Both the position numbers and the translations under genes were made by a program. A stretch of DNA of 64,000 nucleotides from Thermomonas sp. (GTDB lineage: Bacteria; Pseudomonadota; Gammaproteobacteria; Xanthomonadales; Xanthomonadaceae). Positions 1 to 64,000 of the stretch are shown here, piece after piece (the stretch's first letter is position 1; each line of letters begins with the position of its first letter). Location of the stretch: NCBI RefSeq assembly GCF_023953935.1, contig NZ_JAMLIW010000004.1, forward strand, positions 186,001-250,000, read 5' to 3'. The notes under the pieces are model-generated. The model saw nothing but the letters and a program-made list of their open reading frames with translations. It made no database searches and was not told the DNA's origin.

Positions 1-842
1 ATCTTGCGCATTCCAACCTGACCTTGTGGAAGGCCAGCAAGCCGGTGACGTCGGATGATCCGGGCGCCAACTACATCCACTCCGGCGTGCGCGAATTCGG
101 CATGACTGCGATGAGCAACGGGCTGGCGCTGCACGGCGGCTTCCTGCCGTTCGATGCCACCTTCCTGGTGTTCTCCGACTACGCTCGCAACGCGGTGCGC
201 ATGAGCGCGCTGATGGGCGCGCACGCCATCCACGTCTATACCCACGATTCGATCGGCCTTGGCGAAGACGGCCCGACCCACCAGCCGGTCGAGCACATGG
301 CGTCGTTGCGCTATATCCCGAACAACGACCTCTGGCGTCCCTGCGATGCGGTGGAATCGGCGCTGGCGTGGAAGGCCGCGATCGAACGCAAGGACGGCCC
401 GTCCTGCCTCGTGTTCAGCCGCCAGAACCTGCCGCACCAGCCGCGCAGCGACGCGCAAGTGGCAGCGATTGCGCGCGGCGGCTATGTGCTGAAGGACAGT
501 GTCGGCGCGCCCGAAGTCATCCTGATTGCGACCGGCAGCGAAGTCGGATTGGCAATGCAGGCGGCGGCGCAGTTGGGCGATGGCGTTCGGGTGGTGTCGA
601 TGCCTTGCGTGGAGGTGTTCGAGCGCCAGGACGCCAGCTATCGTGAAGCCGTGCTGCCGAAGGCCTGCCGCAATCGGGTGGCGGTCGAGGCCGGCGTCAC
701 GGGATTCTGGGGCAAGTACGTCGGGCTGGATGGTGCAGTGATCGGGATCGACAGCTTCGGCGCCAGCGCGCCGGCGGAAGCGCTGTTCGCGCATTTCGGC
801 ATCACGCTGGAAAAATTGATCGAAGTCATTCACGGCCTGTAG
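1..842 (+). CDS. tkt: transketolase, C-terminal part (cut by window start)
   Basis: Transketolase moves two-carbon ketol units between sugar phosphates in the cytoplasmic non-oxidative pentose phosphate pathway, using thiamine diphosphate. Only about the last 280 residues are in the window; the open frame continues upstream of base 1. Visible landmarks match the E. coli enzyme: [12 protein letters not shown] near the edge, [16 protein letters not shown], the [16 protein letters not shown] segment of the pyrimidine-binding domain (about residues 75-90 of the fragment), and the ATGSEV and VVSMPC motifs of the C-terminal domain. It heads the central-carbon series that continues with gap, pgk, pyk and fba. 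No disruption is seen. The identity is secure; only the N-terminus is missing. Confidence 0.97.
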
Positions 843-863
843 CGGAGCGATACCCTTGCGCTC

Positions 864-1301
864 ATGACGGCCATGCGCGCACCGCGCTTTCTGCACTGGA
901 TGACCCGCCTGGCGCTGGTGGCGGTTCTGCTGCTGGCGGTGATGCCGACCCTCAGCCGCTGGCTGGACAGCCGCCATGTGGCTCCGGCGGAAGTCGCGAT
1001 GGCGATGTGCACCGGTGCCGGCATGACGATGCTTTCGGGACACCGCGGCCATGCGCCTGCACCTGACGCAGCATCCATGTCGCATCCGGAGCCGAGTCCG
1101 ATGCCGATGGGCGGCATGCACGATGGCGATGTCTGCGCCTATTGCCCGTTGCTGACCTCGCTGCTGCCGGTGCTGCTGGTGCTGGCGCTGGTTCTGCCGC
1201 CATTGCGGCGCATTCGCCTGCCGTCCTGGGCCACGCCTGCGCAGGCCGCGCAGCCGTGTTTGTCGGGATTGGGAGCACGCGGACCACCGATCCTGCTCTG
1301 A
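864..1301 (+). CDS. DUF2946 family membrane-anchored protein
   Basis: A 145-residue protein with a hydrophobic N-terminal segment (about residues 13-29), a Met- and His-rich middle (repeated HP, MPMGGM and HDGD stretches), a CAYCPL motif near residue 92 and a second hydrophobic segment after it. The Cys-x-x-Cys motif followed by a hydrophobic helix is the mark of DUF2946, a family commonly found beside copper TonB receptors. Met/His-rich sequence plus paired Cys suggests periplasmic copper or other metal binding, but no reaction is known to me. It lies just upstream of a copper-type TonB receptor and a PCu(A)C chaperone, so a role in copper acquisition or homeostasis is inferred. A second ATG two codons downstream (870) is an alternative start. 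Confidence 0.8.
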   Translation: MTAMRAPRFLHWMTRLALVAVLLLAVMPTLSRWLDSRHVAPAEVAMAMCTGAGMTMLSGHRGHAPAPDAASMSHPEPSPMPMGGMHDGDVCAYCPLLTSLLPVLLVLALVLPPLRRIRLPSWATPAQAAQPCLSGLGARGPPILL

Positions 1302-1355
1302 ACCACGCACCTGCCCGCGGGGCCTTGCCCCGCCCATCGTGCTTTGGAGAATCTC

Positions 1356-3431
1356 ATGTCCGTATTTGCCTGTGCGACGGGTGTGCCGTCGCGTCGCGCG
1401 CTTGCCTGCGCGCTGGCCGCCGCGTTGCTGCCGAATCTTGCCCTTGCCATTGAAGAGACTGATGGAGACAAGCCCGTCACCCGCCTCGAAAGCGTGGTCG
1501 TGATCGGCACACCGGTTCAGCCGCTCACCTTCGAAACCGATCCAAAGCTGCCGCGCCAACCGGTTCCGGCCAGCGACGGCGCGGATTACCTGAAAACCAT
1601 CCCCGGGTTCTCCGCGTTGCGCAACGGCGGCACCAACGGTGATCCGGTGCTGCGCGGGATGTTTGGCTCGCGCCTGAGCCTGTTGACCAGCGACGCCAGC
1701 ATGCCTGGTGCCTGCCCGTCGCGGATGGACAATGCGATGTCCTACATCGCGCCGGAAACCTTTGACACGCTGGTGGTGGTGAAAGGCCCGCAAACCGTGC
1801 GCTGGGGGCCGGTTGGCTCGGCCGGCACGGTGCGCTTCACCCGCGAGGTGCCGCGTTTCGACAGCATGGGGTTGCGCGCGCAGGGCAGCCTGCTGGGTGG
1901 CAGCTTCGGCCGCAACGATCAAGTGCTGGAACTGGTGGCCGGCGCGCCGAAAGGCTACGTGCGGCTGGGTGCCAACCGTTCGGAATCCGGCGATTATCGT
2001 GACGGCAACGGCCTGCGCGTGCCGTCGGCGTGGAACAAGTGGAACGCCGATCTGGCGCTGGGCTGGACGCCCGATGCCGAGACCGTGCTGGAAGTGGCGT
2101 TGGGTGCGGGCGACGCGCAGGCGCGCTACGCGGCGCGCAGCATGGACGGTGCGCAGTTCCGACGCGACAGCCTAGGGCTGCGTTTCGAGAAGGCGTTCAC
2201 GGGCCGGTTGCGGCAGGTGCAGGCCAGCGCCTACCGCAATGTTGCCGATCACCTGATGGACAACTACAGCCTGCGTAGCCCCAATCCGCTGGGCAGCATG
2301 CCGATGCCGATGGCGTCGAACGTTGCACGCACCACGCAGGGCGGACGAGTAGCGGTGGACTGGGCTTGGGAGAAATTCGAGCTCACGGCAGGGTTGGATA
2401 CCCTGCACAGCGTCCACCGCCGGCGCAGCGCCATGGGGCGCGGTGCCTACCGTGCTCAGCCGTGGACGCAAGATGCGCGCTTCAGCGATCTGGGGGTGTT
2501 TGGCGAAGCCACCTGGACGCTGGGCGAGGGACATCGCCTGCTTGCCGGCCTGCGCGTGGATTGGGCCGAGGCCACGGATCGGCGGGCGATGGTCGGCAAA
2601 CCCGCCAAGCCAAATCCGACCTTTGGACAAACGCGCGCGCACACGCTGCCGGCCGGCTTCGTCCGCTACGAGCGTGGAATCGCGGCCAGCGGTTGGGGTT
2701 GGTACGCGGGGCTGGGTCACACCCGACGCATGCCGGATTATTGGGAACTTTTTTCCCCCGACCTCGGGCCGGTCGGGGCCGCCAATGCGTTTGCCGGCGT
2801 GCGCCCGGAGAAGACCACGCAGATAGACGCGGGCCTGCAATGGCGCGGTGCGCGCGGCAGCGCGTGGGCGTCCGGATACCTTGGGCGGATCGACGATTTC
2901 ATCCTGTTCCGCTACATGCCCGGCGGCATGATGGGGCCCAAGAGCAAGGCGACGAATGTCGATGCGCGGATCCACGGGCTGGAGGCCGGCGGTGAGTTCC
3001 GACCGGGCAACGATTGGACCGTGGGTGGCAATTTGGCTTGGGCTTGGGGCTCCAATCGGGATGCGGGCACTGCGTTGCCGCAGATGACGCCGCTGGAAGT
3101 GCGCTTGAGCGCGGCTTGGGAAAAGGATCGGTGGAGCGCGGGTGCGCTGCTGCGTCTGGTTGCGGCGCAGCGCCGCGCGGCGCCGGAGCAGGGCAACGTG
3201 GTTGGCCAGGACCTGGGCCCGAGTCCGGGCTTTGCCACGCTGGCGATCAACGGCGGCTACCGTTTCAACGATCGCCTGCAGCTGACGGTCGGGATCGACA
3301 ATCTGTTCGATCGCGCCTATGCGGAGCACCTCAATCTGGCCGGCAGCGCCGATTTCGGCTACCCCGCGCTGCCGGTGCGGATCCTCGAACCGGGCCGCAG
3401 TCTCTGGCTGAAGCTGATCCTCACCCCCTGA
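1356..3431 (+). CDS. TonB-dependent copper receptor (OprC/NosA-like)
   Basis: An outer-membrane beta-barrel receptor expected to import copper with energy from TonB. I chose ATG 1356 (691 residues) because GGAG lies 6 bases upstream; a TTG four codons earlier is open but overlaps that ribosome site. A signal peptide covers roughly residues 1-31, ending in LPNLALA. A TonB-box-like LESVVVIG follows, then the plug domain with DYLKTIPGFSALRNGG and a Met/Cys segment (MPGACPSRMDNAMSYI) typical of copper receptors. The barrel has many Met-rich loops (GSMPMPM, YMPGGMMGP) and ends in an aromatic-rich strand (SLWLKLILTP). Its neighbours are a DUF2946 protein and a PCu(A)C chaperone, which supports the copper assignment over a siderophore receptor. 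Confidence 0.92.
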   Translation: MSVFACATGVPSRRALACALAAALLPNLALAIEETDGDKPVTRLESVVVIGTPVQPLTFETDPKLPRQPVPASDGADYLKTIPGFSALRNGGTNGDPVLRGMFGSRLSLLTSDASMPGACPSRMDNAMSYIAPETFDTLVVVKGPQTVRWGPVGSAGTVRFTREVPRFDSMGLRAQGSLLGGSFGRNDQVLELVAGAPKGYVRLGANRSESGDYRDGNGLRVPSAWNKWNADLALGWTPDAETVLEVALGAGDAQARYAARSMDGAQFRRDSLGLRFEKAFTGRLRQVQASAYRNVADHLMDNYSLRSPNPLGSMPMPMASNVARTTQGGRVAVDWAWEKFELTAGLDTLHSVHRRRSAMGRGAYRAQPWTQDARFSDLGVFGEATWTLGEGHRLLAGLRVDWAEATDRRAMVGKPAKPNPTFGQTRAHTLPAGFVRYERGIAASGWGWYAGLGHTRRMPDYWELFSPDLGPVGAANAFAGVRPEKTTQIDAGLQWRGARGSAWASGYLGRIDDFILFRYMPGGMMGPKSKATNVDARIHGLEAGGEFRPGNDWTVGGNLAWAWGSNRDAGTALPQMTPLEVRLSAAWEKDRWSAGALLRLVAAQRRAAPEQGNVVGQDLGPSPGFATLAINGGYRFNDRLQLTVGIDNLFDRAYAEHLNLAGSADFGYPALPVRILEPGRSLWLKLILTP

Positions 3432-3488
3432 CACGCGGCACAATGCGGGGCGCGGCACGAAGCGGCCGCGGCCTGCGGGAGAACACGC

Positions 3489-3959
3489 ATGAAAATTCGC
3501 ATGAAACACACGTTGATCTGGGGTCTGGCCCTGCTGCTTTCCGCCTTTGCCGCCATTGCGGCCGAAGGCGGCATCCGCGTCGAATCGGCCTGGGCGCGCG
3601 CCACCCCGCCGGTGGCGCCGGTGGCGGCGGCTTATCTCGTGGTGATCAACGATGGCGACACGCCCGATCGCCTGTTGCGCATCGACAGTGGCATTGCCCG
3701 GCGCATCGAGATGCACCGCACCGCGAATGAGAACGGGGTGATGCGGATGCGGCCGATCGAAGGCGGTGCCGTCATCCCCGCGCGCGGGCGGCTGGAGTTC
3801 GCGCCGGGTGGCAATCACCTGATGTTGATCGGCCCGGTGCGCCCGCTGGTCGCCGGTGAAACCTTCGAAGCGACGCTGGTGTTCGAACGTGCGGGCCCGC
3901 GCAAGGTGCGTTTCGAGGTGCGCGGCATGGATGGCAATGCACCTATGCACATGCATTGA
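3489..3959 (+). CDS. copper chaperone PCu(A)C
   Basis: A 156-residue periplasmic Cu(I) chaperone. The signal peptide is residues 1-24 (ends AIAA). The mature part begins with VESAWARATPP, the usual opening of the family, and carries the His/Met copper site: EMHR near residue 74, MRMRP about ten residues on, then NHLMLIG. This follows the H(M)x10Mx21HxM pattern. A further His/Met tail (MHMH) ends the protein. In the family it hands copper to cytochrome oxidase assembly proteins. It sits 57 bases after the copper receptor, probably in the same transcript. A second in-frame ATG at 3501 could be the start instead. The first nested palindrome of the next intergenic region begins 23 bases after its stop and may act as a terminator. 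Confidence 0.93.
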   Translation: MKIRMKHTLIWGLALLLSAFAAIAAEGGIRVESAWARATPPVAPVAAAYLVVINDGDTPDRLLRIDSGIARRIEMHRTANENGVMRMRPIEGGAVIPARGRLEFAPGGNHLMLIGPVRPLVAGETFEATLVFERAGPRKVRFEVRGMDGNAPMHMH

Positions 3960-3982
3960 GCGGTGTGGGCTGTCTTGTCGCA

Positions 3983-4080
3983 GGCCGAGGCGGATGCCCC
4001 TGGTCGCGAATGTCCTCCGACATCGGCTTGTGGCCGATGTCTCCCCCTTTATTTCGCGACCAAGGGCATCCGGCTCGGCC
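3983..4080 (-). repeat. nested-palindrome element, copy 1
   Basis: A 98-base element with three layers. The outer arms 3983-4010 and 4053-4080 are complementary over 28 bases with two mismatches. Inside, read on the minus strand, is a 46-base core (4054 down to 4009) that opens AAATAAAGGGGGAG and ends CGGAGGACATT. In its centre is an 8-base stem (ACATCGGC with GCCGATGT) around a 5-base loop. A second copy with the same core but different outer arms and different stem bases lies at 4124-4229 in the opposite orientation. The family name is unknown to me. It could be a small hairpin mobile element, a structured RNA, or a terminator for the copper genes. Confidence 0.8.
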
Positions 4081-4123
4081 TTTGGAAGTACTCAGGTAGA
4101 GCGGGGATCAACTGAAAGCCAGA

Positions 4124-4229
4124 GCCCGGTGTGGCTCGCAGGCCTTCGGAGCAAAATAAAGGAGGAGGCATTCGCCGCCAGCGAATGCCGGGGGACATTT
4201 GCTCCGAAGGCCTGCGGGCCACGCCGGGC
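4124..4229 (+). repeat. nested-palindrome element, copy 2
   Basis: Outer arms 4124-4155 and 4198-4229 pair over 32 bases with two mismatches. The 46-base core 4154-4199 opens AAATAAAGGAGGAG and closes CGGGGGACATT, with inner stem GCATTCGC / GCGAATGC around 5 bases. Aligned without gaps to the core of copy 1, ten positions differ. Six of these are the two sides of three stem pairs (core positions 15/35, 19/31 and 20/30), which change together so that pairing is kept. The outer arms are unrelated in sequence between the copies. It lies upstream of the blaI promoter. Confidence 0.8.
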
Positions 4230-4309
4230 GTCCGACGCCGGCAGATCGCTGGTCCAGCGGCGGTCAGTCATTCCGGAAGCAGGATCCGGACCGGAACGCC
4301 CCAGCATGC

Positions 4310-4358
4310 TTGACAAGACAAATTACATCTGTAATCTGGAAAAAAATTACGGGTGTAA
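4310..4358 (+). promoter_or_regulatory. blaI promoter with two BlaI-type operators
   Basis: The -35 box TTGACA is at 4310-4315 and the -10 box TAATCT at 4332-4337 (spacing 16). A perfect palindrome ATTACA-TC-TGTAAT (4322-4335) overlaps the spacer and -10, and a second dyad TTAC-GGGT-GTAA (4347-4358) ends three bases before the blaI ATG. TACA/TGTA half-sites are the known recognition pattern of BlaI/MecI/CopY repressors, so autorepression of the blaI-M56-lipoprotein operon is inferred. The leader would be only about 18 bases, without a clear ribosome site. Confidence 0.75.
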
Positions 4359-4361
4359 ACG

Positions 4362-4733
4362 ATGCAGATCAGCGAAGCCGAATCGGTGGTGATGGACGTG
4401 CTCTGGCAGCGTCATCCGCTGGGCGCGGATGAGGTGGTCGGCGCGCTCGCCAGCCGGCAGGATTGGCAGGAAGCAACCATCAAGACCCTGCTCAATCGCC
4501 TGCTGAACAAAGGCGCGATCAGCGCTGCCAAGGACGGCCGACGCTACCTGTACTCGCCCTTGCTCGAACGCGAGGACTGGGTGCAGGAAGAGAGCCGTGG
4601 CTTGCTCGATCGCCTGTTCGATGGTCGCGTCGCGCCACTGGTCGCGCATTTTTCGAAGCATCGCAAGCTCAGCCGCAAGGACATTGCCGAACTGCGCAAA
4701 TTGATCGAGGAGATCGACGATGGACAGTCATGA
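4362..4733 (+). CDS. BlaI/MecI/CopY family transcriptional repressor
   Basis: A 123-residue winged-helix repressor of the family that controls beta-lactamase and cell-wall-stress operons and is inactivated by a membrane M56 protease. The N-terminal part (MQISEAESVVMDVLW, then the recognition-helix region around WQEATIKTLLNRLLNKG) is typical, and the C-terminal helices (SRKDIAELRKLIEEI) are the dimerisation region. Length fits the family. Two palindromes of TACA/TGTA type sit in its own promoter. Its stop overlaps the next gene, the M56 protease, by 14 bases, so the two are translated together as in blaR1-blaI systems. No beta-lactamase gene is in the window, so the target may be only this operon or a distant gene. 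Confidence 0.92.
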   Translation: MQISEAESVVMDVLWQRHPLGADEVVGALASRQDWQEATIKTLLNRLLNKGAISAAKDGRRYLYSPLLEREDWVQEESRGLLDRLFDGRVAPLVAHFSKHRKLSRKDIAELRKLIEEIDDGQS

Positions 4734-6507
4734 ACTGTGGGCGTGGTTGATCGAAGCGACCTTGGCCAGCAGCGCGGCGGTGCTGCTGGTGCTGGCGCTG
4801 CGGCGGCGGCTGCGGCGGGCGTTCGGTCCGCAGCTGGCCTACCTCTTGTGGGCCATGGTGCCGCTGGCGATGCTGGCCACGCTGGTGCCGAAGCCGCCGG
4901 CGACGGATGCGGCGGCGGCGCCGATGCTGCAGGCGATGATCCTCCCGACTGCGTTGGTCGATGCGGGGCTGCCGATGGCGCAGACGCTGGCATGGCGGCC
5001 GTGGCTGCTGGCGCTGTGGCTGGCCGGCGGATTGCTGTTCGCGCTGCGCCAGTGGCACAGGCAGATCGCGTTCCGGCGCGGCTTGGAACCGCTGCTGCCG
5101 CAGGGCGACGCGCTGCGCGCACACGCGGCGATCGCCGGCTTGCCCGCGAGCCTGGGGCTATGGCGGCCGCAGGTGGTGCTGCCTGCCGATTTCCAGACCC
5201 GCTACGACGCCAGCCAGCGCGCCTTGATGCTGGCCCACGAGCACGCCCACATCGCCCGCCGCGATCTGCAGGCCAACGCGCTGGCGCTGGTGCTGCGCAG
5301 CCTGTTCTGGTTCAACCCGCTGCTGCACTGGGCTGCGCGCCGGTTTCAGCAGGACATGGAAATGGCCTGCGACGCCTGCGTGCTGGCGCGTGTCCCGGCA
5401 GCACGCCGAACCTATGGAGCAGCCATGCTGCTGACCCAGCTGGCGAACCAAACCCCGCCACTGGGCTGCCATTGGGGCCAGGGGCATCCACTCAAGGAGA
5501 GAATCGAAATGCTCAGCCAAGCCCCTTCCACGCGTCGCCGCACGCGCCTCGGTGCCGTGGTGATCGGACTCGCGTTGTCTGCGGGCGCCTATGCGGCGTG
5601 GGCCGCGCAGCCGCCGGAGCTTGCGCCGTTGGGAACGGCGCCCGAACGTCCGGCTGCCGATTTCGATGCCCGTGTGAAATACATGGCCGATGGCGAGGAA
5701 TCCGGACGCATCGTCATCAGCCAGAACTTCGGCACGCGTTTCGTCTTGACCGACGCCGGCCACCCCGAGCTGCCACCGCTGGCCGTGACCGTCACCCCGG
5801 TGATGCATGTCGGGATGGCCTACGAGGTCCAGACCGAGTTGCTGCGCGCCTCGGGTCCCGAGCCGGGGCCGCGGCTGTTGATGCGTGATGGCAGGGTCAC
5901 CAGTGCCCGCGTGGAAACCGCAAATGGTGGCGGGTTTGGCAGCGTGGAGGTGGCCATCGCAGTCGAGGCGCGCGACATCAAGGCGGCGCAAGCCGCCGCG
6001 CGGCCGCTGTCGTCACCGCCAACGCCTCCACCCGCGCGGCCGCTGCCGCCGACCGTGCCGCCGCCGCCCGCACCGGATGGCGCTGCGCCGCCGGTGCCGC
6101 CCGCACCGCCGCCTGCGCCAAGTGCGCTGGTTGCACCGCCGCCACCTCCCCCGCCGCCGCCGCCGCGTGATGGTTCGGCAGGTGCCTCACCGGCAACCGC
6201 GATCCGGCCACTCGCGCCCCCCGCTTACCCTGTCGATGCCCAGCAGGAAGGCATTGAGGGCATGGTCGTGATGGTGGTGGACGTGGGTGCGGATGGTCGG
6301 GTGACGAACGCCGTGGTGGATCGGTCCAGCGGTGACAGCCGTCTCGATGCTTCGGCGCTCTCGGCAGTGCGCGGCTGGACATTCCATCCGGAAATGCGTG
6401 CCGGCAAGCCGGTGGCGAGCCGGGTGCGGGTGCCGATCCAGTTCGCAGCGCATGATCCTGACGCCGCTCCGCCGGTGCCACCACGGCCAGCAGCGAACGG
6501 AGGCTGA
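4720..6507 (+). CDS. M56 family metallopeptidase (BlaR1-like) with TonB-like C-terminus
   Basis: A 595-residue membrane zinc protease and putative sensor/antirepressor for the BlaI protein encoded just upstream (14-base overlap). Hydrophobic segments are near residues 8-27, 37-56 and 93-109. The zinc motif HEHAH is at residues 173-177, with the downstream acid in DMEMACDACVL (about 211-223). Another membrane segment follows near residue 275 (AVVIGLALSAGAYAAWAA). Unlike BlaR1, there is no penicillin-binding sensor domain. The periplasmic part instead has a Pro-rich linker (about 430-490, including a run of ten prolines) and a TonB C-terminal-like domain (about 500-585: AYPVDAQQEGIEGMV, then VRGWTFHPEM). 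Whether the tail contacts TonB-dependent receptors or senses the envelope is unknown. Confidence 0.88.
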   Translation: MDSHELWAWLIEATLASSAAVLLVLALRRRLRRAFGPQLAYLLWAMVPLAMLATLVPKPPATDAAAAPMLQAMILPTALVDAGLPMAQTLAWRPWLLALWLAGGLLFALRQWHRQIAFRRGLEPLLPQGDALRAHAAIAGLPASLGLWRPQVVLPADFQTRYDASQRALMLAHEHAHIARRDLQANALALVLRSLFWFNPLLHWAARRFQQDMEMACDACVLARVPAARRTYGAAMLLTQLANQTPPLGCHWGQGHPLKERIEMLSQAPSTRRRTRLGAVVIGLALSAGAYAAWAAQPPELAPLGTAPERPAADFDARVKYMADGEESGRIVISQNFGTRFVLTDAGHPELPPLAVTVTPVMHVGMAYEVQTELLRASGPEPGPRLLMRDGRVTSARVETANGGGFGSVEVAIAVEARDIKAAQAAARPLSSPPTPPPARPLPPTVPPPPAPDGAAPPVPPAPPPAPSALVAPPPPPPPPPPRDGSAGASPATAIRPLAPPAYPVDAQQEGIEGMVVMVVDVGADGRVTNAVVDRSSGDSRLDASALSAVRGWTFHPEMRAGKPVASRVRVPIQFAAHDPDAAPPVPPRPAANGG

Positions 6508-6511
6508 GGCC

Positions 6512-7018
6512 TTGCGCTCCATTCGCAAGAACGTGCTTGCCTGCGTGATGCTCCCGGTGGCGATTACCGCCACCGGGTGCGCCTCGCATCCACCACCGTT
6601 GGCGACACCGACCGTTGGCTATGCTGCAAACGGCAGTGTCAGTGCAGATATTCTGGAAGCCGATGCGGCTGCGCGTTATCAGCCTGTGCCGGGCAGCGAT
6701 TACCTGAGCCCGGTGGCGAATCCCGGGAATGCCAGCCCGGTTTACCCGGCGGGACTGCTGACGCAGCGTCTGCCGCCGGTGCAGGTGGCGGTGCGGTTGA
6801 TCGTGGATGCGACGGGTGGGGTGGTCGATGCCCGCATCGCGGCCGATCAGGGGGGTGAACCGCCGTTTGCCGAGGCCGTGTTGGTGGCGGTGCGTGGTTG
6901 GAGGTTCATTCCCTTGCAGCGGGTCACCGGCACCAGACTGGAAGCCTTGCCGTTCACCGAGAGCTACCGATTTACCTTTCGTCAAGTCGACGGCCACGCG
7001 GTTGTCGAGACCGAATGA
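6512..7018 (+). CDS. TonB_C-like lipoprotein
   Basis: A 168-residue protein starting at TTG 6512, chosen because GGAG (6499-6502) is correctly spaced and the start gives a clean lipoprotein signal: RKNVLACVMLPVAITATGC, with the lipidated Cys near residue 23. Longer in-frame starts lie inside the preceding gene. The C-terminal half resembles the TonB C-terminal fold: PVYPAGLLTQRLPPVQVAVRL, VDATGGVVDARI, then EAVLVAVRGWRFIPLQR. This is the same fold as the tail of the protease just upstream, four bases away. The pair probably works together in the periplasm; a partner role to the protease is inferred. No transmembrane anchor or ExbB/ExbD genes are nearby, so it is unlikely to be a true energy-transducing TonB. 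Confidence 0.75.
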   Translation: MRSIRKNVLACVMLPVAITATGCASHPPPLATPTVGYAANGSVSADILEADAAARYQPVPGSDYLSPVANPGNASPVYPAGLLTQRLPPVQVAVRLIVDATGGVVDARIAADQGGEPPFAEAVLVAVRGWRFIPLQRVTGTRLEALPFTESYRFTFRQVDGHAVVETE

Positions 7019-7034
7019 GCCGACTTGTCGATGC

Positions 7035-7895
7035 CTACTTGCCCAAGGTCCGATTGAGCAGGTCGGCCAGCCGGATCGCGGCGATCTCCACCCGCTGTTC
7101 GGCCAGGGGACGCATCTGTTCCAGGTAGTGGCTGGTCATCTTGTGCTTGTTGTCGGGCGGATACAGGCCGGGCTGCTCGGTCAGGCGACAGGATTCCTCG
7201 GCCCACTGCAGCGGCGTGGTGGCGGTCTGCGCCAGCCGTTCGAACGGCGCCTGCGGCTCGCCTGCCAGCGCATTGGCGTACGCCGCAAGGTCCAGCTTGC
7301 GGTTGGCGAGAATGTAGAAATCCCACACCGAATGCAGGTTGGTGCCCTGGACGCCATCCACATATTGCCTGCGCGCGTAGTCCTCCGGCTGGATCGAGGT
7401 GCGCAGGCTGATCTGGAAGCGGTTGCCGCCGGCATCGGTGCGGCTGTTGGCGTGCAGCGGCTGGTGCAGGTCGCCGACCAGATGCACGACCCACTTGAGC
7501 GCGTCGCGCCGCGCCTCCAGCGGCTGGCTGCGGTCGCCGAGGATTGCCGTTTCCCGCTCCAGCGCAGCGACCGCGCAGTTGCCGTCGGGGCAGTCGCGGG
7601 CGAGGTCGAAGCCGCAGCCGCCGCCGCTGGCGTTGATGTAATGCCAGCGCGAGGTCGCCCGGAACAACTCGGGATCGGTGCTGCGCAGGGCGTCGGCCCA
7701 GGTAGCGACGCCGGCCAGGCTCGGATCCGGCTCGCCCTTGAGCAACACCGCGACTTCGGCAGCGGCAGCCGGGTTCAGCCGCCGCTGCGCCAGCTCGCCA
7801 ACCAGCTGGTGGCCGAGCGCGGACCAGGCCAGCCCGGCGACCGGGATCAGGGTGATCAGGACAAGGAACAGCGAAATGACGATCCGTCTTGACAT
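7035..7895 (-). CDS. secreted S1/P1-type nuclease
   Basis: A 286-residue secreted nuclease of the zinc-dependent S1/P1 family, which cuts single-stranded DNA and RNA and releases 5'-nucleotides. The signal peptide ends near residue 22 and leaves a mature N-terminus beginning with Trp (WSALGHQLVGELA), whose Trp and the following His are zinc ligands in the family. Other metal-ligand motifs are in order: TWADALRSTD, WHYIN, VVHLVGDLHQPLH, GGNRFQ and NLHSVWD. Length and motif order are normal. The gene is convergent with the upstream TonB_C lipoprotein gene and divergent from gap. It probably scavenges nucleic acids outside the cell or in the periplasm, as does the endonuclease at 34-35.6 kb. Confidence 0.93.
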   Translation of the reverse strand: MSRRIVISLFLVLITLIPVAGLAWSALGHQLVGELAQRRLNPAAAAEVAVLLKGEPDPSLAGVATWADALRSTDPELFRATSRWHYINASGGGCGFDLARDCPDGNCAVAALERETAILGDRSQPLEARRDALKWVVHLVGDLHQPLHANSRTDAGGNRFQISLRTSIQPEDYARRQYVDGVQGTNLHSVWDFYILANRKLDLAAYANALAGEPQAPFERLAQTATTPLQWAEESCRLTEQPGLYPPDNKHKMTSHYLEQMRPLAEQRVEIAAIRLADLLNRTLGK

Positions 7896-7923
7896 TGAAG
7901 GTGGCCGTGGCGGGCTAAACCGC

Positions 7924-7929
7924 TAAAAT
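7924..7929 (+). promoter_or_regulatory. -10 box of gap
   Basis: TAAAAT lies 50 bases upstream of the gap ATG in the short region shared with the divergent nuclease gene. No convincing -35 sits at normal distance. CCTCCAGGAG at 7963-7972 provides the ribosome site. Confidence 0.4.
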
Positions 7930-7931
7930 AG

Positions 7932-8984
<1,053 letters not shown>

Positions 8985-9004
8985 GGCGGCGGTATCCGGC
9001 CACG

Positions 9005-9032
9005 AAAAAGCCCCGCAATGCGGGGCTTTTTC
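9005..9032. terminator. bidirectional rho-independent terminator between gap and fdxA
   Basis: AAAAAGCCCCGC, an AAT loop and GCGGGGCTTTTT form a GC-rich stem with A and T runs on both sides, so it can end both gap (plus) and fdxA (minus), whose 3' ends face each other here. Confidence 0.9.
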
Positions 9033-9048
9033 ATTCACGGCCCGTGGG

Positions 9049-9375
9049 TCATTCGCGGCGCAGCAGCGGCAGCTTGTCCGGCTTGCCGTCCCATTCGGCC
9101 GCATCGGGCAGCGAGGGTTTCTTGTGGGTCAAGACCGGCCACAGCGGCGACAACTCGGCGTTGATCGCGAGGAAATTCTCCTGTCCGGCGGGAACGTCGT
9201 CCTCGGCGAAGATCGCCCCGACCGGGCATTCGGCCACGCACAACGTGCAATCGATGCAGCTTTCCGGATCGATGACGAGGAAATTGGGGCCTTCGTGGAA
9301 GCAATCGACCGGGCACACCTCGACGCAGTCGGTGTGCTTGCAGTTGATGCAGTTTTCGGTGACGACGTGGGTCAT
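9049..9375 (-). CDS. fdxA: seven-iron ferredoxin FdxA
   Basis: A 108-residue electron carrier with one [3Fe-4S] and one [4Fe-4S] cluster, closely resembling Azotobacter ferredoxin I. The first Cys group reads [19 protein letters not shown] and the second [13 protein letters not shown]. The latter keeps the C-x2-C-x2-C...CP spacing. The conserved [13 protein letters not shown] lies between them. It is cytoplasmic; the redox partner cannot be told from context. It is convergent with gap across a shared terminator. Upstream on the minus strand is a TATAAT-like box (plus bases 9400-9405), giving a leader of under 20 bases. A CopD-like membrane protein gene follows upstream in the same direction. 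Confidence 0.95.
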
Positions 9376-9433
9376 GGCAGCAGGTTTTGCGGGCTTTCGA
9401 TTATAAGCGATGCGGTGATCGCCTCGTGCTGGG

Positions 9434-9883
9434 TCAGACGACCGAATCGGCGTAGAACATGAGCTTGGCGAGGACCACGATTCCCACCATCAGCGACAGC
9501 ACGATCCGGTGGGTATAGCGGAAGCGGCAGGGGTCCATGGTGCCTTTCAGGCCGGCGCGGATCGCGGTGACGAACACCCCGAGCACGCCGAAAGCGAGCA
9601 GGACCTTGAGCGAAAGCAGCCAGCCGAATGGCGTTCCAAGGCAGGTGAACCCGCTGCAGCGGATGTCGAACAGTGCGAACCCGCTGAGAAACAGCAGCGC
9701 CACCACCACCGGCATGAAGCGCCGCACTCGCGCCATCACCGCCGCTTCGATTTGCTCCATGATCGCGTGGTCGAAGCGCGCGTGGAACGATTCCAGCACC
9801 AGCACCTCGAAACACACGGCGCCGACGAAAATGATGGCGCAGGACAGGTGCAGCAGCAGGATCAGGGGATACCACGAGGCCAT
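9434..9883 (-). CDS. CopD-like four-helix membrane protein
   Basis: A 149-residue integral membrane protein. I placed the start at ATG 9883 ([15 protein letters not shown]); the frame is open further upstream but that stretch is Arg-rich and not protein-like. Four hydrophobic segments are visible, near residues 4-26, 55-75, 85-105 and 122-142. A His in the first helix ([15 protein letters not shown]) and another at the start of the last ([18 protein letters not shown]) fit the CopD/cytochrome-b-like family, where paired His can bind heme or copper. Function is otherwise unknown. It precedes fdxA on the same strand with about 58 bases between them. Confidence 0.65.
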
Positions 9884-9982
9884 GCGGACACGATACGCCG
9901 CCGTTCCCGGCCTGTCTGGGGCAGAATTGACTTGGATCAACTGAAACGGCAGGCGGTTTGGCCTGCGTGATGGAAGACCAGC

Positions 9983-11656
9983 GTGGCCGGAAGTGGTGTC
10001 CGCAAGCCGTGGAGTTTGCGCCGTCGCCTTGCCCTCGGGCTGGTGGCTGCGGCGCTGTTGCCGGCGATCCTGTTCAGCGCGGCGCTGCTGGCGACCCAAT
10101 GGCGGCGCGACCACCAGAATCTGAGTGCCGCGCTGGATGCCAGCGTGCGACTCAATGCCGGCCTGATCGACGATTTCCTAGAATCCCAGCAGGCCGCCAT
10201 GCGATTGTTGGCCGAGACCCTGCCCGAGCACCCGGAGGATGACGGGATCCGGCTGGCGAATGTGCTGCACGCCTACCCGGCGATGATCCGCATCCTGGTG
10301 GTCGACACCGGGGGCGATGTCGTCGCCATCCGCGATGCCCGCGGCCGTGAACTTGCACAACTGTCCGGGCTGGGCCGGAACGAAGACTGGTTCCTGGCGG
10401 CCCGTGATCGATTCCGGCCGTATGTCACCAACGTCTATCACCGCCCGGCCTACGGGTCGGAAGCAGTGGTTGGCGTGTCCGCACCGATCCTGCGAGGCAT
10501 GGAATTCAAGGGCGCAGTGCTGGCGGCGATCCCGGTCGAAAGCCTGATGCGGCAAAGCGCCGAGAGTGCGGCCCGCAGCCAGTGGGAGCTGCTGCTGATC
10601 GATCGCGACAACCGGGTCATCTTCGCCAGCCATGGGCTGCGATTTCGCACCCTCGGCGATGCCGGCGCGGCCGGCGGCGCGCTCGCGCGCAGCGCTGCCA
10701 CCAGCGGCCAGCCCGTCCGCGAGTTGCGGCTGGGAGGCTTGCTCAAGGGGGATGCGCTGGCCTACGCCCAGGCGGTGCGCATGCGCAATGGTTGGGTGCT
10801 GGCGCTGGTGGCGCCGCGCCAGCAGCTGTTGGCGCCCCTGTTGCCGCGCATCGCGCTGCTGGCAGCCTTGCTGACCGTCACCTTGCTCTGCGTCTTCGGC
10901 GTGCTCGGCCTGCAGTGGCGCACGCTGGGACAAAGCATCGAGGCCTTGGCCCAGGGTCTGCGCGGCTATGTGCTGGGCGGGCGCATGGATGCCCGGAGGA
11001 TGCGTCGGTTGCCGGGTGAACTGGAACCCTTGGCGGAAGGCATCGAGGCGCTGGGCGAACGCATGAACGCGGCCTATGCCAAGGTCCAGCAAGTGCTGGG
11101 CGAGCGCGAGCAGGTGATTGCCGAGCGCACCGAATCCCTCAACCTGGCGGTGTCCGAACTCAGCCTGCAAAGCCGGACCGATGCTCTGACCGGTGTTCTG
11201 AACTATCGCGGCTTCCGCGAGGCCTGCGATCAGGTGTGGGCGGATCCGGACAGCCAGCCGCTGGCGGTGCTGGCGCTCGATATCGACCATTTCAAGCGCT
11301 ACAACGACCTCTATGGGCATGCCGAGGGTGACGTGGCGCTGCGTCGGTTTGCCGGCGCGGTGCGCAGCGCGCTGTTCCGTTCCGGCGACGTGCTGGCGCG
11401 CCCCGGTGGCGAGGAATTCTCGGTATTGATGCCTGACTGCACCTTCCGGCAGGCCATGCAGGCGGCCGAGCGCGTGTGCGCACGCGTGCGCGAGGCGGAC
11501 ATTTCCCACGACGCCACCCCGAGTGGCCGGCTGACGGTCAGCATCGGCGTGGCTGCGCGCGAGTCGGATGATGCCGATATCGATGCCCTGCTCAAGCGCG
11601 CGGACGCCGCGCTGTACCGGGCCAAGAGCGGCGGGCGCGATCGCGCCAGCGCGTAG
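9983..11656 (+). CDS. membrane diguanylate cyclase (Cache-like sensor plus GGDEF)
   Basis: A 557-residue enzyme that makes cyclic di-GMP from GTP. GTG 9983 is the start, with GGAAG six bases upstream. A transmembrane helix (about 14-36) precedes a periplasmic sensor domain of double-Cache type (about 40-285, with DWFLAARDRFRPYVTNVY and GVSAPILRG). A second helix (about 290-310) leads to a short HAMP/coiled-coil stretch and the GGDEF domain (about 390-555). The active-site motif is GGEEF at residues 475-479, preceded five residues earlier by RSGD, a complete RxxD inhibitory site. The enzyme should therefore be active and feedback-inhibited. It stands alone between the CopD-like gene and pgk. 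The signal sensed is unknown. Confidence 0.92.
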   Translation: MAGSGVRKPWSLRRRLALGLVAAALLPAILFSAALLATQWRRDHQNLSAALDASVRLNAGLIDDFLESQQAAMRLLAETLPEHPEDDGIRLANVLHAYPAMIRILVVDTGGDVVAIRDARGRELAQLSGLGRNEDWFLAARDRFRPYVTNVYHRPAYGSEAVVGVSAPILRGMEFKGAVLAAIPVESLMRQSAESAARSQWELLLIDRDNRVIFASHGLRFRTLGDAGAAGGALARSAATSGQPVRELRLGGLLKGDALAYAQAVRMRNGWVLALVAPRQQLLAPLLPRIALLAALLTVTLLCVFGVLGLQWRTLGQSIEALAQGLRGYVLGGRMDARRMRRLPGELEPLAEGIEALGERMNAAYAKVQQVLGEREQVIAERTESLNLAVSELSLQSRTDALTGVLNYRGFREACDQVWADPDSQPLAVLALDIDHFKRYNDLYGHAEGDVALRRFAGAVRSALFRSGDVLARPGGEEFSVLMPDCTFRQAMQAAERVCARVREADISHDATPSGRLTVSIGVAARESDDADIDALLKRADAALYRAKSGGRDRASA

Positions 11657-11752
11657 GCCCGAGTGTTGGACAGACCCGCGCCGGCGCGGGCGTTTGAACC
11701 GGCCGGCCGTGGACGCGACAATGCGCGCTTCCCATCGATTGGAACCTGCCCC

Positions 11753-12937
11753 ATGGCGATCTTGCGCATGACCGACCTCGACCTCGCCGGCAAGCGGGTC
11801 CTGATCCGGCAAGACCTCAACGTGCCGATCGATGCGCACGGCCACATCACCTCCGAACAGCGCATCCTGGCCTCGCTGCCGACCTTGCAGCGGGCGCTGG
11901 ACCAAGGCGCCGCGGTGCTGGTGACCTCGCACCTCGGACGGCCCAAGGAAGGCACGTGGAGCGCGGCCGATTCGCTGGCGCCGGTGGCCGCGCGACTGTC
12001 CGAGCTGCTGGGCCGTGAAGTGCCGCTGTTGAAGGATTGGGTGGATGGCGTGGCCGTGGCGCCCGGCCAACTGGTGCTGCTGGAAAACTGCCGGATGAAC
12101 ATCGGCGAGAAGGCCGATGACGAAGCGCTGGCGAAGAAATACGCGGCGCTGTGCGATGTGTTCGTGATGGATGCGTTCGGCACCGCCCACCGCGCCCAGG
12201 CCTCGACCCACGGTGTCATCCGCTTCGCGCCGGTGGCCTGCGGCGGACCGCTGCTGATGGCCGAACTTGACGCGCTGGACAAGGCGCTGGCGAATCCTGC
12301 GCGGCCGCTGCTGGCCATCGTCGCCGGCAGCAAGGTCTCGACCAAGCTCGAGCTGCTGGGCAGTCTGGTGGACAAGGTCGACCAACTGATCGTCGGCGGT
12401 GGCATCGCCAATACCTTCCTCGCGGCGCAGGGCCATGCCGTCGGCAAGTCGCTGGTGGAAATGGACCTGGTCGATACGGCGACGCAGATCATGGCCGATG
12501 CGCAGGCGCGCGGCGCGGATATCCCGCTGCCGGTGGACGTGGTGGTGGCCCCGGCCTTCGCTGCCGATGCGCCGGCCACCACCATGCCGGTGGATGGAGT
12601 CACTGCTGACGACATGATCCTCGACATCGGCCCGGCCACCGCCGCGCGCTATGCCGGAATGATCGCCAAGGCCGGCACCGTGGTCTGGAACGGCCCGGTC
12701 GGCGTGTTCGAATTCGACGCTTTCGCCGCCGGCACCGCCGCGGTGGCCCACGCGATTGCAACGTCAAGCGCGTTCTCCATCGCCGGCGGCGGCGACACCC
12801 TCGCCGCCGTGGACAAATTCGGCATCGCCGACGAGGTCTCCTACATCTCCACCGGCGGTGGTGCCTTCCTCGAATTCCTCGAAGGCAAGACCCTGCCGGC
12901 GGTGGCGGCGCTGGAAGCGCGCGGGGCGCAGGCATGA
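11753..12937 (+). CDS. pgk: phosphoglycerate kinase
   Basis: A 394-residue glycolytic kinase that makes ATP from 1,3-bisphosphoglycerate. I chose ATG 11753; the open frame extends upstream, but only this start gives the family opening [25 protein letters not shown]. Other family marks are [44 protein letters not shown] and NGPVGVFEF near the C-terminus, with the Gly-rich FSIAGGGDT nucleotide site. The stop overlaps the start of the transglutaminase-family gene by four bases (ATGA), an unusual coupling of a glycolytic gene to an envelope-type protein. Confidence 0.98.
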
Positions 12938-14973
12938 ACGCAAATATCCTGAAAGGACTTTTGGGCCTGCTGCTTTTCCTCGTGCTGGTTGGGCCTGCCG
13001 GCGCCGAGGATTTCAGCAACGGCGGTTTCAGCTTCAGCACCGGGCCGGCGCCCGCCTTCGTTCGCGAGCGCCCGGTGGAAACGGCCTGGCCTGCGGATGC
13101 GCCCGGCGCCAACGATGACCAGTGGCGGTTCTGGCGCTTTGACCGGCAAGTGGACCGGCGGCCTGGCCAGGATATTTCCTACGTCGATTACATCTACGAG
13201 CCGCGTTCCCAGGGCAACCTGGGCGATGCCGGTCGATTCGATATCCAGTTCAATCCCGAATACCAGAAGCTGGTATTGCATCGGGTCGAGCTGTACCGGA
13301 ACGGCAGCTGGCAGTCGCGCCTGAAGCCCGGCGAAATCACCATTGCACGGCGCGAACAGCAGTTCGAGCAGGAAATCTCGGACGGAATGGCGACTGCACT
13401 GATCCTGATCGAGGATGTGCGCATCGGCGACGTAGTGCGGATCAGCTACAGCATCATCGGCAGCAACCCGATCCTGGCCGGGCAGCAGTCGGAGTCGACG
13501 CGGCTGGCGTATGGCCACCCCATCCTCGACCTGCACCTGCAGGTGCTCTATCCCCCCGGCACCGAGGTGACCTTCCATCGCGAGAATGGTGCGCCGGCGC
13601 CGACCGTAACGCAGACGGCGGAGGCCACGCGCGTGGATGTGGGCGCCTCGCGGGTCGATCGACTGCTCAATGACGGCGACTATCCGGTCTGGTTCGAGCC
13701 GTATCCGCTGGTCCAGATCAGCCCCAAGCGCAATTGGGCGGAGGTCGTGGCCTGGGCGCTGCCACTGTATCCGGATCGTAGAGCGACGCGACTGCCGGAG
13801 GACTTGGAGCGACGGATCGCGCAGTGGAAGGCGCTGGCAACGCCGACCGAGAAGCTGCAGGCTGCGCTGCGGGCGGTGCAGGACGAGGTGCGCTATTTCG
13901 GGGTGGAAACCGGAACCAGCTCGCATCGCCCGCGCGAGCCGGAGCTGGTCTGGCGGCGTCGCTACGGTGACTGCAAGGACAAGGCTTGGCTGCTGGTCAC
14001 GATTCTGGACCGGTTGGGGATTCCGGCGGTGCCGGCGCTGGTGGATACCGGGCGTGGCCGCAGCGTGCACGACTACGCGCCTTCCGCGAGCCTGTTCGAC
14101 CATGTGATCGTGCGTGCCCGGATCAACGGTGCCACGGTGTTCGTCGATCCCACCATGCGCCTGCAGGGCGGAACCCCGCAGCAGACCGATCTGTCGCAGT
14201 ACGGCTATGTGTTGCCGGTGGCGGCGGGGCAGGCGGTGATGGAGGAAGTCCTGCCGTCCGGTGGCGTGGAGAATGGAATTGATGAATCGGCGGATTTCTC
14301 GCCTGACGGCGAGGGGCTGCGTTTTGTCGTCGTGACCGAATATCGCGGGCGCAATGCCGACGCCGAACGGGTCCAGCTGGATCAGTCGCGGCTGGAAGAC
14401 CGCGCGCGGAGTTACCGCGAGTACTACGGCAAGCAGTACGGTGCCATCGAATCGCTGGAGCCGCTGGCGGTCAACGATGACCGACAGGCCAACCGCATCA
14501 CGATCCGGGAAGTCTACCGGCTGGCCGCGCCGTGGAAGGTCGAAAACGGCCTCAGCGTGCTTGCGGTGGAGGCAGGCATGGCCAATTGGGCGGCAAATCT
14601 GCCGTCGCGCGTGGAACGTCGCGGGCCACTGGATTTCAAGCCTTCCGGCCGCTATCGCAACACGGTGACCGTGCAGGCTCCCGAAGGCTGGGTGGCGCGT
14701 TTTGAAGGCGACGCCGATCGCATCGATTCCGGTGCCTTCCGCTTCCTGCGCACCCAGGAATTCAAGGACGGCAAGGCTCGGCTGGTGACGGAGATGGTCG
14801 TGACCTCGCGCGAGGTTGCGCTTGATGCAGTCCCAGCGCATGTGGCCGCGCTGCGCAAGGTGCGTGACCTCATTCGCACCCGATTTGTCTATCGGGCGCC
14901 GGTCAGCGCCGAGGCTGCCGGGCGTGAGGCGCGGTTGCAGAATCTGCTGCGAAACGTGATGGAGGAGCGCTGA
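12934..14973 (+). CDS. DUF3857 / transglutaminase-like exported protein
   Basis: A 679-residue exported protein of unknown function. A signal peptide (about 1-24, ending GPAGA) is followed by a DUF3857 domain (about 55-270, with [12 protein letters not shown]-like beta strands and [18 protein letters not shown]). A transglutaminase-like domain follows (about 280-410) with a complete Cys-His-Asp triad: Cys347 in [12 protein letters not shown], His390 in FDHVIV and Asp405 in FVDPT. The remainder is a DUF3858-like beta domain. Such proteins are usually periplasmic proteases or cross-linkers of unknown substrate. It overlaps pgk by four bases, and its stop is one base before the next gene, so all three are likely co-translated. 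No N-terminal lipobox is seen. Confidence 0.85.
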
Positions 14974-14974
14974 G

Positions 14975-17236
14975 ATGGCCACGATGTTGCGCGCGCTGGC
15001 GCTGTTCCTTGGCTTGAGCATGGCAGTTCCCGTCTCCGCGCAGGAGGCGGCTGCACCAGACGTTGCCACGCAGTGGCGGGAACTGTTGGCCCACGGAACG
15101 GCCGAGAGCGTCAACATCGCGTCCGCTGCGATCGATGCGGTCGATTATTCCGGTGATGGCGTGGATGGGGACAAGTGCCGCTCCCATGAGGGTGCGCTCA
15201 AGGAGGCGATCAGACAGCTTCCGGTGTCGATGATGGTTCAGCGTGTTGCAATGCTGTGCGCGCAAGCCACAGGTGACCAGGCGGCGGCCGACCGCGCTTC
15301 GGCAGCGCTTGCGGCGCTGGCAAAGGATGCCTTCGCGCAGGCGTCGCGCGGCGCCTGGGCAAAGCCGGTACGCGTCGTGCTTCCCGGCGATGCATTGGCC
15401 CTGCTTGCGTCTGCCGGCATGACGGTGCGCTATGAACTTTTCGAGCAAATCCGCCCTAGGCCCTATTTCCCCTGGCGGATTGCGGCGGTGCCGGCAGATG
15501 GCGGCCAGGAAAAAATCCTCACCTTCGACTATGTCGACACCATGCAGATTCTGGACCGTCGGAGTCGGGCCTACGGAACCCCGCGGCTGCGCATGGTCTA
15601 TGCCGAAAGCACGGTCAAGGGATTGGCCGATCTGGGCGTGACGGGCGCCATCGACAACCTCGCGATTGTTGCGGCTTCGCAAAGCGCTACCGCGGCGGAG
15701 AAAGTCCGGGCCCTGCGTACTGCAGCGGCACAAGGCGGGTTGCAGTCGATCTATCTCTGGATGCTGGTTTGCAAGAGCGGCGACACTCCAAACTGCACCG
15801 ATGGACTGATCGACGCCCTGTTGCCGCTTGCCGAAGCGCGGCAGGGATATCCGATGGTGCTGCTGGCAACGGCCTACGCGCAGGGGATCGGGGTAAAGGC
15901 CGATCAGACGGCCGCCGAAGCCATGCTGGATGCTGCGGATCGGGTCATGGAAGGACACCGTGCGGCAAGCGTGTTTGCCGATACCTATTCGACCTTGGGC
16001 GCCGACTCTCCGTTCCCCGACTTTCTGCGGCGCCGGCTTTTGGTTGCTCGCGACGCGGGAAATGAGGTCGCAGGAATCCAGCTGATCGCCAATGACATGC
16101 AGGCAAAAGACGATGCCTATGTGCTGAGCGCCGATGATGAGCGACGACTTGCCGACCCCGCCAACAATGGGCTCGGGAAAGGCTTGGCGGTTCTTGCGCT
16201 CTGGTATCGCGAACGTGATCAAGGCAAGTACGAAGATTATCTGCAGCGGGCGGCCGATGCAGGGGATGCCGATTCGCTGAGCACCCTGGCGTTTCGACAG
16301 CGCGGCAATCAGGGGACGGAGCCGCTGCCGCCGGCCGCCGAGGCGCTGTTCGAGCGCTCGGCCAACGGTGGGGATCCCTACGCCATGCGCTATCTGGCCT
16401 ATCTGGCCATGGTTGCCGGCAAATGGGAGCGAGCGGAAGACTGGATCCTGCTTGCGGCCGTGGACAATGACGTGAACGCCATGTTCCTTCTGGCAGGCCT
16501 GTGGGCCGGTGGTCACGAAGGCATGAGCGGCACGCCGGAGCGGGCCAACGCCATCCTGGAAAATCTGGCTGAAAACAAGAAGTACGGAGCGCGTGCGCGG
16601 AGGATGCTCGCCAACAATGCGGTGCAAGGCAGGGGGATGGCAAAGGATCTGGAGCGCGCGCGACGCTGGTTGGAGCAGGACGCGGACGCTGGGGACGCCG
16701 AATCGCAAGCCGACCTCGGAATGGGCTATCTGAGCGGGCGATTCGGTCGGGCGGATGAGGCCAAGGGGCGCAAGTGGATGGAACGCGCCGTGGCCGCCAA
16801 CCTGACGTCTGCGTTTACCGCCTACGGCTATTGGCTGCTGAACGAAGCGAACGGCGCCGGTGACAGTGCGTATGGGCTGAAACTCATGCGGCGGGCGGCG
16901 GATGAGGATGATGAGACGGGACTGAACAATCTGGCCTGGGAGCTGTGCGTGTCCCGCAACCCTCAGGTTCACAACCCGGAAGAAGGGTTGGCCTATTCCA
17001 GGAAGCTGGAAAAGCATCCGAACCTTGATCCTTCAGTCATCGATACCGTCGCTGCGTGCGAAGCGGCGGCAGGACACTTCGAACGTGCGATCGAACTGCA
17101 GCGCAGGGTCGTCGAATTCATTGGCAAGCGCCCCGAATCCGATCGGGACAGTCTCGCCGAAATGCAGGCGCGGCTGGCGCTGTATCAGGCAGGCAAGCCC
17201 TACCTCAAGGAGGATGCGACGCCGGACGCCCCCTGA
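14975..17236 (+). CDS. exported Sel1/TPR-repeat protein
   Basis: A 753-residue protein with a signal peptide (about 1-24, ending VSAQ) and a helical-repeat body. Sel1-like repeats are clearest in the second half: DYLQRAADAGDADSLSTLA, RWLEQDADAGDAESQADLG, KWMERAVAANLTSAFTAYG and LMRRAADEDDETGLNNLA, each about 36 residues apart in pattern. The first 350 residues are less regular. Sel1 proteins are scaffolds for protein partners. Being one base from the transglutaminase gene, it may bind that enzyme or its substrates in the periplasm (inference). The last segment, with AACEAAAGHFERAIELQRR, looks like a terminal TPR. It is unrelated in function to pyk, which follows after 67 bases. Confidence 0.8.
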   Translation: MATMLRALALFLGLSMAVPVSAQEAAAPDVATQWRELLAHGTAESVNIASAAIDAVDYSGDGVDGDKCRSHEGALKEAIRQLPVSMMVQRVAMLCAQATGDQAAADRASAALAALAKDAFAQASRGAWAKPVRVVLPGDALALLASAGMTVRYELFEQIRPRPYFPWRIAAVPADGGQEKILTFDYVDTMQILDRRSRAYGTPRLRMVYAESTVKGLADLGVTGAIDNLAIVAASQSATAAEKVRALRTAAAQGGLQSIYLWMLVCKSGDTPNCTDGLIDALLPLAEARQGYPMVLLATAYAQGIGVKADQTAAEAMLDAADRVMEGHRAASVFADTYSTLGADSPFPDFLRRRLLVARDAGNEVAGIQLIANDMQAKDDAYVLSADDERRLADPANNGLGKGLAVLALWYRERDQGKYEDYLQRAADAGDADSLSTLAFRQRGNQGTEPLPPAAEALFERSANGGDPYAMRYLAYLAMVAGKWERAEDWILLAAVDNDVNAMFLLAGLWAGGHEGMSGTPERANAILENLAENKKYGARARRMLANNAVQGRGMAKDLERARRWLEQDADAGDAESQADLGMGYLSGRFGRADEAKGRKWMERAVAANLTSAFTAYGYWLLNEANGAGDSAYGLKLMRRAADEDDETGLNNLAWELCVSRNPQVHNPEEGLAYSRKLEKHPNLDPSVIDTVAACEAAAGHFERAIELQRRVVEFIGKRPESDRDSLAEMQARLALYQAGKPYLKEDATPDAP

Positions 17237-17303
17237 ATTGGCGCGGTCGGGCATCAGATTCATGCTAGCTTCCAGCCAGCATGACCTGGATAGTTGACCT
17301 GCA

Positions 17304-18776
17304 ATGACGCCCACCACCGCGCAGCGCCATACCCGCATCGTCGCCACCCTCGGGCCGGCCACCGATCCGCCGGAGGTGCTGGAGGCGATCCTGCGCGCCG
17401 GCGTCGATGTGGTGCGGCTGAATTTCTCGCACGGCGATCCGTCTGCGCAGGTGGCGCGCGGTGAGGCGGTGCGGGCGATGGCGGAGAAGGTCGGACGCGA
17501 GGTCGGCATCCTTGCCGACCTGCCGGGGCCGAAGATCCGCATCGAGACCTTCGCCGAGGGCAAGGTGCAATTGCACGCCGGCCAGCGTTTCGACCTGGTC
17601 GCAAGTGTCGATGCGCCGCCCGGTGATGCCTCGCAGGTGGCGGTCAGCTATCTCGGTTTGACCGGCGATGTTGCTGCCGACGATGTGCTGCTGCTGGATG
17701 ACGGTCTGGTGCAATTGCAGGTCGATGCGGTCGAAGGCGAGCGCATCATCACCCGCGTGCTCAATGACGGCATGTTGTCCAACCGCAAGGGCCTGAACAA
17801 GCAGGGTGGCGGGCTGTCACTGGGGGCGATCACCGAGCGCGACCGCGAACTGATCGCGGTGGCCGCGGGAATGGACGTCGACTTCATCGCCATCTCCTTT
17901 TGCCGCACCGCCGAAGACATGCACGAAGCGCGCCGGATCGCGCGCGGCCACGGCAGCAAGGCCGCGCTGGTGGCGAAGATCGAGCGGGCCGAGGCGATCG
18001 ACAACCTGGCCGAGATCATCGACGCCAGCGACGTGGTGATGGTCGCGCGCGGCGATCTGGGCGTGGAAGTCGGCGATGCCGAACTGCCGGGCCTGCAGAA
18101 GAAGATCATCCGCGAGGCGGTGGCGCGCAACAAGGTGGTGATCACCGCCACCCAGATGCTGCAATCGATGGTCGACAGCCCGATGCCGACCCGCGCCGAG
18201 GTGCTGGATGTGGCCAACGCGGTGATCGATGGCACCGACGCGGTGATGCTGTCGCAGGAATCGGCGGCCGGCCATTGGCCGGTGCGGGCGGTGGAGACGA
18301 TGGCGCGGATCTGCACCACTGCCGAGCGCCAGTTCATCGCCGATACCGATTTCGAGAAAGCCGAACGTGAACTCGAGCGCGCCGACCAGGCCATCGCGAT
18401 GGCGACCATGTTCCTGTGCGAACACATCGGCATCCGCGCGGTGGTGGCGATGACCGAATCCGGCGGCACCGCGCGCTACCTGTCGCGGTTCCGCTCCTCG
18501 GTGCCGATCTACGCGTTCTCGCATCATGCGGGTGCCCGACGGCGGATGGCCCTGATGCGCGACGTGTTCCCGATGGACTACGACAGCCGCGGGCAGAGCC
18601 CGCGCGAAGCGGCACGCGGCGGCATCCAGCTGCTGGTCGCGGCCGGCTGGCTGGTGCCGGGCGACCGCGTGGTGTTCACCAGCGGCGAGCACATGCAAAC
18701 CCGCGGGGCGACCAATACCCTGCGGCTGCTGGAAGTCGGCCCGGACGGCGAAGCGACCGGGCTGGGCGAACTCTGA
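17304..18776 (+). CDS. pyk: pyruvate kinase
   Basis: A 490-residue glycolytic enzyme converting phosphoenolpyruvate and ADP to pyruvate and ATP. Signatures in order: RIVATLGPATDPPEV (residues 10-24), RLNFSHGDPS, ILADLPGPKIRIETF, FIAISFCRTAED, ALVAKIERAEAIDNL with the catalytic Lys, VMVARGDLGVEVG, VVITATQMLQSMVDSPMPTRAEV and DAVMLSQESAAG. The C-terminal allosteric domain (about 345-490) is complete. Length is normal for a bacterial type II enzyme. Spacing of 67 bases from the Sel1 gene leaves room for its own promoter, though none is convincing. Confidence 0.98.
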   Translation: MTPTTAQRHTRIVATLGPATDPPEVLEAILRAGVDVVRLNFSHGDPSAQVARGEAVRAMAEKVGREVGILADLPGPKIRIETFAEGKVQLHAGQRFDLVASVDAPPGDASQVAVSYLGLTGDVAADDVLLLDDGLVQLQVDAVEGERIITRVLNDGMLSNRKGLNKQGGGLSLGAITERDRELIAVAAGMDVDFIAISFCRTAEDMHEARRIARGHGSKAALVAKIERAEAIDNLAEIIDASDVVMVARGDLGVEVGDAELPGLQKKIIREAVARNKVVITATQMLQSMVDSPMPTRAEVLDVANAVIDGTDAVMLSQESAAGHWPVRAVETMARICTTAERQFIADTDFEKAERELERADQAIAMATMFLCEHIGIRAVVAMTESGGTARYLSRFRSSVPIYAFSHHAGARRRMALMRDVFPMDYDSRGQSPREAARGGIQLLVAAGWLVPGDRVVFTSGEHMQTRGATNTLRLLEVGPDGEATGLGEL

Positions 18777-18961
18777 ATGGGTGTGCTTTTCTGATGGCGA
18801 AGGTTGTCATACCCTAGCAGGACAAGTTGCAGCAGAGTCCCGGTGGCGAGTCCGAACAGGCCGTGTTTGGCTTCCAAGGTTCTTCGTGCTGGTTGCATGC
18901 GGGGTGTGCGTACGATCGGGCTGTGCTGACGGGCTTCAAAATTTCGTCGAGGAGATTCACG

Positions 18962-19594
18962 ATGTCCAAGCGTCTGTTCTTTTGCTCCCTGGCACTTGCA
19001 CTGAGTACCAGCGCATGGGCGGCCGACAAGATTCCGGTGGTCAATGAAGGCGGGATTGCCCGGCAGTGGACCTTGGCGCCGGGCGCCAGCCTGCCGGTGC
19101 CGGCCTACCCGGAAATCTACAAGTCCAGTGGCGCAGAGGTCTGCGTTGCGATTGGCTATTTGCTCAACGCCGATGGCACCACTTCCGATTTTTCCCTGCT
19201 CAAGTCCTGGAGCTCGGATGAATCAGCGCAGTCGCAAGATGGCTATTGGGCGCTGTTTGCCCAGGATGCCTCAAATGCGCTTGCACGCTGGAAGTTTGCC
19301 CCGCGCCCGGAGGTGGTTGAGGCCAAGCCGGTTTATACGGTGGCCACTTTCCTGTTTGGTGCCAAGGATGTTGCACAGTTGCGCAACCAGTGCAGCATTC
19401 CGGATCTTCCTTACCATCTCGTCGAGTTGCGCAACAACAAGAAAGTCGCGCGCAGGATGGTCAACGATGACCTTTTCTCGCGTCTTCAGGTCGATCCACT
19501 GCTGCAGCAGCGCTATGAGCTCCAGCAGCGGCAACAGGGGGAGGCATCCAGAAGGCTGGAGAACCCGGCTCCCGCGGCGCGATCGTCACGCTGA
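18962..19594 (+). CDS. exported TonB_C-like protein of unknown role
   Basis: A 210-residue protein with a clear signal peptide (MSKRLFFCSLALALSTSAWA) and GAGGAG seven bases before ATG 18962, which settles the start. The mature part has a TonB C-terminal-like pattern: LPVPAYPEIYKSSGAEVCV, IGYLLNADGTTSDFSLLKSW, then SNALARWKFAPRPEV. The C-terminal 50 residues are Gln/Arg-rich and probably helical. There is no membrane anchor or Pro-rich linker. This is the third TonB_C-like protein in the window after the two at 4.7-7.0 kb. It sits between pyk and fba but has no evident link to glycolysis. The family match is by pattern only. Confidence 0.65.
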   Translation: MSKRLFFCSLALALSTSAWAADKIPVVNEGGIARQWTLAPGASLPVPAYPEIYKSSGAEVCVAIGYLLNADGTTSDFSLLKSWSSDESAQSQDGYWALFAQDASNALARWKFAPRPEVVEAKPVYTVATFLFGAKDVAQLRNQCSIPDLPYHLVELRNNKKVARRMVNDDLFSRLQVDPLLQQRYELQQRQQGEASRRLENPAPAARSSR

Positions 19595-19636
19595 TTGACG
19601 TCGGCGCACGGCGGGGCCGCGGAGCGGAAAGCCAGC

Positions 19637-19642
19637 TATAAT
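19637..19642 (+). promoter_or_regulatory. -10 box of fba
   Basis: A perfect TATAAT lies 27 bases before the fba ATG, giving a leader of about 20 bases. The bases at the -35 position are GC-rich and do not match, so an activator or a weak -35 is implied. Confidence 0.5.
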
Positions 19643-19669
19643 GCCGGATTCAGCAATCGAGGCCCCACC

Positions 19670-20674
19670 ATGAGCATCGAACAACTCGCCGAAACCGCCC
19701 GCGCCATGGTGGCGCCGGGCAAGGGCATCATCGCGATTGACGAGTCCGCCGGCACCTGCAAGAAGCGTTTCGACGGCGTCGGCATCGAAAGCACCGAAGA
19801 GAATCGGCGCGCCTACCGCGAGCTGCTGCTGACTGCGCCCAACGCCAACCAGTACCTGTCCGGCGCGATCCTGTTCGATGAGACGATCCGCCAGTCCACG
19901 CGGGACGGTGTGCCGTTTGCCAAGTACATGGCCGACAACGGGATGATCCCCGGCATCAAGGTCGACAAGGGCACCCACCCGCTGGCGGGTTTTCCCGGTG
20001 AGGTCGTCACCGAGGGCCTGGACGGCCTGCGCGATCGCCTCAAGGAGTATTACCAGCTCGGCGCGCGTTTCGCCAAGTGGCGCGCGGTGATCACGATTGG
20101 TGACGAGACGCCTTCCGGCACCTGCATCGAAGCCAACAGCCACGCGCTGGCGCGCTATGCCGCGTTGTGCCAGGAACAGGGGCTGGTGCCGATGGTGGAG
20201 CCCGAAGTGCTGATGGACGGCGACCACGACATCGAGACCTGCTACGAGGTGACGGAAGTGGTGCTGCGCTCGCTGTTCGACGCGCTCTACAACAACAACG
20301 TGATGCTGGAAGGCACCATTCTGAAGGCGTCGATGGTCCTGCCAGGAAAGAACTGCGCAGAGCAGGCCAGCGTCGAGGAAGTGGCCGAAGCCACCCTGAT
20401 GTGCCTGAAGTCGTCGGTGCCGGCGATCCTGCCGGGCATCGTGTTCCTCTCCGGTGGCCAAAGCGACGAGGCGGCTACTGCGCATCTGGACGCGATGAAC
20501 CGGATGGGCCCGAACCCGTGGCCGCTGTCCTTCAGCTATGGCCGCGCGATGCAGCAGGCGGCGCTGAAGCTGTGGGCGGCCGACATGACCGGCAACTACG
20601 CCAAGGCGCAGGCCACCGTGTTCGAGCGTGCCAAGGCCAATGGGCTGGCGGCGCTGGGGCAGTGGGAAGGCTGA
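19670..20674 (+). CDS. fructose-bisphosphate aldolase, class I (eukaryote-type)
   Basis: A 334-residue Schiff-base aldolase that splits fructose-1,6-bisphosphate to two triose phosphates. ATG 19670 gives the family opening MSIEQLAETARAMVAPGKGIIAIDES. Marks of the classical animal/plant-type class I family are GKGIIAIDESAGTCKKRF, YLSGAILFDETIRQST, AKWRAVI, VEPEVLMDGDHDIETC, the Schiff-base Lys in EGTILKASMVLPG, and FLSGGQSDEEA-like FLSGGQSDEAAT. It is not the DhnA-type FbaB of E. coli. The C-terminus is somewhat shorter than in animals and lacks their final Tyr. A hairpin terminator follows 26 bases after the stop. Confidence 0.95.
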   Translation: MSIEQLAETARAMVAPGKGIIAIDESAGTCKKRFDGVGIESTEENRRAYRELLLTAPNANQYLSGAILFDETIRQSTRDGVPFAKYMADNGMIPGIKVDKGTHPLAGFPGEVVTEGLDGLRDRLKEYYQLGARFAKWRAVITIGDETPSGTCIEANSHALARYAALCQEQGLVPMVEPEVLMDGDHDIETCYEVTEVVLRSLFDALYNNNVMLEGTILKASMVLPGKNCAEQASVEEVAEATLMCLKSSVPAILPGIVFLSGGQSDEAATAHLDAMNRMGPNPWPLSFSYGRAMQQAALKLWAADMTGNYAKAQATVFERAKANGLAALGQWEG

Positions 20675-20699
20675 GCCGTCTTCGTTTTCGCAGCAGCAG

Positions 20700-20730
20700 A
20701 ACGCCGGCCACGTGCCGGCGTTCCTGTTTT
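20700..20730 (+). terminator. terminator after fba
   Basis: AACGCCGGC and GCCGGCGTT form a perfect 9-base stem around CACGT, followed by CCTGTTTT. Confidence 0.8.
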
Positions 20731-20776
20731 GGGCTACCGTGACAGCAGAACGGGCGTGGATCCGGAAGGTGGAGCG

Positions 20777-21142
20777 ATGGCCGCAACTTCGGCGCTGGTA
20801 CAGCAGATCGTGGAAGCACTGGCGCGCGGCGACAAGATCACCGCGATCAAGCTGGCACGGCAGGCCCGCGGCGGTAGCTTGAAAGAAGCTGTCGAGTTGC
20901 TGGAATCAATGTCCGGCAACGATGCCAAGGGCATCCAGCTGCGGGTCCAGAAAGCGGTCGGTGCGGCCAGGGAGGTTGCAGGGCAGCACCATCAACAATC
21001 TCACGCCCAGACCATGCAGGCCGCGCGGCAGGCCAACAACCGCAAACCGACCGTGGTGATGGGAGATTCGCCCGGCAGCATGCGCTGGGTGATGATTGTC
21101 CTGGGCCTGCTGGCCCTGGCGGTCTGGCTCATGCTGGGTTAG
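20777..21142 (+). CDS. small membrane protein with L7/L12-like helical motif
   Basis: A 121-residue protein starting at ATG 20777, preceded by GGAAGGTGGAG. The N-terminal 45 residues (GDKITAIKLARQARGGSLKEAVELLESM) resemble the C-terminal domain of ribosomal protein L7/L12, in which a similar IKxxRxxxGxxLKEAkxxVE pattern forms the factor-binding surface. A Gln/His/Ala-rich linker follows, then a C-terminal membrane helix (MRWVMIVLGLLALAVWLML, about 100-119), so the domain faces the cytoplasm as a tail-anchored protein. No function is known to me. It stands between fba and the RND efflux pair with its own spacing. Confidence 0.7.
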   Translation: MAATSALVQQIVEALARGDKITAIKLARQARGGSLKEAVELLESMSGNDAKGIQLRVQKAVGAAREVAGQHHQQSHAQTMQAARQANNRKPTVVMGDSPGSMRWVMIVLGLLALAVWLMLG

Positions 21143-21248
21143 TGCCCGAGATGGGGCGTTCCGAATCCTGGTGCCGATCCAAACCGATGGCACGGGAAGG
21201 ATTCACCTCGGACCCGTAGAATCGGCGGCTTCCCGGACGGGTTGGATC

Positions 21249-22319
21249 ATGGCGTTGCGTTCCGTACATCTTGTTTATGCCGCGCTGCTGTTCGGCAGTC
21301 TCGGACTGGTCGCCTGTGGAAAGGACACCGGGGGTGGCCCCGGTGGACGCGGCAATACGCCGACGGCCGTCGCTGCCCAAGTGGTGCAGGAAGAGGACTG
21401 GACCGACACCCTGCAGGCATTGGGCACGGTGCGCGCGCATGAGGCGGTGACGGTGACCGCCAAGGTCAGCGAAACCGTGGATCGGGTGCATTTCACCAGC
21501 GGCCAGGAGGTCGCGCGCGGGGCGCCGCTGGTGACCCTGAGTGGCCAGCAGCAGCAGGCGCTGCTGGCGTCGGCGCAGGCGCAGCAGGCCGATGCGCAGC
21601 AGCAGTACCAGCGCATGAGCCAGTTGGCCGGGCAGCAGCTGGTGGCACGTTCGGCGCTGGACAGTGCGCGCGCCAGTCGCGATGCCGCCAGTGCCCAGGT
21701 CGCGCAGATCCGCGCCAACCTGTCGGATCGGGTGATCCGGGCGCCGTTTGCCGGCGTATTGGGAATCCGCCAGGTCAGCCCGGGCGCGCTGGTGACGCCC
21801 GGCACGGTGATTGCGACCCTTGACGCCATCGCGCGCGTCTACGTCGATTTCCCGGTGCCGGAAACCGAATTGGCCGAAGTTGCACCCGGGCAGGCCGTCA
21901 CCGGGAGGGTCGGCGCCTGGCCGGACCGAAGCTTCGCCGGCAGCGTCGAAACCGTCTCGGCGCGGCTGGACAGTGCCACCCGCGCCGCCACCGTCCGCGC
22001 GGACTTCCCCAACCCCGAGCGTCTGCTCAAGCCCGGCATGCTGGTCAACGTCAGCCTGGTTCGCGCCACCCGCCGGGCGATTGTCGTTCCGGAAATCGCG
22101 GTCCAGCAGGTCGGCGGTGAAACCTTCGTCTGGCGGCTCAAGAGTGACGGGACGGTCGAGAAGGCCGACGTGGTGGTGGGCGGTCGGGTTCCCGGCAAGG
22201 TCATGCTGCAATCAGGCGTCAAGCCGGGCGAGCGGATCGTGGTGGAAGGCACCGGCAAGCTGCAGCCGGGGATGGCGGTGGCAACCGACGCCAAGCCGGC
22301 CGCCGAGGCGGCGCGTTAG
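21249..22319 (+). CDS. RND efflux periplasmic adaptor lipoprotein
   Basis: A 356-residue membrane-fusion protein linking an inner-membrane RND pump to an outer-membrane channel. ATG 21249 gives a lipoprotein signal ending LGLVACGK (Cys near residue 19). The order is typical: a beta-barrel/lipoyl first half (VRAHEAVTVTAKVSETVDRVHF, then SGQEVARGAPLVTLSG), a short alpha-helical hairpin (about 105-155, Gln/Ala-rich), lipoyl second half (VIRAPFAGVLGIRQVSPGALVTPG), beta-barrel (VYVDFPVPETEL), and the C-terminal membrane-proximal domain (VVPEIAVQQVGGETFVW). The permease gene starts three bases after the stop. The short hairpin fits MexH/MdtE-like adaptors. Substrate is unknown. Confidence 0.93.
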   Translation: MALRSVHLVYAALLFGSLGLVACGKDTGGGPGGRGNTPTAVAAQVVQEEDWTDTLQALGTVRAHEAVTVTAKVSETVDRVHFTSGQEVARGAPLVTLSGQQQQALLASAQAQQADAQQQYQRMSQLAGQQLVARSALDSARASRDAASAQVAQIRANLSDRVIRAPFAGVLGIRQVSPGALVTPGTVIATLDAIARVYVDFPVPETELAEVAPGQAVTGRVGAWPDRSFAGSVETVSARLDSATRAATVRADFPNPERLLKPGMLVNVSLVRATRRAIVVPEIAVQQVGGETFVWRLKSDGTVEKADVVVGGRVPGKVMLQSGVKPGERIVVEGTGKLQPGMAVATDAKPAAEAAR

Positions 22320-22322
22320 GCC

Positions 22323-25300
22323 ATGCGGCTGTCCGATCTTTCGATCAAACGGCCGGTGCTGGCCGTGGTGATGAGCCTGCTGCTGGTCGTGCTGGGATTG
22401 ATGTCGTTCCTGCGGCTGACCCTGCGCGAGCTGCCGGCGATCGATCCGCCGATCGTCTCGGTGCAGGTGGATTATCCGGGCGCCTCCGCCGGCGTGGTCG
22501 AAACCCGCGTCACCAAACCGCTGGAGGATGTGTTGGCGGGAATCGAGGGCATCAACACCATCGATTCCAACAGTCGCAACGGCAGTTCCCGCATCAGCAT
22601 CGAGTTTTACGCCAGCCGCGACATCGAAGCGGCGGCCAATGACGTGCGCAATGCCGTCAGCCGGGTCGCCGACCGCATGCCAGACGAGGCGCGCGCGCCC
22701 GAGATCACCAAGGTCGAAGCCGATTCCGACGCGATCATCTGGTTCAACCTGCGTTCGAGCAGCATGGACCAGATGCAGATGTCGGACTATGCGCAGCGCT
22801 ACCTCGTCGATCGTTTCTCCAGCCTGCAGGGCGTGGCCCGGGTCTTCCTCGGCGGCAGCCAGCGCTATGCCATGCGGATCTGGCTGGACGGCAATCGACT
22901 CGCCGCCCGCGGGCTGACGCCGGCGGACGTCGAACGCGCGCTGCGGGCGGAAAACGTCGAACTGGGCGCGGGCCGGATCGAGTCCACCGACCGCGATTTC
23001 ATCCTGCGGGTGGCGCGTGACTACACCACGCCGGAGGCGTTCGCGCAGATGCCGCTGGGCAAGGGCAGCGACGGCTACGTGGTGCGGCTGGGCGACGTGG
23101 CGCGGGTGGCGCTGGAATCGGCCGAGCGCCGCGCCTATTACCGCAGCAACGGCGAACCGGCGATGGGCATCGGCATCGTCAAGACCTCGACCGCCAACAG
23201 CCTCGAAGTAGCCGAAGAAGCCAAGGCCGCGGCCGATCGGATCCGCCCGACCCTGCCGGCCGGCACCGACATCTACGTCGCCTACGACAGCACCACCTTC
23301 ATCTCCGCCTCCGTCGAGCGCGTCTACGAAACCCTGCTGGAAGCCATCGCGCTGGTGCTGCTGGTGATCTGGCTGTTCCTCGGCAGCGTGCGCGCCGCGC
23401 TGATTCCGGCGGTCACGGTGCCGGTGTGCGTGATCGCGTCCTTCATCGCCCTGTATGCGTTCGGCTTCTCGATCAACCTGCTGACCTTGCTGGCGCTGGT
23501 GCTGTGCATCGGGCTGGTGGTGGATGACGCCATCGTGGTGGTCGAAAACATCCAGCGCCGCGTCGATCTGGGCGAGCCGGCGCTGGTCGCCGCGCGGCGC
23601 GGCACCCACCAGGTCGGGTTCGCGGTGCTGGTCACGACCGCGGTGCTGATCGCGGTGTTCCTGCCGGTCGGGTTCCTGCAGGGCAATACCGGGCGGCTGT
23701 TCCGCGAGCTGTCGGTGGCGCTGGCCGCGGCGGTGGCGATTTCCGCCTTCGTCGCGCTGACCCTGACCCCCATGCTGGCCTCCAAGCTGCTGCGCCCGCA
23801 CGCCGGCCCGCATGCGGTCCATGAGAATCGCGCCAGCGTCTGGCTCAACGTCCGCTTCCAGCGCCTGGCCGACGGCTATCGGCGGGTGCTGGATCGCCAC
23901 GTCCATCGGGTCTGGCTTTTCGGCGCCTTGATGCTGATGGCGCTGGTCGGCCTGCTGGCCCTGTTCAAGACCCTGCCCAGCGAACTGGCGCCGGCCGAGG
24001 ACCGTGGTTCCTTCATGCTCAGCATGGAAGGGCCCGAAGGTGCCGGGTTTGATTACACCGTGGCGCAGATGAAGCAGGTCGAGGCGATCCTCGCCACCCA
24101 GACCGGACCGGGCAAACCGATCCTGCGCGCCAACCCGCGCGTGCCAGGCAGCTTCGGTGCCAGTGAGGAGATGCACACCGGGCGCGGCATGATTTTCCTG
24201 CAGCCTTGGGACAAACGCGACAAGAGCACCGCCGAACTGGCCAGCGAGCTGGAGCGCAAGTTTTCGGGCCTGACCGGCGTGCGCGTGCGCACCATGGTCG
24301 GTGGTGGGCTGGTACGCACCCGCGGCCAACCGTTCCAGCTGGTGCTGGGTGGGCCCGACTACAAGGAATTGGCGCAGTGGCGCGACATCATGCTGGCGAA
24401 GATGGCCGGGAATCCCGGCTTCGTCGGCCCGGATTCCGATTACAAGGAAACCCGTCCGCAGATGCGCGTGGTGATCGATCGCCAGCGCGCCGCCGATCTT
24501 GGCGTGTCCGCATCCGATATCGGGCTCGCGCTGCAAACGATGATGGGCGGGATTCGCGCCACCACCTTCGTCGACAACGGCGAGGAATACGACGTCATGC
24601 TGCAATCCGACCGCGCCGGGCGCGATTCGGTGGCCGCGCTGGATGCCTTGCAGGTGCATGGTCGCGATGGCCTGGTGCCGCTGGCCAACCTGGTCAGCCT
24701 GCATGAAATCGCCGAGCCGGGCACGCTCAACCGCTTCAACCGGCTGCGTTCGATCACCCTGAGCGCGCGGCTGGCGGAAGGGTATCCCCTCGGCGACGCG
24801 GTGGCGTGGGCGCAGCAGACCGCGCGCGCCAGCCTGCCCGACTATGCGCAGATCAGCTGGAAGGGCGAATCCCGCGAGATGCAGCAGTCGGGTGGCGAGG
24901 TGCTGGTGACCTTTGCGCTGGCGCTGCTGATCGTGTATCTGGCGCTGGCGGCGCAGTTCGAGAGCTTCCTGCATCCGCTGGTGATCATGCTCACCGTGCC
25001 GCTGGGCGTGCTGGGTGCCTTGCTCGGGCTGTGGCTGACCCAAGGCACGCTCAACCTGTTCTCGCAGATCGGCATCGTGATGCTGGTGGGCCTGGCCGCC
25101 AAGAACGGCATCCTGATCGTGGAATTCGCCAACCAGTTGCGCGATGCCGGCCGCAGCATCCATGAGGCCATCATCGAGGCTTCCACCATTCGCCTGCGGC
25201 CGATCCTGATGACCTCGATCGCCACCGTGATGGGCGCCCTGCCGCTGGTGATCTTCGGTGGCCCGGGTGCGGCCAGCCGCGCCACGATCGGGATCGTGAT

Positions 25301-25454
25301 CGTGTTCGGCGTGTCGTTCTCGACCCTGCTGTCGCTGTTCGTGGTACCGGCCTTCTACGCCTTGCTGGCCAAGTACACGCATTCGCCGGAGGCGCTGGCG
25401 CACGAACTGGAGACACTGGAAGCGCAGACGCCGCAGGCGGGCGGGCACGCCTAG
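22323..25454 (+). CDS. RND efflux permease (HAE1-type)
   Basis: A 1043-residue proton-driven trimeric pump of the inner membrane that expels drugs or other amphiphiles. The N-terminus (MRLSDLSIKRPVLAVVMSLLLVVLG) is the usual first helix. Two large periplasmic loops and twelve membrane segments are laid out normally. The proton-relay Asp pair is seen in GLVVDDAIVVVENIQRR (about residue 400), and the relay Lys in the second half in GLAAKNGILIVEFANQL (about residue 925). The final segment ends at a cytoplasmic tail rich in Glu and Ala. It forms an operon with the adaptor gene three bases upstream. No outer-membrane TolC-like gene follows, so a channel encoded elsewhere must serve. Confidence 0.95.
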   Translation: MRLSDLSIKRPVLAVVMSLLLVVLGLMSFLRLTLRELPAIDPPIVSVQVDYPGASAGVVETRVTKPLEDVLAGIEGINTIDSNSRNGSSRISIEFYASRDIEAAANDVRNAVSRVADRMPDEARAPEITKVEADSDAIIWFNLRSSSMDQMQMSDYAQRYLVDRFSSLQGVARVFLGGSQRYAMRIWLDGNRLAARGLTPADVERALRAENVELGAGRIESTDRDFILRVARDYTTPEAFAQMPLGKGSDGYVVRLGDVARVALESAERRAYYRSNGEPAMGIGIVKTSTANSLEVAEEAKAAADRIRPTLPAGTDIYVAYDSTTFISASVERVYETLLEAIALVLLVIWLFLGSVRAALIPAVTVPVCVIASFIALYAFGFSINLLTLLALVLCIGLVVDDAIVVVENIQRRVDLGEPALVAARRGTHQVGFAVLVTTAVLIAVFLPVGFLQGNTGRLFRELSVALAAAVAISAFVALTLTPMLASKLLRPHAGPHAVHENRASVWLNVRFQRLADGYRRVLDRHVHRVWLFGALMLMALVGLLALFKTLPSELAPAEDRGSFMLSMEGPEGAGFDYTVAQMKQVEAILATQTGPGKPILRANPRVPGSFGASEEMHTGRGMIFLQPWDKRDKSTAELASELERKFSGLTGVRVRTMVGGGLVRTRGQPFQLVLGGPDYKELAQWRDIMLAKMAGNPGFVGPDSDYKETRPQMRVVIDRQRAADLGVSASDIGLALQTMMGGIRATTFVDNGEEYDVMLQSDRAGRDSVAALDALQVHGRDGLVPLANLVSLHEIAEPGTLNRFNRLRSITLSARLAEGYPLGDAVAWAQQTARASLPDYAQISWKGESREMQQSGGEVLVTFALALLIVYLALAAQFESFLHPLVIMLTVPLGVLGALLGLWLTQGTLNLFSQIGIVMLVGLAAKNGILIVEFANQLRDAGRSIHEAIIEASTIRLRPILMTSIATVMGALPLVIFGGPGAASRATIGIVIVFGVSFSTLLSLFVVPAFYALLAKYTHSPEALAHELETLEAQTPQAGGHA

Positions 25455-25762
25455 ACCACGAGGGCGTGGATGCGTGCGGGCTGTACGCCTGCTGCGAGGT
25501 GATCGCGATGCAGGGCAGGCGGTTCGGGCAGCCGTGCCCGCGGCGATGATGGCCAGGGTGTCCGGCGCCGCCTGGCTTGCGTGCCCTGATTTCCTCCAGC
25601 TGATCTTCGCCTGGGTGTCCTGATCCGGCTCCCCAGATGCCCGATCGGGATTCCTGAACGATGGCTGACTGAATCACCCCAAATTCGGGGGGCATGACTT
25701 TCGGCAGGTTCGTTCTTGATTTGGTGTGCTACATTACTACCACACCACTAACGGAGAACACC
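25455..25762. other. intergenic region between RND operon and the 68-residue gene
   Basis: No protein-like frame is seen in these 308 bases. A short CCCC/GGGG hairpin with an AAATTC loop (25677-25690) could end the RND transcript weakly. At 25727-25735 TGCTACATT reads as an extended -10 promoter (TG-C-TACATT) for the following small gene, with a leader of about 20 bases; a consensus -35 is lacking. Confidence 0.45.
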
Positions 25763-25969
25763 ATGAACGCCCAAGCCAAACCCCGCAACCGCGCCCGCAA
25801 CGTCCTGACCCAGCGCCAGGTCCGTACCCAGGTCAGCGCCCTGATCGCCTCCTTCATCCCCGACCTCGACAGCGATCGCGGCTTCGGTCTCGGCTACGGC
25901 CGCAGCAGCAGCTACGGCGTCACCAGCAGCTACGTCCCGAACGTCCGCCCGCTGTTCCGGTTTCGTTGA
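25763..25969 (+). CDS. 68-residue basic, Gly/Ser/Tyr-rich peptide of unknown function
   Basis: The start ATG 25763 has GGAG eight bases upstream and an extended -10 box before that. The N-terminal 35 residues are basic and helical-looking (QAKPRNRARNVLTQRQVRTQVSALIASF). They are followed by an acidic turn (IPDLDSDRG) and a low-complexity tail rich in Gly, Ser and Tyr (GFGLGYGRSSSYGVTSSY) that ends PLFRFR. There is no signal peptide or membrane helix. Its last 50 bases overlap the 3' end of the convergent acpH gene. I do not recognise the family. A regulatory or nucleic-acid-binding peptide, or a leader-core peptide, are possible; the leader-like N-terminus and distinct tail are only suggestive. 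Confidence 0.6.
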   Translation: MNAQAKPRNRARNVLTQRQVRTQVSALIASFIPDLDSDRGFGLGYGRSSSYGVTSSYVPNVRPLFRFR

Positions 25970-26546
25970 GCTGTGTGGTCCCGGATGCGGTCACCAGGTC
26001 CGGGAAGAGTGTCAGGAAGGCAGTTTCCAGCGCCGGTCGCTCGCGATGCAGGACCTCCAGGCAGGCCACCAGCCGATCGCCATTGCGCGACAGCCGGGTG
26101 GCGATGCCCCGCACCGCGCGATCGACGCTGTGGCGCTGGCGATAGGAGCCCAGCCAATCCTGCGCGGCCATGCGCGGCGCCATCGCCGCCAGGCGTGGTG
26201 GCAGCTCGGCTTGCCGTGCCGCCAGCACGCGATAGACCCGCGCAGTGAAGGCGTCCAGCGGCGACGCGTTCCAGCGTTCCCAATCGCGCGCGAGGCAGTG
26301 GTCGAAATACACGTCGAGCGCAATCCCGGCATACCGGCGCAGTGGCCCGAAACGCGAGCGCGCTTCGACCACGGCCGGATGGGCATCGGTAAATCGATCA
26401 ATCCAGCGATGGCGCACGATCTCGCTGCGCACCGGCAGCGGCCAATCCAGCAACGCTTGCTGCCCGTGCACGAAATCCCCGAGCAGCTGCCCGAGGATGG
26501 CGTCATCCGAATGCCGCGCCAGCCATGCGTGGGCGAGGTAGTTCAT
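25920..26546 (-). CDS. acpH: acyl carrier protein phosphodiesterase-like protein
   Basis: A 208-residue protein of the AcpH/DUF479 family, which removes the phosphopantetheine arm from acyl carrier protein. The opening MNYLAHAWLARHSDDAILGQLLGDFVHG matches the family (MNFLAH, GDFVKG-type metal ligands), and HRWIDRFTDAHP and ALDVYFDHCLARDW carry the further His/Asp residues. The last about 25 residues (ASGTTQLNETGTAGGRSGRSCW) are low-complexity and lie over the tail of the 68-residue gene on the other strand, so the natural end may have been extended by loss of an earlier stop. It stands alone, transcribed from near 26.57 kb. Confidence 0.85.
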   Translation of the reverse strand: MNYLAHAWLARHSDDAILGQLLGDFVHGQQALLDWPLPVRSEIVRHRWIDRFTDAHPAVVEARSRFGPLRRYAGIALDVYFDHCLARDWERWNASPLDAFTARVYRVLAARQAELPPRLAAMAPRMAAQDWLGSYRQRHSVDRAVRGIATRLSRNGDRLVACLEVLHRERPALETAFLTLFPDLVTASGTTQLNETGTAGGRSGRSCW

Positions 26547-26648
26547 GGGGTCACTGTAATCGATGGGGTCAGAGTCATTGATCCTGTGTCCATTCCTTTC
26601 CCGTTCGGCTTACCGAATTGATTCGCATCCTGACCGCCCATAACGCCC

Positions 26649-26681
26649 AAGGCCCGCATCGCTGCGGGCCTTGCTGTTTGT
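26649..26681. terminator. hairpin with weak T-tail
   Basis: AAGGCCCGCA and TGCGGGCCTT pair perfectly around TCGC, followed by GCTGTTT on the plus strand. It lies between the start of acpH and the 3' end of the lipoprotein gene and probably ends the minus-strand two-component operon. No plus-strand gene leads into it. Confidence 0.6.
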
Positions 26682-26719
26682 AGTGCCGGTGATGCGCTTA
26701 TCGCGCTCACTTGATCTGC

Positions 26720-27091
26720 TCAGCGCGCCGGCTCCCGTGCAACCATCGGCTGGCAGTCCGGCCCCAGCGCGGTGTCGTCGAGGCTCACGCAGAGCTTGAA
26801 GTCGCGCAGGCCGGCGATCTGACGGCTCTCGCCGCGCGCGACGGCAAAACGTTGCAGCGGTGCCAGTGCGCAGTCCCTGCCGCCGCCGCAGGCCTCGGGG
26901 TAGACGGTGTAGTGGCACCAGCCGCTGTCGCTGGCCTTGCAGTCAAAGCGGGCCACGCCGTCCTGCACCTGGGCCTTGCTGATCAGCACGTCACGCAGGC
27001 CGTTGGAGATGTGGCTGCTGTACTGGGTGGCGCCCAGCGAACAGCCGCCGAGTGCGAGCAGGAACTGCAGGAGAGCGATGAGCTTGGTCAT
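26720..27091 (-). CDS. small lipoprotein in the LytTR two-component operon
   Basis: A 123-residue protein. The start at 27091 is chosen because it gives a clean lipoprotein signal, MTKLIALLQFLLALGGCSLG, with the lipidated Cys near residue 17. The mature part has six more Cys (for example RFDCKASDSGWCHYTVYPEACGGGRDC), suggesting disulfides in the periplasm. I do not recognise a family. It lies 23 bases after the response regulator gene on the same strand, so it is likely co-transcribed with the kinase and regulator, either as an output or a sensing accessory (inference). Confidence 0.7.
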   Translation of the reverse strand: MTKLIALLQFLLALGGCSLGATQYSSHISNGLRDVLISKAQVQDGVARFDCKASDSGWCHYTVYPEACGGGRDCALAPLQRFAVARGESRQIAGLRDFKLCVSLDDTALGPDCQPMVAREPAR

Positions 27092-27114
27092 GCCGAGGTC
27101 GATCACGGGCTGCC

Positions 27115-27888
27115 TCACATGTGCTTGAACAGGGTCATGAAGGGTTGGCTGACGGTTAGGGTCTCGGGCCGTTGCTTGAGCCGCACCGTGCCGCGGCCGG
27201 TGTCGTCGCGGGTGATGCCGGCAATGGCCTTGAGATTGACGATCGTGGAGCGATGGATCTGTTTGAAGATGTTGCCGTCCAGTCGGGGCAGCAATTCGCG
27301 CAGGGAGGTGCGCAGCAGGGACTCGCCTTCGGCGGTGACCACGGTGGTGTATTTCTGGTCAGCGCGGAAATAGGCGACGTCGTCGATCAGGATCAGGCGG
27401 GTTTCGCGGCCGGCGCTGGCGGTCAACCAGGTCAGCGGTTCCGTCGCCTCGGCCGGCTTCGACAGCGCGCCCAGCTTGTCCAGCAGCGCAGCCAATGCCG
27501 CCGCGTCGGGCAAGCTGTCCTGCGCTTGCAGGCGGGCGACGGTGGCGTCCAGCCGTTCCGGTTTGACCGGCTTGAGCAGGTAATCAATCGCGCCGCGGTC
27601 GAAGGCATCGATGGCGTACTGGTCGTAGGCGGTGACGAAGACGATGCGCGTGCGCGGGCTGGCTTCGGCGGCGGCGGCGGCAACTTCCAGGCCGGTCAGG
27701 CCGGGCATGCGGATGTCGAGGAAGGCGACGTCGGGCTGGTGTTCGGCCAGTGCGTCGATCGCGCTGGCACCGTCTTCGCATTCGGCGAGGATGCGCAGGG
27801 CCGGCCAGGCGCGCGCCAGTTCGCTCACCAGCGCTTGGCGCAGCAAGGCTTCGTCTTCGGCCACGATGCAGCTGGGGGCGTCATGCAT
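27115..27888 (-). CDS. LytTR-family response regulator
   Basis: A 257-residue two-component response regulator. The start at 27888 removes a Pro-rich extension that lies over the kinase gene. The receiver domain (about 5-120) has its acidic pocket in VAEDEALL (Glu11, Asp12), phosphoacceptor Asp58 in AFLDIRMPGLTG, the Thr in VFVTAYDQ and the Lys in YLLKPVKPERL. The DNA-binding LytTR domain (about 150-255) is recognised by RETRLILIDDVAYFRADQKYT, LREL and IHRSTIVNLKAI. The start overlaps the end of the kinase gene by eight bases. It is of the AlgR/LytR type that controls extracellular polysaccharide, virulence or autolysis genes in relatives; targets here are unknown. Confidence 0.93.
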   Translation of the reverse strand: MHDAPSCIVAEDEALLRQALVSELARAWPALRILAECEDGASAIDALAEHQPDVAFLDIRMPGLTGLEVAAAAAEASPRTRIVFVTAYDQYAIDAFDRGAIDYLLKPVKPERLDATVARLQAQDSLPDAAALAALLDKLGALSKPAEATEPLTWLTASAGRETRLILIDDVAYFRADQKYTTVVTAEGESLLRTSLRELLPRLDGNIFKQIHRSTIVNLKAIAGITRDDTGRGTVRLKQRPETLTVSQPFMTLFKHM

Positions 27889-29128
27889 GGGAGGCTGCTC
27901 CGGAAGCGGGAACCGTGAGGGTGGCGGCAACGCCGCGCGGGAAATTGGCGGCGACCGACAGATTGGCCGCGCCGTTGTAGCGCAGGCGCAGGCGTTCGCG
28001 CACGTTCTTCAGGCCGATCCCGGTGCCACTGGTCTTGCTGTTGAAACCATCGCCATCGTCGGCCACCGTCACCGCCACCCCGGCATCGTCGCGGCGGGCG
28101 CGCAGCCACACCGTACCGCCGCCGGTGCGCGGTTCCAGGCCGTGCTTGATCGCATTCTCCACCAGGGTTTGCAGCATCATCGCCGGCAGCGGCGTCGCGC
28201 GCAGCTCGTCGGGGATGTCGGTCTGCACATTGAGGCGCTCGCCCATGCGGATCTTCAGGATTTCGAGGTAGGCCAGCGCGCGCTCCAACTCGGTGCCGAG
28301 GGTGGACATCTCGTCCTCGGCATTGGGCAGCGAGCGGCGCAGGTACTGGATCAGATGGCCGAGCATGGCCTCGGCGCGGGCCGGATCGCTGCGGGTCAGC
28401 AGTTGCGCGCTGGCGAGGGTGTTGTAGAGGAAGTGCGGCTCGACCTGCGCGTGCAGCAGGTGCAGCCTGGCCTCGCTGAGTTCCTTCTCGGTGGCGGTCT
28501 GCGTGGCGCTGGCCTGTTCGCTGCGGCGGCGCTCGCCGATGCGGCGGGTGATGGCGCGCGAGATGGCTTCGGCGTTCTCGTAATTGATGCCGTCATCGAC
28601 CAGGAACCAGTCGCGCCAGGCCGGGCTTTCCGGTTCGCAGATCAGGGTCACGCGGCCACTGTCGCCAGCGGGCAGCACGGTGGCCTGCAACTGGTTGTGC
28701 TCCGGCGCGAACCACAGCAACGGGTTCCAGCGCCGCAGCGGCGGCTCGCCGTACAGCTGCGGGCGCGCCACCTTGGCGCGCACTTGCAGGCTGTCGCGGG
28801 CGCTGCGCACGTCCGACACGCCCGGCAGTTCGCGGATCGCGGCATCGACCAGATCGAAGGCCTCACCGGCTTCCAGCGGGATTTCGATCAGCCGCTTCTG
28901 GCGGTTGTCGAGCGTCTCGTTGTCGATCCGGCCGGCTACCAACTTGACGCGATGCAGATGCGAGAACGCGCCGGCGATCACCAGGCCCATGGTGCCGAAG
29001 CCGAACAGCACCGCCGGCAGTTCGAAATTGCCGATCAGCGGCAGGCTGGAATACATGCCAACGACCAGCGAGACCGCCAAGCCCCAGGTGATGGTGATGC
29101 GCAGGAGGAAGAACAGGCGCTTGAACAT
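27881..29128 (-). CDS. LytS-like sensor histidine kinase
   Basis: A 415-residue kinase that pairs with the LytTR regulator encoded downstream (eight-base overlap). The start at 29128 gives MFKRLFFLLRITITWGLAVS, the first of two membrane segments (about 10-30 and 35-58). A cytoplasmic region of about 150 residues without a recognised domain follows. The His-kinase phosphoacceptor motif of the LytS/YehU type is LHAQVEPHFLYNTLASAQLL, with His232 as phosphosite. The ATPase domain has NAIKHGLEP, ADDGDGF and GIGLKNVRERL. It is one of few regulators in the window, and the operon ends with a Cys-rich lipoprotein. Confidence 0.92.
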   Translation of the reverse strand: MFKRLFFLLRITITWGLAVSLVVGMYSSLPLIGNFELPAVLFGFGTMGLVIAGAFSHLHRVKLVAGRIDNETLDNRQKRLIEIPLEAGEAFDLVDAAIRELPGVSDVRSARDSLQVRAKVARPQLYGEPPLRRWNPLLWFAPEHNQLQATVLPAGDSGRVTLICEPESPAWRDWFLVDDGINYENAEAISRAITRRIGERRRSEQASATQTATEKELSEARLHLLHAQVEPHFLYNTLASAQLLTRSDPARAEAMLGHLIQYLRRSLPNAEDEMSTLGTELERALAYLEILKIRMGERLNVQTDIPDELRATPLPAMMLQTLVENAIKHGLEPRTGGGTVWLRARRDDAGVAVTVADDGDGFNSKTSGTGIGLKNVRERLRLRYNGAANLSVAANFPRGVAATLTVPASGAASHA

Positions 29129-29264
29129 GCGGGCAGTGTCGCTGGGAAGATGGTTGCGAGCATAGTCATGCTGGCGCAGGGTGAAAGGGGATTGCGACGG
29201 AACCGGCGCCGGCGGCGACGAAGGCGGCCCGGCCGGGGGTAGACTGCGGCGGAGGGGACGACGC

Positions 29265-30371
29265 ATGGGCCAGGGTGCGGCAGACAAGCAGGCCGGAGAG
29301 AGCGCTCCCGTCCCGTGGGAAGGACGGGACGCGATCACGCGCAGCGCCGTCCTCAATCGCATCCTCGTGCGTATCGCCCGCGAGGCCTTGCAGGGCGACA
29401 ACCTCGACGCGCTGATGCGCGGGATCTGCGAATGCCTGGTGGCCGAGCTGCCGGTGGCGATCGCCAGCGTGATCCTGCTGGATGACGCCGGTACCCACTT
29501 CGTCAACGAGGTCTATGCCGGCGAGTTCACCCTGTCGCCGCTGCCTTCGGAGGGCGCCTGGCCGGTGTCGCGCGGCTGTGCCGGCCGCTGCGCGCGCACT
29601 GGTGCTGTTCAGTTGATCGATGATGTCGATCGTGATCCTGATTACGTGGCGGGGAATGCCGAGGTGCGCAGCGAATATCTGGTGCCGATCCGCCATCGCC
29701 AGCGCATGCACGGCGTGCTCAACCTCGAATCGACCCAGCATGATTTCTTCGACGCCGAGGTCTGCCGGGTGTTCGATGCCGTCGCCGATCTGGTGGCCGG
29801 GGCGATCCACTTCGCGCGCCTGGCCGATGCCTTGCAGGTCGCCAACGGCAAGCTGGAGCAGTTGTCGATGATCGATGGATTGACTGGCATTGCCAATCGC
29901 CGCCACTTCGACGCGGAGTTGCAGCGGCAATGGCAGCAGCTGGGGAAAGCACGACAGCCGCTGGCCTTGCTGATGATCGACGTCGATGCGTTCAAGGCCC
30001 TGAACGATGCCTGCGGCCATTTGTACGGCGATGAATGCCTGCGCGAGTTGGCCAGCCTCTGCCAACGGCATGCCGAAGCCCGCGGCTTGGCGGCCCGTTT
30101 CGGCGGTGAGGAATTGGTGCTGCTGCTGCCGGGGAAAGGTGTGCAGGCGGCGCTTGCTTCTGCGGAAGGCTTGCGGGCTGCCGTCGAACAATTGGCGCGT
30201 CCGCACCCCGCATCTCCGGTCGGGCCGCACCTGACCGTCAGCGTTGGCGTTGCCAGCCGGATTCCGGATCCGATGCAGGCGCCGGAGCAGCTGTTGGCCG
30301 AAGCCGACCGCGCCTTGTATGTTGCCAAGGCGCAGGGTCGCAATCAGGTTCGACTTCTGCGCGGAGCGTGA
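29265..30371 (+). CDS. GAF-GGDEF diguanylate cyclase
   Basis: A 368-residue soluble protein predicted to make cyclic di-GMP. ATG 29265 follows GGAGGGGACG. The N-terminal GAF domain spans about 40-195 (NRILVRIAREALQGDNL, then RHRQRMHGVLNLES). The GGDEF domain (about 205-365) is complete in outline: SMIDGLTGIANRRHFDAEL, LMIDVDAFKALND, HLYGDECL. The active motif is GGEEL (residues 280-284) rather than GGDEF/GGEEF, and there is no RxxD inhibitory site five residues before it. Activity is therefore plausible but unproven, without product inhibition. It is divergent from the histidine kinase gene, with 136 bases between starts. Confidence 0.88.
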   Translation: MGQGAADKQAGESAPVPWEGRDAITRSAVLNRILVRIAREALQGDNLDALMRGICECLVAELPVAIASVILLDDAGTHFVNEVYAGEFTLSPLPSEGAWPVSRGCAGRCARTGAVQLIDDVDRDPDYVAGNAEVRSEYLVPIRHRQRMHGVLNLESTQHDFFDAEVCRVFDAVADLVAGAIHFARLADALQVANGKLEQLSMIDGLTGIANRRHFDAELQRQWQQLGKARQPLALLMIDVDAFKALNDACGHLYGDECLRELASLCQRHAEARGLAARFGGEELVLLLPGKGVQAALASAEGLRAAVEQLARPHPASPVGPHLTVSVGVASRIPDPMQAPEQLLAEADRALYVAKAQGRNQVRLLRGA

Positions 30372-30457
30372 GTTCGGTTCACGCTCGTGAGGACCATCTC
30401 GAACAAGTTCCGCGACAGGCGGCGGCTGCGGGTTGGCGTTCGGGCCAGCAAGACAAC

Positions 30458-30479
30458 GAAGCCGCCCGCATGCGGCTTC
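30458..30479. terminator. hairpin between convergent genes
   Basis: GAAGCCGC and GCGGCTTC pair around CCGCAT between the 3' ends of the GGDEF gene and the DUF3016 gene. There is no strong T-run on either side, so it is a weak terminator candidate. Confidence 0.5.
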
Positions 30480-30501
30480 ATCCATACGGCAAACGGCGGG
30501 T

Positions 30502-31062
30502 TCAACGTGCCGCGACGGTCTCCGGGAATTCCCGACGCAGCCAGCTGTCGATCATGCGCTTTTCGTAGCGCAGCGGGTCACCGTTGTTGAGCGTGCCGGA
30601 GCCGACCAGGAAAGCCGGGTCGGTGATCCTGCGTTCGCCTTCGGCCACCACGCTCCCGCTGGCATCCAGCTCGCGGAATTTCACCACCATGAATGGCGCA
30701 TAGTTGCTGCGGATCACCCGCGTGTCCTGACTGGACAGTCCGCGCCAAGGTTCGTAGCGGCCGGCGCGCTGGATGTCGAGGATGGTCAGTTCGAGGCGGT
30801 TGCCGGGCGCGATCCGCTGGTCGGCACGCTTGCGCAGGTAGGTTGCCAGCTGGACCAGCCAATCGCCGCGTGCGGCGGCGTTGCGATTGCCGCTGGAAGT
30901 AATCTCGCTGAATTTGGCCGGATCCGACCAGGCGACCGAGACCGGGCCGGAGACCGGCAAGGCGCGCGGAGCATCTTTGGCGAGCATGTCGCCGCCGGCG
31001 GCGAACGCCGCGCCGGAAGCGAGGGTCAGAGCGAGGAACAGGGAAGCGATGCGCGGGGACAT
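30502..31062 (-). CDS. DUF3016 family exported protein
   Basis: A 186-residue periplasmic protein. The start at 31062 gives a clear signal peptide, SLFLALTLASGAAFA. The mature part follows the DUF3016 pattern: VSVAWSDPAKFSEI near the beginning, LATYLRKRADQRIAPGNRLELTILDIQRAGRYEPW in the middle, and DPLRYEKRMIDSWLRREF at the end. The family has no established function. It is followed at a distance of 71 bases upstream by the DUF3297 gene on the same strand. No lipobox or membrane helix other than the signal is present. Confidence 0.82.
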   Translation of the reverse strand: MSPRIASLFLALTLASGAAFAAGGDMLAKDAPRALPVSGPVSVAWSDPAKFSEITSSGNRNAAARGDWLVQLATYLRKRADQRIAPGNRLELTILDIQRAGRYEPWRGLSSQDTRVIRSNYAPFMVVKFRELDASGSVVAEGERRITDPAFLVGSGTLNNGDPLRYEKRMIDSWLRREFPETVAAR

Positions 31063-31133
31063 GGGTGTGCTCTGTCCAGAACTGCGGCCAGTCTGCCGCA
31101 GCATCACGCGCTGCATGCTGAACGCCGCGCGGC

Positions 31134-31409
31134 TCAGTCAGCTGCGGTTTCGTCTTCCCCGGCTTCGTCCTTGAACCAGGCCTCGACCTTGCCCTTCACC
31201 TTCAGCGTCATCGGCATGCCGTGGCGGTCCAGCGAACGCCCGGCTTGCACCCGGATCCAGCCTTCGCTGATGCAGTATTCCTCGACATTGGTGCGTTCGC
31301 TGCCGTTGAAGCGGATGCCGATGCCGCGCTCCAGCAGGGCTTCGTCGTGGAACTTGCTGCGCGGATCGTTGGAAAGGCGGTCGGGCGGGGTGGCGTGGCT
31401 GTCGGTCAT
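31134..31409 (-). CDS. DUF3297 family protein
   Basis: A 91-residue cytoplasmic protein. The start at 31409 gives MTDSHATPPDRLSNDPRSKF, the usual family opening. The conserved core LLERGIGIRFNGSERTNVEE, YCISEGWIRV and GMPMTLKVKGKVEAWF is intact, and the acidic tail (DEAGEDETAAD) is variable. The family occurs widely in proteobacteria without known function. It is divergent from rsmC, with 64 bases between starts. In the 5' direction there is no ribosome site of note. Confidence 0.85.
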   Translation of the reverse strand: MTDSHATPPDRLSNDPRSKFHDEALLERGIGIRFNGSERTNVEEYCISEGWIRVQAGRSLDRHGMPMTLKVKGKVEAWFKDEAGEDETAAD

Positions 31410-31473
31410 CGGAGCGTGCTGACGTGGGAACAAGGTTGACAGGATACCCGCTTGTGCCGACTAGACTGTGCCG

Positions 31474-32514
31474 ATGCCTACGCCCACGCACGATCCCGTC
31501 CTTGCCGCCCTGCTGCATCCCTTCGCCAACGGCCTGTTGCCGTGGTCGTCGCAGGCCTTGCTCCTGCGCGCGCGCGCCGGGGTGGCCGGGCATGGGCGCG
31601 GCTTCGTCGCCAGCCAGCCGTTCCGGCCCGAGGCGGAGAGTTTGCAGCGGGCGGGAATCGAACTGCTCGATGAGGATGCCTTGCCGGAGGCTACCTTCCC
31701 GTTGGTGCTGGTGTTGCCGCCGCGTCAGCGCGAGGAGGCGCGGGCGCTGCTGGCCAAGGCCTGCGCGGCGGTCGCGCCGGGTGGTCGCGTCGTCGCTGCC
31801 GTCGCCAATGACGAAGGGGCGAAGTCGCGCGAGGCCGATCTGGAACAGCTGGTCGGCAGCGTCGCCACGCTGGGCAAGCACCATTGCCGAGTCTTCTGGA
31901 CGTCGTCTGACAGTACGTTCAATGCGGCGCTGTTGGAACAATGGCGATTGCTGGATGCGCCGCGCAAGATCCTGACGCAAGACGTGCCGGGCGGAGGTTT
32001 CCTCAGTCGCCCCGGCATCTTCGCCTGGGATCGCATCGATCCGGCCTCCGCCTTGCTCGCGGCCGCCTTGCCGGACACGCTGCGCGGCCGTGTCGCCGAT
32101 TTCGGCGCGGGCTGGGGCTATCTGTCCTTGCAGGTGCTGGCGCGTTGCCCGCAGGTGCAGTCGCTGGATATGTACGAAGCCGATGCGCGGGCATTGGCGC
32201 TGGCGCAGCGCAATCTCGCCACCGCCAGGGTGCCGGTGCATGCGCATTGGCAGGACGTCGCCGCCGGCGTCGATGCGCGTTTCGATACCATCGTCTGCAA
32301 TCCGCCCTTCCATGCTCTGGGTCGCGGCGAACGGCCGGACATCGGTCGCGCCTTCATCGCCGCCGCCGCCGCGGCACTGAATCCCGGCGGCAGCCTGTGG
32401 CTGGTCGCCAATCGACATCTGCCCTACGAAGAGGCGTTGGCGAACGGGTTTGCCAGCGTGCGGGCCGTGCAGCAGCAGGGTGGCTTCAAGATCGTGCAGG
32501 CGCTGAAGGCATGA
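31474..32514 (+). CDS. rsmC: 16S rRNA (guanine1207-N2)-methyltransferase
   Basis: A 346-residue enzyme that methylates guanine 1207 of 16S rRNA in the 30S subunit with S-adenosylmethionine. Both ATG 31474 and GTG 31468 are possible starts. The N-terminal half is the degenerate methyltransferase copy typical of RsmC (about 1-165, LVLVLPPRQREEARALL). The C-terminal half is the active one: VADFGAGWGYLSLQVL (SAM site, about 210), DMYEADARALALAQRN, and the catalytic NPPFHALGRGERPDIG. The stop overlaps the ATG of the following pseudouridine synthase gene (ATGA), giving an rRNA-modification operon. Confidence 0.92.
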   Translation: MPTPTHDPVLAALLHPFANGLLPWSSQALLLRARAGVAGHGRGFVASQPFRPEAESLQRAGIELLDEDALPEATFPLVLVLPPRQREEARALLAKACAAVAPGGRVVAAVANDEGAKSREADLEQLVGSVATLGKHHCRVFWTSSDSTFNAALLEQWRLLDAPRKILTQDVPGGGFLSRPGIFAWDRIDPASALLAAALPDTLRGRVADFGAGWGYLSLQVLARCPQVQSLDMYEADARALALAQRNLATARVPVHAHWQDVAAGVDARFDTIVCNPPFHALGRGERPDIGRAFIAAAAAALNPGGSLWLVANRHLPYEEALANGFASVRAVQQQGGFKIVQALKA

Positions 32515-33230
32515 GGCTGGTCAAGCACATCGCCAATCTCGGCTACGGCAGCCGCAAGCAGGTGCAATGGCTGTTTCGCGAAGGCCGCATCACCGACGCC
32601 GCCGGCGAGGTGCTGTATGCCGACGACAAAGCCGAGCACGCCGACATCCGCATCGATGGCGAGCCGCTGGATCCGCCGCCCGGACTGCTGCTGATGCTGC
32701 ACAAGCCCACCGGCTACACCTGTTCGACCAAGGACCAGGGGCGCGTGGTGTTCGACTTGTTGCCGCCGCGCTACCGCCTGCGGGAGCCGCAGCTGTCGAC
32801 GGTGGGACGCCTGGACCGCGACACCTCCGGCCTGTTGCTGCTGACCGATGACGGCCAGTTGCTGCACAGGATCATCGCGCCGAAGTCGAAGCTGCCGAAG
32901 GTCTACCTGGCCACGCTGGCGCAGAACCTGCGCGGCGATGAGGCGGCCGTGTTCGCCAGCGGCACGCTGCTGCTGGATGGCGAAAAGACGCCGCTGCTGC
33001 CGGCGGAGCTTGAGGTGATGGCACCATGCCGCGCGCGTCTGACCTTGCACGAAGGCCGCTACCACCAGGTGCGGCGGATGTTCGCGGCGCTCGGCAACCA
33101 TGTGGCGGAGCTGCATCGGGAGCGGATCGGCGGGCTGGCGCTGGATGATCTGCCGCAAGGGCAGTGGCTCGCGCTGGACGCCGCGGCACGCGCAAGGCTG
33201 CTTGCGACGGACGCGGTGCTCAATCCCTGA
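32511..33230 (+). CDS. rsuA: RsuA-family 16S rRNA pseudouridine synthase
   Basis: A 239-residue pseudouridine synthase. The frame is open far upstream, but ATG 32511 is the real start: it overlaps the rsmC stop by four bases and gives an S4-like RNA-binding domain at the N-terminus (MRLVKHIANLGYGSRKQVQWLFREGRI). The catalytic domain has HKPTGYTCS, the active Asp in STVGRLDRDTSGLLLLTDDG, and the terminal HEGRYHQVRRMFAALGNHV motif of RsuA/RluB/RluE enzymes. Pairing with rsmC favours pseudouridine 516 of 16S rRNA, but substrate within the subfamily cannot be proven from sequence. Its 3' end overlaps that of the convergent yajQ by 11 bases. Confidence 0.88.
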   Translation: MRLVKHIANLGYGSRKQVQWLFREGRITDAAGEVLYADDKAEHADIRIDGEPLDPPPGLLLMLHKPTGYTCSTKDQGRVVFDLLPPRYRLREPQLSTVGRLDRDTSGLLLLTDDGQLLHRIIAPKSKLPKVYLATLAQNLRGDEAAVFASGTLLLDGEKTPLLPAELEVMAPCRARLTLHEGRYHQVRRMFAALGNHVAELHRERIGGLALDDLPQGQWLALDAAARARLLATDAVLNP

Positions 33231-33702
33231 AGTTGTCGAACTGCAACGGCAGTTCGAAGGTTTGCCCGCGCAGCAGCGCCATCACCGCTTGCAGGTCATC
33301 GCGTTTCTTGCCGGTGACGCGCAGCTTGTCGCCGTTGATCTGGGAATCCACCTTCAGCTTTGCGTCCTTGATCGCGGCCTGGATCTTCTTCGCCAGCTCG
33401 CGTTCGATGCCCTGCTTGACGGTGATCTTCTGGCGCGCACCGGCGAGGTTGGTCTCGATGTCGCCGAACTCCAGGCAGCGCACGTCGATTTTCCGTGCGA
33501 TCAGGCGCGCGCGCAGGATCTCGGTCATCTGCTGCAGCTGGAAATCGCTGGGCGCGGACTGGGTGATGAGGTTGTCCTCGCGCACGAACTTCGCGTCCAC
33601 GCCCTTGAAATCAAAGCGCGTGGTCAGCTCGCGGCTGGCCTGATCCACGGCATTGGTCAGCTCGTGGATATCCACTTCGGAAACGATGTCGAAGGAAGGC
33701 AT
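33220..33702 (-). CDS. yajQ: YajQ family cyclic di-GMP-binding protein
   Basis: A 160-residue cytoplasmic protein of complete length. Family marks are MPSFDIVSEVDIHELTNAVDQA, ELTTRFDFKGVDAKF, ITQSAPSDFQLQQMTEILRARL, KQGIERELAKKIQAAIKDAKLKV and VTGKKRDDLQAVMALLRG. In Xanthomonas the family member XC_3703 binds cyclic di-GMP and acts on transcription with a LysR-type partner. With two diguanylate cyclases encoded in this window, a local c-di-GMP link is attractive, though the genes are not in one operon. It is convergent with the pseudouridine synthase gene and has an 11-base tail overlap. Confidence 0.95.
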   Translation of the reverse strand: MPSFDIVSEVDIHELTNAVDQASRELTTRFDFKGVDAKFVREDNLITQSAPSDFQLQQMTEILRARLIARKIDVRCLEFGDIETNLAGARQKITVKQGIERELAKKIQAAIKDAKLKVDSQINGDKLRVTGKKRDDLQAVMALLRGQTFELPLQFDNFRD

Positions 33703-33807
33703 GGCGCAGCACCTGGAAAATTGGGTCGGTGCTCAGGATACCCGCGCCGGCCCTGCGGTTCCTGATCGGAAGGCAGTGGCGGGCGCGGAATCCCGGGTTC
33801 GAAATGG

Positions 33808-33840
33808 GCTTCGGGTCCGGTGTTTGGCCGGGCCCGAAGC
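33808..33840 (-). terminator. terminator of the endonuclease gene
   Basis: A 13-base stem (GCTTCGGGTCCGG with CCGGGCCCGAAGC, one G-T pair) around TGTTTGG lies 11 bases after the stop of the minus-strand endonuclease gene and is followed on that strand by CCCATTT. Confidence 0.65.
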
Positions 33841-33851
33841 ATGCGGAACGA

Positions 33852-35651
33852 TTACCTGCCTGGCCGACGCGGCGCGGCTCTGCCCGCTGCGCGAACGCTG
33901 CGCAGGGCCGGGGCGACCCCCTGCGGGCAGACGTTCTGGTAGATGCAGGCGATCCATTCCGGATGATCGACGAACGGATTGCGGTTGCCCTGATAGGTCT
34001 GCACGGCGTCATTGCGCATCCGCTCGTAGTCATCCACCGGGTCTTCCTGGCTCCACTGCAGCAGCACCGACAGCAGGCCCATGTAGGCCACCGAGGCGTT
34101 GCCGTTGGTGTTGACGATCAGCGAGGCGTTGTCGGTCAGCCGCAGGTCGGGTTCGGCGTAGCCGGTATCGGCATTGGTGCCGCCTTCGTAGCGGATGTCC
34201 ATGTACAGCACGGCGCGCGCCACGTTGCCCTTCATCCCCTTCCAGGTTTGCCAGATCGAATTGTTGGTCCAGTTGGAATTGCCCGGGAACACGCCGCTGC
34301 CGCCACCGCGGCCGTTGTGGGCGGCGGTCGGATACTCGACGCAGCTGGCGTTGCAGTTGCCGTACGGCTTGTTGCCGCGGGCGCTGTTGTAGCCGATGTC
34401 GGAGGCCATCAGCATGTGCAGGTCGGTGTAGGCGAAGTTGCTGGGGCCATCGACCGAGAAGCCGTAGGAGTTCGGCCAGGTGTGTTCGCGGTTGTAGTAA
34501 TTGTTGCCGCCGCCGGCCTTCGGATAGGCCGTGTTCTTGTAGACGTCGAGAATCCTGCTGGAATCGAGCGGGTCCTCGTCGGCAAAATCCAAGGCGTTCC
34601 AGGTGTCGGTGGTGCTGGCCGAATACGGGATCTTGGTGCTGTGGGCGATCAGGGCGTGCAGGCCGGAACGCAGCGATGCGGCGCTGGAGCTGTCGATGCC
34701 GTTGTAATACGTGCCACCGCTGCCACCACCCGTTCCGCCGCCACCGCCACCGCCGCTGGGCGCGGTGAAGCTGCCGGTCAGGCTGGTGCCGGAGAATGCG
34801 GCATAGGCGCGCAGCATGACGTACCAGGTGCCGGCCTGCGGCGTGGCAAAGCTGCAACTCTCGTTGTTGCCGGTCTTGTAGGGACGGCAGTCGTAGCTGC
34901 TGGTGGTCGGGGCGCTGCCGAAACGCACGTACAGGTCGGCATCACCGCTGCCGCCGCTGCTGGTGAAGTTCAGGTTGCTGGCGCCGGCGGGGACGGCCAG
35001 GGTCCAGGTCAGGCTCTTGCCGGTGGCCGCAGACAGGCCGGTGACCGGCACGCCGTTCTGCAGCACGTTGCCACCCCCGCCGCCGCCGCCACCGCTGCCG
35101 CCGCCGGTGGGCGTTTGCCCGCTGTTGCAGGCGCCGAAGGAACTGGCGCGCGACGCCTGCCAGGTGAAGTCCGCATAGCGGCTGCCGCTGCCGGCCAGCT
35201 GCAGCGAGGTGCCCGAGGCGGTGGACGAAGTTTCCGACTGCGGGATCGCGGTGCTGGCGTGGCCGCTGGCCGGACCATCGGTGGCGGTGAAGATGCCTTC
35301 ATAGCTCAACAGCTGGACCAAGGCGCCGCTGGCATCGACCAGGGCGAAGCCATCAGGCGCGCCGTTCTGGATCCCGGTCGCCGCCACTGCCACCGTGCCG
35401 TAACCGTTGCATTGGTTGGCGACGGTGCCGGACAGCGGCAGCGTTGCGTAGCGTTTGCCATCCGTGCCGTTGTAGAGCACGACGCTCCAGCCGGAAAGAT
35501 TGGTGCCCGCGGGCGCCATGACCTCGATCTTCTCGGAGGCATCACTGCCGGCGTTGTCGTAATGGAATTCGTTGATGAACACATCGGCACGCGCGGGACT
35601 GGCGGTGACCAGGCCGAGCACGGCAAGCAAGGAAAAACAGGCAAGACGCAT
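33852..35651 (-). CDS. secreted modular endonuclease I (lamin-tail, PPC and EndoI domains)
   Basis: A 599-residue secreted DNase. The signal peptide is about 1-22 (ends SPARA). A lamin-tail-like domain follows (about 23-165: DVFINEFHYDNAGSDASEKIEV, LVQLLSYEG). Then comes a poly-Gly linker and a PPC-type beta domain (about 195-300: SLTWTLAVPAGASNLNFTSSG, DADLYVRFGSAPTTSSYDC, AGTWYVMLRAY). A second poly-Gly linker leads to the endonuclease I domain (about 315-575), with YNREHTWPNSYGF (catalytic His), DLHMLMASD, GDMRAA-type replaced by ARAVLYMDIRYEGG, and NRNPFVDHPEWIACIY. The Arg-rich C-terminal tail after residue 580 is unusual. PPC domains are often removed on secretion. It probably degrades extracellular DNA. 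Confidence 0.92.
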   Translation of the reverse strand: MRLACFSLLAVLGLVTASPARADVFINEFHYDNAGSDASEKIEVMAPAGTNLSGWSVVLYNGTDGKRYATLPLSGTVANQCNGYGTVAVAATGIQNGAPDGFALVDASGALVQLLSYEGIFTATDGPASGHASTAIPQSETSSTASGTSLQLAGSGSRYADFTWQASRASSFGACNSGQTPTGGGSGGGGGGGGNVLQNGVPVTGLSAATGKSLTWTLAVPAGASNLNFTSSGGSGDADLYVRFGSAPTTSSYDCRPYKTGNNESCSFATPQAGTWYVMLRAYAAFSGTSLTGSFTAPSGGGGGGGTGGGSGGTYYNGIDSSSAASLRSGLHALIAHSTKIPYSASTTDTWNALDFADEDPLDSSRILDVYKNTAYPKAGGGNNYYNREHTWPNSYGFSVDGPSNFAYTDLHMLMASDIGYNSARGNKPYGNCNASCVEYPTAAHNGRGGGSGVFPGNSNWTNNSIWQTWKGMKGNVARAVLYMDIRYEGGTNADTGYAEPDLRLTDNASLIVNTNGNASVAYMGLLSVLLQWSQEDPVDDYERMRNDAVQTYQGNRNPFVDHPEWIACIYQNVCPQGVAPALRSVRAAGRAAPRRPGR

Positions 35652-36038
35652 GACGCAACCTCACGGATGGGTTGATTGGAAGGAATGGCATGGCGTCGCG
35701 GGGGAGGGCAGGCCCGGGTCGAATCATTCCCCGATCGTCCGGTCTGCGCCGTAATTGTGACAGAGTTTGCAAAATTCATGTGGTGGTGAAGTCGTCAGCT
35801 GCGCTTGGGCGCGGCGATGTCGCGCAAGCCGAATCGAAATCGCATCATGGAGTTTTTCTGCGATGTCCTGTTTTGCCGGGGATAAAACCACCTTCACAAG
35901 CGTGATATCCATTGTTTTTCGACAATGATTGAGTTGTTTATTGATTTACCCGGATGAATTATTGGAATTGTTGCGTTGCAGTTTGTGCCTGCTCCCGGTC
36001 GGCGAGACAATGGCGCGGATGACTTCGAGGAGCTCCTC
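35652..36038. other. intergenic region upstream of aceF, divergent promoters expected
   Basis: This 387-base region separates the divergent endonuclease and aceF genes. It holds no protein-like frame. Bases 35880-35990 are markedly AT-rich compared with the surroundings and include a small hairpin (CATTGT, TTTTCG, ACAATG; 35910-35927). GAGGAG at 36027-36032 is the ribosome site of aceF. I could not name a clear -35/-10 pair for either gene. Confidence 0.5.
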
Positions 36039-37415
36039 ATGGCTGAACTGAAAGAAGTGCGCGTCCCCGACATTGGCGGACATGGCGATGTGCCGATCAT
36101 CGAACTGTTGGTGAAACCGGGTGATGCGGTCTCCAAGGATCAGGGTCTGGTCACCATGGAGTCCGACAAGGCGACGATGGAAGTGCCGGCGCCGTTCGAC
36201 GGCGTGGTCAAGGAACTCAAGGTCAAGGTGGACGACACCGTTTCCGAAGGGACCCTGGTGGCGATCATCGAAGTGACCGAAGCAGCCGCTGCCGCAGCGC
36301 CGGTGGCGGCTCCGGCTCTCGCGCCCGCGGCAGTCGCAGCGCCGGCCCCGACGCCTGCCGCTCCGGTTCCACCGGTGGTGATGGTGGAAAGTGGTGCCCC
36401 GGTACCGGCGCTGGCACCGGTGGCCGAGCCCGGCCAGCCCGGCATCCCGCCGATGCGGTTTGAAGCCGATGCCGTGCTGCCGGCCAAGGTGCCTTACGCC
36501 AGCCCGGCGGTGCGCCTGTTCGCCCGCGAGCTGGGCGTGGATCTGGCCCAGGTCAAGGGCAGTGCCCGCGGCGGTCGCATCAGCAAGGAAGACGTCCAAA
36601 TTTTCGTCAAGACGGCGCTGGCCGGTGGCGGCGCTCCGGTTCAGGCGACGGGCGGTGGCGTGGGCGGGCTCAACCTGCTGCCTTGGCCAAAGGTGGATTT
36701 CGCCAAATTCGGTGCGGTCGAAAGCAAGCCGCTGTCGCGGATCCAGAAAATTTCCGGGGCCAACCTGGCGCGCAACTGGGCGATGATCCCGCACGTCACC
36801 CAGTTCGACGAAGCCGACATCACCGCGCTGGAAGACTTGCGCGTGGCGGTGAACGAGGAGAACGCGAAAGCCATCGCCGCGGGCAAGGCCGGCAAGCTGA
36901 CGATGCTGGCGTTCCTGATCAAGGCCAGCGTCGCGGCGTTGCAGAAATTCCCGACCTTCAATGCCTCGCTCGACGGCGACAACCTGGTCCTCAAGCAGTA
37001 CTTCCATATCGGCTTCGCTGCCGACACCCCGAACGGGCTGGTGGTGCCGGTGCTGCGCGATGCCGACCGGAAGGGCGTGGCGCAGATTGCACGCGAAATG
37101 GGCGAGCTGGCGGCGCTGGCGCGCGACGGCAAGCTCAAGCCCGAGCAAATGCAGGGCGGCTGCTTCACCATCAGCTCGCTGGGCGGGATCGGCGGCACCA
37201 AGTTCACCCCGATTATCAATGCGCCGGAAGTGGCGATCCTCGGCGTGTCCAAATCCGAGATCAAACCCGTCTGGAACGGCGAGAAATTCAAGCCCCGCCT
37301 GCTGCTGCCGTTGTCACTGTCCTACGACCACCGCGTGATCGACGGCGCCGCGGCGGCGCGCTTCACCACCTACCTGGGGCAACTGCTGGCCGACCTGCGT
37401 CGGGCCATGCTGTAA
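36039..37415 (+). CDS. aceF: pyruvate dehydrogenase E2, dihydrolipoyllysine acetyltransferase
   Basis: A 458-residue core protein of the pyruvate dehydrogenase complex that transfers acetyl groups to CoA. ATG 36039 follows GAGGAG by six bases. One lipoyl domain is present (about 1-80, lipoylated Lys in MESDKATMEVPAP), where E. coli has three. After an Ala/Pro linker comes the E1/E3-binding domain (about 150-190: PYASPAVRLFARELGVDLAQVKGSARGGRISKEDV) and the catalytic domain (about 225-458) with the active His-Asp in LSYDHRVIDGAAAARF. The gene for E3 follows, but E1 (aceE) is not in the window on either side, so it must lie elsewhere. Confidence 0.96.
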   Translation: MAELKEVRVPDIGGHGDVPIIELLVKPGDAVSKDQGLVTMESDKATMEVPAPFDGVVKELKVKVDDTVSEGTLVAIIEVTEAAAAAAPVAAPALAPAAVAAPAPTPAAPVPPVVMVESGAPVPALAPVAEPGQPGIPPMRFEADAVLPAKVPYASPAVRLFARELGVDLAQVKGSARGGRISKEDVQIFVKTALAGGGAPVQATGGGVGGLNLLPWPKVDFAKFGAVESKPLSRIQKISGANLARNWAMIPHVTQFDEADITALEDLRVAVNEENAKAIAAGKAGKLTMLAFLIKASVAALQKFPTFNASLDGDNLVLKQYFHIGFAADTPNGLVVPVLRDADRKGVAQIAREMGELAALARDGKLKPEQMQGGCFTISSLGGIGGTKFTPIINAPEVAILGVSKSEIKPVWNGEKFKPRLLLPLSLSYDHRVIDGAAAARFTTYLGQLLADLRRAML

Positions 37416-37422
37416 GGGCGAA

Positions 37423-37488
37423 CCGGAGCGTGCGTTGCGCGGCACTGCCGCGCAGCTCCGGTGAGCGCCCGGCCACGGATGGCCGGGC
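37423..37488 (+). promoter_or_regulatory. two hairpins between aceF and lpdA
   Basis: A nested hairpin, CCGGAGC/GCTCCGG outside and TGCGCGGCA/TGCCGCGCA inside (37423-37461), is followed by GCCCGGCCA-CGGA-TGGCCGGGC (37467-37488). Neither has a T-run, so they look like mRNA-stabilising or processing structures between the two cistrons rather than a terminator. Confidence 0.6.
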
Positions 37489-37558
37489 AGGACGATCCGA
37501 AGCCGGCATGGCTGCGCCATGGACGGCCACATGAAAGCCTACGAATGAGGGTCCAGAA

Positions 37559-39394
37559 ATGGCAGACATCGAAAGCAAGGTCCCGGACATCGGCGGACAC
37601 GACAATGTGCCGGTGATCGAGCTATTGGTCGCGGTGGGCGATACGGTCAAGAAAGATCAAGGTTTGGTGACACTGGAATCAGACAAGGCCACCATGGAAG
37701 TGCCGGCGGTGGCTGATGGCGTGATCAAGGCGCTGAAGGTCAAGCTGGGCGATAGCGTGTCGGAAGGCAGCGTGATCGCGGTGATCGATGCCGTGCTCCC
37801 CTCTCCCTCCGGGCAAGTGGCGACCGAAGCTGTTCTCCCCTCTCCCTCCGGGAGAGTGGCCGGGGGTGAGGGCGCGGCCGAGTCTTCACGCCCAACCCAG
37901 CCCTCACCCCAACCCTCTCCCGGAGGGAGAGGGAGTGAAACCACCGCGCCGCAGGCGGCTGCCGGCAGCGGACGCAAGGCCGATATCGAATGCGGCATGG
38001 TAGTGATCGGCGCCGGCCCCGGCGGCTATACCGCCGCCTTCCGCAGTGCCGACCTCGGCCTCGATACCGTGCTGATCGAGCGCTACGCCACCCTGGGCGG
38101 GGTCTGCTTGAACGTCGGCTGCATCCCGTCCAAGGCGCTGCTGCATGCGGCGGACGTGATCGAGCAGGCGGCGCATGCAGGCGACTATGGCGTCGATTTC
38201 GGCAAGCCAAAAATCAGCATCGACAAACTGCGCGGCTACAAGGACGGCGTGGTCGGCCAGCTGACCAAGGGCCTGGCCGGCATGGCCAAGCAGCGCAAGG
38301 TGCGCACGGTGCAGGGCGTGGCGAAATTCATTTCAGCGAATGAGCTCGAAATCACCGGCAGCGACGGCAAGACCCAGCTGCTGCGCTTTGCCCATTGCAT
38401 CATCGCGGCGGGCAGCCAGCCGGTGAAATTGCCGGCGTTCCCGTGGGACGACCCGCGCATCATGGATTCCACCGATGCGCTGAATCTGGCCGAGGTGCCG
38501 AAGAAACTGCTGGTGGTCGGCGGCGGCATCATCGGGCTGGAAATGGCGACGGTGTACCGCGCGCTGGGTAGCGATGTCACCGTGGTCGAGTTCATGCCGC
38601 AGCTGATGCCGGGTGCCGATGCTGATCTGGTCAAGCCGCTGGCCGACCGCTTGAAGAAGCAGGGCGTGGCGGTGCATCTGAAGACCAAGGTGGTCGATGC
38701 CAAGGCGCAGAAAAACGGCATTGCCTGTTCGTTTGAAGGCGAATCGATTCCAGACGGCAAGATTTACGACCGGGTGCTGGTCTCGGTGGGGCGCAGCGCC
38801 AACGGCGGCAAGCTGGATGCCGACAAGGCCGGTGTCGCGGTGGGCGAGCGCGGCCTGATCCCGGTGGATGCGCAGATGCGCACCAATGTGCCGCATATCT
38901 TCGCGATTGGTGATTTGGTCGGCCAGCCGATGCTGGCGCACAAGGCCACCCACGAAGGCAAGCTGGCGGCGGAAGTGGCGGCTGGCGAAAAGAAGGAATG
39001 GGTGGCGCGGGTCATCCCGTCCGTGGCCTATACCGACCCGGAAATCGCCTGGGTCGGCGTGACGGAAACCGAAGCCAAGGCCAAGGGACTGAAGGTCGGC
39101 GTGGGCAAGTTCCCGTGGGCGGCGTCAGGGCGTGCGATTGGGTTGGCGCGCACCGAAGGTTTCACCAAACTCATCTTCGATGAAGACAGTCATCGCGTGA
39201 TCGGTGGCGGGATTGTAGGTGTCCACGCCGGCGAGTTGATCTCGGAAGTCGCGCTGGCCATCGAAATGGGCTGCGAAGTCCATGACATCGGCCATACCAT
39301 CCACCCGCACCCGACCCTGGGCGAGTCGGTGGGGATGGCGGCCGAGGTCTACGACGGCTCGATCACCGACCTGTATATCCCCAAGAAGCGCTGA
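37559..39394 (+). CDS. lpdA: dihydrolipoyl dehydrogenase with N-terminal lipoyl domain
   Basis: A 611-residue flavoprotein, the E3 of 2-oxoacid dehydrogenase complexes, which reoxidises dihydrolipoyl groups with NAD. The N-terminal lipoyl domain (about 1-78, LESDKATMEVPAVADG) resembles that of aceF upstream. Residues about 80-126 form an odd Pro/Ser/Gly linker encoded by a palindromic DNA repeat (see 37796-37933). The E3 body starts near residue 142 with the FAD motif IGAGPGGYTAAF. The redox disulfide is Cys183/Cys188 in GGVCLNVGCIPSKALL. The NAD site is VVGGGIIGLEMATVY, and the catalytic His-Glu is HTIHPHPTLGE near the end. It is probably co-transcribed with aceF, 143 bases apart. Confidence 0.96.
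   Translation: MADIESKVPDIGGHDNVPVIELLVAVGDTVKKDQGLVTLESDKATMEVPAVADGVIKALKVKLGDSVSEGSVIAVIDAVLPSPSGQVATEAVLPSPSGRVAGGEGAAESSRPTQPSPQPSPGGRGSETTAPQAAAGSGRKADIECGMVVIGAGPGGYTAAFRSADLGLDTVLIERYATLGGVCLNVGCIPSKALLHAADVIEQAAHAGDYGVDFGKPKISIDKLRGYKDGVVGQLTKGLAGMAKQRKVRTVQGVAKFISANELEITGSDGKTQLLRFAHCIIAAGSQPVKLPAFPWDDPRIMDSTDALNLAEVPKKLLVVGGGIIGLEMATVYRALGSDVTVVEFMPQLMPGADADLVKPLADRLKKQGVAVHLKTKVVDAKAQKNGIACSFEGESIPDGKIYDRVLVSVGRSANGGKLDADKAGVAVGERGLIPVDAQMRTNVPHIFAIGDLVGQPMLAHKATHEGKLAAEVAAGEKKEWVARVIPSVAYTDPEIAWVGVTETEAKAKGLKVGVGKFPWAASGRAIGLARTEGFTKLIFDEDSHRVIGGGIVGVHAGELISEVALAIEMGCEVHDIGHTIHPHPTLGESVGMAAEVYDGSITDLYIPKKR
37796..37933. repeat. intergenic-type palindromic repeat located in frame within lpdA
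   Basis: The arm CCCTCTCCCTCCGGGAGAG and its GGGGGTGAGGG extension (37838-37872) is the inverted complement of CCCTCACCCC...CTCTCCCGGAGGGAGAGGG (37901-37933), with small gaps. A partial third unit CTCCCCTCTCCCTCCGGG begins at 37796. From general knowledge, such CCCTCTCC/GGTGAGGG palindromes are common between genes in many proteobacteria. Here the element is fully translated as part of the linker (LPSPSGQV, LPSPSGRVAGGEG, PSPQPSPGGRGS). Confidence 0.85.
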
Positions 39395-39484
39395 GCACGC
39401 TGCGTTTCAGCCCGTGAATGCCCCGCGGGCGCCGAATGCAATGGCGGCTCGCGGTCGCGCGTGGCGCGGTTGAGGCGGATGCGG

Positions 39485-39703
39485 TCAGGCCGTGCGCTTC
39501 TGCGGGCGCGCTGGCAGGGCCAGGGTTTGTCGACGCGCCTCGATCCGCTTCCACATCTTTTCATGGAAGTGGAAAACCACGGTATTGCAGGCCGGCTCGA
39601 TCACGGCCAAGGCGCCACCCACCAGCCAACTGCCGGTCAGCAGCCAGCCCAGCGAGAACGCCACCGAGAAGTGCAGCGCCGCAAAGCTCAAAGTCTTGGC
39701 CAT
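39485..39703 (-). CDS. DUF2061 family small membrane protein
   Basis: A 72-residue membrane protein. The opening MAKTLSFAALHFSVAFSLGWLLTGSW and the segment GGALAVIEPACNTVVFHFHEKMWKRI match DUF2061, a two-helix inner-membrane family with a conserved E-P-x-x-N-T and HE-x-x-W pattern and no known function. The C-terminal tail is basic. A TATAAT box ends six bases before the ATG, so the mRNA probably starts at or within one base of the start codon. It is convergent with lpdA. Confidence 0.88.
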   Translation of the reverse strand: MAKTLSFAALHFSVAFSLGWLLTGSWLVGGALAVIEPACNTVVFHFHEKMWKRIEARRQTLALPARPQKRTA

Positions 39704-39708
39704 GCGCG

Positions 39709-39738
39709 ATTATAAACGCGAATGATTCGTGTTTGCAA
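39709..39738 (-). promoter_or_regulatory. promoter of the DUF2061 gene, predicted leaderless
   Basis: On the minus strand TTGCAA (39738-39733), an 18-base spacer and TATAAT (39714-39709) lead directly to the ATG at 39703. Transcription would begin at about 39703-39702, leaving no room for a ribosome binding site. Confidence 0.65.
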
Positions 39739-40007
39739 CAATGACTGAACGGCCCGGTCCGCGTCTCACCATGCCCTGCGCTTGCTCGCGGCGGGGCCCG
39801 ACGGCAGGGCTGCGGATCGGCTGTGCGGGCCGCCGGGTTCGACCCAGCCAAGAAAGCCCCGGCCGATCAAGGCCGGGGCTTGCTGGGGCCACCGCGGAGC
39901 TGACGAGGAATGAAGCGGCCCCAACTCGGGTTGACCGACGATTTCGGAAAAGGTTCCGCAAGCGCGGGCGTCCCCATTCACTTTTCCGTCCCGGCGCGTC
40001 GGCGCAG

Positions 40008-40037
40008 TTGCCGCATTGGCGTGTTCGCTGCTAGAAT
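40008..40037 (+). promoter_or_regulatory. promoter of the ATP synthase operon
   Basis: TTGCCG (40008-40013) and TAGAAT (40032-40037) with an 18-base spacer give a good sigma-70 promoter. Transcription should start near 40044, about 55 bases before the atpI ATG. Confidence 0.65.
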
Positions 40038-40098
40038 CCTCGGGCTAGGCGGTCGATTTTCGGCTGCTTGGCCCAACTCCACGAACAACGACCTGCGC

Positions 40099-41750
<1,652 letters not shown>

Positions 41751-41822
41751 TCTGCGGTCACGCGAAACGAATCGGTTTAGGCAAATCCCGGCGGCAGCGG
41801 TCGCCGGATGCAGGAGCAACCC

Positions 41823-42293
41823 ATGCTACCCAACCTCACCCTCATCGTTCAGGGCATCGCGTTCTTCGCGGTGGCTTGGCTGGTGATGAAGTTCGGCTGG
41901 CCGCACATCATCCGCGCGATCGAAGAGCGCCAGCAGAAGATTGCCGAAGGTCTGGCGGCGGCCGACAACGCCCGCAAGGACCTCGCGCAGGCGCAGGACA
42001 AGGCCGGCGAAGAGCTCAAGGCCGCCCGCGTGAAGGCCAACGAGATCATCGACCAGGCCAGTGCCCGTGCCAGCCAGCTGATCGAAGCCGCCAAGCTCGA
42101 GGCGATCGCCGAAGGCAACCGCCAGAAGGCCCAGGCCGACGCCGAGATCGAAGCCACCGCCAACCGGGCCCGCGAGGAACTGCGCCGGCAGGTGTCGGCG
42201 CTGGCCGTGTCGGGCGCGGAGAAATTGCTGCGTCGCGAAATCAATGCCGCCGATCACAAGGAACTGATCGACGAGCTGGCGACCCAGCTCTGA
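41823..42293 (+). CDS. atpF: ATP synthase F0 subunit b
   Basis: A 156-residue stator subunit. ATG 41823 is chosen over an upstream frame start; it follows AGGAG and gives [27 protein letters not shown], the single membrane anchor. The rest is a long charged coiled coil ([31 protein letters not shown] split over about 40-130) ending in the delta-binding C-terminus ([20 protein letters not shown]). Length matches the E. coli protein of 156 residues exactly. The atpH gene starts ten bases after its stop. Confidence 0.96.
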
Positions 42294-42303
42294 GGGCCGG
42301 TCG

Positions 42304-42828
42304 ATGACCCAGGCAACCCTCGCCCGCCCCTACGCCCGCGCCGCCTTTGCGGTGGCACGCGAGCAGTCCGCGCTGCCGGCGTGGTCCCAGGCCCTGGCGT
42401 TCGCCGCCCGCGTCGCCGCCGACCCGCAGGTTGGCGTGCTGCTGGGTGACCCTCGGCTGACCGCGGAGGCCGCCGTCAGCCTGCTCGTGCCGGAGTCGGC
42501 GCCGCAGAACTTCGACGGCCTGCTGCAATTGCTGTTCGAAAACCATCGGCTGGCGCTGCTGCCTGAAATCAGCGGCTTGTACGACGCGCTGCGTTTCGAA
42601 GCCGAGCAGGTCGTCAAGGCCCGGATCACTTCGGCCGAGGCGCTGCCTGCGGCCGAGATCGAAACCCTCAAGGCGGCCTTGCGCCGTCGCTTCGGTCGCG
42701 CCGTCGAAGTCGATACCGACGTCGATCCGGCATTGATCGGCGGCGTTCTGATCGACGCCGGCGAGGTGGTGATCGACGGTTCGCTGCGCGGTCGCCTGGC
42801 GCGCCTGCACGACGCTTTGGTCCACTGA
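42304..42828 (+). CDS. atpH: ATP synthase F1 subunit delta
   Basis: A 174-residue stator protein that joins subunit b to the alpha3-beta3 head. The opening [15 protein letters not shown] is the typical first helix of the family, and the C-terminal part has the conserved [25 protein letters not shown]. It overlaps no neighbour: ten bases follow atpF and 83 precede atpA. Nothing unusual is seen. Confidence 0.96.
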
Positions 42829-42911
42829 ACTCCCATTGCCCGGCCGGGCCCAGCCCGACCGGCGCATGCCGCAACGCAACGGCGGACTCGCGTCTGCCAC
42901 AGGAAATCCAA

Positions 42912-44463
<1,552 letters not shown>

Positions 44464-44477
<14 letters not shown>

Positions 44478-44582
44478 ACCGGCGTGATTGGGAATTGGTG
44501 ATTGGTGATTGGCAAGAGCGGTTGTTCGTTGGCGTGAGGTGATTCGGCTTTTTCGAATCACGAATCACGAATCACGAATCCC
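44464..44582. repeat. stop-codon palindrome and inverted GATTGGTGATT repeats, atpA-atpG
   Basis: CCGGTTCA-TTC-TGAACCGG (44464-44482) includes the atpA stop. GTGATTGGGAATTGGTGATTGG-type repeats (44484-44512) are followed 41 bases on by their near-inverse, CGAATCACGAATCACGAATC (44554-44582), just before atpG. The same repeat family recurs between atpD and atpC. Repeats of this kind are widespread in xanthomonad intergenic DNA to my knowledge. Confidence 0.8.
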
Positions 44583-44602
44583 CGCGAGCGAAGCGAGCAG
44601 AC

Positions 44603-45469
44603 ATGGCCGGCGGACGCGAAATCAAAACCAAGATCAAGAGCGTGCAGAACACCCGCAAGGTGACCCGCGCGCTGGAGATGGTCTCGGCTTCCAAGATCCG
44701 CAAGGCGCAGGATCGGATGAAGCAGTCGCGCCCCTACGCCCGGGCGATGAAACAGTTGATCGGGCACATGGCGCAGGCGCATTCCGAGTACCGGCATCCG
44801 TACCTGGTCGAGCGCGAGGCGGTCAGGCGCGTCGGCTATATCGTCATCTCGTCGGATCGCGGCCTGGCCGGCGGTTTGAACAACAACATGTTCCGCAAAC
44901 TGCTGGTCGAGTTCCGCGCGCTGCAGGAGCAGGGCGTGGAAATCAGCCTGGTCACCATCGGCCAGAAGGCGTCGGCTTTCTTCCGCCACATCAAGGTGGA
45001 GATGCTGGCCTCGATCACCCACATCGGTGACACCCCGAAGGTCGAACAATTGGTCGGCGGCATCAAGGTCATGCTCGACGCCTACACGGCCGGCAAGGTC
45101 GATCGCGTGTTCATCGGCTACAACGACTTCGTCAACACGATGACCCAGAAGGCGACCTTCGACCAGCTGCTGCCGCTGCTGGCCACGGAGACCGAGGTCG
45201 ACACGCGCCACGACTGGGACTACCTGTACGAGCCCGATGCCGAGAGCGTGCTCGACCATGTGCTGACGCGCTACATCGAGTCGCTGGTCTACCAGGCGGT
45301 GATGGAGAACGTCGCCTCCGAACACGCTGCGCGCATGGTCGCGATGAAGGCGGCGTCGGACAATGCCACCAAGCTGATCGATACGCTCAACCTCGTCTAC
45401 AACAAGGCGCGGCAGGCGGCGATCACCCAGGAAATCTCGGAAATCGTCGGCGGTGCCGCGGCGGTTTGA
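44603..45469 (+). CDS. atpG: ATP synthase F1 subunit gamma
   Basis: A 288-residue central-stalk subunit. The opening [30 protein letters not shown] is the usual first helix, and the C-terminal helix ([39 protein letters not shown]) is complete. The [12 protein letters not shown] segment is conserved. The last 31 bases of the gene are repeated once just downstream (45482-45512). A small lipoprotein gene then separates atpG from atpD, which is not the standard order. Confidence 0.97.
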
Positions 45470-45512
45470 CAACAAGAACAGCGGAAATCGTCGGTGGTGC
45501 TGCGGCGGTTTG
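45438..45512 (+). repeat. direct duplication of the atpG 3' end
   Basis: Bases 45438-45468, starting CGGAAATCGTCGGCGGTG and ending GCGGCGGTTTG, recur at 45482-45512 with two differences out of 31 (C to T both times). The copies are offset by 44 bases. The first encodes [10 protein letters not shown] and the stop; the second is non-coding. Confidence 0.9.
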
Positions 45513-45617
45513 GAGGATTGGGGCGTTGCCGCGCAGCGGCGTTCCGGTAATGGCAAGACAAGTACCACTGCGCATTGTTCCAGTTCCATCCAATCGAAAC
45601 CTCAGGGAGGGATAACC

Positions 45618-47669
<2,052 letters not shown>

Positions 47670-47685
47670 TTGAGCGAGCGAAACC

Positions 47686-48108
47686 ATGGCCACCATCCGT
47701 TGCGACATCGTCAGCGCCGAAGCCGAGATCTTCCACGGTGAGGCCGAGTTGGTCGTGGCCACCGGCGAAATGGGCGAGCTGGGCATTGCGCCCAAGCACG
47801 CGCCGCTGATCACCCGGCTCAAGCCCGGCAAGATCGTGGTTCACCAGCCGGGTGGCGAGACCGTCGATATCGCCATCTCCGGTGGCATCCTCGAAGTTCA
47901 GCCGACCGTCGTCACGGTGCTGGCCGATACCGCGGTGCGTGCCCAGGACATCGACGAGGCGGCGGTGCGTGCGGCCAAGGAAGAAGCCGAGCGCATCCTC
48001 GCCCGTCGCGGCGAGGCGATGGAGATCGCCGAAGCCCAGCAGCGACTGGCCGAGGTGACGGCACAGCTCCAGGCCCTGGAGCGGCTGCGCAAGAATCTCA
48101 AGCATTGA
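47686..48108 (+). CDS. atpC: ATP synthase F1 subunit epsilon
   Basis: A 140-residue central-stalk subunit that can inhibit ATP hydrolysis. The beta-sandwich domain (about 1-85) opens [19 protein letters not shown] and contains [19 protein letters not shown]. The two-helix C-terminal domain (about 90-140: [29 protein letters not shown]) is present, so inhibitory control is possible. It is the last gene of the operon, and a strong hairpin terminator follows 54 bases after the stop. Confidence 0.97.
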
Positions 48109-48161
48109 GCGCGCGCCGGTCCGATCCGACCGGATCGCGGCTGTTTCGAAGTGAGTGTACT

Positions 48162-48192
48162 GACGCCCCGCACTGCGGGGCGTCGGCGTTTT
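48162..48192 (+). terminator. terminator of the atp operon
   Basis: GACGCCCCGC and GCGGGGCGTC form a perfect 10-base stem around ACT, followed by GGCGTTTT. Confidence 0.85.
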
Positions 48193-48303
48193 GGCGCCAT
48201 GGCGGCGCGACCTTGGCCTTGAGGCGGCGGTCCACGGAAGACGTTCAGGCAGGGTCGTGGTTCGGGTGCGATGATTCGGGTAGCCAACCGCCGAGGCCGC
48301 ACC

Positions 48304-48891
48304 ATGTCCCGCATCGCACGCTTCCTCGCAGGGTTCTTGCTCGTCGCCACGACGCTGGCGCTGTCGGCTTGTGTCACCGGGCCGACCGTTCGCACCGATG
48401 CCGATCCGACCGCGAATTTCGCCCAGTACCGGACCTGGGGGTTCTACCAGCCGATCGCCATGGAGCAGTCCGGCTATTCGTCCTGGGCGTCCGAACGCAT
48501 CAAGGAAGACGTGCGCAAGGAGATGGAATCCCGCGGCTACCGCTATGCGGCAGAGGGGGCGGATCTGCTGGTGAATTTCCACGCTGACGTGCAGGATCGG
48601 ACCAGCGTCTGGTCGGTGCCGCGCAGCGACGTGCAGTGGGTCTACAACTATCGGTCGCGCAACTATGTCGCGATCCCGTTCTGGTATGACGAAACCGTGG
48701 CCAGCACCTGGCGCGAGGCGACCTTGACCGTGGATCTGGTGGATGGCGCGCGCAACCGGATGGTGTGGACGGGTTCGGCCAGCGCGCCGGAGGCGCGGCG
48801 GCGGACCCCCGAGGAGAAGCTGGCGACCCTGGATGCCGCGGTATCGGGCATCTTCGCCAAGTACCCGCATCGGGGCGACGGCCAGCCATAA
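48304..48891 (+). CDS. DUF4136 family lipoprotein
   Basis: A 195-residue outer-envelope lipoprotein. ATG 48304 gives a signal peptide ending LALSACVTGPTV, with the lipidated Cys near residue 23. The mature domain follows the DUF4136 pattern: DPTANFAQYRTWGFYQP, KEDVRKEMESRGYRYAAEGADLLVNFHADV, then TLTVDLVDGARNRMVWTGSA and a helical C-terminus (TPEEKLATLDAAVSGIFAKYP). Function is unknown for the family. It is convergent with ppa, 51 bases away. No operon partner is visible. Confidence 0.85.
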   Translation: MSRIARFLAGFLLVATTLALSACVTGPTVRTDADPTANFAQYRTWGFYQPIAMEQSGYSSWASERIKEDVRKEMESRGYRYAAEGADLLVNFHADVQDRTSVWSVPRSDVQWVYNYRSRNYVAIPFWYDETVASTWREATLTVDLVDGARNRMVWTGSASAPEARRRTPEEKLATLDAAVSGIFAKYPHRGDGQP

Positions 48892-48942
48892 GGCGTGGAG
48901 GGACTCCGGTTCTGACGGCGCCAGGCGCAGGCGAAGGGCGAA

Positions 48943-49491
48943 TCAGAACCGCGGCTTGTCCTCACTGTTCTGGTAGCGCTGCATCGATTCGATCAGGATT
49001 CGCCGCGCCTCGACGGCATCGCCCCAGCCGTCCAGCTTGACCCACTTGCCGTCTTCGAGATCCTTGTAGTGCTCGAAAAAATGGCCGATTCGCTGCAGCC
49101 AGTGTTTGCTGACCTGGGCGATGTCGTCGATGTGGGCGTAGCCGGCGAACACCTTGTCGATCGGCACCCCCAGGATCTTTTCGTCGCCGCCGGCTTCGTC
49201 GCGCATCCTCAGCACGCCGACCGGGCGGCAGCGGATCACCGAGCCGGGCACCAGCGGCAGCGGCAGGATCACCAGCACGTCGGCCGGGTCGCCGTCGCCG
49301 CACAGGGTGTGCGGGACGTAGCCGTAGTTGCAGGGATAGCGCATCGGGGTGGACAGCACGCGATCCACGAAGATCGCGCCGGATTCCTTGTCGACCTCGT
49401 ACTTGACCGGATCGGCGTCTTTCTGGATTTCGATGATGACGTTGATTTCTTCCGGCGGATTGCGACCGCTCGGGACGTGGTCCAGACCCAT
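48943..49491 (-). CDS. ppa: inorganic pyrophosphatase
   Basis: A 182-residue cytoplasmic enzyme that hydrolyses pyrophosphate. The start at 49491 gives MGLDHVPSGRNPPEEINVIIEIQ; longer frames are not protein-like. Active-site residues are in KYEVDKESGAIFVDRVL, MRYPCNYGYVPHTLCGDGDPADVLV (the metal-binding DxDPxD core) and the later DEKILGVPIDK. The C-terminal HFFEHYKDLEDGKWVKLDGW is typical. Length matches family I enzymes. It is divergent from nadE with 135 bases between starts; ATTTTA at plus 49538-49543 reads as TAAAAT on the minus strand and may be its -10. Confidence 0.96.
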   Translation of the reverse strand: MGLDHVPSGRNPPEEINVIIEIQKDADPVKYEVDKESGAIFVDRVLSTPMRYPCNYGYVPHTLCGDGDPADVLVILPLPLVPGSVIRCRPVGVLRMRDEAGGDEKILGVPIDKVFAGYAHIDDIAQVSKHWLQRIGHFFEHYKDLEDGKWVKLDGWGDAVEARRILIESMQRYQNSEDKPRF

Positions 49492-49626
49492 GGCGTGCTC
49501 GAGGCAGGGCGGCGCTTGCGGTGGCCGCGGGAGCGCGATTTTACCGGAACCGGGCTGAATGCGGATGACAGCGCCTGCCGTCCGCGCTGACAATGACGGT
49601 TTGCGGCAGGACTTCGGGGGCGATGG

Positions 49627-51261
49627 ATGGACGGCAAGCTGCGCTTGGCGATGGCGCAATTCGATTTCCCGGTGGGCGACGTGGCGGGGAATGCCGCCCG
49701 GATTGCCGGGCTGATCGCGTTCGCGCGCGACGAGTACGCCGCCGACGTCGTGCTGTTTCCCGAGCTGGCCGTGTCCGGCTATCCGCCGGAGGACCTGCTG
49801 TATCGGCCGGCGTTCCTGCGGGTCTGTGAGGCGGCGATCGCCGAACTGGCGAAGGCGGTCCATGGCATCGTCGCCATCGTCGGCCACCCGCAGGCGGCCG
49901 GCAGCGTGGTCTACAACGCCGCCAGCGTGCTGCGCAATGGCGGCATCGAGAAGACCTGCCGCAAGCGTGAATTGCCCAACTATGCGGTGTTCGATGAGCG
50001 CCGCTGGTTCGAAACCGACCCCGACCGCGCCGATTGCCTCTTCGAAGTGAACGGGATCAAGGCCGGCGTGCTGGTCTGCGAGGACCTGTGGTTCCCGGAG
50101 CCGGCTGCGAGCACGGCCGCCGCGGGCGCGCAGCTTGTTCTCGTACCCAATGCCTCACCGTTCGAGCGCGACAAGCACGCCCAGCGCGACTCCCTGCTGG
50201 TCCAGCGCGCGCAGGAAACCGGCGCGGCGATTGCTTACCTCAACCTGGTCGGTGGCCAGGACGCGCTGGTGTTCGACGGCGCGTCGGTGGTGGCGGATGG
50301 AGACGGCGTGGTCCATCCGGCGGCCGTCGCCTTCGAGGACCAATGGCTGGTCGTCGACTTCGACGCCAAGTCGCGCCGTTTCACGCCGGTGCTGTGGAGG
50401 GAAGATGGCGACGAGAGCCGCGACGCGCTGGCCTGGCGCGGGGTGGTGCGGGGCACCCGCGACTATTGCCGCAAGAACGGTTTCGACCGGGCGTGGGTGG
50501 GCTTGTCGGGAGGCATCGATTCGGCGGTGGTGCTGGCGATCGCCGCCGATGCGCTGGGGGCAGGGAACGTGACGGCGGTGCGGATGCCGTCGCGCTACAC
50601 CGCCGACCTGTCCAACGACCTGGCGCAGGAGCAGTGCGACGCGATGGGGATCCGGCTGTTGAACTTGCCGATCGAGCAGCCGTTCCAGGGATTCCTGGAC
50701 ACGCTGGCGACGGCGTTCGGTGGCAGGCCGGTCGATACCACCGAGGAGAACCTGCAATCGCGCACCCGCGGCGCGCTGCTGATGGCGCTGGCCAACAAGT
50801 TCGGCGGGCTGTTGCTCACCACCGGCAACAAGAGTGAGTACGCGGTGGGCTACGCGACGATCTATGGCGACATGTGCGGGGGCTATGCGCCGATCAAGGA
50901 CCTGTACAAGACCGAGGTCTACGAGCTGGCGCGCTGGCGCAACACGGTCGGCGATCGGGTGATCCCGCAGGCGGTGATCGACCGCCCGCCTTCGGCGGAA
51001 TTGCGGGCAAACCAGCTCGATCAGGATTCACTGCCGCCTTACGACGTGCTCGACGCCATCCTGCAGCGCCACGTCGACCAGGAGCAGTCGCTGGCCGAGA
51101 TCGTCGCCGCCGGGTTTGACGCGAAGGTAGTCGAACGCGTGCTGCAGCTGGTCCGGATCAGCGAGTGGAAACGCCACCAGGCCGCGCCCGGGCCGAAGGT
51201 CAGCCGCCGCGCATTCGGCCGCGAGCGCCGCTATCCGATCAGCAGCGGCTGGCGCGAGTGA
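49627..51261 (+). CDS. nadE: glutamine-dependent NAD+ synthase
   Basis: A 544-residue two-domain enzyme for the last step of NAD synthesis. The nitrilase-like glutaminase domain (about 1-265) supplies ammonia. Its catalytic Glu is in VVLFPELAVSGYPPEDLL, the Lys in KTCRKRELPNY and the Cys in VLVCEDLWFPE. The synthetase domain (about 280-540) has the P-loop SGGIDSAVV at residue 294, and ARTRGALLMALANKFG-like SRTRGALLMALANKFGGLLLTTGNKSEYAVGYATIYGD split over about 377-415. ATG 49627 is the second of two overlapping ATGs; the other is out of frame. It is a complete, ordinary gene. Confidence 0.97.
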   Translation: MDGKLRLAMAQFDFPVGDVAGNAARIAGLIAFARDEYAADVVLFPELAVSGYPPEDLLYRPAFLRVCEAAIAELAKAVHGIVAIVGHPQAAGSVVYNAASVLRNGGIEKTCRKRELPNYAVFDERRWFETDPDRADCLFEVNGIKAGVLVCEDLWFPEPAASTAAAGAQLVLVPNASPFERDKHAQRDSLLVQRAQETGAAIAYLNLVGGQDALVFDGASVVADGDGVVHPAAVAFEDQWLVVDFDAKSRRFTPVLWREDGDESRDALAWRGVVRGTRDYCRKNGFDRAWVGLSGGIDSAVVLAIAADALGAGNVTAVRMPSRYTADLSNDLAQEQCDAMGIRLLNLPIEQPFQGFLDTLATAFGGRPVDTTEENLQSRTRGALLMALANKFGGLLLTTGNKSEYAVGYATIYGDMCGGYAPIKDLYKTEVYELARWRNTVGDRVIPQAVIDRPPSAELRANQLDQDSLPPYDVLDAILQRHVDQEQSLAEIVAAGFDAKVVERVLQLVRISEWKRHQAAPGPKVSRRAFGRERRYPISSGWRE

Positions 51262-51304
51262 CCGGTCTGGCGCGCCGCGTGACGGCTCGCGCCGAAACCG
51301 TTGT

Positions 51305-52147
51305 TCAGCGTGAATCGGCCCGGAACGGGTTGAGCCGCGAGAACGTGCTCGGCGGGTGCGGCCAGGCGCTGTCGGTCAGCCACGGGTGCTGCGGGTCGTT
51401 CTGCTGCAGGATCCGGCGGGCGTCCGCCGCCAGCGTCGCGTTGCCGAGCTTGGTATAAGCCGCGCCGAGCAGGGCCACCGCATCGTTCTGGTATTCGCTC
51501 TGCGGGTAGGTTTCCAGCAGGTAGGTCGCGCGGTCCACGGCCGACACCCAGGCGCCGCGGCGCAGGTAGTACATGCCGATGTTCAGCTCGAAGCGGGCGA
51601 AGGAATTGCGCAGGAACACCATGCGCTGGCGGGCGTCGCCGGCGTAGCGGCTGTTGGGATAGCGGGTGGCGACGGTGTTGAAGTCGGCGTAGGCCTGCAG
51701 CGGCGCATCGAGATCGCGGGTGCTGGTGTCGAGATTGAACGCCCGCGCCAGGAACACGGTGTTGCGGGCCATGTTGGACAGGCCGCGCAGGTAATACATG
51801 TAGGCGATGTTGCGGTGGGTCGGATAGGTGCGGATGAAGCGGTCGACGCTGGCTACCGCGTCCTCGTGCTTGCCGGCCTTGTACTGCGCGTAGGCCTGCT
51901 CCATCAGCGCCTGCTCGGTGTAGGGGCCGTAGGGGTACTGGGCAATGAGGCGGCCGAAGGTTTCGTTGGCGGTCTGCCAGTGGCTCTTGGTCATCGCATC
52001 GTGGGCGCGGTCGTACAGTTCGCTGACCGGCACGCCCTCGTTCTTGTCCTCATCCGTGAACATGCCCTTGATGCTGGAGCAGCCGGTGACGAGGAGAACC
52101 AGCGCAAGCACGAGGGTGGGGCGCAGCAGGGCGGAACGAGGCATCAT
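51305..52147 (-). CDS. bamD: outer membrane assembly lipoprotein BamD
   Basis: A 280-residue lipoprotein of the BAM complex, which inserts beta-barrel proteins in the outer membrane. The lipobox is LLVTGCSSIKG (Cys near residue 23). Several in-frame ATGs lie close together; 52153 and 52144 are alternatives. The TPR body is typical: ELYDRAHDAMTKSHWQTANETFGRL, YPYGPYTEQALMEQAYAQYKAGKHEDA, YPTHRNIAYMYYLRGLSNMA, FNTVATRYPNSRYAGDARQRM and MYYLRRGAWVSAVDRATYLLETYPQS. It is divergent from rluD, a gene order kept widely in proteobacteria, with a TATTAT box on the minus strand at plus 52183-52188. Confidence 0.95.
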   Translation of the reverse strand: MMPRSALLRPTLVLALVLLVTGCSSIKGMFTDEDKNEGVPVSELYDRAHDAMTKSHWQTANETFGRLIAQYPYGPYTEQALMEQAYAQYKAGKHEDAVASVDRFIRTYPTHRNIAYMYYLRGLSNMARNTVFLARAFNLDTSTRDLDAPLQAYADFNTVATRYPNSRYAGDARQRMVFLRNSFARFELNIGMYYLRRGAWVSAVDRATYLLETYPQSEYQNDAVALLGAAYTKLGNATLAADARRILQQNDPQHPWLTDSAWPHPPSTFSRLNPFRADSR

Positions 52148-52243
52148 GGGCATAGAGCGGGCGCCGGGGGCGTGAACGCTGGATAATACCAGCACGCGGC
52201 CCGGTTCTGGGCCGTCCGCCGCCTTTCGCAGACACCATCCCGC

Positions 52244-53220
<977 letters not shown>

Positions 53221-53224
<4 letters not shown>

Positions 53225-53955
53225 ACGCCTTCCTGCACGCCGATTGGCCCGTGCCAGCCGGCGTGCAGGCGCTGACCACGCTGCGCCACGGGCTGGGCGT
53301 CTCGTCGCCACCTTTCGACTGTTTCAACCTCGGCTCGCGTTGTGGCGATGTGGCCGAAGCGGTCGCGGAGAACCGGCGGCAACTGGTCGCCAGCCTGGCC
53401 CTGCCGTCCGCGCCGCGTTGGCTGCGGCAAGTGCACGGCGTCGATGTTGCCATCGAGCCTGGTCCGGGCGAACCCGAAGCCGATGCCGCAGTGACGCGCA
53501 GGCCAGGCACCGTGCTCGCCATCCTCACCGCCGACTGCCTGCCGGTGGTGCTGGCAGCCCGCGATGGCGGGGAAGTCGCGTTGGCCCATGCCGGGTGGCG
53601 CGGACTGTGTGCGGGCGTGCTGGAGGCGACGGTGGCGGCGATGCGGACGCCAGCGCACGACGTGATCGCCTGGCTGGGCCCGGCGGCAGGCGCATCGACG
53701 TATGAAATCGGGGCCGAGGTGTTCGACGCCTTCACCACCCGCGATGCGCGTGCACACCTGGCCTTCCTTCCGACCCGGCCGGGGCATTGGAAGGTCGACC
53801 TGCCGATGCTCGCGCGGCAACGCCTGCTCGATGCCGGCGTCACCGAGGTGCATGGCGGCGGCCAATGCACGATCTCCGATCCGACGCGCTATTTTTCCCA
53901 TCGTCGCGATGGTCGCAGCGGCCGCATGGCAACGCTGGTCTGGCGGCAGGGCTGA
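53221..53955 (+). CDS. pgeF: PgeF/YfiH family purine nucleoside phosphorylase-like / peptidoglycan editing protein
   Basis: A 244-residue protein of the former laccase-domain family. GTG 53221 overlaps the rluD stop (GTGA) and gives [20 protein letters not shown]; longer frames overlap rluD. The zinc-site motifs are present: [19 protein letters not shown] (His), [13 protein letters not shown] (Cys) and [14 protein letters not shown] (His), then [20 protein letters not shown]. In E. coli the protein keeps L-Ser out of peptidoglycan precursors, while other members act on purine nucleosides; which applies here is unknown. It is translationally coupled to rluD, as in many gammaproteobacteria. Confidence 0.93.
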
Positions 53956-54117
53956 CTGCATTCAAACAGGGGTGTGCGGACCCCGCGATGACGCAAACGC
54001 GCTGGATGCCATCCGGCGCAGGGTGTACCGTGGCCACGGAAGGCGCATTCTCGGCACCGGCAATCGGCTCGATGGATGCGGCAGGGGGCGTTTCACCGCA
54101 GGGGGTGGTCGAGACGA

Positions 54118-54680
54118 TGCACGGAACCGTGCTGCCGACGTTGTTCCAGCAGGCGCTGGGCGCCGCTTTTTTCTGGACGGCGCCGTGCGTGCGGCGCCTG
54201 CATTCCGTGCGCGGCCAGGCCCGCTATCGCGGACTCTGTGACATCGAGTGCGGCACCAGCCCGTTGGCACGGCTGTGCGCGCGGGCGGCCGGTTTGCCGG
54301 CGGCAGGCGCGGCGGTGCCAACCACGGTGACCTTCGACGCCGGCCAGAAAGGCGAAACCTGGCGCCGCGACTTCGCCGGCAAACCGATGGTGTCGCGGCT
54401 GGAGTACCGCGATGGCCTGTTGTGCGAACGCCTTGGCCCGATGCAGTTCCGGTTCTTTTTGCACGCCAGCGAAGACGGTGGCTTGTGGTGGCAGGTGGCC
54501 GGCGTGCGGCTGTTCGGGCTGCTGCCGGTGCCGGTCAAGCTGTTTGACGGCGTGCGCTGCCGCGAACGCGAGCACGATGGCCGCTATGAATTCCTGGTCG
54601 AGGCGGCCCTGCCGCTGGCGGGATTGATCGTGCGCTACGAAGGCTGGCTGGTGCCGGAGGCCGCAGATGATGGCGTCTGA
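54118..54680 (+). CDS. DUF4166 domain protein
   Basis: A protein of about 187 residues. ATG 54118 fits best because DUF4166 proteins begin close to the LPTLFQQALGAAFFW-like segment; ATG 53988 would add 43 residues whose codon use is less GC-rich at third positions than the rest. Family marks are VRRLHSVRGQARYRGLCDIECG, PLARLCARAAGLP, FAGKPMVSRLEYRDG, ERLGPMQFRFFL and a C-terminal ALPLAGLIVRYEGWL. There is no signal peptide. Its stop overlaps the next gene by 14 bases, so the two are coupled. The family is often found with DCC-type oxidoreductases or saccharopine-dehydrogenase-like proteins. No reaction is known. Confidence 0.8.
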
Positions 54681-55095
54681 TGGCAAGGCGCACGCCATCG
54701 TCGTGTTCGATGGCGTGTGCGCGTTTTGCAACGGCTCGATCGGGTTCCTGCTCCGGCATGACAATAGGCAGCGCTATCACTTCGCCGCCATGCAGTCGGA
54801 ACCGGGCCGCCGCCTGTTGCTGGACAACGGCCTGAATCCCGACGATCCGGCCTCGTTTCTGCTCGTGGAATACGATCAGGCCGGCGTTCCGCGGATCAGT
54901 TCCGACAGTGAAGCGGCTTTGCGCGTGCTCACTGGCCTGGGTGGCGTGTGGCGCTTGGCCGGCGTTCTGCGGGTGGTGCCGCGCGGCCTGCGCGACGGGA
55001 TGTATCGGTGGTTTGCACGCAATCGCTATCGCTGGTTTGGCCGCCACGACAGCTGCACGATCCCGGCCCCAGAGGTGCGGCACCGGTTCTTGTAG
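54667..55095 (+). CDS. DCC-type thiol-disulfide oxidoreductase (DUF393)
   Basis: A 142-residue thioredoxin-fold protein. The DxxCxxC-type motif is AIVVFDGVCAFCNGSIGFLL (residues 10-29), which gives the DCC family its name. The fold continues through YHFAAMQSEPGRRLL, SFLLVEYD, SDSEAALRVLTGLGGVWRLAGVL and a C-terminal RYRWFGRHDSC. It is cytoplasmic with no signal. ATG 54667 overlaps the DUF4166 gene by 14 bases; a second ATG one codon on is an alternative. The partner substrate is unknown. Confidence 0.88.
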   Translation: MMASDGKAHAIVVFDGVCAFCNGSIGFLLRHDNRQRYHFAAMQSEPGRRLLLDNGLNPDDPASFLLVEYDQAGVPRISSDSEAALRVLTGLGGVWRLAGVLRVVPRGLRDGMYRWFARNRYRWFGRHDSCTIPAPEVRHRFL

Positions 55096-55282
55096 GCATC
55101 GGGGCAGTATGGGGTTCCATCAAGCCAGCGGCGGCAAGGACAGCGGCACGATTTTCGACCCGTCCTGACGGGCGCCATCATCCGTCAGCAGGGCGGGCCG
55201 TCACCGGCGATGACACACGGTCACCCGGGCCTGCTGAATGCACCAGCGGCGCGGCTGCAAGCGCGCATGTCGCCCGGTGGCG

Positions 55283-56053
55283 TCAGTGTGTTCGTGCCTC
55301 GCGGGCAGCTTGATGGCTCGCATCCAGGCAGCCGGCGTCACGCAACTGCGCCAGCGCTGCAAGTCGCGCTCGCCGCTGCTGCGGACGAGAGCGATCGTCG
55401 GGCTCCGCTTGGGATCGAATCCGACGCACGACCTCGCGGCAATGCGGTGATACCTCCTCGCGTTCGGCTCCGGTGCTTTCAATGCGCCGATGCCGGTCCG
55501 GCTGTTCTTCGCGCGCCGAGGATGCAGCGATGGGTTTTGCTGCCGCGACGGGTCGCGCTGGCGACAATTGGGCCGCAAGCGCAGGGTTGGCTATCGGTGC
55601 TGGCGCCGTCGCGGGTGGCAGTGGTGGCGTCGCGGCAGGCGCGGCTGCGGGTTTCGGTGGGTCGACGGTGGTGGCGGGTGCCGGTGCTGTCGCATTGGAC
55701 TGCGCCATGGGTGCGGGCACCGCTGCCAACGGCGCCAGTTGCGGCGGCTTCCAGTAATACCAGCCAATCGCGCCGGCGATGAGCAGCAGGACGATGACCG
55801 CCATCATCTCGTCACTCTTGCTGCGCGGGCTGGGCTGGATGCCCTCCGATGTGATGTCCAGCGCCCAACTCAGCATCACCGCCAGCGGGAACCCGAGCAC
55901 GAACATCAGGATGAAGGCGCGCAGCGCCCATTCGGGGGCCCCGAATGCAGGCAAGGCAATCGATGCGGCCTGGATCGCGATCCACGCGGCCACCAGATAA
56001 CCGGTCGCCACCCGCACCACCTTGCGCCGACGGAGTTCCTCGAAAAACGACAT
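55283..56053 (-). CDS. membrane protein with FFEELRRRK N-terminal module, short form
   Basis: A 256-residue protein. The start at 56053 gives MSFFEELRRRKVVRVATGYLV, an N-terminal module seen ahead of large TPR or cyclase-like proteins in xanthomonads. Two membrane helices follow (about 18-38 and 43-63: ALRAFILMFVLGFPLAVMLSW), then DITSEGIQPSPRSKSDEM and a third helix (AVIVLLLIAGAIGWYYW). A Pro/Ala-rich linker (about 105-170) and an Arg/Glu-rich C-terminus (RRIRSQAEPDD and similar) complete it. The usual TPR region is absent, so it may be a shortened relative or end in a shifted frame. I cannot assign a function. Confidence 0.68.
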   Translation of the reverse strand: MSFFEELRRRKVVRVATGYLVAAWIAIQAASIALPAFGAPEWALRAFILMFVLGFPLAVMLSWALDITSEGIQPSPRSKSDEMMAVIVLLLIAGAIGWYYWKPPQLAPLAAVPAPMAQSNATAPAPATTVDPPKPAAAPAATPPLPPATAPAPIANPALAAQLSPARPVAAAKPIAASSAREEQPDRHRRIESTGAEREEVSPHCREVVRRIRSQAEPDDRSRPQQRRARLAALAQLRDAGCLDASHQAAREARTH

Positions 56054-56317
56054 GCCCGTCCTCCCCGATTTGCGTTGTAGCACCGTGCAATCGCCCTTGG
56101 CAATGCACCAGAGTCGAGGATGTCGGGGGGGGGCATGCACCTGCGGTCGCGGCACGTGCGCACCCACCGATTTCCTGGGTTGGAAACGTGGTCGCAATGC
56201 TTGCGTTGACTTTGTCGAAACGGAAGCCGTGACGTGCGATGTTGCCGATGCAGACGAAAGAACACGTCGTTGCCAGGTGCGGCGGGCCTGTTCTGGGGGA
56301 ATGCAACTGAACGGGAG

Positions 56318-56908
56318 TCAAAGCGCCCGCAGGATGTCTGCTTTCTTGGCCTCGAATTCGGCGGCGCTGATCAGCCCCTCATCGTGCAGTTTGCCGAGCA
56401 CCCGCAGGCGCGATTCGATGCTGTCGTCGGCTTCATCCGAAAGTGCGTGGCCCATCAGGGCGGCAAAATCGAGACTGCCCGCGTCCACCTGCCTGCCATT
56501 GACGAAGACGGTGGGCTTGCCGCTGGTGTTGTGCGCGGCGGCTTGCAGTGCCTGTTGCAGAAATTCGCCTCCATTGGCACCAAGGAACTGCGAGACGATG
56601 GCACCCGCGGATTGATTGACCAGCACCTTTTGCCTGCCATCCTCGACGGTGACCACACTGCTGCTTGACCCGCCTGATTCGGGTGAAAGCAGGGCTTCGA
56701 GCCGGGCGAGGTCGGGGTTGCCGCCGCTGACGGTGGGTTGGAGCTTGCCGCGCAGGCTGGCGTTCAGTTTGTTCGTCCACAGGCGCTTCATCAGGTAAGC
56801 GGCGACAAAGAACAGGGCGATGAACGCGACGATCGCGACGGTCAGCAGCCGTCCGAGTTGCGCCTCGGGCAGGGAGAACATGGCGGAAAATGCGGCAGGG
56901 ATATTCAT
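56318..56908 (-). CDS. membrane protein with C-terminal SHOCT domain
   Basis: A 196-residue protein. An N-terminal membrane helix (about 19-40: RLLTVAIVAFIALFFVAAYLM) is followed by a basic patch and a middle region without a recognised domain (GRQKVLVNQSAGAIVSQFLGANGGEFLQQAL). The C-terminal 32 residues (SRLRVLGKLHDEGLISAAEF, then EAKKADILRAL) are a SHOCT motif, a short oligomerisation/targeting helix pair. It is the last gene of a minus-strand set of five (59.4 to 56.3 kb) with very short or overlapping junctions. No function can be given. Confidence 0.75.
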   Translation of the reverse strand: MNIPAAFSAMFSLPEAQLGRLLTVAIVAFIALFFVAAYLMKRLWTNKLNASLRGKLQPTVSGGNPDLARLEALLSPESGGSSSSVVTVEDGRQKVLVNQSAGAIVSQFLGANGGEFLQQALQAAAHNTSGKPTVFVNGRQVDAGSLDFAALMGHALSDEADDSIESRLRVLGKLHDEGLISAAEFEAKKADILRAL

Positions 56909-56926
56909 CGGGGGATCTTCAGTGCG

Positions 56927-57070
56927 TCAGCGCGCAGTGTCATCCTGCGGGATGTCGCCGACGAGTTTGCAGTCGAGTGTGCAGATATGGCTGCCGTACG
57001 GCATCAGCAGGCCGATTCCGGCGAATGTCGCAAACACGAACAGCAGGCCGGGAGGACTCGGAAGATGCAT
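56927..57070 (-). CDS. 47-residue membrane peptide
   Basis: A short frame starting at ATG 57070 (MHLPSPPGLLFVFATFAGIG). One membrane helix (about 9-24) is followed by LMPYGSHICTLDCKLVGDIP with two Cys. The ATG is four bases after the stop of the PD40-like gene and its own stop is 18 bases before the SHOCT-protein gene, which fits a co-translated operon member. It is too short for family recognition; a real small gene is likely from spacing alone. Confidence 0.5.
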   Translation of the reverse strand: MHLPSPPGLLFVFATFAGIGLLMPYGSHICTLDCKLVGDIPQDDTAR

Positions 57071-57074
57071 CACG

Positions 57075-58001
57075 TCAGGGCAGGTTGAGGATGCAAAGCG
57101 CACGCGCGCCGGGTTGGGCCTTGCCGTCGCAGCCGCGGGTGCTGGTATAGGCGAGCTTGCGGCCGGCCGCCAGCCAGGCGACCGGACGGGCATCGGCGTG
57201 GGTGACGGTGACCCGGCGGGGCTGGCCGGCGTCGAGGTCGTACACGATGATGCCGTTGCGGCTGGGGTAGATCAGCCGCTTGGGATCGTATTGCAGCGAG
57301 GTCAGTTCCCAGCCGCCACGGCTCAGCTCGCGAATCGGGCCTTTGCCGGTGCGGGTGCGCAGGAACACGTTGTCGTTTGCGTCGTTGGAAATCCAGGCCA
57401 GGTGCTTGCCGATCCGGAAGACGCCGTCGGCCACCACGTCATTGTCGGTATCGGGCAGCACTTCTTCGACGGGGAAGCGGCCAAAGGGATGCTCGAACTT
57501 CGCCTTGACGGCGGCTGGAAGTTGCCGAAGCGCCTGCGGTGCCTGGCCGGGTTTTGCGCTGAAAAACCGCTCGGCCCAATAGGTCGGGTCGCCCTTGCGC
57601 GCGCCGCGGGTTTCCATCGAGGTGGTGACGTACAGGGTCCCGCCGGACCACAGGACTTCGGTGCCGTCCTGGACGATGGTCTCGCCATTGGGGTCGCTGC
57701 CGCCCAGCGGCGGCGTGGCGGGCGAGGCGGCGTTGGCGGCGAGATCGATGATCCACACCCGCCGACCGGCGCGGCTTTCACCGCAGTCCACGTTCAGCGC
57801 CAGGAATTTGCCGTCATCGGAGAATGCGGCCTTGCCCGGATTGCAGTCGTTGCTGGACAGGCCGATCTGCCGGACGACGGCGCTGGACACGGCAACCGGG
57901 GCGGCCGGTGCGGAGTCGTGAGCAACCGCTGGCAGATTCAGGGTGGAGAGTGCGGCGCCTGCAGCGACCAGAGCCAGCAGGGCGGTGGGATTCGTTTTCA
58001 C
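57075..58001 (-). CDS. exported beta-propeller-like (PD40/WD40-type) protein
   Basis: A 308-residue exported protein. GTG 58001 is chosen because it overlaps the end of the restored upstream gene (GTGA) and is preceded by GGAG; it gives a signal peptide VKTNPTALLALVAAGAALST. The body has repeated propeller-blade patterns: KAAFSDDGKFLALNVDCG, RRVWIIDLAAN, GTEVLWSGGTLYVTTSMETRG, KHLAWISNDANDNVFLRTRTG, NGIIVYDLDAGQPRRVTV and GRKLAYTSTRGCDG. This resembles TolB-like propellers, without the TolB N-terminal domain. It is in the middle of the unknown envelope operon. Ligand or partner is unknown. Confidence 0.72.
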   Translation of the reverse strand: MKTNPTALLALVAAGAALSTLNLPAVAHDSAPAAPVAVSSAVVRQIGLSSNDCNPGKAAFSDDGKFLALNVDCGESRAGRRVWIIDLAANAASPATPPLGGSDPNGETIVQDGTEVLWSGGTLYVTTSMETRGARKGDPTYWAERFFSAKPGQAPQALRQLPAAVKAKFEHPFGRFPVEEVLPDTDNDVVADGVFRIGKHLAWISNDANDNVFLRTRTGKGPIRELSRGGWELTSLQYDPKRLIYPSRNGIIVYDLDAGQPRRVTVTHADARPVAWLAAGRKLAYTSTRGCDGKAQPGARALCILNLP

Positions 58002-58401
58002 CAGATGTGTGCTCCACGCTTCAGGACGCCGGGGTCGTAACCGCCAGGGAACGCCAGTTTGAGGTTGTTGGCCCCGTATCGGCCGGTGAAGGCTTCCTGC
58101 GGGCATTCGTTGTCGGGATCGTCGTGGCGCGCGAACCGGATGTGCGTTTGTCTTCATCCACCTGCACCGTGACGACGACCGGGCGGTCGAGGTTGCCGCC
58201 TGCGCACTGCAGGATGGCGTACCAGCCGCGATTCGAATAGCCGATCACCACGCGCATGCCGACATCGTCTTCGGATTCGGTGCGGACGAGACTGGAATAC
58301 TGGCCAGCCGCGGTGATCTGCGGCGGGTCTTTGGCCGCAACGACCGTGCTGGCGGCAAGCAGTGCGGGGAAGAGGGCGGTGATCAGGGCAAGAGGCTTCA
58401 T
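57998..58401 (-). pseudogene. exported small protein gene with a one-base deletion
   Basis: The frame starting at ATG 58401 has a signal peptide (MKPLALITALFPALLAASTVVA) and a sensible beta-rich domain (TAAGQYSSLVRTESEDDVGM, NRGWYAILQCAGGNLDRP, TVQVDEDK), then turns into a Thr/Pro/Arg-rich tail ending at 58021. In another frame the sequence continues sensibly (THIRFARHDDPDNECPQEAF, GRYGANNLKLAFPGGYDPGV) to a stop at 57998-58000. One extra A in the AAA run at 58147-58149 would join them (DKTHIR). The restored gene of 135 residues overlaps its downstream neighbour by GTGA, as expected in this operon. Either a recent mutation, a slippery site, or a sequencing error explains it. Confidence 0.75.
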
Positions 58402-59388
58402 TTCGGCCACGCCACGGCAGCGCAGGTGGTGCTGCCGCGACGCAGCCGGACGGTCTCGGCCAGCTGCGAACTCTGGCCGCAGAATTGCGGGTGGTCGTAG
58501 CGCATGGGCTCCAGCGTGTAGTCATCGCCATTGCGCGACACGCGCATGTACGAAGCCTGGGACGGGTCCTCATTGTCGTCCCAGCGGATGTCGGTGACGT
58601 CCTTGCCCTGGCTGAGAGAGGCTTCGTCGCCCGCCAGACCGGCGCTGACCGTGCAGCTCGCGCCGCCTGGCATCGTCGCCGTGTACTCCATGCTGCGCAC
58701 GCCGCCGTCGGTATTGAGGGCGAGCCTGAGCCAGGTATGGCCCTGCGGCGCATCCTGTTCGCACTTGCACCGACTCGGCGACCAAGCCATGCGCGGGCGT
58801 TGCCGGATCCGTCGCGGATGATTCCTGCAGGCGCACGCTGCCGTTGCGGTCGGTGACCACCACGGTGCCGTCCTTGAAGCCGACCTCCGCCGTGTCTTCG
58901 TCGCCGCTGGCGTAGGCCAGCGACGTCATCGCCAGCGCACCGTCCTTCAGGTTGCCGATCGCCAACACGCCGCCGCGCTCCTCGGCGAGGTTGACGATGA
59001 ACACGCGGCCGTCGCAGACCTGCGCGTTTTGCTGCAATTCCCGGTCATCGAAGACGATCGCCGCCGGGTCCACCTCAGGCAGCGTGAGTTGGCCGGTGCT
59101 GGCCTTGCCGTCCACGGTGATCTTGAAGTTCACCGTGAACGGTCGGGCATCGGCCTCGTCCTGTTCCGGTGACGTGCCTGCGCTGGCAACGACAAATCCG
59201 CGTTTGCCCTCGGCCTGCCACTGCGCGAGCGGCAGGCAGGTGCCGGCGCCGAACACGGCAGGAGCTGGCGTGGACGCAGGCGTCGGGGCAGAGGCCGCTG
59301 GTGCCGCGGCCGTGGGCGCAGGTGAATTCGCGGCGGTGCAGCCTGCGAGCAGCAGGAGCACTGTAGCGGCAATACGAGGATGGGGCAC
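58398..59388 (-). pseudogene. Ala/Pro-linker lipoprotein gene with a frameshift
   Basis: GTG 59388, preceded by AGGGA, begins a lipoprotein (RIAATVLLLLAGCTAANS) with an Ala/Pro/Thr linker. A domain follows that reads normally (LPLAQWQAEGKRGFVVASAG, ARPFTVNFKITVDGKASTGQ, VFIVNLAEERGGVLAIGNL, VEVGFKDGTVVV-like EVGFKDGTVVVTDRNG) down to about base 58790. It then loses sense. The continuation is in another frame (CEQDAPQGHTWLRLALNTDG, SMEYTATMPGG, DVTDIRWDDNEDPSQASYMR) to the stop at 58398, which overlaps the next gene by ATGA. Removing one base around 58755-58790 joins them into one protein of about 329 residues. Function is unknown. Confidence 0.75.
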
Positions 59389-59486
59389 GGTGATCCCTGC
59401 GCAGTAAGGCAAACGGACTGTACCGAAGTACACGACCAATCGGGTTGAAAGCGGACATCGGAAATGAACGGATACCGCCTGCGCCC

Positions 59487-59514
59487 CTTGGAACGGCGCG
59501 ATTTGACCGCATTT
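59487..59514 (+). promoter_or_regulatory. sigma-32-like heat-shock promoter of clpB
   Basis: CTTGGAA (59487-59493; consensus CTTGAAA) and CCGCATTT (59507-59514; consensus CCCCATNT) with a 13-base spacer match the heat-shock pattern closely. The start of transcription would be near 59521, followed by a small hairpin GCCGGCGCGATCGCCGGC in the leader. Confidence 0.7.
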
Positions 59515-59563
59515 TCAGGACATTGCCGGCGCGATCGCCGGCTCCGATTCGGAGTATCCCGCC

Positions 59564-62146
59564 ATGCGCATGGACAAACTCACCTCGCGCTTCCAGCAGG
59601 CCCTCAGCGACGCGCAGTCGCTGGCGGTAGGCCGCGACCACAATTTCATCGAGCCCAGTCATTTGCTCCTGGCTCTGATCGACCAACAGGGCGGCGGCAC
59701 CCGCCCGTTGCTGGCGCAGGCCGGGGTCAACGTGCCGGTGCTGCGCGAGCGGCTGACCGAGCTGCTGGACAAGCTGCCCAAGGTGACCGGGCAGGCCGGC
59801 AATGTGCAGGCCGGGAACGACCTGATCCGGCTGCTGAACGTGACCGACAAACTGGCGCAGCAGCGCGGTGATGCCTATATCGCCAGCGAGTTGTTCCTGC
59901 TGGCGGCGCTGGACGATGGCGGTGACGCCGGCAAGGCGCTGAAATCCAGCGGTGCGCAGCGTCCTGCGCTGGAGGCGGCGATCGACAAACTGCGCGGCGG
60001 CGAGTCGGTGCAGGACGAGAACGCCGAGGAGTCGCGACAGGCGCTGGAAAAATACACCATCGACCTGACCGCTCGCGCCGAATCCGGCAAGCTCGATCCG
60101 GTGGTGGGCCGCGATGAGGAAATCCGTCGCACGATTCAAGTCTTGCAGCGCCGCACCAAGAACAATCCGGTGCTGATCGGCGAGCCCGGCGTGGGCAAGA
60201 CCGCGATTGCCGAAGGTCTGGCCCAGCGCATCATCAACAACGAAGTGCCGGAAGGCCTGCGCGGCAAGCGCCTGCTGAGTCTGGACATGGGGGCGCTGAT
60301 CGCCGGGGCGAAATTCCGCGGCGAGTTCGAAGAGCGCCTGAAAGCGGTGCTGAATGATCTTGCCAAGAATGAAGGCCAGATCATCCTGTTCATCGATGAG
60401 CTGCACACCATGGTAGGCGCCGGCAAGGCCGATGGCGCGATGGATGCCGGCAACATGCTCAAGCCGGCGCTGGCGCGCGGTGAGCTGCACTGCATCGGCG
60501 CGACCACGCTGGACGAATACCGCAAGTACATCGAAAAGGACGCCGCGCTGGAACGCCGCTTCCAGAAGGTGTTCGTCGGTGAGCCGACGGTGGAAGACAC
60601 CATTGCCATCCTGCGCGGCCTGAAGGAACGCTACGCCGTGCACCACGGGGTGGAGATCACCGACCCGGCAATCGTGGCCGCCGCGACCTTGAGCAATCGC
60701 TACATCGCCGACCGGCAACTGCCGGACAAGGCGATCGACTTGATGGACGAAGCGGCTTCGCGCATCCGCATGGAGATCGATTCCAAACCGGAAGAGCTCG
60801 ACCGCAAGGAGCGTCGGCTGATCCAGCTCAAGATCCAGCGCGAGGCCCTGAAGAAGGAAAAGGACAAGGAATCGAAACAGCGCCTGGCCGATCTGGAGGC
60901 CGAGATCGACGTGCTCGAACGCGAGTACAGCGATCTGGAAGAAATCTGGAAAGCCGAAAAGGCGACGCTGCAAGGCGCGACCAGGATCAAGGAACAGATC
61001 GAGGCCGCCAAGCTCGAACTGGAAGCCGCGCAGCGCAAGCAGGACTTCGCCAAGATGAGCGAAATTCAATACGGACGCATCCCGGCGCTGGAAAAGCAGA
61101 TGCTGGCCGCGCAGGAGGCCGAAACCAAAGGCTTCACCCTGCTGCAGGACAAGGTGACGGCAGAGGAAATCGCGCAGGTGGTGGCGCGCTGGACCGGCAT
61201 CCCGGTGTCCAAGATGCTGGAAGGCGAGCGCGAAAAACTGCTGCAGATGGAAGCGGCCCTGCATACCCGCGTGGTCGGGCAGGAGGAAGCGATCAAGGTC
61301 GTGTCCGATGCCGTGCGGCGTTCGCGCGCCGGACTGTCCGATCCCAACCGCCCGTCCGGCTCGTTCCTGTTCCTCGGCCTCACCGGCGTCGGCAAGACCG
61401 AGCTGTGCAAGGCGCTGGCGGAGTTTTTGTTCGACTCGCAAGACGCGATGGTGCGCATCGACATGAGCGAGTTCATGGAGAAGCACGCGGTCAGCCGCAT
61501 GATCGGCGCGCCGCCGGGCTATGTCGGCTATGAGGAAGGCGGCTACCTCACCGAAGCCGTGCGCCGGCGCCCGTACAGCGTGATCCTGCTGGACGAGGTC
61601 GAGAAGGCGCATCCGGACGTGTTCAACATCCTGCTGCAAGTGCTCGACGATGGCCGCCTGACCGATGGCCAGGGCCGCACCGTGGATTTCCGCAACACCG
61701 TGATCGTGATGACCAGCAACCTCGGCAGCCACCAGATCCAGGAGCTGGCCGGTGATGACTCAGCCGAAGCCTATGTGCAAATGAAAGCGGCGGTGATGGG
61801 CGTGGTGCAGGCGCACTTCCGCCCCGAGTTCATCAACCGGCTCGACGACCTGGTGGTGTTCCATCCGCTGAACAAGGTGCAGATCAAGCAGATCGCCCGG
61901 ATCCAGTTGCGCGGTTTGGAAAAGCGCCTGGCCGAACGCGGCCTGAAGCTGGAGGTCAGCGATGCCGCCTTCGACCTGCTCGGCAATGTCGGCTTCGACC
62001 CGGTCTACGGCGCACGACCGCTGAAACGCGCGATCCAGCAGCAATTGGAAAACCCGCTGGCGCAGGAAATCCTGGCAGGACGGTTTGGCAATGGCGATGT
62101 GGTGAAGGTGGAGGCCGAGGGCGGGAAGCTGGTGTTTGCGACGTGA
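59564..62146 (+). CDS. clpB: ClpB disaggregase
   Basis: An 860-residue AAA+ chaperone that, with DnaK, pulls proteins out of aggregates. The opening [31 protein letters not shown] matches the Clp-N domain (about 1-145). The first AAA domain has [18 protein letters not shown] near residue 205 and [12 protein letters not shown]. The coiled-coil M domain spans about 410-525 ([25 protein letters not shown] and so on). The second AAA domain has [17 protein letters not shown] near residue 604 and [14 protein letters not shown]. The M domain distinguishes it from ClpA. No IGF/IGL loop for ClpP is seen. A sigma-32-like promoter lies upstream. Confidence 0.98.
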
Positions 62147-62228
62147 TGCGGGTTCATGGTGGCGACGGGTGCGCCACGTTTGATTGGTCGCTCAATCGTT
62201 TGCTTCGCCGCATGCAAAATGGCCTCGG

Positions 62229-64000
62229 TCATTGGGGTCTTGGATGCTTGGTGCGACAAGCGGTTTGGTCTTCCCCCAATCCAAGAATGCAGGGATCTTG
62301 GGGTTGCCAGTCCCTGGGTGGGCGGCTGGGCAGGCCGTAGTGCGCCAGACGCTGTTCCAAAGCCTCAAGTTCGCCCAGCCGGATTTGATCTTCATACAAC
62401 TTCAGGAACGGGTAGTCGCGAAGCTGGTTCGGGCTGAGCCGGTGGCTGGTTTCGAGCGTGTATGCATAGCGGCGGCGTAGTTCGATTGCCTCCTGCTCCA
62501 GCGGTGTCCCTCTTGAAAGCCGGCGGACCACGTTGGAGCCGAACATTCGCGCCAGCAGGTCGACCTTGGCTCTCATCATCATCAACCCGACGGTTTTGCA
62601 GTCCGCGTAGGCCGAGTTGTCTTTGAAATAGCCGGTTGCCGGGTTACATCTCTGGTGGAAGACCTGCCATGCTGTCAGTCGGGTACCGCTGGACTCCACG
62701 GCTGCGATGGCAAGCTCAGGGGGCAGTTTTGGAAACAATGCACGCGCAGGTCCGGCCAGCAGTTCCGGTGCAGGGACCTGTGCTTTCTTGACTGCTTCGA
62801 TGTAGCGAGCAAGGTCGGCGTTGAAATTGTCTCTGAAAACGGTAGCGCGCGCCGCTTCGTGCAGGGCTGTGCGGGCCTCGCCGCCTTCGGATTCCATCAT
62901 CCTCAACAACCAGGGGAATGCATTGTCTCGGTCAAGGCGGACGAGGTTTCTTGTGGCGTCGGGGCGGCAGTGGACATAGCCGCTGGCGCAGTTGACTGCA
63001 GCGAACTCCCAGACAGCGGAACTGTCCGGCTGAGCTTTGATGGCCTGATCCAGCAGACCGGAAAATCTGCTCGGCTCATCAGCAGTCGGTGAAGCGTCCT
63101 CGCCGCTCATGCGGGCCGCTATTTGTTCAGTGTTCAAAGCCAGCTGCGCAGCCAACAGATAGCGATTGGGTTCTGTGCCCGCGACCAGTGCCGTAATCAT
63201 CTGGTCGCGGTAGGCATTGCCCATCACGCCAACCACGGGCAGCAGAAGCGTTTCAACGCCGAATCCGTCGCCGTGTGAGTAAAGGCCGTTTGCGAAAGCG
63301 GTCAGAACCTGCTCTTGATGATGCTCGTCGTCAGGGTAGCGCTTGTCCAGCCATGCCAGCATGCGTTCACCGATGCTCTTGTCTTCCTGACGTGGCCTGT
63401 TTGCGCTGGCATTGGCATCGGCCAGCGCGGATTGCGTGTATAGCCATGCGCCAAGTTCCGCTATCCCTTGTGCCAGATCGCGCTGCTGTTCGGCGTCCTT
63501 GCGTGCGGCGTTGGCGAAGTTGCGCTGCGCCACGGCGACATCGCGTTGCGCACTGGCTTCGCGCCATTGCCACGATGTGGCAGTGGCGCCAATCAGCAAG
63601 GCCAATGCCGCCGCGCTCGACGCAAACGCCAGCTTCGGCTCACGCTTGAACCAACGCTGTGCGCGTTCGGCCAGGCCGGCCCGTCGCACGCTCACCGGCA
63701 GCCCATCGCGCACGCGGCGCAGGTCGTCGGCCAGTGCGGTGACGCTGGCATAGCGGTCGGACGGTTGCAGTTCCAGGCACTTCATGCAGATCGCGTCGAG
63801 GTCGCGCGGGATCGCCGGATTGAGTTCGCGCGGTGGGCGCACGCGGCCGGCGGCGGCGCGGCGGATCACGTCGTCGGGCTTGCCTTCGCCGTGCGGCGAC
63901 ACGCCGGTCAGGCAACGGTAGAGGATCGCGCCGAGCGCGTAGATGTCGGTGGCGGACGTGAGCCGGTATTGCTTGATGAGGATCTGTTCCGGCGCCATGA
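62229..64000 (-). CDS. Ser/Thr protein kinase with periplasmic domain (N-terminus beyond window)
   Basis: The 590-residue visible part begins in the activation segment of a bacterial Ser/Thr (Hanks-type) kinase: MAPEQI (APE motif), DIYALGAILYRCLTG (Asp of subdomain IX) and the final kinase helices (PSDRYASVTALADDLRRVRDG). A membrane helix follows (about 123-142, LAFASSAAALALLIGATATS), then a coiled-coil stretch (AQRDVAVAQRNFANAARKDAEQQRD). The remaining region of about 420 residues (TPR-like in places) has no recognised domain. Catalytic residues lie outside the window. Partner phosphatases or targets are not visible. The final residues DQTACRTKHPRPQ are low-complexity. Confidence 0.9.
   Translation of the reverse strand, partial: MAPEQILIKQYRLTSATDIYALGAILYRCLTGVSPHGEGKPDDVIRRAAAGRVRPPRELNPAIPRDLDAICMKCLELQPSDRYASVTALADDLRRVRDGLPVSVRRAGLAERAQRWFKREPKLAFASSAAALALLIGATATSWQWREASAQRDVAVAQRNFANAARKDAEQQRDLAQGIAELGAWLYTQSALADANASANRPRQEDKSIGERMLAWLDKRYPDDEHHQEQVLTAFANGLYSHGDGFGVETLLLPVVGVMGNAYRDQMITALVAGTEPNRYLLAAQLALNTEQIAARMSGEDASPTADEPSRFSGLLDQAIKAQPDSSAVWEFAAVNCASGYVHCRPDATRNLVRLDRDNAFPWLLRMMESEGGEARTALHEAARATVFRDNFNADLARYIEAVKKAQVPAPELLAGPARALFPKLPPELAIAAVESSGTRLTAWQVFHQRCNPATGYFKDNSAYADCKTVGLMMMRAKVDLLARMFGSNVVRRLSRGTPLEQEAIELRRRYAYTLETSHRLSPNQLRDYPFLKLYEDQIRLGELEALEQRLAHYGLPSRPPRDWQPQDPCILGLGEDQTACRTKHPRPQ

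Follow-up and report, generated by a model that had tools for sequence, protein, structure and literature searches.

Twin hairpins between two genes

The stretch of Thermomonas sp. DNA analysed here, which we refer to as the window, is 64 kb long and holds one copy of an apparently undescribed family of dispersed bacterial repeats. This copy is located in the gap that extends from a PCu(A)C copper chaperone gene to a gene encoding a BlaI-type repressor, and it consists of two hairpins, each of which contains a 46-base core with an inner stem-loop, nested within self-complementary outer arms (Table 1). The cores can be aligned without gaps and differ at ten positions. Six of these ten differences correspond to three compensated base pairs, 15/35, 19/31 and 20/30, which read A-T/G-C, C-G/T-A and G-C/C-G, respectively. 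The two cores, their ten differences and the compensated pairs had been reported in a first-pass annotation, and that observation matches the recomputed sequence to the base. Moreover, two of the other four differing positions, 10 and 39, also form a linked pair throughout the family.

Table 1. Positions of the parts of the element and of its neighbouring genes in the window.
Feature	Position	Strand	Description
PCu(A)C copper chaperone, upstream neighbour	3489..3959	+	Pfam PF04314; context, outside the element
Hairpin 1 (minus strand carries the G-rich form)	3982..4081	-	outer arms 3982-4010 / 4053-4081, 29 nt, 2 mismatches
Hairpin 1 core	4009..4054	-	AAATAAAGGGGGAG, inner stem-loop, CGGAGGACATT; G/A type
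Inter-hairpin spacer	4082..4123	.	42 nt in the window copy
Hairpin 2 (plus strand carries the G-rich form)	4124..4229	+	outer arms 4124-4155 / 4198-4229, 32 nt, 2 mismatches
Hairpin 2 core	4154..4199	+	AAATAAAGGAGGAG, inner stem-loop, CGGGGGACATT; A/G type
BlaI-type repressor (Penicillinase_R), downstream neighbour	4362..4733	+	Pfam PF03965; context; its orthologues serve for the empty-site comparison

The complete 64 kb were scanned for 28-bp inverted repeats with two mismatches or fewer and a loop of 30-60 nt, a setting that misses arms in which the two outermost bases are both mismatched. The two hairpins alone qualified, giving seven overlapping hits. The core pattern is matched twice in the window, versus 0.00 matches expected, and whole-stretch folding resulted in z-scores of -13.5 for DNA and -11.1 for RNA, with each hairpin folding locally. 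The two hairpins are not due to chance, because they are the sole qualifying inverted repeats and because of these core matches and folding z-scores.

The first-pass annotation considered the layout hard to explain by a plain terminator. In agreement with this, no intrinsic terminator (a G+C hairpin followed by a run of Ts) was detected between positions 3901 and 4400, where 0.5 are expected in shuffled sequences; nor does this region contain a promoter-like site. Screening of the window against Rfam did not result in matches above the gathering threshold, and all 12 hits of an E-value search with positions 3901-4361 remained below the gathering score, ten of them being microRNA precursors. 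In addition, text searches of a largely open-access literature found no description of the repeat in the titles and abstracts retrieved. The earlier remark that no named family has this layout therefore stands with respect to Rfam and these titles and abstracts.

A dispersed family of inverted pairs

The 2.59 Mb genome from which the window derives contains 26 matches to a pattern composed of the two boxes of the core, 10 of them forward and 16 reverse, whereas the reversed control pattern gave three matches. Inspection identified 21 of these 26 as true copies, mostly with a box-to-box length of 39 nt and with self-complementary flanks, and five (L024, L026, L029, L034 and L038) as non-copies. 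Four of the 21 copies, which have other core lengths (L019, L021, L032 and L033), were excluded from the alignment, and the 17 aligned copies were used to build a covariance model. Such a search had been proposed at first pass, and it resulted in matches in 36 of the 198 genomes of the window's taxonomic family, belonging to 7 of its 54 genera, when at most 24 candidates were scored per genome. Copy number in this screen ranges from 1 upward; at least 24 copies are present in genome G185, and deeper scoring gave 35 hits in G133 and 38 in G169. A class-wide draw with few genomes sampled per family yielded the element in three of 369 genomes, each of which belongs to the same family as the window. 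When GTDB genomes were scanned, at least 119 stretches with the element were detected, and the 80 matches listed belong mainly to Betaproteobacteria (Rhodoferax, Hydrogenophaga, Variovorax, Rubrivivax and others) and Xanthomonadaceae (Luteimonas, Thermomonas, Stenotrophomonas and others). Thus, further copies with stem covariation do exist in related genomes.

No blastn match to the element was obtained in plasmids or phages. Two viral contigs (L238 and L239) each carry a core, that of L239 being located less than 100 bases from the contig end. Stenotrophomonas-like copies, with arms resembling those of L193 and L224, are also present in L161 and L178, which come from records titled Bacillus subtilis SK7B5; this record is probably mislabelled or contaminated.

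The organization of the element was studied in 175 distinct copies taken from the 119 GTDB stretches obtained above and the two viral contigs. The divergent (-/+) orientation was found for 51 of the 55 adjacent core pairs within 200 nt, and the core-to-core gap in pairs clusters near 116 nt, so that the two inverted units at regular spacing that define a REPIN or BIME are present. As a consequence of the divergent pairing, there is one G-rich hairpin per DNA strand. With at most 3 mismatches of 18 allowed, an opposite-orientation partner was detected 5' of 104 of 152 cores, compared with 8, 6 and 5 of 152 at three control positions, and about a third of the cores (48 of 152) are without a partner. 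Judged by eye, the two hairpins of a pair usually differ in kind in G065, G123, G133 and G169.

The element has a size of roughly 250-320 bp. The orthologues of G183 and G208 have inter-hairpin spacers that exceed that of the window copy by 25 nt. Within a composite spacer of G028 (L293:1480-1570), 7-base units of the GGCACAA type are repeated in a short tandem array, and a GGATATGGCCAATGGCCGCATCC palindrome is also present.

Conserved pairing and variable arms

In the 17-copy alignment, 94.3% of the cells are paired, versus 74.3% when shuffled and at most 41% when slid, and two-sided changes are present at 18 pairs. The 175 copies were chosen via their boxes, and they consequently test the arms and stems and not the boxes. 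Outer-arm pairs 8-21 are formed in 89-98% of them and comprise all four Watson-Crick types, versus at most 73% when slid by one column. Closer to the core, arm pairs 0, 3 and 4 form in 86-100% and pair 6 in 77% of the copies; in the fixed register used, pairs 1, 2, 5 and 7 form in just 33-51%. Inner-stem pairs form in 76-100%. The variable positions of the boxes are linked as well, with A/G in 145 copies, G/A in 22, A/A in 8 and G/G in none, counts that ignore descent. These results demonstrate that the constraint on the outer arms and the inner stem concerns pairing more than sequence, and the structural constraint suggested at first pass is upheld by the aligned copies, the arm pairs and the linked box positions alike.

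The copies have a purine-rich internal loop in common, in which AAGGRGGAG is located opposite CGGRGGACA. The foot of the arms occurs in two forms, either Watson-Crick paired or with TGA/CGA on the right and mostly tandem G.A mismatches. All copies with a TGA/CGA foot have a G at the linked left position (81/81), and those with a Watson-Crick foot have an A (57 copies) or a G (16 copies) at this position. Such a linked arm foot suggests a folded single strand.

Changes in the arms were scored in 22 comparisons between orthologues, some of them at the same locus; L295/L296 and L297/L298, presumed orthologues that could not be aligned, and L303/L304 and one L243 hairpin, which did not pass the filter, were left out. 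We counted 41 single changes that keep a wobble pair, 23 single changes that break the pair and 7 double changes. The commonest change is therefore a single step preserving a wobble pair, which fits the earlier proposal that the arms evolve freely. At L301/L302, tandem copies changed jointly between two close species, both sides of the inner stem included, which suggests exchange between neighbouring copies.

The other origin that had been proposed for the arms, namely the host DNA, is not supported by the comparisons and was rejected for the window copy: arms of different copies are homologous, and the window arms are missing from gaps without the element. The 11-mers of the four window arms match five times in 15 unoccupied upstream regions of 1.5 kb each. 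One window arm shares no 11-mer even with the occupied orthologues, which makes the 11-mer test weak on its own, and the homology between arms of different copies is the stronger point against a host origin. The arms look element-borne rather than host DNA. The arms had also been described as unrelated between copies. This is correct for the two hairpins of the window copy, but each of them has diverged homologues in other copies; for example, a relationship can still be recognised between the arms of G123 and those of the window hairpins. The copies in G065 have near-constant arms, which suggests recent amplification.

Insertion sites, known repeats and mobilisation

The genomic placement of 89 units was analysed on the basis of heuristic gene calls. 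Ten of the 89 are located inside a heuristic ORF, and 23 are too distant from a called gene to be scored. The 53 scored units are present in 19 convergent, 29 tandem and 5 divergent gene gaps, compared with 33, 78 and 33, respectively, for 144 other gaps of 100-600 nt. Placement is biased to the 3' ends of genes. No recurrent neighbour gene was found within 3 kb of the copies, the largest ORF cluster comprising five loci.

Following another check put forward at first pass, we compared empty and occupied sites. Close BlaI orthologues were found at 18 loci in 25 genomes of the genus, after exclusion of four weak BlaI matches (24-28% identity, L278-L281). At 14 of these BlaI-type loci the PCu(A)C gene is located upstream; three of the 14 gaps are occupied (402-438 nt) and 11 are empty (76-169 nt). 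A different gene is located upstream at the remaining four of the 15 unoccupied loci, which were excluded from this count. Genome G028 is occupied and its close relative G162 is empty at two sites, where the gaps are 426 versus 116 nt and 602 versus 23 nt. At the second of these (site B), the element of G028 is bordered on both sides by a 13-base direct repeat, and this repeat could be a target duplication or a deletion scar. Since a copy is also present in this gap in G123, a more distant relative, G162 may represent a deletion. The outer arm at site B of G028 overlaps sequence shared with the empty allele, which may be a deletion scar or GC-rich chance. No exact target duplication was proved at the compared occupied and empty sites; mobility of the element is likely, though not proved.

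We searched for a cognate RAYT/Y1 gene flanked by the same repeat, and none was found: 89 fetched Y1-transposase stretches, at least four of which are re-fetches, contain no strict core, where copy density alone would lead one to expect about 0.4-1.5. Four loose core matches in these stretches were judged to be chance. The search covered all 36 Y1 matches in element-bearing genomes of the family, which come from 26 of the 36 such genomes, and part of the matches listed for 61 genomes of the genus of G195 (Stenotrophomonas-like by DNA match). Genomes G169 and G185 gave no Y1 match despite their many copies, and a profile built from 23 Y1 seeds detected a single Y1 ORF in the remaining loci, located at a distance of 4.7 kb from a core. 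In 37 of 49 Y1 stretches of the Stenotrophomonas genus, the gene is surrounded by one or more inverted 14-mer pairs, some perhaps due to chance, from which we conclude that the scan is able to detect a cognate repeat. These 14-mers are of other kinds than the element and include known REP and TIR-like motifs (REP sequences as given in PMC2817692). The motifs found around the fetched Y1 genes are different (GGGGTCAGATCCC, AAAGGGGACGGA and GGTGTCAGGGACAATT), and none of these genes has the element core. Inverted repeats of the GGGGTCAGATCCCT type are present around the Y1 genes of L327, L329, L331-L335, L339, L340, L343, L345, L352 and L354. The single Y1_Tnp match in the window's own genome (L039, C9) is flanked by GGTGTCAGGGACAATT motifs, which are TIRYT-like and unrelated to the element, and, by eye, IS3-like transposase ORFs adjoin it.

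By its layout, the element belongs to the general type formed by REP/BIME/REPIN and TIR repeats, an assignment that, like the inverted-pair unit in other copies, goes beyond the first-pass annotation. As described in PMC2817692 and PMC6006769 (see also PMC3116915), the REP, BIME and REPIN sequences that go with RAYT (TnpA-REP) are dispersed intergenic repeats with inverted pairs, in which a short tag lies 5' of an imperfect hairpin and structure is kept while sequence varies; the element shares all these features. However, the rule given for the REP tag is GT[AG]G at the hairpin foot (PMC6006769), whereas the element has GGAG/GGGG instead of GTAG/GTGG. In addition, its nested hairpins are about 100 nt long, compared with the 21-65 nt described for REPs, it has long variable outer arms and a purine loop, and no strict core was found in the 89 fetched Y1 stretches. 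GGAG precedes the inner stem in the 17 aligned own-genome copies, the boxes of which read AAGGRGGAG, with one AAGGCGGAG; this is not an independent test for the family, the copies having been found by that box, and the window copies themselves read GGAG. GTAG/GTGG at the hairpin foot is absent from the element, which we therefore did not classify as a classical REP.

The TIR repeats of TIRYT transposases (TIRtrons) are described as carrying GGGGWSAS, some being self-complementary and present in dimers, and one TIR family occurs in Stenotrophomonas maltophilia (PMC3733652). This motif resembles the right box GGGGGACA of the element, but the Y1-gene motifs found here differ from the element core, a comparison made with TIRs by their described motif alone. 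The right box of the element, GGGGGACAT, is one letter off GGGGWSAS, and no strict core was found in the 89 fetched Y1 stretches. The same source describes CGTC-tagged palindromic repeats as orphans that are not associated with a transposase gene (PMC3733652); the element resembles these as an orphan palindromic repeat but has a different tag, and the description given there includes no nested arms. The REPIN-like look of the element follows from its inverted pair, the hairpin on each strand, the short tag, the 3'-biased intergenic placement and the patchy spread. Integron attC sites also combine conserved boxes with variable self-complementary stems and are recognised as folded single strands; their boxes differ, however, and they are present in cassette arrays, whereas the copies of the element are scattered.

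The family is a real, widespread and structure-conserved one of REPIN-like layout. The reading we favour, to which we give an even chance, is that of a non-autonomous REPIN/BIME-like repeat on which an enzyme acts in trans, recognising it in the form of folded single-stranded DNA; the mobility and the mobilising enzyme are what we infer. In a single-stranded phase of the DNA, on the lagging strand or in repair, one hairpin per strand would fold, and the internal loop would be recognised by the enzyme, most likely a single-strand endonuclease/transposase working like RAYT/TnpA-REP. This enzyme would have copied the paired unit to new intergenic sites, where inserted copies would persist as neutral or mildly useful 3'-flanking DNA. 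More tentatively, the repeats might constitute an orphan class of single-strand-DNA mobile elements of Beta- and Gammaproteobacteria, characterized by twin nested hairpins, a recognition signal that resides in the folded purine loop and not in the sequence of a stem, and an enzyme in trans other than Y1/RAYT. The purine loop would in that case possibly form a two-layer G-quadruplex of four GG pairs with a linked A.G/G.A/C-G contact.

It is unlikely that the family is a structured RNA or 3'-UTR element whose transcribed hairpin protects mRNA ends or binds a protein, and which was spread by a mobile carrier. The predominance of wobble-keeping over breaking and double changes in the arms is expected if G-U pairs are tolerated, the tandem G.A foot is as compatible with RNA as with DNA, and the bias to gene 3' ends agrees with such a role; a transcript through a divergent pair, however, contains one G-form and one C-rich complement, and the lack of terminator- or promoter-like sites and of Rfam matches reported above for the window argues against an RNA function. 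We consider it rather improbable that the hairpins are chromosomal binding sites for gyrase, an IHF-like or another DNA-folding protein, kept for a host function. The shared loop boxes with free arms and the mostly intergenic placement would suit such sites, and REPs are reported to bind gyrase and IHF (PMC6006769; for gyrase also PMC3733652), but the patchy occurrence in the family and class-wide screens and the copy numbers starting at one speak against them. Similarly improbable is that the two hairpins are the cargo of a MITE of a conventional DDE transposon: G065 has a larger repeat, of about 450 bp, with borders that resemble inverted repeats and begin GGTTCTTC, but the homology in six units of G123 ends at the hairpin arms, as judged by eye, without ends of the G065 type, and many genera have the core in combination with different arms. 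Finally, neutral upkeep, in which the arms would stay complementary without selection owing to template-switch correction of quasi-palindromes, is very improbable: some two-sided changes are seen in close orthologues, for instance in both tandem copies of L301/L302, but this process should also erase the purine-rich mismatched loop that the copies share, and the changes between orthologues are mostly single and not clustered doubles.

The repeat family represents a natural experiment: across many genera, base pairs have been exchanged in all four ways, and what has been kept is the shape and not the sequence. It provides well over a hundred variants from which the requirements of a protein that recognises single strands may be read, and it points to the involvement of an enzyme or binding protein. 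With this family, the REP/BIME concept comes to include long nested hairpins that lack a GTAG tag.
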